Origin: a virus
Length of the DNA stretch: 21,684 nucleotides
Strand: one strand, 5' to 3'
IMG/VR virus record: IMGVR_UViG_3300037847_001640
Location: 10,270-31,953 of that record
The notes under the pieces were generated by a model. The model searched no databases, was not told the DNA's origin, and saw only the letters and a list, made by a program, of their open reading frames with translations. A program made the position numbers and the translations under genes. Shown here piece after piece: positions 1 to 21,684 of this stretch. Position 1 is the first letter of the stretch; each line of letters opens with the position of its first letter.

Positions 1-2
1 CG

Positions 3-266
3 CATTCGTTCACAATGCACATTAGAACGATACATGATGAAAGAGCAGGAACGGATGCTAACTTTGGCAAAGACAGGCTAAAGGCTTTATACTTGATAGC
101 CCGTCATACGCTTGAGCGAGGTCGTAAAGGATATACCGCAAGTGATGGTTCTAAGTTTAATCAAGTGTTTGTGGGTTCAAGAAGCGAAAGTAACGATAGA
201 GCAAAGAGGTTATTTGGATATAAATTGACAGTAGAAACAAAACGATTCGCATTAACACTCCCTTAG
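3..266 (+). CDS. C-terminal part of a protein cut by the window edge; possible tail terminator/completion protein
   Basis: The frame is open from base 3 to a TAG at 264-266, with no stop before the first ATG at 15. The gene therefore probably begins outside the window, and the Met at 15 may be internal. The visible part is basic, with several Arg/Lys pairs, a helical stretch (KDRLKALYLIARHTLERGRK) and a beta-like C-terminus ending in FALTLP. I do not recognise the family from sequence. It lies immediately before the major tail protein, and in long-tailed viruses that slot usually holds a tail terminator or head-tail completion protein of about this size. That role is inferred only from position. 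Confidence 0.6.
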   Translation, partial: HSFTMHIRTIHDERAGTDANFGKDRLKALYLIARHTLERGRKGYTASDGSKFNQVFVGSRSESNDRAKRLFGYKLTVETKRFALTLP

Positions 267-295
267 TAAGTAAGTAAAAGGAAGGAGAGGAAAGC

Positions 296-1933
296 ATGGC
301 AACAAATACAGATATATTTTTAGGAAGCGGGGCAAGTATAACATTTATACCGGAAAATGATTTATTTTTAGGTGTAGGATTAAAGAGTGGTGGAGGAGCA
401 TTAGACGGTTCAGCCCAAAGTGTTATACAAGTAAATGCAACCTTTGATAGTGACTTTGAATTAGTTACTAATTTGTATAAAGGATGTCTTTTAGAAAGAT
501 ACAATACAAGTGATGCCTTACAATCCACTCATAGAATAACAGCGAATACTGCAAATACTGTAACAATAACTCCTTCTGCTTCAGCCGCTTCTACTGATTA
601 TTTTGTAATAAAAGCGTATGGCGCACCTGTTCCTGCTCCTGTTGATACAGCAAAGAGATTACTTTCCGACCAATGGTTAGGTATTCTTGAAAGTGCTACT
701 TTCCCAACAACTGAAGTTGAAATGAAACAACAAAATCTTTCTCTCGGTGGCTCAAGAAACTTTACTTATCAATACAAAGGCATTACTTCTTTTAGTGGTG
801 GTAACTTGGGTCTTGTGGCAAATCATGGTGCTTGGTTGTATTACTTTTTAGGAAAATGCACAACCTTGACTTGTAGCACAGATGCTTTAACTACTGCTTT
901 AACACTAGACGCACATAGACAAACTTTGGCTCATGGTTCAGCCGATAACGACAGTTTCCTAATTCGTTCTATGGATGCCGGAACAAGCGAAGTTGCCGCA
1001 GGTGATGATGCTGTTATTGCCGGTATTGTAGAAACAGGGCCAATATTTAGAAGAACAGTTGGTAATAAAATATGTCCTCCTATTACTCCTTTCGAGGCTA
1101 CTGATGCTCAATTAGATTTTTACCATAAATTAGATAGGCCAACAGGTTCTACCACATTAACAAAAGCAATCACATATACATTCGATGAACAAGATGGAGA
1201 TTTATTGCCGTCTTTTTCACTAGAACAAAACTTATCTAAATTAGACGGAACAAATTTATACAGAACTCATGTTGATACAAACGAAACTGATGAATCAAGA
1301 AACTTTGTTAAAATCGCTAGAGGTTGTAGAGTCAATACTTTAACCATGACCGCTAATGAAAATGAAGAAGTTAAGATGACTTTGGACTTATCAACTAGGA
1401 ATGTTCACAATCTTGAGCATGATGAAATATATGATGCTAGAAGAGGAGTTACTGATGAAACAGCATTCATTAATTACGAATCTAGCACTAATGCAGATGA
1501 AACAAGAGAACCTTTCTTCTTCTCCGATGGAACATTTAAACTACTAGGAAGCACTTTCTTGAAGATTAATTCATTAACTCTAACTATGAATAACAACCTA
1601 CAAGATAGAAGATTCTTAGGTGTTGGTTCAAAAGATGTTCAAGAATCCATACCTGCACAAAGAACATATGAAATATCTTTTACTGGTCATGTTACTGATA
1701 ATGCACTATACAAGGCTCTACTGAATGATTCGGAAGATACTTCTCAAACTATAGAGTTAATCTTTACTAAGTCTAATGGAGAAACAATTACATTAAAGTT
1801 TGAAGATTATTTCATTACAGCCAATAACTTCCCTATAGCAGAAGATAAAGGGCCAATTGTTGTAGAAGCGACAGTAATGCCAAGAAATCTAAATCTTTGC
1901 ACAGTTAAAACCCACTGGGTATTACAGGGGTGA
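296..1933 (+). CDS. Major tail (tube) protein, large version
   Basis: This 545-residue protein starts at ATG 296 behind a strong purine SD (GGAGAGG, 5 bases upstream). It is assigned as the protein that polymerises into the tail tube because it directly precedes the two-frame tail chaperone pair and the tape measure gene, the conserved order in siphovirus- and myovirus-like tail operons. The sequence is beta-rich with few Cys, as expected for a tube or virion protein. Residues about 35-110 resemble the beta module repeated in the downstream hub: a Thr/Val strand, a hydrophobic G-containing turn, then a strand VTITPSASA. At 545 residues it is well above typical tube proteins (roughly 150-350), so surface-exposed extra domains are likely. 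A sheath protein is the alternative, but there is no second tube-like gene next to it. The tail role is fairly secure; the exact one is inference. Confidence 0.72.
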   Translation: MATNTDIFLGSGASITFIPENDLFLGVGLKSGGGALDGSAQSVIQVNATFDSDFELVTNLYKGCLLERYNTSDALQSTHRITANTANTVTITPSASAASTDYFVIKAYGAPVPAPVDTAKRLLSDQWLGILESATFPTTEVEMKQQNLSLGGSRNFTYQYKGITSFSGGNLGLVANHGAWLYYFLGKCTTLTCSTDALTTALTLDAHRQTLAHGSADNDSFLIRSMDAGTSEVAAGDDAVIAGIVETGPIFRRTVGNKICPPITPFEATDAQLDFYHKLDRPTGSTTLTKAITYTFDEQDGDLLPSFSLEQNLSKLDGTNLYRTHVDTNETDESRNFVKIARGCRVNTLTMTANENEEVKMTLDLSTRNVHNLEHDEIYDARRGVTDETAFINYESSTNADETREPFFFSDGTFKLLGSTFLKINSLTLTMNNNLQDRRFLGVGSKDVQESIPAQRTYEISFTGHVTDNALYKALLNDSEDTSQTIELIFTKSNGETITLKFEDYFITANNFPIAEDKGPIVVEATVMPRNLNLCTVKTHWVLQG

Positions 1934-1934
1934 T
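1927..1934 (+). promoter_or_regulatory. SD site (GGGGTGAT) that sets the GTG start at 1938
   Basis: GGTGAT is followed by 3 bases and then GTG. The same GGTGAT-plus-3-bases spacing precedes the ATGs at 4703, 5416 and 17648, which supports GTG 1938 as a true start. The site overlaps the stop codon (1931-1933) of the major tail protein, so translation is probably coupled. Confidence 0.6.
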
Positions 1935-1937
1935 TAA

Positions 1938-2063
1938 GTGGTATCAAGAACAGATTTGATTAACTTGACGCAATTAGAGAAGGCTAAAAAGCCAAAGCGT
2001 CAAACAAAAAAGACAACTACGAAGGCTAAGGAGGAGAAGAAAGAAACTCCAAAGGCCGAGTAA
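1938..2063 (+). CDS. Small Lys-rich protein (41 aa), unknown function
   Basis: GTG at 1938 opens a 41-codon frame ending at TAA 2061-2063. The first 15 residues read as a possible helix (VSRTDLINLTQLEKA). The rest is almost only Lys, Thr, Glu, Ala and Pro (e.g. KKPKRQTKKTTTKAKEEKKE), so it is probably disordered and strongly basic. It fills the gap between the major tail protein and the chaperone genes, and its SD overlaps the previous stop. It does not resemble a family I know. A virion-associated or nucleic-acid-binding peptide is possible. It could also be a misread spacer, but the start signal and the clean codon phase argue that it is real. Confidence 0.55.
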   Translation: MVSRTDLINLTQLEKAKKPKRQTKKTTTKAKEEKKETPKAE

Positions 2064-2071
2064 TTATAAAT

Positions 2072-2113
2072 TCCACCAACACCGTTTGTTTGTTTGTTGG
2101 TTTTGAAGGTGGA
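2072..2113 (+). promoter_or_regulatory. Possible RNA hairpin switch over the chaperone SD
   Basis: ACCAACA (2075-2081) can pair with TGTTGGT (2095-2101), a 7-bp stem with a 13-base loop rich in TTTG repeats. TCCACC (2072-2077) is the exact complement of GGTGGA (2108-2113), which contains the SD of the ATG at 2118. The two pairings share 2075-2077 and so exclude each other. This could tune initiation of the chaperone gene. The stems are short and no function is shown. Confidence 0.3.
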
Positions 2114-2117
2114 TGAA

Positions 2118-2483
2118 ATGACTGAAAAGAAAGTAATAAGTGATAAGAGTGCTTTATTTGCACTACAAGAGCCTACGCTACATTATATTAAGGTAGCACC
2201 CGAAAGCGAAGAATATCTAAAAGTGTGGGTAAAAGAACCCACATGGTTAGAAACTGAAAAAGCGTTAAATTCTGTTATGAAGATTGACGCTAGAACACAG
2301 AATTTAGATATAGATTTGAATGCCATGTATCGTTATATGATGGATAATTTTATATCTAAAACTGAACCATCTCTCTCAAGTATTGATATGCTAAAACTAA
2401 GTCCTTATGTTGGCAATCAAATTAAAGAAATATTACCAAACCCTATGATGCTCATGCAGGAGGATGAAGAAAAAAAGGAATGA
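2118..2483 (+). CDS. Tail assembly chaperone, upstream frame (gpG-like)
   Basis: This 121-residue protein starts at ATG 2118, with SD GGTGG (2108-2112) 5 bases upstream. The frame is open upstream to TTG codons at 2094 and 2097, but these lack an SD. The protein is mixed alpha/beta with an acidic, Lys-ending tail (QEDEEKKE). It has no recognisable motif, which is usual: these proteins are conserved in position and architecture rather than sequence. It sits between the major tail protein and the tape measure, and its last codons carry a slippery A_AAA_AAG in the right phase to move into the next frame. By analogy with lambda G/GT it would coat the tape measure protein during tail assembly and be absent from the virion. 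Confidence 0.8.
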   Translation: MTEKKVISDKSALFALQEPTLHYIKVAPESEEYLKVWVKEPTWLETEKALNSVMKIDARTQNLDIDLNAMYRYMMDNFISKTEPSLSSIDMLKLSPYVGNQIKEILPNPMMLMQEDEEKKE

Positions 2484-2512
2484 TTAGGAAGGCATTGAAA
2501 GGTAAGCCTTCC
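2458..2512 (+). promoter_or_regulatory. -1 programmed ribosomal frameshift cassette (dnaX-like)
   Basis: Three elements stand in order. AGGAGG at 2458-2463 is an SD-like stimulator. The heptamer A_AAA_AAG at 2471-2477 has its codon boundaries exactly in the phase of the upstream frame (AAA 2472-2474, AAG 2475-2477). A perfect 7-bp hairpin follows: GGAAGGC (2487-2493) with GCCTTCC (2506-2512), a 12-base loop and a 9-base spacer from the heptamer. Slipping back one base puts the ribosome into the frame read by the ORF at 2480-2686, giving 120 + 69 = 189 residues. The same arrangement drives frameshifting in E. coli dnaX, and -1 frameshifting here is widespread in tailed-phage G/GT genes. Confidence 0.88.
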
Positions 2513-2686
2513 GATATTAAGACTATTAGTTTAATAATGGTATATACATTATCTTCCGCATTAAGCATAAGTCCCTTAGAGGTGTATAAAATGCCGGTTA
2601 GTTTAGTAAAAGATTTATTAACTGTTCATGGTGTAATTGAAACGATAAAGGGCGAAGAACTAGAAAAGGCAAAAAATAGACGGTGA
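2480..2686 (+). CDS. Tail assembly chaperone, downstream frame (T part of GT fusion)
   Basis: This frame encodes 68 residues if read from ATG 2480, which overlaps the upstream stop as ATGA. It is more likely translated mainly as the C-terminal 69 residues of a -1 frameshift fusion with the preceding gene (189 residues in total). Independent initiation looks poor: the nearest SD-like AGGAGG ends 16 bases before the ATG, too far for normal use but suited to stimulating the slip. The peptide is helical and basic at the end (KAKNRR), with a segment SISPLEVYKMPVSLVKDL typical of the short helical T domain that contacts the tape measure. It ends at TGA 2684-2686, which lies inside the SD of the tape measure gene. 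Confidence 0.75.
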   Translation: MIRKALKGKPSDIKTISLIMVYTLSSALSISPLEVYKMPVSLVKDLLTVHGVIETIKGEELEKAKNRR

Positions 2687-2691
2687 AATCA

Positions 2692-4698
2692 ATGAGCGAA
2701 CTCGACAAGACTGAAAGAGAAATCGAAAGTCTTGGAGATACATTGGCTAGTTTAGAAAAGGTTTCTTTTCGTTCCGGTATTGAATTCAAAGGTCTATTCA
2801 AAGAAATAACTAATGCCGCTAACTCAATAAATGGTGCAGGTAAAAAGTGGACTATTTTTAGCAGATTAGTTTCGGGAACTCCTTTATGGAAAGTCCAAAA
2901 CTATCTAAGAGGAGCATTGGGTGTTCTGTCCGAATTTGCTGAAGCCTCTAAGGAAAACACTAAGGCTAGAAATGAGCAAAATGATTCTATTGTTAAAAAT
3001 ATAAAACAATATGAAACTTTGAATGCCGCAATGAAAGACACTATGGTAGCGTATGAAAACTATCAAAGAGGTTTAGCAGAAGAAGCAGACATGAATATTT
3101 TGAAAGAACAAATACAAGATACTGCGGCATTTCAAATAGCACTCAAGGCAACAGGTGACGAAGCCTATGCTATGGCTAAAGCATACGATAGTGTTACAGA
3201 AAAACACAAAAAAATGCGAAAAGAAGAAGAAGAAGTCATAAAAATGGCAAAACAGGCTCATGCTTTTGATGAAGATAGATTGGTATTAGCAGAAAAACAG
3301 GCTAGAAAAAGAGCAGAAATGCTAGGCATGGATAAAAAACAAACTAAGCGTGAAGTAAAGTTTGCCGTCAAGGATGAAAAACAAAAGATGGCCAAAGAGC
3401 AAGAGGGTCTTGCTAAGGATAGTAAAAAAGAGGGCTTTGAAAATTTAAGAAAGAGTTTCTTTGACCCTAAACAATTCAAGGCTCTTGCTTTACCTGTTGC
3501 TCCTTTAGTTGGTATGTTTAAATTAGCAAAGAATAGAAAGAAATATCAACAGAAAATATTGAATTTTAACAACATGATGCAAAAGTCAATACTGCCTAAT
3601 TTACAAAGAATGATATTATTTGTTATATTTGGAGCAATAGCGTTCTTATTGTTTGTAAAAGCCGCATATGAAATATTCAAAGTATTAGAAGAAATGGGGA
3701 TGATAGCCGAAATAAAAGAATTCCTTATAGGATTATTTAGCGTGGTCATGGACATATTCAGTATAGCGTTTGCTTTTATTAGCGGGGACTATGAGAAAGC
3801 ATTTGAACTGATACCACCTATGCTGACCAAGATTAAAGACCTATTATTAGAAGGAGGGGCATTATTAGTTGCATTAGCATGGACTACATTAACAGAAGGT
3901 TTTGGTTTAATAATAGATTTCTTTGATGCCTTTGTTAATGATGCTAGTTTTAGAGAAGCAGTAATAGATTATGCTGTTCAAGCGGGGATGTTAGTAGCAG
4001 GAGTTTGGATGGCTAAGACTTTATTTGCTATGGCACTACAATTACTTGCTACTTACGCTCTACCAATAGCGGTGTTTGTTTTGGTTTCTGCTTTCTTAAT
4101 AGCATTGTATGGCAAATATAAAAAAGAAATAAACGACATGCTACTTAAAATAATTAGAGAACCTGTTGAGTTCGTTGCTAAACTATTAGATTACATTATG
4201 AGTGGTCAGTTCCTTACAGATATTCTTAACACAATAAAGAACTTTGCTAAAGACTTTGTTTTCAAGGTAAAGATATTCAAAGGAATAAGGAAAGCCTTTG
4301 GTAAAGTAAAAGACAGGCTTGCTGGTGGAGCGAAGAAGGTAGCGGGGGGCTATGATAAGTTAAGTGACGAGCAAAAGAAAAAGGTAGATGAGATTAATAA
4401 AAGGCAAAAAGCCTTACTTACAGGAAACATAAAGGGTATGTTCGCAAATGGAGGTATAGTTTCTGCCTCCGGTCTACAATTGGTTGGAGAAAAGGGGCCG
4501 GAATTAGTTAGGCTACCTGCGGGAAGTAGAGTTCATAGTAATGCTGAATCAGCAAGAATGGGAGATACTAACATCAACATTACTATAAACGCCAAAGATA
4601 CTTCCGATGCCGAATTGAGAAGAATAGCAGACCAAGTTGGTAGAATGATAACAAATAAAATCAATAGGAGTTCTTCTTCTAGTGGATTTGTGAGGTGA
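2692..4698 (+). CDS. Tape measure protein
   Basis: The start is ATG 2692, 5 bases after SD GGTGA (2682-2686), giving 668 residues. A GTG at 2683 in the same frame lies within the SD and is rejected. The protein sets tail length and later leaves with the DNA. The first ~270 residues are charged and heptad-like, consistent with coiled coil. Residues ~303-330 and ~440-475 are strongly hydrophobic (e.g. MILFVIFGAIAFLLFVKAAY) and likely membrane-spanning on ejection. Near the C-terminus (~587-617) is the widespread tape-measure signature NGGIV...LVGEKGPELVRLPAGSRV, followed by a Ser-rich end. At roughly 0.15 nm per residue the tail would be about 100 nm. No lysozyme or peptidase domain is visible. 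Confidence 0.93.
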   Translation: MSELDKTEREIESLGDTLASLEKVSFRSGIEFKGLFKEITNAANSINGAGKKWTIFSRLVSGTPLWKVQNYLRGALGVLSEFAEASKENTKARNEQNDSIVKNIKQYETLNAAMKDTMVAYENYQRGLAEEADMNILKEQIQDTAAFQIALKATGDEAYAMAKAYDSVTEKHKKMRKEEEEVIKMAKQAHAFDEDRLVLAEKQARKRAEMLGMDKKQTKREVKFAVKDEKQKMAKEQEGLAKDSKKEGFENLRKSFFDPKQFKALALPVAPLVGMFKLAKNRKKYQQKILNFNNMMQKSILPNLQRMILFVIFGAIAFLLFVKAAYEIFKVLEEMGMIAEIKEFLIGLFSVVMDIFSIAFAFISGDYEKAFELIPPMLTKIKDLLLEGGALLVALAWTTLTEGFGLIIDFFDAFVNDASFREAVIDYAVQAGMLVAGVWMAKTLFAMALQLLATYALPIAVFVLVSAFLIALYGKYKKEINDMLLKIIREPVEFVAKLLDYIMSGQFLTDILNTIKNFAKDFVFKVKIFKGIRKAFGKVKDRLAGGAKKVAGGYDKLSDEQKKKVDEINKRQKALLTGNIKGMFANGGIVSASGLQLVGEKGPELVRLPAGSRVHSNAESARMGDTNINITINAKDTSDAELRRIADQVGRMITNKINRSSSSSGFVR

Positions 4699-4702
4699 TA
4701 AA

Positions 4703-5407
4703 ATGACTACAGTATATTTGAAAATACAGAACCATAAAGCCGGTGATGGGCTAACTACAAATGTAATACCTCTAAAAGTAAATAGCGTAGGCATCAGCGT
4801 TAGTAAATCAATACCTGCCTTCCCCATTCCTTTATCCGGTGTTGCTACTGGTGAATCTATAACAGCCGCATTGGATTTGGGTATGGCAACTAAAAATATT
4901 TCATTGCAGGGCATAATAATGGATGAAACTATTACTAAAATCGTCAATAAAACATCTACTCTTAGAAGATTCACAGCACACGAAATAGCACAAATGATTG
5001 CTTCCGGTGTTGATTCTACAGGGTTTGCTAAGAATCAAGCGGTGAATGAACTTGTGGTTTTGATACCGTCTTTTGTTGCTAGTGATTATAATTATAGAGG
5101 AACATGCAGTATAAGTGACCATAAGAATAAAACAGACTGTGAAGCCGCAGGAGGAACATGGACACAAACTGTTTTTGATGATAGCACTAGAGATGTAGGG
5201 CAAAATGTTCCATTTAACTTTGCATCGAGAGGAGACAATAATGATTTAGATAATATAGGAGTTCCTGCTAAAATATCTTCTTTCCCCGACTTTGAAACAG
5301 ATACAGGCATGACAGGATTCATTAGAAATTTCGGGTGTGACATTAGCGGGGAAGCATTTGAATTGTCATTTAATTTAGAGTTTGAAACAGCCATAATAGT
5401 TCCATAG
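4703..5407 (+). CDS. Tail protein after the tape measure, distal-tail-like
   Basis: This 234-residue protein begins at ATG 4703, 3 bases after SD GAGGTGAT, which overlaps the tape measure stop. Strand-rich N- and C-terminal parts (MTTVYLKIQNHKA... and FELSFNLEFETAIIVP) flank a central helix (TAHEIAQMIASG). Immediately after the tape measure, this slot normally holds the distal tail protein that joins tube and hub, and the size fits. Residues 135-154 form a small insert, CSISDHKNKTDC followed by EAAGGTW, with two Cys (135, 146) that could form a disulphide or bind a metal. I cannot assign the family from sequence alone; tail completion or a LysM-less baseplate protein are alternatives. Confidence 0.65.
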   Translation: MTTVYLKIQNHKAGDGLTTNVIPLKVNSVGISVSKSIPAFPIPLSGVATGESITAALDLGMATKNISLQGIIMDETITKIVNKTSTLRRFTAHEIAQMIASGVDSTGFAKNQAVNELVVLIPSFVASDYNYRGTCSISDHKNKTDCEAAGGTWTQTVFDDSTRDVGQNVPFNFASRGDNNDLDNIGVPAKISSFPDFETDTGMTGFIRNFGCDISGEAFELSFNLEFETAIIVP

Positions 5408-5415
5408 GTGATAAT

Positions 5416-6558
5416 ATGTATGATGTGCTTATTGGAAAACAGCGAGGGTTAATCTTCCCCGTTATGTGTAATGGTCATGTTAGAATAGATTATAGCGATA
5501 ACACCAACTCATCAACTGACAATATAAATTATGGATTATTTTCCCACGCAGGAAGTTTTACTTTTGAAGCCATAGTTACCCCGTATGATATAAACGGAGC
5601 AGGTCAATGGTCTACATCGGCAAATTCGATAGGAGTAGAGACAACAACAGAAACACAAAAAGTAATGCCTTCTGTAACTAAAACTCAAAGCGGTGCTAAT
5701 GGTAATGATGATTTTAGAAGTGAACGCTATCTAAATGTTACAGATAGATTAACACATGAAATGATGCTTTTTTCTAACTCTAAATTTTCTATATCTTTAG
5801 TAAACTCAACTACACATAATCAAAACCAACCCGCAGAATATAAAATAAAAGCGGTGTTAGATTCACAAGCAACTATTACAGATTTACCCGTAATAAAAGC
5901 CACTTCCGGTTTTGGTTGGTCTTACCCTACAACTCCTGCAAATCCTTCTTTAACTCCATTAGTCATTGATGGGTTTGATGCTGATGGAAGAATAACACAT
6001 TCTTTTGCAGGAACTACAGATGCTTCTAGTAGTGGAGTTACAATAAACATAGATGACACTACTAAGTTCCATGTTAATCAAGAAGTATTCTTGAAAGACG
6101 GTTTTAATTATACTTCTTTAGGAACTATTGCTTCAATAAACACAGGTGTTAGTTTTGATTTAGCAAACGCACCTGCTAACACAATATCCACATCAACAAA
6201 GATATATGTTCACTCTTACAAAGATGCTTGCTACATAAACAACCAATTCCACATAGCATGCTCATACAATGATATATCTAAAGAGGTTAGATTATTTTTA
6301 AATGGTATTCTAGTAAAAGTAAATACTCTAACTATTAATGATTTTATTATGCCACAAGAAGACTCATTTATTGGTAATCACCACAATCCAAGTTTCTCTA
6401 CTGGCAAAGGTAGCACCACTCATAACAAACAGTTTATGGGAGAAATGCATGAAATGTCTATGGTAAATACGGTTAAGAAAAAGTTTCTAATAAATAATTT
6501 ACTTCCTAATTTAAACGACACATTGTTCTACTTTAGATTTGAGGAGGTAGATGAATGA
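5416..6558 (+). CDS. LamG/concanavalin-like tail protein with an inserted beta module
   Basis: This 380-residue protein starts at ATG 5416, 3 bases after GGTGAT. Residues ~43-58 (HAGSFTFEAIVTPYDI) look like the first strands of a laminin-G/concanavalin jelly roll. Residues ~275-350 look like its second half: FHIACSYNDISKEVRLFLNG, then a strand FIGNH and FMGEMHEMSMVN. These halves match the usual LamG pattern 'sftieawv ... WHHVAvtYd...l.lYlNG.l...iG.....f.G.idEvriyn'. Between them, residues ~190-266 contain a separate beta module like those in the next gene (VTINIDDTTKFHVNQEVFL). A glycan- or surface-binding role at the tail tip is inferred. The end overlaps the next gene as ATGA (6555-6558). 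Confidence 0.65.
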   Translation: MYDVLIGKQRGLIFPVMCNGHVRIDYSDNTNSSTDNINYGLFSHAGSFTFEAIVTPYDINGAGQWSTSANSIGVETTTETQKVMPSVTKTQSGANGNDDFRSERYLNVTDRLTHEMMLFSNSKFSISLVNSTTHNQNQPAEYKIKAVLDSQATITDLPVIKATSGFGWSYPTTPANPSLTPLVIDGFDADGRITHSFAGTTDASSSGVTINIDDTTKFHVNQEVFLKDGFNYTSLGTIASINTGVSFDLANAPANTISTSTKIYVHSYKDACYINNQFHIACSYNDISKEVRLFLNGILVKVNTLTINDFIMPQEDSFIGNHHNPSFSTGKGSTTHNKQFMGEMHEMSMVNTVKKKFLINNLLPNLNDTLFYFRFEEVDE

Positions 6559-9500
6559 CATCAACAGTAGTTGCCTTTACTCCATCTAAAGACACACTAA
6601 CCTTCGATAGAGCAAGCACGACTAACAGTAATGCTAATCTAACTGTATCGCCAAATACCAATGGGTTATTTATTGGAATGGTTGTTACAGGAAGTGGCAT
6701 ACCCGATGGAACAATAATAACTAATCTCAATGCGACAACTGCTTTCTTAAGCAAGTCGGCTACTAATTCTACAACTGCCGATAGGACATTTACTAAGTCA
6801 GCATACGAAGTTCCTCCTAATCCGTTGTTGTGTGCAAGCACATTATCCCCGACTAGTAGTGGTTCAGTTGTAGATAATTTTGGTGCTGTAATAATAGAAG
6901 AAGGTTCGGGGAGCGTAGTATTGACTCCTATAGGCAGGTCACAAATCGCTAATTGTAATGTTACAATAGGTAGTGAAAAAGTTACTTTGTCTAGTGGAAA
7001 TACTAACGCATTGTATATCGGCCAAAGCGTAACAGGAGTTGGCTTTACAGGTATAACTGCTACAATCAAAAGCATACCATCAAGCACTACATTTCATTTA
7101 ACGGAAAAGGCGAGTGCTACTGCTACCAATACAACATACACTTTAGGGCTAGAACATCAAAATTTACAAAACACAAGAGGCACTTCTATAAAATGCTTTG
7201 ACGATTTAACTCAAACAGGAATAAACATCAACAGTATTAATCTAAATACACACTATTTGTTTGCTATGATTCATTCCGATGATAGTTCTAAACATCATTT
7301 TGTTAGAGTTAAAGAAAAACTAAACGATGATGTGAATGGAGACTCTTTTGAGTTTGAGCCAAAATTAGGAAATGAAGTAAGTAAGGGAGTTAAATTCAAA
7401 TTATATTCTACTCCTATCCCTACTGATAAAACTATAGTGGCTGTTGGTCTTGGAATAAAAAATAGTGTAGGTCATAGTGCGGGTTTATCAAGACCACTGT
7501 TTTATTTCTTCGATGAAAATACAGATAAGAGAAATCAACTTGACCATAACAAAAAATATAATATTTTATATTCGGAGTTGGATTTCTTTTCAGCAGGGAC
7601 AGACACATTAACAACAACTAGTTTCTTCACCACTATGCAAGACTTTGGTTTTGAAGTCATTGATTACGGTAGATTTTCTTTGAGAACTAGACTAGTAGAT
7701 AGGTTAAGAGAATTAGATAGCCCTATTGTTTCTACTACTAATGAAGGAGGAACACCGCTTCCTGCTTATACTCCATTTAGTAGAGATAATTGTTTTGGTA
7801 ATGCTAGAAGAGATGATGATGACACCGTAACAAATGAAGCAACTCAAAATTATATTGGCCCTATTAGATATTTGTCATATGGCTTTTCTAAAGATAAAGC
7901 AAATTTAAGTTACAATGTAATAGACCAACAATTGTATGAATCTATTGGAGCAAAAGGTAGCCTAGCAGAAGTAAAAATAGCAGACCCTTATAGAATAGTG
8001 ACCACTAAAATGAAAGACAATGAACCTCTTAGAATTAGACAACAACTGTTTACTGGCGACTTTAATGAATTCAAATCATTTGGAGCAACTATTTTTTCAT
8101 TTGTTGGAGGTTCTGTGTATAACATAACAACAAGTCACGACTTAAACAGTTATCTAAACGAGGGAGATGAAGTTAGAGTTGGTAATAGAATAATGGTAGT
8201 TTCGGGATTAGGTGCTTTTAGTAATGCCGCACAAACAATTTCATTTACAACTTACCATAGACTAGAAACAGAATCCGAGTTTACTGTAGGAAGTTTACCG
8301 ACATTAGCAAATGGAAGTTTATTAGAAAGAAGGGCTTATAACAAAAAGGATAAAACTTTACTAACGGATTTTCCATTGATAGATAATAGACAAGTGGACT
8401 TATATGTAAAATTATTATCGAAAGAATTTTCCTTTTTATATGCTAGAGTTACTTCTATTGATGCTGTAAAAAAATTAATGACTCTAAGTTTTTCAAATAA
8501 AGCATATTATGATTCTGATGGTAATACTAGCGATGAACACGAATATCATGCTCAAGGAAACATGCTAGATTACATGAATGGTCAATATGCTATTCTAGTA
8601 GAAAAAATAGACGGAACTGTTGAAAGAATAGATAACTACAAAGAAAATGGATTAACACAAGTTAAGTTAGCAGGTAGAAGTAAAATAAGACAGTTAATAT
8701 CTCCCATAATAAATAAGAATACTTTATTTTCTCAAGATGTAATCTATTCAACTCAAAGCCCGTATAATAAATTATCTCATCTTCTTACTTCCTTTACTTG
8801 TGAATTTGATAGTAAAACATTAACTACTACGAGTAGTATAACTTTAACAGCAGGAGACAAGGTTCATTTAAAACATGCTTCGGGTATGATGGGATATATA
8901 GGAGAAATAGCAACAACAGCAACAGGAACTAGTTTTACATTAGTGGATAAAGCAAGAGCGCAAGGAACTCTTCTTGAAGGATTCAAAGAATCGAATAAAG
9001 GATTTATGTTAAATAAAGCATTAGCAACTAATACTCTAGTAGATTCTACTACTAGTCTAAGCGGTGCATCGGATAAAGGGCTGTTCTTTGATTCGGGAGT
9101 AAAGATAACTTCTTCCGGTGACGAAGGAGATATTTTAATCGGCAGTAGTGCAAGCGATAATGAAGGAGCAGTGGGGTATTTCTTAAGTGACATTGCTAAC
9201 ATGAAAAGCGATTCTCACTTCCAAACTATACTAGAGGATGAGAATGGGAATAGTGAAACCTTTGATACTGTGAACACTCTTATTGATTTTGAGATAGTAG
9301 ATACTAAGTCTGCCGGTGAAAATAAAGGAACTATTGTAACTATTGCCCCTTACAATCCATTGACATTGGGTAGAGTTGATATTAACCACGCCAACACTCA
9401 AGATACTGATTTTACTTTAGTTGGTAGGCTAACACATAATATGAGTCTTGCTAGAAGATTTATAGAAGTTGATTCGGATTCTGCTATGTCTTCTGTTAAT

Positions 9501-12500
9501 AATATTAGAGGAGAAAGAAACCTACATCTAAAGCCTCTATTTGTAAATGGTAAATTTTTAGCAAATGTATTACAAGTTGAAAAGGATGTCAATGTGACGG
9601 TAAATGCAACAACATTAGGCGTTGATGCAACATTAACAGTAGATACAAGTAAATTATCAGTAGGCATGGTAATAGATGATACCACACATTCTAACATTCC
9701 TTCATCCACTACTATAACATCCGTAGGTAGTATTAGCGTTGAAATGAGTAATAATGCTACAGGTGCTAGTGCAAGCCCTACTGAATTTTCATTGGCTAGC
9801 AACCAATGTAGAATAATGTTAGACCGAGAGGTTGGTGTTCATACTTTTACGAGAGCATCAATAGTTGCAGGTTCTCCTGTAATAAGAAATGTAGATACTG
9901 AAAAGTTATTTATTGGCATGCAAGTGGTAGGCACAGGTTTAGCAGTTGGAACTACTTACTTAATTGAAAGCATGAACAAAGAAGAAAGAACGGTTACTTT
10001 AGATAATAATGCAGAACTTACTATCAATGTAACAACACTCTTTACTGCTTTCTTTGTTAGTGGAATGTCAATAGATAGATTAGAGGGACATCACAATCAA
10101 GACGATGTGAGGGAAACTACAAAGTTTACACACGAATTAAATCTGTTAAATGGTGGTCACTTACACGGAGGAAAGAATATTGCATTATTACACCCACAAG
10201 TTAATCAAACTAATGTAAATAACATAACGAGCATATTAGATTTCAAGTTGGAAGCAGAACATCCTATGTTGTATAATAGCGGAACTAGGGCGCATGGGCT
10301 TTCAACTAGTGCTAGAGTTGATAGATTAGGAAGTTATCAATCTCAATTTGGTTCTTCTAATTATAGATTGATTAATTTAGAAAAAGGTAACTACAACAAG
10401 AGTAAGCATTTGATATTTGACTCGGATGATACTATAATGTATGAAAATGAAACTAGTAAAATAAAATATTACGCTAGTGCATATAGATATAATGCAGGAC
10501 AGTATATTTTTGGTATTCGTCAAGATAATATAATAGGAACAGATATAAGTCAAAGGAACTACATTGGTGAAGGTAATATAAGAACTACTAGTGGTAGTTC
10601 TATAGTCACGATAGATGTCTTGAAATTCATTTCGGGAAGCACGAATACTCTTTTTCATAATGTGTTTAGGGTTGGTCAAAAAGTAGTTAGTCCTGATATT
10701 CCTAGTGATACTTTCGTTGGTGCAATTGTAGGATTTGGTAATGCGGGTGACTCGTTATTACAGATGAAACTTGTAGATTTAGATGGTAACGCTGTAAATG
10801 CAACATCCACTACTAATACTTCAACAGCAACATTCTTCAAGTTTGACAACAAAAGAATATTAGAGTCAAGGGGATTTTTACCTAGCGTCGGTGATAGATT
10901 TTTTGAGCCAACTACACTAGAACAAAACACTGGCAATCCACATAGTTTAGAATACTTTAGAAGAGGAGGAAAGCCTATCACTTTTTTTACTCCCTTTGTT
11001 CACGATAAACTAACACTATATAAAAAAACAGACTATCCTAACTTAAGAGGTTCCGATAATAATAAAACTAGACTCATAAACGCTCATCAATATAGAGATA
11101 AGTTTGAACAAATAGACCCTAAAGTTGCTAGAATGTTTTTATTTAGTAATAGTGATTTATTACCTTATTCTTCTACAAGAAAAGATAGTTTGTTAAACAT
11201 AAATAAAACTAGAGATATAACAAAGTATTCTTTATTAACATTAGGAGAATTAAGTCTTAGCACACGCTCGGATTTGAAAGAAGCCTCTAGGGGAATAACA
11301 AATACGATAACTGCCTTTGATGACTCTTACAGACATCATAATATTCTTTCTGCCTTTGATGGAAAACAAATAAATAAACTAAGAAGATTCAGCATTATGA
11401 GATTAACCGAATTAGTTGTGGATGTATTCTATAATCAATTTGACCCCGAAAACATACCGGAAAATACTAACAATATAGGCACTGTAACCAACTATCCTAG
11501 ACATATACTTGTAGGGCTTAATGATGGTGGGGGGACGGCTAAACCTATTGGTATAGGTTCTGTTAGCGGTAAGGTCATCAATACTGTTGATAATACAGGT
11601 AGTGCGGCAACTGTTGATAATTTAAACCCCGAAGATATATTAGTAGACAGGGGAGGTAGATTTATTGGAGTAGTGGCTAGTATAGGAACTAACACTATAA
11701 CATTAGTAGACAAGGCAAATAGAACTGTCTTGGATAGTTCTAACAATGCCGGTTTCTATAAACCTACAGTTAATCAAGCAAATGGAAGTTCACCCAATAT
11801 TGATTTTATGCAACTTTTTCATGTTGCTCATAATAGGACAAATTTGGCTGTAGAAGAAACTATTTCTTGTAATATAGTAAATGGAAGCCAAGTTGTGACG
11901 GTAGTTAATGCAGGTGACATGGATAAGATATTTATTGGCATGACAGTTACGGGAGGCGGGATAGGTGCTTTGACTCAATATGTGCAATCCATGAACTTCT
12001 CTAACAACACTTTCACATTACGCTTACAGGCAACAACCACATCAAACGGTGTAAACTTGACTTTTACAAATCGTAGTGGAACTGCAACCATTTCGGGCTA
12101 TAATACTGACAATGATTTTGTTCAAGGTAATGGTAACATTAATCCGATGCAGTATGTTACTATGCGAGGATTAGCGAGTGATGGAACTGGTTTTCCTAAT
12201 AACTATGTAGCGGCATTTACTCCACAAGGTCAAACGGCTGGAAGTGGTGCAAATAGAGGAGATAACGATAGGGGTTATGGAGGAAATAATGCAAATTTTT
12301 GTGACACTACCTTTTCGGATGTATTTGGCGTAAATGCTATGGGAGGAGAAGTAGCAGGAGCAAACCAAGATAATAGCATTGTTTTACCTATTGTTTTATC
12401 TAGTCAAAATTCGTCTTTTAACTCTTGGCTAGCAAACCAAACAAGAGATACTACTATTAGTAAATTATCTATTGAATCTCGGTTTGGTAACACTTTCCCA

Positions 12501-15059
12501 CCAATAATGGAGATAGCAGTTTCACCTAGTTCAAAAGGCTCAACTCAAAACTTTCATGGAGCAGGAAAACACAATGCCGTTAATACAGGTGCCGAGAATA
12601 CCATTAATTCAAGAAGAAACTATCAAGGTTCTATTCCTATATTTTTAGATAGATGGGGAATAACAGGCGGTGGTGGTGCTAGAGTAGATACTGGCATGGC
12701 CGCTACTAAGGTGGCAAGTTTTAGAAGCATAGACATAGATGGAACCGATAGACAAGAGGTTAGATTTGGAATTACTACAGCAACCACCACTAAAAGCACA
12801 ACAGGGACTATTTCTAGTTCAGCAGTAGGTTTTGCTAATAAAGTAGTAGGAGCAGATAATTTCAATGCAACTACAATTAGACGCTATCAAGATGATGCTG
12901 ACGGTGTGTTTGGTGGATTCAAACCAACTTTGAAAATTGATGTAGGCTATACTGCATCTTGTGTTTTTAACACGACAACTATTACAGCCGCTAGATTTGA
13001 AGACACGAATGATGAATTAGCGGCAGATGAAGAATATACAAGTTTTGGAGGAGATGACCAAATATATCTTTATGTAGATAGCGAGAAAGTTCCATTTTTT
13101 ACTAGAACACAACAAAGAACTGGTGGTGTTAGCCCTCCATTAATTCATATGTCCAATAACGCTACAAGTGCGGGAACGGATTTAAATGTTATATTTAGCA
13201 GAAATAGAGTAGGAACTAAAAAAGCAACTAATGGAACAGATGTTACTGTTCTAGCATTTACTGATTATAATATTACATCACAAAAAAATAGTTTCGCAAA
13301 TGCAGACGGAGTAGTTAGAACAGATAATCCTTTATTCTTAAGCCATGTAGACTTGACTGGTTGTTATCTAGTTTCGGAAGGAGTAAAAATAGACGATACT
13401 GATGATGATGAAAACCCAATAGTTAGAAATTTGGGCGTTACCATCGGTAACAATGTTGCGGAGGATGGTTCAAGAACTATGAATGGTTTTACGCAAAATA
13501 GAGCCTCCATAGATTTAGGAACTCCTAACCATATATTATATGTTATATCGCACGAAATAGACACAACTAGAAAGGACAGAACTCATATTTTGACGGTTAG
13601 TGGAAATTTCCCTTCACCTGTAGCGAGTTCTGTAGTCGCAGGTAGGCTTAAGACTTTTAGAATAATGCAACCTAATCATACTTGCTTTCACGATTTTAGC
13701 CCAAAGAAAATTAGATTGAATCAGTTGTCTTCAAGTTACACTAAAAAACCTAGAGAAGATGCAACTTATACCACAATAAACAATTTCATGTTTGCAGATA
13801 GATTAGGTAGTAGAAGCGACGAAGGGAACAATGAGGCGGTTCTTTCAATGTATGTTGTTGTAGATACTGACGGACAAACAGATGAAAGTGATATTGTTAT
13901 TAGAAACCCTACAAGTATGAGAAATAATATAATGACAGAAGGCAAATTAAAAATGAACCTTAGCGATGGAGATAATAATAACTTTACGACTGTTGAATTT
14001 AGTGATGCAGGAAATGATATAGGCTTTGAGATGACTCTTGAAAGACAAAAAGAACTCTTAGGTGTAGTTTCTGTTTCCGAAACTATGGATGTTTTAGTTG
14101 GAACTAATGATAGTATAGATGCAAATAGGGCGATTATAGGTTCTAGCGTTTCTATTGCATCCGATACTGATAATCTAATTAATGAATTACTAGAAGAGAA
14201 TGATGTAGACTTCACCCAAACAACTACTAATTATCCGTTTATTGTAGCACCTAACTTTAGGGGAGTAGATTTATTTTCAGCAATAAAATTCTTAATGACT
14301 AAAAAAGATAAGACACTAATAGAAGAGGGAGGCTCTTTTAAAGTAAAAGAGGAAACTGAACAAGACTTATCTTCAAGAGTTTTCTTTAACACCTTAGATA
14401 ATAAAACAGAAATATTTTCTTACAGTAGAGAGAAGAGTGAATTTGATTTATTTAATGAAATAGAAGTGTTTGGAAAGTTTCACAAAGGAGTTAGAAAAGA
14501 ACTTAGAAGTATTAAGAAGAGAGGTAAGAAGACTCTTCAAGTTTTCGAGAATGAACTCATTACACAAGAAGATGTAGATAAAAGAGCCTTTCAGTTATTG
14601 AAGTTACATAATGATGAAAGTTTTGGTCTTCAATTAAATGTTGGACATAAAGGAATATCTCAACTAAGAGTTGGTGATGTAGTTACTGTTGAAATACCAC
14701 AAGAAGGTATTTCGAGAAGTGAATTTATTGTATTAGAAATACAACATAATCTAACAGGAACTATGGATTTAGAATTAGGTAGTTATACCAAAGGATTAGA
14801 GGATAGATTTGCAGAATTAGCAGTAGCGAATAACGCTGTAAATAATAAAATTAGGGAAAATGAATTTGATGATGTTGCACAAAAGTTTGACATAGCGAAG
14901 ATGGCTAAGATAAAACCAATAAAATTCCTAGTGAGAAAATCTACTGTTCCTGCCGGTGCTTTTGCATTGAATACTAGCACACAAACACTAAATACAAACA
15001 CCGCCACATTAAACATAGGAGTAACAACAGTCACTACATTAGTGGAGGAAGAGTTTTGA
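6555..15059 (+). CDS. Giant tail hub / central tail protein with repeated beta modules (2834 aa)
   Basis: ATG 6555 follows a GGAGG SD 7 bases upstream and overlaps the previous stop. Residues ~2370-2780 resemble the tail-hub fold of gp27/GpD/late-control proteins. In particular, SQLRVGDVVTVEIPQEG followed by FIVLEIQHNLTGTMDLELGSY matches the typical end 'l.pGd.v.v..p...g.f.V..i.H.......t.l.lg'. The other ~2300 residues are Thr/Asn/Ser-rich beta domains. A short module recurs at about residues 15-82, 127-197, 755-805, 1012-1080, 1095-1170, 1336-1430, 1671-1735 and 1769-1840. Examples of its core are LFIGMVVTGSGIPDGT, LFIGMQVVGTGLAVGT and IFIGMTVTGGGI. The hub would plug the tail tip, with the modules reaching toward the host surface. 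No catalytic peptidase or glycosidase motif was recognised. Confidence 0.8.
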   Translation: MTSTVVAFTPSKDTLTFDRASTTNSNANLTVSPNTNGLFIGMVVTGSGIPDGTIITNLNATTAFLSKSATNSTTADRTFTKSAYEVPPNPLLCASTLSPTSSGSVVDNFGAVIIEEGSGSVVLTPIGRSQIANCNVTIGSEKVTLSSGNTNALYIGQSVTGVGFTGITATIKSIPSSTTFHLTEKASATATNTTYTLGLEHQNLQNTRGTSIKCFDDLTQTGININSINLNTHYLFAMIHSDDSSKHHFVRVKEKLNDDVNGDSFEFEPKLGNEVSKGVKFKLYSTPIPTDKTIVAVGLGIKNSVGHSAGLSRPLFYFFDENTDKRNQLDHNKKYNILYSELDFFSAGTDTLTTTSFFTTMQDFGFEVIDYGRFSLRTRLVDRLRELDSPIVSTTNEGGTPLPAYTPFSRDNCFGNARRDDDDTVTNEATQNYIGPIRYLSYGFSKDKANLSYNVIDQQLYESIGAKGSLAEVKIADPYRIVTTKMKDNEPLRIRQQLFTGDFNEFKSFGATIFSFVGGSVYNITTSHDLNSYLNEGDEVRVGNRIMVVSGLGAFSNAAQTISFTTYHRLETESEFTVGSLPTLANGSLLERRAYNKKDKTLLTDFPLIDNRQVDLYVKLLSKEFSFLYARVTSIDAVKKLMTLSFSNKAYYDSDGNTSDEHEYHAQGNMLDYMNGQYAILVEKIDGTVERIDNYKENGLTQVKLAGRSKIRQLISPIINKNTLFSQDVIYSTQSPYNKLSHLLTSFTCEFDSKTLTTTSSITLTAGDKVHLKHASGMMGYIGEIATTATGTSFTLVDKARAQGTLLEGFKESNKGFMLNKALATNTLVDSTTSLSGASDKGLFFDSGVKITSSGDEGDILIGSSASDNEGAVGYFLSDIANMKSDSHFQTILEDENGNSETFDTVNTLIDFEIVDTKSAGENKGTIVTIAPYNPLTLGRVDINHANTQDTDFTLVGRLTHNMSLARRFIEVDSDSAMSSVNNIRGERNLHLKPLFVNGKFLANVLQVEKDVNVTVNATTLGVDATLTVDTSKLSVGMVIDDTTHSNIPSSTTITSVGSISVEMSNNATGASASPTEFSLASNQCRIMLDREVGVHTFTRASIVAGSPVIRNVDTEKLFIGMQVVGTGLAVGTTYLIESMNKEERTVTLDNNAELTINVTTLFTAFFVSGMSIDRLEGHHNQDDVRETTKFTHELNLLNGGHLHGGKNIALLHPQVNQTNVNNITSILDFKLEAEHPMLYNSGTRAHGLSTSARVDRLGSYQSQFGSSNYRLINLEKGNYNKSKHLIFDSDDTIMYENETSKIKYYASAYRYNAGQYIFGIRQDNIIGTDISQRNYIGEGNIRTTSGSSIVTIDVLKFISGSTNTLFHNVFRVGQKVVSPDIPSDTFVGAIVGFGNAGDSLLQMKLVDLDGNAVNATSTTNTSTATFFKFDNKRILESRGFLPSVGDRFFEPTTLEQNTGNPHSLEYFRRGGKPITFFTPFVHDKLTLYKKTDYPNLRGSDNNKTRLINAHQYRDKFEQIDPKVARMFLFSNSDLLPYSSTRKDSLLNINKTRDITKYSLLTLGELSLSTRSDLKEASRGITNTITAFDDSYRHHNILSAFDGKQINKLRRFSIMRLTELVVDVFYNQFDPENIPENTNNIGTVTNYPRHILVGLNDGGGTAKPIGIGSVSGKVINTVDNTGSAATVDNLNPEDILVDRGGRFIGVVASIGTNTITLVDKANRTVLDSSNNAGFYKPTVNQANGSSPNIDFMQLFHVAHNRTNLAVEETISCNIVNGSQVVTVVNAGDMDKIFIGMTVTGGGIGALTQYVQSMNFSNNTFTLRLQATTTSNGVNLTFTNRSGTATISGYNTDNDFVQGNGNINPMQYVTMRGLASDGTGFPNNYVAAFTPQGQTAGSGANRGDNDRGYGGNNANFCDTTFSDVFGVNAMGGEVAGANQDNSIVLPIVLSSQNSSFNSWLANQTRDTTISKLSIESRFGNTFPPIMEIAVSPSSKGSTQNFHGAGKHNAVNTGAENTINSRRNYQGSIPIFLDRWGITGGGGARVDTGMAATKVASFRSIDIDGTDRQEVRFGITTATTTKSTTGTISSSAVGFANKVVGADNFNATTIRRYQDDADGVFGGFKPTLKIDVGYTASCVFNTTTITAARFEDTNDELAADEEYTSFGGDDQIYLYVDSEKVPFFTRTQQRTGGVSPPLIHMSNNATSAGTDLNVIFSRNRVGTKKATNGTDVTVLAFTDYNITSQKNSFANADGVVRTDNPLFLSHVDLTGCYLVSEGVKIDDTDDDENPIVRNLGVTIGNNVAEDGSRTMNGFTQNRASIDLGTPNHILYVISHEIDTTRKDRTHILTVSGNFPSPVASSVVAGRLKTFRIMQPNHTCFHDFSPKKIRLNQLSSSYTKKPREDATYTTINNFMFADRLGSRSDEGNNEAVLSMYVVVDTDGQTDESDIVIRNPTSMRNNIMTEGKLKMNLSDGDNNNFTTVEFSDAGNDIGFEMTLERQKELLGVVSVSETMDVLVGTNDSIDANRAIIGSSVSIASDTDNLINELLEENDVDFTQTTTNYPFIVAPNFRGVDLFSAIKFLMTKKDKTLIEEGGSFKVKEETEQDLSSRVFFNTLDNKTEIFSYSREKSEFDLFNEIEVFGKFHKGVRKELRSIKKRGKKTLQVFENELITQEDVDKRAFQLLKLHNDESFGLQLNVGHKGISQLRVGDVVTVEIPQEGISRSEFIVLEIQHNLTGTMDLELGSYTKGLEDRFAELAVANNAVNNKIRENEFDDVAQKFDIAKMAKIKPIKFLVRKSTVPAGAFALNTSTQTLNTNTATLNIGVTTVTTLVEEEF
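15044..15048 (+). promoter_or_regulatory. SD site (GGAGG) that sets the TTG start at 15056
   Basis: GGAGG stands 7 bases before TTG 15056. There is no ATG or GTG nearby in this frame, and the TTG overlaps the hub stop codon as TTGA, so this site supports an unusual start codon. Confidence 0.6.
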
Positions 15060-15406
15060 TAACTGAAAAATTACAGAATTTGATTGCAGGTCACATAGCA
15101 AGCAGTTTGATTGATAGTGCCAAAGTTGGCTTAGGAGGCAATACCACATTTCCATCACAAGGAGATTTAGATGTCCCTTTGACTAGTGTTAGTGTAGCGA
15201 GTGCGGCAACGAATGATGCCAACTCAAATGTTGTTCAAATAAAGGCTACAGTAAACTGCAATCAAGCAGGAATGACGGGTCAGGTTCTTAGAGAAGTTGG
15301 CTTCTTTGACTCTACAGATTTAGTTATTAGACAAAACTTTGATGGGATTGGGCCGTTTTCTTCAAATGATACTTTAGAATTTTTTATATTATTAGAGGTA
15401 GAGTGA
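15056..15406 (+). CDS. Small tail protein, tail-collar/fibre-adaptor-like
   Basis: This 116-residue protein starts at TTG 15056, because the first internal Met is around residue 73. The N-terminus (MITEKLQNLIAGHIASSLID, then KVGLGG) and the C-terminal half (GQVLREVGFFDSTDLVIRQNF, ending in a strand LEFFILLEVE) follow a pattern common in phage proteins that attach fibres to the baseplate: an N-terminal helix, 'i..igiG', a later 'reiGlfd...l......', and a last strand. The family match is by pattern and from memory. It sits between the hub and the tail fibre, which supports an adaptor role. The overlap TTGA suggests translation by termination-reinitiation. Confidence 0.62.
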   Translation: MITEKLQNLIAGHIASSLIDSAKVGLGGNTTFPSQGDLDVPLTSVSVASAATNDANSNVVQIKATVNCNQAGMTGQVLREVGFFDSTDLVIRQNFDGIGPFSSNDTLEFFILLEVE

Positions 15407-15407
15407 T

Positions 15408-16817
15408 ATGCCAACAGAAGCAAACCCGCACCATTTTTCTAACCACACAAAAGATGATGTTGCTATTGGCCAAATAGAAGATGCAGTAGATTTTCCACAT
15501 ACAGGGTTAATTAAGGCTTTAAGTTTAGGAATGAAAGGGAACTATGTAATTAACGATTCAGCAACAGGCTTCGATATAACTCAAAGTTCTTCATCAAGTA
15601 GTGCTGTTGTTGTAGAAGCAGGTAAAATATTTAGAGATGGTATTCTAACAGCCTCTACTGCTCAAACTACATTTGCTCAAAGTGACTTTAACAATACTAT
15701 AAACGCACATCATTTATTGGTGGTGGCTTCTAATAATTCTGTAGTTATCCGCAAATTCGGAACAGGCGGTATTTACGGAAGCGCATCAAATGTTGTAAAT
15801 AAAATACCTCCATATACAGAAGGAGATACTATAATAGCCATAATTAGTTTTACTGCTGATGGATTTAATGATATGAAAGTTCAATATCTAACAACAGGAA
15901 AGGTTGCTAATGGTGTAAGTATTGGCTATAACAATTCGGGCTATGACCAAACAATGTCTATCACAGGGGCTAGTGGAAGAACGACACTCTTATCCGAAGA
16001 AAATCAAGTGGTGTTAAAACTTAATGGCACTGGTTCTTCTAATTTGTTTACAGTTACGGATAGTGCAGACCAAACACAATTTGCTGTAAAAGGGGATGGC
16101 ACATTAGAAACAGACCTTACTGCTAGTAGAGCATTAGTAACGGATGCTAGTAAAAACATTTCAGTGAGTTCAGTAACTTCTACTGAATTAGCATTATTAA
16201 GTGGTGCGGCTTTTGGTATTGGTAACAATAACATATTAAGAGCCAATGCAAATGTAGTTGATAATGACTTCTTGAGAGTTGATGGCACACAAATAGAAGG
16301 TAGAAGTGCAAGCGAATTAGCATCCGATATAGGAGCATTGACAGGAACATTCGGCATAGCAAATAATAACATATTACAGGCTAATGCCAACTTAGCCGAT
16401 GATGATTTCCTAAGAGTAGATGGAACACAAATAGAGGGTAGAACTGCGGCTCAAACATTATCGGATATTGCCGCTATGCCATTAGCAGGTGGAACATTTA
16501 CAGGAGCAGTTACAGTTGATACAGGTCAAACATTTAGAACTCCTAGATTACCAATGGTTTCTGTTTCGGCAAGCACTACTTTGACAGAAGCAACTCACGC
16601 AGGAGCATATCTAAAATGTGCAGGAAATGTAACTTTACCTGCTACTTCGACAGAAGGAGAACATTATACTATTCTAAATGTAACAGGTGGTAATATTACT
16701 GTTGGAAGAAATGGTAATAATATTAATAATGCGGCTTCCGATATTACAGTTGCTACTTTTAACGGGGTAACTTGTATTGCTATTAGCGGCAATGATTGGA
16801 TTGCATTAGGAGTTTGA
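15408..16817 (+). CDS. Tail fibre protein with tandem repeats
   Basis: This 469-residue protein starts at ATG 15408, 8 bases after SD GAGGT. The N-terminus is short, with a His/Asp-rich start (PHHFSNHTKDDVAIGQIEDA), followed by a long Ser/Thr/Asn/Gly-rich beta region. Two tandem 46-residue repeats begin at Phe269 and Phe315, each with NNNIL.ANAN..D.DFLRVDGTQIEGR; this DxFLRVDG pattern is common in trimeric phage fibres. A short MPLAGGTFTGAVTVD motif, also typical of fibres, follows the repeats. The C-terminus ends in a compact beta region closing with CIAISGNDWIALGV. No intramolecular chaperone or lyase domain is obvious. It probably forms a host-recognition fibre. Confidence 0.82.
   Translation: MPTEANPHHFSNHTKDDVAIGQIEDAVDFPHTGLIKALSLGMKGNYVINDSATGFDITQSSSSSSAVVVEAGKIFRDGILTASTAQTTFAQSDFNNTINAHHLLVVASNNSVVIRKFGTGGIYGSASNVVNKIPPYTEGDTIIAIISFTADGFNDMKVQYLTTGKVANGVSIGYNNSGYDQTMSITGASGRTTLLSEENQVVLKLNGTGSSNLFTVTDSADQTQFAVKGDGTLETDLTASRALVTDASKNISVSSVTSTELALLSGAAFGIGNNNILRANANVVDNDFLRVDGTQIEGRSASELASDIGALTGTFGIANNNILQANANLADDDFLRVDGTQIEGRTAAQTLSDIAAMPLAGGTFTGAVTVDTGQTFRTPRLPMVSVSASTTLTEATHAGAYLKCAGNVTLPATSTEGEHYTILNVTGGNITVGRNGNNINNAASDITVATFNGVTCIAISGNDWIALGV
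16212..16487 (+). repeat. Two tandem 138-bp (46-codon) repeats inside the tail fibre gene
   Basis: Unit 1 spans 16212-16349 and unit 2 spans 16350-16487, in phase with the gene. Of the first 31 residues, 26 are identical between units, including the run DFLRVDGTQIEGR; similarity fades toward the end of each unit. They look like a duplicated fibre-shaft segment. Confidence 0.85.
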
Positions 16818-16822
16818 TTACT

Positions 16823-17638
16823 TTGTATAACGCTATTGCAGGTTCTTGTGCTGAACAAGAGGCTAATGCCGGAGGTGGAGGTTCTCCTCCTGCGGGAATA
16901 AGCGCACCTAGTCAAATATATACTGCGCTTTCAAATGGTGGAGCAGTTGGGATAGATGTATATATGGCAGGATATAATGTTCCACAATTTTTTATTAATA
17001 ATTCTAATCCAATAAAAGTAACTCCTCTTAGCGGAAACGCATCAAATAATGCAAGCATGGCACTCACTAATCAAACTTTAGCCGGACAACCTTTCAGTAT
17101 TATGTTAGAACATACAATGCCCGCAAGTGCGTTTAATTCTTTAATGAATACAGGATTTACAGGCGGAAACCCATTTGGCGTTCTTGTTCCATTTATAGGC
17201 TTTTATTTAGAATCTCCTAATGGCGTTGCGAGTAGTTTGGACTACGACATATTATCAATGCAAAGCACTTTGTCTACAATATTTGCTGGTTATGCCGGTA
17301 ACCCTGCTAATGCTCCTTTCAATTTCAATTATGTGGGTAACAATTGGCCTCTAATAGATTCAACAAATTTTAATAACGCAGAACTTTTTACTTTCTTCGC
17401 AACTGCTAGTGGTATTACTGGTGGAATGGGTGCTAATGGGACTTTGACGACAGGTAACATCACTCAAACTCAAGGAGAAACATTTAGCCTAGTCGAGATT
17501 GTTAATGCCGCAGGAAGAAGTGGTGGGTCTGTTAATGCATCAGCAGGACAATATGTTGCAGTAAATTATCGTTTTAGAGCAACTGTAGGTTTAGTAACAG
17601 AAGAAACACTTGTTGTGTATAGATTAGCATTAACATGA
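16823..17638 (+). CDS. Putative tail-tip or virion surface protein, unknown family
   Basis: The frame is open from upstream and has no ATG at its beginning. I place the start at TTG 16823, 10 bases after AGGAG (16808-16812), giving 271 residues. TTG 16814 overlaps the fibre stop as TTGA but is only 1 base from the SD, and TTG 16796 lies before the SD. After a short helix with a Cys (AIAGSCAEQEA) comes a Gly/Pro linker (NAGGGGSPPAG), then a neutral Gly/Ala/Asn/Thr-rich beta protein. It ends in strands such as YVAVNYRFRATVGLVTEETL. The composition and location beside the fibre suggest a virion tip or receptor-binding component. I do not recognise a family. Confidence 0.7.
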   Translation: MYNAIAGSCAEQEANAGGGGSPPAGISAPSQIYTALSNGGAVGIDVYMAGYNVPQFFINNSNPIKVTPLSGNASNNASMALTNQTLAGQPFSIMLEHTMPASAFNSLMNTGFTGGNPFGVLVPFIGFYLESPNGVASSLDYDILSMQSTLSTIFAGYAGNPANAPFNFNYVGNNWPLIDSTNFNNAELFTFFATASGITGGMGANGTLTTGNITQTQGETFSLVEIVNAAGRSGGSVNASAGQYVAVNYRFRATVGLVTEETLVVYRLALT

Positions 17639-17647
17639 GGTGATAAA

Positions 17648-18157
17648 ATGTTAGGAATAACTATACCCGAAAATGAAACAACGGATTGGAAATTAGAAAT
17701 GGATAATGGAGAACTTTCACTAATTAAAAAAAGCGTAGGTTCTATCATGAAAGATTCTGCGACAGAATATTATCAACATCAATGGTTATGGGATAATGCT
17801 ACCGGAGATATATTAGTAGCGGGTTTAGGAATTGGTTTTCTAAATAAAGAATTAATTGATAATCATAACTTTACTTCCGTTACTATTATAGAAAACTCAC
17901 AAGAAGTAATAGATATGGTTTGGCCTTATTGTGCTAAAGACAGCAGGTTTACTTTAATCAAGGAAGATATAGAAACTTGGAATGTTCCCGCAGGTTCGCA
18001 TTGGGATATAGGTTGGTTTGATTCTTGGGTTGCTGATAATCCACTATCTTACAATGGATATATTTCTGCTATGAAACATAAATATAGCCCATACTGTGAC
18101 AAAATAGGGGCTTGGTGTATTCCATATGATGTATCTAATTCTCTTGTTTCTTCTTAG
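17648..18157 (+). CDS. Class I SAM-methyltransferase-like protein (spermidine-synthase-type fold), short
   Basis: This 169-residue protein starts at ATG 17648, 3 bases after SD GAGGTGAT, which covers the previous stop. Residues 54-64 (ILVAGLGIGFL) fit the Gly-rich motif I of Rossmann-fold methyltransferases. SVTIIENSQEVIDM (77-90) has the acidic end of strand 2 (Glu82) that binds the cofactor ribose. FTLIKEDIETW (101-111) supplies the following acidic residue (Asp107), and HWDIGWFDSW (118-127) stands where strand 4 should be. It is shorter than spermidine synthases (~280 residues), which suggests a minimal enzyme or degenerate fold. The substrate is unknown. Its position at the end of the tail operon suggests modification of a virion or host surface component, but this is inference. 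Confidence 0.7.
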   Translation: MLGITIPENETTDWKLEMDNGELSLIKKSVGSIMKDSATEYYQHQWLWDNATGDILVAGLGIGFLNKELIDNHNFTSVTIIENSQEVIDMVWPYCAKDSRFTLIKEDIETWNVPAGSHWDIGWFDSWVADNPLSYNGYISAMKHKYSPYCDKIGAWCIPYDVSNSLVSS

Positions 18158-18245
18158 TTTCGCTATTGGCTATTTAACCGTTAGTGCATTATTCGTTGAA
18201 GATAAACCATTGGGCTTTATTATTTTAAATTCAAACGACGAATAA
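18126..18245 (+). CDS. Small single-pass membrane peptide (39 aa)
   Basis: ATG 18126 (or 18129) opens a 39-codon frame ending at TAA 18243-18245. It overlaps the last 32 bases of the methyltransferase-like gene in another frame. The N-terminus is one hydrophobic helix (MMYLILLFLLSFAIGYLTVS) and the tail is short and acidic (FVEDKPLGFIILNSNDE). GGTG at 18114-18117, 8 bases upstream, could act as SD. Small membrane proteins at the end of late operons are often involved in lysis or membrane attachment, but nothing here identifies such a role. It may also be a chance frame. Confidence 0.45.
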   Translation: MMYLILLFLLSFAIGYLTVSALFVEDKPLGFIILNSNDE

Positions 18246-18260
18246 CTTTCGCCTATTCAG

Positions 18261-18279
18261 AAAATTTTTTTGTTTTTTT
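18261..18279 (+). terminator. T tracts ending the plus-strand tail operon
   Basis: Two runs of seven T (18265-18271 and 18273-18279) follow the last plus-strand gene with no hairpin directly before them. Archaeal RNA polymerase can terminate on T-rich tracts alone, so this is a plausible late-operon terminator. Confidence 0.5.
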
Positions 18280-18280
18280 A

Positions 18281-18313
18281 GAAAATTTTTGAAAAATTTT
18301 TGAAAAAAAAATT
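18281..18313. repeat. Phased A/T tracts with ~11-bp period
   Basis: The pattern GAAAATTTTT, GAAAAATTTTT, GAAAAAAAAATTT repeats about every 10-11 bp, near one helical turn. DNA of this kind is expected to bend. It lies exactly between the converging operons, beside the terminator hairpin. Confidence 0.5.
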
Positions 18314-18318
18314 TAGAA

Positions 18319-18355
18319 GGAGAGTAGCCTAAACTACTCTCCCTCTATTTTTGTA
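18319..18355. terminator. Bidirectional hairpin terminator between converging operons
   Basis: GGAGAGTAG (18319-18327) pairs perfectly with CTACTCTCC (18334-18342) around a 6-base loop. On the plus strand it is followed by CTCTATTTTTG. On the minus strand it is followed by TTCTAAA and nine T. The TAG stop of the zinc-ribbon gene (18334-18336) is part of the stem, so the minus operon ends inside its own terminator. Confidence 0.8.
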
Positions 18356-18489
18356 TTTGCTGACCATATACCGCTACAAGAACGGCACTCCCAAAGTTTC
18401 ACTTGTTCACTCGAACCTACATAGAATCCTAAGATTCTCTTTGCTAGTGTCTTATCTCCGCAATAAGCACATTTCTGTTTCAAACTCAT
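18334..18489 (-). CDS. Small zinc-ribbon protein (51 aa)
   Basis: ATG at 18489 overlaps the stop of the gene before it as ATGA, and the frame ends at TAG 18336-18334. The protein has two CxxC knuckles, CAYC (7-10) and CRSC (35-38), spaced 24 residues apart, each followed by Gly or Ser-Gly. This is the layout of a zinc ribbon. The middle has a short hydrophobic strand (RILGFYVG) and a WEC entry to the second knuckle. Such small ribbons often bind nucleic acid or proteins, for example as transcription or replication accessory factors. The specific role is unknown. It is the last gene of the minus operon. Confidence 0.7.
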   Translation of the reverse strand: MSLKQKCAYCGDKTLAKRILGFYVGSSEQVKLWECRSCSGIWSANTKIEGE

Positions 18490-18635
18490 TTCTTCTCTTC
18501 CGTTTGACCCATTAGCCTCTTGATGTAATCATCAACACTTTGTTCTGTTATGTTAGTGCCACCGAATGCGGCAAAGAACAATAGTGTCAAGATTATCAAG
18601 AAGATAAATAAGCCAAACCATTCTGCTGTGGACAT
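18486..18635 (-). CDS. Small single-pass membrane protein (49 aa)
   Basis: ATG at 18635 shares a base with the TAA stop of the exonuclease gene (TAATG), and the frame ends at TGA 18488-18486, overlapping the next ATG. After STAEW comes a hydrophobic helix (FGLFIFLIILTLLFFAAFGG), then a soluble C-terminus (TNITEQSVDDYIKRLMGQTEEKK) with an amphipathic helix. This is a type of small membrane protein common in viral genomes, with no recognised family. The tight coupling on both sides is the main support that it is real. It could anchor replication proteins to the membrane or serve in lysis, but neither is shown. Confidence 0.65.
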   Translation of the reverse strand: MSTAEWFGLFIFLIILTLLFFAAFGGTNITEQSVDDYIKRLMGQTEEKK

Positions 18636-19228
18636 TACCAATCTACCTCCAAATCTACAAATTCTTCTTTCTCTATTGAGAATGCTTTAACAATCCCATG
18701 TTCTTTTCCATATTGCCAAAGGTCATAAACTAATTGGGTGTCTTTCATACAGTATTCTACTACCTCATCATATTGACCCATCTTCCATAACTTAGGAGCG
18801 TCAGCACTATCCATAAGTTTGAAATCATCCATAGTGCATTTTACAAGATTCTTCAATTGGAATCTTTCACCATGCTCTTTTAATAATATTTTACTAGTGT
18901 CAATATAACTTTCTTCATTTAGATATTTATGAATACAATATATATCCATAGAGTCTCTAAGTATAGGTAGGTCGAATACTGCTATATTATGACCTAAGAC
19001 TTTACCACCCTTAGATAGATGGTCGTCTAAATCATACTTTAGTTCACTCAATCCTTTAACAACATGGCCGGACTTAGCAAATGAATCTACAGGCTCGTCT
19101 ACATAGACTGTTCCTGTATTTCCATCCCAAGTAGCAACGGTAGAAACTTGAAACATATGGGTATTACCAAAGCCGCCTATCTCATGCGACATATTTTTTG
19201 TTTCAATATCTAACGCTAATACTGACAT
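18635..19228 (-). CDS. DnaQ-like DEDDy 3'-5' exonuclease
   Basis: This 197-residue protein has an RNase H fold. Exo I is LALDIET (Asp7, Glu9). Exo II is VLGHNIAVFDLPIL (Asn81, Asp86). Exo III is EYCMKDTQ (Tyr159-x3-Asp163), so all four acidic metal ligands and the Tyr of the DEDDy subclass are present. It resembles stand-alone PolB-like exonuclease domains. The expected activity is two-metal 3'-to-5' removal of nucleotides from DNA (possibly RNA). The start at ATG 19228 lies 2 bases after the stop of the previous gene, behind a GTGAT SD. Next to an ATPase and an ERCC4 nuclease, it could proofread for a polymerase encoded elsewhere or act in recombination and repair. Confidence 0.88.
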   Translation of the reverse strand: MSVLALDIETKNMSHEIGGFGNTHMFQVSTVATWDGNTGTVYVDEPVDSFAKSGHVVKGLSELKYDLDDHLSKGGKVLGHNIAVFDLPILRDSMDIYCIHKYLNEESYIDTSKILLKEHGERFQLKNLVKCTMDDFKLMDSADAPKLWKMGQYDEVVEYCMKDTQLVYDLWQYGKEHGIVKAFSIEKEEFVDLEVDW

Positions 19229-19230
19229 GC

Positions 19231-19452
19231 TTAATCACTAGACCAAAGTTTGCTAATCTTTTCGCTTTCTTCATCTACTGTTGGTTCATCTGCGCCAATT
19301 CTTCTTTTCAAAAAGGCAACAATGTTAGTTCCTGCTATACTTAGCATGGAACAACATTCCCAACCTTCGTCACCATAAGTATCTAATGTTTCTATTATTA
19401 CTTTTGGCCCCTTTGTCACATCAAACACAACATATGTATTTTCGTATTTCAT
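19231..19452 (-). CDS. DUF4177-like small protein (73 aa)
   Basis: ATG at 19452 overlaps the stop of the ATPase gene as ATGA and follows a strong SD (GGAGG, 7 bases upstream). The first 50 residues fit the small alpha/beta fold of DUF4177-type proteins: strand YVVFDV, helix around IIETLDTYGDEGWE, then strands ending AFLKRR. The 'L...G.eGWE.........fLKR' pattern is the family hallmark. An acidic Ser/Glu tail follows. The function of the family is unknown. Its place inside the DNA-processing operon suggests an accessory role there. Confidence 0.65.
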   Translation of the reverse strand: MKYENTYVVFDVTKGPKVIIETLDTYGDEGWECCSMLSIAGTNIVAFLKRRIGADEPTVDEESEKISKLWSSD

Positions 19453-21035
19453 TTCTTTTCCTCCTTCAATTTTAAGTAAACGGAACGACCAACTTTATTT
19501 TGCTCGAACATATTTTCTCCTTTGAACTTTTCAAATAATCTGTAAGCAGTATTTTTAGAAGACGCATCAGTTACTTTAGTTATCAGTTCTTGCTTACTAA
19601 AGAATCCATTTTCATCCTTTTTGATACCATTAATGACATCCAAAAAGATTTGTTCGTTGGCCGATTTTCCTCCCGCTACCCTTCTACTAACCTTTAGGGT
19701 TCGTTCTAACCATAATACCAATGTGTTATAACATTGTCGCACTATGTTTCCTGCCTGTCCAACATTTCTACCACTGACGATAAAACGCCTACTAGGGTTA
19801 GGAATATCCTTTGCTTCAGCGATAGCGCACAATACTGACATCTTAAGTAGAATCTTAAGAAGCCTAGTTGTAAAATTGGAGGCAATCTTTCTAACAACAG
19901 GGTCACTAGAACTTATGAAGTTACGCATTGTTTCATATTCATAACGCAAGACTTTTCTAAAGTCCCTTGTGTATTTCATCGTCTTAGTTTTCTTTCCATC
20001 TACTTCGTTGAATCTTTCTCTAACCAACTCATAAATCTCAAAGAATTCCTGTGCAAACTCATCAATGGGTTGTTGTCTTTCGTCTTCGACACCCGCCTTC
20101 TCTATTTGCATAAGTCTCATAGTGTGTAAAACTGATTCGGGAACATCCCAAATAAATAGAATCATTCTTTGTAATACACCTTTATTGGCGATAACCTTTG
20201 CCAACTTTTCCGGTGGATAAGTCATGGCTAGAATAGAACGCTCACAATAACAGTTCATCATTTTGCCTCTTTTTAGTTTCTTACTAATAATCCAAGATTC
20301 ACCTGCCAAAGTATTCATTAATGTATTGAGATAAACGATAGCCTGTTCTTTATTTTGGCTTTGCTTAAAAACACCCGAATACTCGAACTCATCCCAATGT
20401 GCTAAACCACTACCTTCCATTAGACCCGCTTCACGCACCCAACCCATTTCTTTAGTTACATTACCTTCATCATCTTCTTTCTCTACAAAATCTTCTTCAT
20501 AGCCGCCAACTAAAGCCGCATCAGTATATTCAGTGGTAGACATTACATCAAATTGTTTCGGCATATAAGCAGGGACTTCACCATCCCCTCCATCTTCTCT
20601 CCATTGATTATAGTCTATACTGCCATCGGAAGTTGTGTTCTCATTATTAACATGATTACCGGCTTCGTTTATTTTTTCAAATAGTTGTCTAGTTACAGGC
20701 TTCAAGAAAGCCCACAAAGTAGACTTACCCGAACCGGAAGTTTGTATTTGACAAAAATGAACTCTACTGTCTTCAATACTCTTACCATTTGGTATATCAA
20801 CAAAGTCCTTTACTATTTGGCCTAATATAACAAAACAACTTAATGCCGCAGGTATATCATTCTTGTATGCTACTTCTGTTGCACTCTTTTGAAATCTCCT
20901 AATAAAACTAGGTAGATTACGATTAAATAATTTAGTATCTTCCTCTATTGCATAGTAGTATTCTTCTTCTTCTTTACTCAACTCGAACTCTTCGTAGTTG
21001 AACTCTTCTTCATTCATAATTTCATCTTCATTCAT
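19449..21035 (-). CDS. P-loop ATPase, DUF3987-like helicase with C-terminal winged helix
   Basis: This 528-residue protein starts at ATG 21035 behind SD GGTGA, overlapping the nuclease stop as ATGA. The first ~30 residues are extremely acidic (EEEFNYEEFELSKEEEEYYY). Walker A is TSGSGKST (99-106) and the Walker B-like segment is LAHWDEFE (211-218, Asp215-Glu216). A conserved-looking NKGVLQRMILFIWDVPE (284-300) holds a likely arginine finger (Arg290). This order matches DUF3987-type ATPases found in viral and plasmid replication proteins. The last ~70 residues (SANEQIFLDVINGI... FFSKQELITKVTDAS) look like a winged helix for DNA binding. No primase domain is present, so it is probably a stand-alone helicase or translocase. 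Which DNA step it drives is inference. Confidence 0.78.
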   Translation of the reverse strand: MNEDEIMNEEEFNYEEFELSKEEEEYYYAIEEDTKLFNRNLPSFIRRFQKSATEVAYKNDIPAALSCFVILGQIVKDFVDIPNGKSIEDSRVHFCQIQTSGSGKSTLWAFLKPVTRQLFEKINEAGNHVNNENTTSDGSIDYNQWREDGGDGEVPAYMPKQFDVMSTTEYTDAALVGGYEEDFVEKEDDEGNVTKEMGWVREAGLMEGSGLAHWDEFEYSGVFKQSQNKEQAIVYLNTLMNTLAGESWIISKKLKRGKMMNCYCERSILAMTYPPEKLAKVIANKGVLQRMILFIWDVPESVLHTMRLMQIEKAGVEDERQQPIDEFAQEFFEIYELVRERFNEVDGKKTKTMKYTRDFRKVLRYEYETMRNFISSSDPVVRKIASNFTTRLLKILLKMSVLCAIAEAKDIPNPSRRFIVSGRNVGQAGNIVRQCYNTLVLWLERTLKVSRRVAGGKSANEQIFLDVINGIKKDENGFFSKQELITKVTDASSKNTAYRLFEKFKGENMFEQNKVGRSVYLKLKEEKK

Positions 21036-21684
21036 ATTTTCACCTTTTCTTCGGAATGCAAAACATTCAAGATTCTTCGGGCTAGGGTCTTTCCTATACC
21101 ATCCATTTCTTGAAGTTCTTTTTCTGTTTGTTCGCCTATTTCCATAATCGAACCATATTGCTTTATCAGCGCATTCGCTCTATCTACTGACAAGCCCTTT
21201 ATAGTTATGAGGGTATCAATCCTCAAATCATCTGTTGATATTCTTTTGAATATCTCCGGTTTGATAACTTCCCGCTTGATGGGTTTCATCTTACATATGG
21301 AAGCAATTATCAAAGCCGCTTCTTGTTCACTAGATACCCAAAATGCCTTTGCATCTGTATCTAATGTTATTCTACCAATAGCCCCAAGAAACTTACTTCT
21401 AAGTTTATTAGACCAGTTGGCGTGTTGTGCGTTAGTAAATTTTTTATCTGTCCTAATGTATTTTTTATATTGAGTAACGCCTTCATCAATACTACCATAG
21501 ATAATAACTACATTAGTTTGGTAGTGTCTATCCATGTTATCTAGTTGAGTCCACAGTCTTTTATTCATTACTGATGCTAAAAAATCATGCGCTGATTTAG
21601 CCTCAAAACATACATCATCGTAAACATAATCTCCTATCTCTATCCACTTCTTTTCATAAGGCACTTTCATTTTTAGTGCCTCGC
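21032..21684 (-). CDS. ERCC4 (XPF/Mus81/Hef-type) nuclease with helix-hairpin-helix motifs, N-terminus cut by the window
   Basis: The frame is open past ATG 21670 to the window edge (EALK precedes that Met), and the ERCC4 fold needs an earlier strand with its own acidic residue, so the true start lies outside. Counting from Met 21670, the motif GDY (13-15) ... E23-A-K25-x3-D29 matches GDxnERKx3D, with Ala in place of the usual Arg. SVMNKRLWTQLDNM (33-46) continues the family pattern. The C-terminus has tandem helix-hairpin-helix elements: ITIKGLSVDRANALIKQYG (155-173) and LQEMDGIGKTLARRIL (186-201). The enzyme should cut branched or flap DNA. There is no helicase domain in the visible part. 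It is the first visible gene of the minus operon and overlaps the ATPase gene (ATGA). Confidence 0.85.
   Translation of the reverse strand, partial: EALKMKVPYEKKWIEIGDYVYDDVCFEAKSAHDFLASVMNKRLWTQLDNMDRHYQTNVVIIYGSIDEGVTQYKKYIRTDKKFTNAQHANWSNKLRSKFLGAIGRITLDTDAKAFWVSSEQEAALIIASICKMKPIKREVIKPEIFKRISTDDLRIDTLITIKGLSVDRANALIKQYGSIMEIGEQTEKELQEMDGIGKTLARRILNVLHSEEKVKI

Follow-up and report, generated by a model that had tools for sequence, protein, structure and literature searches.

A viral tail hub likely decorated with a promiscuous barrel insertion domain

The stretch of DNA analysed here (the window, 21,684 bases) covers bases 10270–31953 of a viral IMG/VR record of 31,953 bases (IMGVR_UViG_3300037847_001640) and raises two questions about a very long gene: what is a 2834-residue tail protein made of, and is the segment that recurs along it a fixed part of the protein or a domain that comes and goes? 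An initial annotation, made from the sequence, had read the product as a tail hub built from a reiterated beta module, with at least eight loose copies preceding a C-terminal hub-like domain, and had suggested that a single domain, mobile or duplicating, serves in several virion proteins, perhaps for adhesion to the host surface. The open reading frame (ORF) at 6555–15059 on the plus strand is real and encodes 2834 residues, as claimed. It lies within the tail module, downstream of the tape measure, in the gene order tail tube, tape measure, LamG-like protein, hub, fibre:

296–1933, tail tube (PF18906)
2683–4698, tape measure (phrog_19914 and phrog_1538)
5416–6558, plus strand, LamG-like tail protein of 380 residues, upstream of the hub (Laminin_G_3 at E 0.0034, below the Pfam cut-off)
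6555–15059, plus strand, tail hub ORF of 2834 residues (ORF translation)
15408–16817, fibre (phrog_8147)

In gene content and genome size the virus resembles magroviruses, which infect Marine Group II archaea, and it probably belongs to them: size, PolB and ERCC4 nuclease fit the published magroviruses, which are described as tailed-virus genomes of about 90 kb encoding PolB and an ERCC4 nuclease (PMC10160649). The window itself encodes an ERCC4 nuclease (PF02732, E 5.8e-13). Twelve records were searched further, namely the 32-kb record that holds the window and 11 relatives of 70–96 kb picked for their length. PolB was matched in 11 of the 12, the sole miss being the window's own record; a chaperonin of the Cpn60/TCP-1 family was present in 10 of 12, and a PCNA_N domain in none of the 12. 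In most of the 11 records behind L083, L148, L131, L154, L136, L041, L044, L146, L090, L105 and L060 the PolB matches fall in two separate open frames (about 550–587 and ~300 residues), and the polymerase appears split. A small GTPase-like protein of 220 residues (MMR_HSR1 at E 0.0022, below the Pfam cut-off) is encoded upstream of the window in the same record (L013:3533–4192). It lies inside the structural gene cluster and recurs at 71–97% identity in all 11 other long records, or 12 of 12 with its own; a GTPase amid virion genes is unexpected.

Hub fold and scaffold

Homologues were collected by three scans of viral contigs, which returned 11, 80 and 70 overlapping loci, pooled as 154 loci. 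These yielded 70 complete, non-identical hub ORFs of at least 1900 residues, incomplete ORFs being left out. A non-redundant set of 51 hubs, mutually less than 90% identical and 2034–2898 residues long, was retained, in which the other 50 members are 27–89% identical to the window protein. At two loci the hub ORF is found in pieces, through sequencing error or a real split: a single stop divides it into 1202 and 1611 residues at L007:3690–12167, and pieces of 469 and at least 572 residues occur at L100:7870–11022.

Sequence searches with the complete hub gave neither whole-length recognition by Pfam or PHROGs nor, by phmmer, a PDB relative. No match at E 0.01 was obtained by tblastn against a phage collection, either with the hub or with one module copy (L134:1537–1755), and a scan of the hub C-terminus against a genome contig collection returned 36 pattern stretches, none of them a relative. 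The identity of the protein emerges from the fold of its C-terminus. A structure model of the final 539 residues, mediocre in quality (overall pLDDT 66.2), gave 42 PDB matches at E<=1e-3 by Foldseek, nearly all to tail hubs, baseplate hubs or VgrG. Model residues 238–451 match tail and baseplate hubs by Foldseek with E down to 5.3e-9 and align by VIA-align at Z 8.8–10.5 with the proteins of JBD30, Chi, lambda, Mu and others; the tail hubs of T5 and of Haloferax virus HFTV1 match the same residues. Among the 51 hubs, PHROG families annotated as ‘tail protein’ were found in 28 (phrog_1887) and in one (phrog_400), and Pfam YQBQ in two. Foldseek and VIA-align bear out the C-terminal hub-like domain proposed at the outset as a gp27/gpJ-type fold, and we hold with high confidence that the tailed virus uses the product of 6555–15059 as its central tail hub. 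Three regions of the protein can be set apart from the modules:

7167–9434, plus strand, conserved N-terminal scaffold, residues 205–960 (near-full occupancy in the 51 homologues)
12102–13304, plus strand, fast-evolving region, residues 1850–2250 (dN/dS 0.21–0.38 in seven pairs, lower occupancy)
14151–14792, plus strand, gp27/gpJ-type hub domains, residues about 2533–2746 (Foldseek, VIA-align, phrog_1887)

The scaffold at 205–960 was matched by no PHROG in more than one of the 51 members and by no PDB sequence below E 0.6. Region 1850–2250, which in the window protein evolves fast and is free of modules, is a candidate for host contact.

Module copies in the window and their predicted fold

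The hub was compared with itself by HHalign, using an alignment with 13 close homologues, windows of 85 columns and off-diagonal matches only. This self-scan gave 57 matches at E<1e-3 against none in 278 column-permuted windows, which places the hub repeat far beyond chance and establishes the profile similarity between copies on which the initial annotation depended. Five hub segments match one another. When an iterated HMM was run over the 1968 ORFs of the 154 loci, 235 domains passed iE<1e-3, and the same ORFs reversed yielded none. Within the window, five hub segments score 43–57 bits and one segment of the LamG-like protein scores 40 bits, compared with a maximum of 7.7 bits over 100 shuffled hubs. 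Searching the record with an alignment of the modules recovered these six locations again. The copies are as follows:

6013–6198, plus strand, copy in the LamG-like protein, residues 200–261 (iE 1.3e-13; profile–profile probability 93%)
6600–6800, plus strand, copy 1, site A, hub residues 16–82 (HMM 20–79; iE 1.1e-18; self-scan)
6936–7148, plus strand, copy 2, site B, hub residues 128–198 (HMM 133–194; iE 1.9e-15; self-scan)
9588–9800, plus strand, copy 3, site I, hub residues 1012–1082 (HMM 1018–1078; iE 4.7e-15)
9843–10058, plus strand, copy 4, site J, hub residues 1097–1168 (HMM 1101–1163; iE 8.9e-16)
10659–10814, plus strand, probable degenerate copy, site K, hub residues 1369–1420 (profile–profile E 1.4e-5)
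11850–12068, plus strand, copy 5, site O, hub residues 1766–1838 (HMM 1771–1837; iE 1.6e-14)

The segment at site K scores 7.3 bits from the window sequence alone, inside the shuffled range, and is clearer in the relatives L105 (iE 2e-7) and L022; on this sequence similarity it is a probable sixth copy. The count of at least eight hub copies is consequently reduced to five that are sure and one that is probable, the remaining candidates falling among the shuffled scores (752–804 at 0.9 bits, 1707–1724, and 2197–2211 at 2.4 bits). Nor is the hub built from the module in any literal sense: modules are about 61–75 residues long and rich in S, T, G and N, and the six copies together cover ~400 of 2834 residues, about 14%, the remainder being conserved scaffold. 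The related module expected in the LamG-like protein is there, as one copy at residues 200–261; the major tail protein, named as a further possible carrier, holds no module detectable by HMM (top score 4.0 bits; 100 shuffles reached 4.6) or by profile–profile comparison (probability 1.7%). A second, different short similarity links hub residues 757–803 with 1683–1724 at E 0.0033, slightly beyond the permuted maximum of E 0.012.

One structure model of the module was built from an alignment of 109 copies, with copy 4 (window 9831–10064) as lead sequence. The model has six strands and a pLDDT of 89.1, and the module is predicted to be an independently folding, six-stranded beta barrel. No Pfam family, Ig-like or other, was matched by any of the 109 copies at E<=0.01; PHROG matches were to families of unknown function (up to 27 copies) and to virion structural families (up to 24). 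The Bridgette decoration protein (8eci_1) matches in sequence at E 1.9e-6 over residues 12–76 and in structure by VIA-align at Z 8.9 (rmsd 2.4, 71 aligned). Residues 102–181 of the Mystique tail tube (9N71) follow at Z 8.3 over 75 residues, and the inserted barrels of tailspikes at Z 6.9 (LKA1, 4ru4) and Z 7.0 (7w1c); residues 115–139 of 8BKE give a weak sequence match at E 0.37. Unrelated barrels (Uba1, V/F-ATPase) fill many VIA-align rows at Z 5.8–6.8. Foldseek found nothing in the PDB at E<=0.001 (best 2.7e-3) and seven matches among viral predicted structures, all phage proteins, among them a tail collar protein and one from an Arthrobacter phage. Of the 50 VIA-align rows listed none bears the name of an Ig domain, which says nothing against an Ig fold.

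Presence and absence of the module among relatives

Across the 51 non-redundant hubs, 106 modules occur in 32 proteins, at 16 places in the scaffold and with 0–7 per protein. The module is not essential, given that the other 19 hubs have no detected copy. Carriers and non-carriers separate cleanly by length at ten of the 16 places, namely C, D, E, G, H, I, J, M, N and O, where even the shortest carrier exceeds the longest non-carrier. Site H spans 66–71 residues in its five carriers and at most 14 in the other 46 hubs, site E 85–86 residues in carriers versus at most 12, and site I 76–86 versus at most 25. Sites A, B, F, K, L and P are less clean, with long segments in some non-carriers; in L052, site A holds a visibly related segment that went unscored, and some apparent absences may be diverged modules. 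L009, L010 and L012 lack copy 5, at site O, as a complete unit and carry a 73-residue copy at residue 794 instead; this added module lies inside hub segment 757–803.

These presences and absences were placed on a scaffold tree (1710 columns, quick IQ-TREE, unrooted; 38 of 48 inner branches starred, some long branches). The ten clean sites require at least 15 presence/absence changes, and all sites but K require 25. Sites I and J are adjacent and both present in 13 of 13 members of one clade; sites C, D and M each occur in a single hub of the 51, and the nearest relatives of those copies are elsewhere. Among 141 copies, the nearest relative sits at the same site for 124 and elsewhere for 17, from which it follows that vertical inheritance dominates, with occasional jumps. 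The module in the L044 fibre is 83% identical in amino acids, and 75% in nucleotides, to that at hub site E of L040, and the L045 copy at site M is 70% identical to a site N copy.

Four other virion proteins carry the module among the relatives; orthologues were counted as non-identical ORFs, some of which lie in loci that overlap on a single contig. The protein of the head–tail (connector) cluster, encoded upstream of the tail genes, has it in 8 of 32 (372 residues without, 434 with), and a 170-residue protein in 5 of 34 (169–170 residues without, 239 with). Tail fibres carry it in 3 of 42 and LamG-like proteins in 29 of 77, at two different places. The LamG copy at ~190–260 looks constant in most members, proteins with and without a detected copy being of similar length; the second place (72–143) is an added unit. 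The LamG-like proteins of L008 and L108 are one pair that differs by a module. In alignments some inserts are precise between otherwise closely similar genes. The fibres of L043 and L044 are 96.6% identical in DNA outside the insert, L044 having a module where L043 has a few residues. Because the tree is unrooted and the L044 fibre module is also present in the fibres of L048, L051 and L120, the direction of gain or loss is left open, and the L043 fibre may have lost a module rather than L044 having gained one. At the module-free site of the L043 fibre a short DNA repeat (GATGATTTAGGAA) occurs twice, ~24 bases apart, and may be the footprint of a deletion or an insertion. Inspection by eye for a transposon-like signature at three hub sites, in the L043/L044 fibre pair and in the L008/L108 LamG pair gave no obvious target duplication. 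The suggestion of one mobile or duplicating domain across the virion is thus supported by whole-unit presence and absence at ten hub sites and by the four other virion proteins, and its support is stronger in the relatives than in the window itself.

The module also extends beyond the hub family. A degenerate DNA pattern of the core motif retrieved at least 120 viral contig stretches. All 120 listed hold an ORF with the HMM domain, partly by construction, as the pattern was drawn from the motif; at least 137 proteins match at iE<0.01, the reversed ORFs giving none at iE<1e-3. A hub homologue is absent from the fetched stretch in 112 of the 120 listed. Ten carrier proteins scanned against PHROGs include head structural proteins (phrog_399, phrog_29386), a head–tail adaptor (phrog_442) and a tail collar fibre. 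Two very large proteins with an open 5' end, both on the minus strand, hold seven copies in at least 4718 residues (L239:470–14623) and eight copies in at least 3512 residues (L248:891–11426); at the best places their module DNA is 71–76% identical to the L044 fibre copy over 209–233 bases.

The modules at sites A, B, I, J and O, taken together, have dN/dS of 0.22–0.45 in seven pairs, as against 0.03–0.20 for scaffold and hub segments in the same number of pairs (one hub value undefined, dS being saturated). The modules are constrained yet looser than the scaffold, which suggests that they are kept but tolerant of change.

Explanations and comparison with known systems

Taken as a whole, the observations are likely best explained by a hub scaffold decorated with a promiscuous barrel insertion domain. 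That the module has the anatomy and the history of an insertion domain is very likely; as relatives have acquired or dropped it whole, it has the look of a reusable component of the virion surface. Small self-folding barrels would be plugged into loops of a conserved hub scaffold, and ordinary recombination would carry copies from one virion gene to another and from virus to related virus. The modules may persist since they face outward, where they could make weak multivalent contacts with surface polysaccharide or contacts that stabilise the particle, as related barrels do on tailspikes and capsids.

Among the competing readings, chance resemblance of S/T-rich beta segments, that is, convergent low complexity in place of homology, has very little to recommend it. 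The module is rich in S, T, G and N like many tail proteins, and many of the PDB rows at similar Z are unrelated barrels; the empty permuted windows and reversed ORFs, the gap between shuffled hubs and the five copies, and identity of up to 83% between copies in different genes all speak against it. Chance or low complexity is ruled out for the five hub copies and may yet apply to the sixth (1369–1420). More substance attaches to a static history, in which an ancestral hub underwent tandem or segmental duplication long ago, its copies have since only diverged or decayed, and the apparent gains are losses or missed detections. This history would account for the 124 of 141 copies closest to a same-site copy, for the adjacent sites I and J shared by all 13 members of a clade, and for absences that are missed diverged copies, as in L052. 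It has difficulty with copies in unrelated proteins (connector-cluster, 170-residue, fibre and LamG-like), with the single-hub sites C, D and M, whose nearest relatives lie elsewhere, and with the ten sites at which non-carriers lack the stretch, where pure loss needs many independent exact deletions; it is disfavoured and appears improbable.

What the modules do is a separate matter. They could be mobile, outward-facing parts that serve stability, spacing or assembly and not host binding, a reading that we regard as quite possible: among solved structures the highest Z belongs to a capsid decoration protein and a tail-tube domain, the other carriers include head–tail and capsid-type proteins, and by dN/dS the modules are held less tightly than the scaffold. 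Against a purely structural role, the modules and region 1850–2250 are alike in dN/dS, as expected of surfaces that meet the host, and similar barrels of tailspikes help bind the capsule. An adhesive role, proposed by analogy, is plausible because the fold resembles that of inserted barrels which, in some tailspikes, assist binding to capsular polysaccharide (PMC10653864), and is put forward tentatively. A broader scenario, which we consider unlikely, would have an unnamed domain family circulating horizontally and inserting, exactly and in frame, into the outer loops of nearly every kind of structural protein (capsid-type, head–tail, tube, hub, fibre) in viruses of marine archaea and in many other tailed viruses, its copy number and sites tuning glycan stickiness and co-infecting viruses sharing a common pool of DNA.

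Most known cases of domain shuffling in virion proteins come from bacteriophages, in their receptor-binding proteins and endolysins (PMC10684548). Here one small barrel, unmatched in Pfam, can be traced among related viruses, present in some and missing from others, at many exact positions along a conserved tail-tip protein and in several further virion proteins. Pairs that are nearly identical but for a module make in-frame domain insertion directly testable, and, if the module binds glycans, it would offer a handle on host finding by uncultured marine archaeal viruses. In an open-access library no paper was found on 8ECI or on accessory-domain gain, and a prior description of this exact module was not established there.

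Promiscuous Ig-like domains of phage structural proteins were reportedly described by Fraser et al. in 2006. Ig-like decoration domains are also present on the tail tubes of JBD30, T5 and lambda (PMC11445458). Like the module, phage Ig-like domains are small beta domains found on many classes of virion protein and present or absent among relatives; the module, in contrast, lacks a Pfam Ig match, and its model is a six-stranded barrel with barrels as top structural matches.

The best match by both sequence and structure is the capsid decoration protein of the Arthrobacter phage Bridgette (8ECI chain 1), in which the domain makes up most of a capsid protein of 124–126 residues, whereas in the window's virus group it is found inserted in tail and connector-cluster proteins. 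The inserted domain of the tail tube of the Acinetobacter phage Mystique has a fold in common with the module; it belongs to a different virion protein, and its sequence was not matched below E 1 when the PDB was searched by profile.

The barrels of tailspike depolymerases (KP34gp57, 8BKE; LKA1 gp49, 4RU4; phi297 gp61, 4RU5; AP22 gp54, 4Y9V) are, like the module, six-stranded and inserted. In KP34gp57 the barrel is inserted at 103–203 and juts from the beta helix, its residues R145 and D151 contribute modestly to capsule degradation, and its horizontal acquisition was proposed by the authors (PMC10653864). In these depolymerases a single barrel completes the catalytic pocket of a beta-helix enzyme, whereas hubs of the window's group carry up to seven copies, with further copies in other virion proteins and no enzyme seen.

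Finally, the likeness to T4 gp27, Mu gp44, lambda gpJ, T5 pb3 and the HFTV1 hub (9H4P) resides in the C-terminal fold of the window hub. Compared with those proteins, the hub fold of the window sits at the C-terminus, behind ~2300 residues of scaffold with inserted modules.
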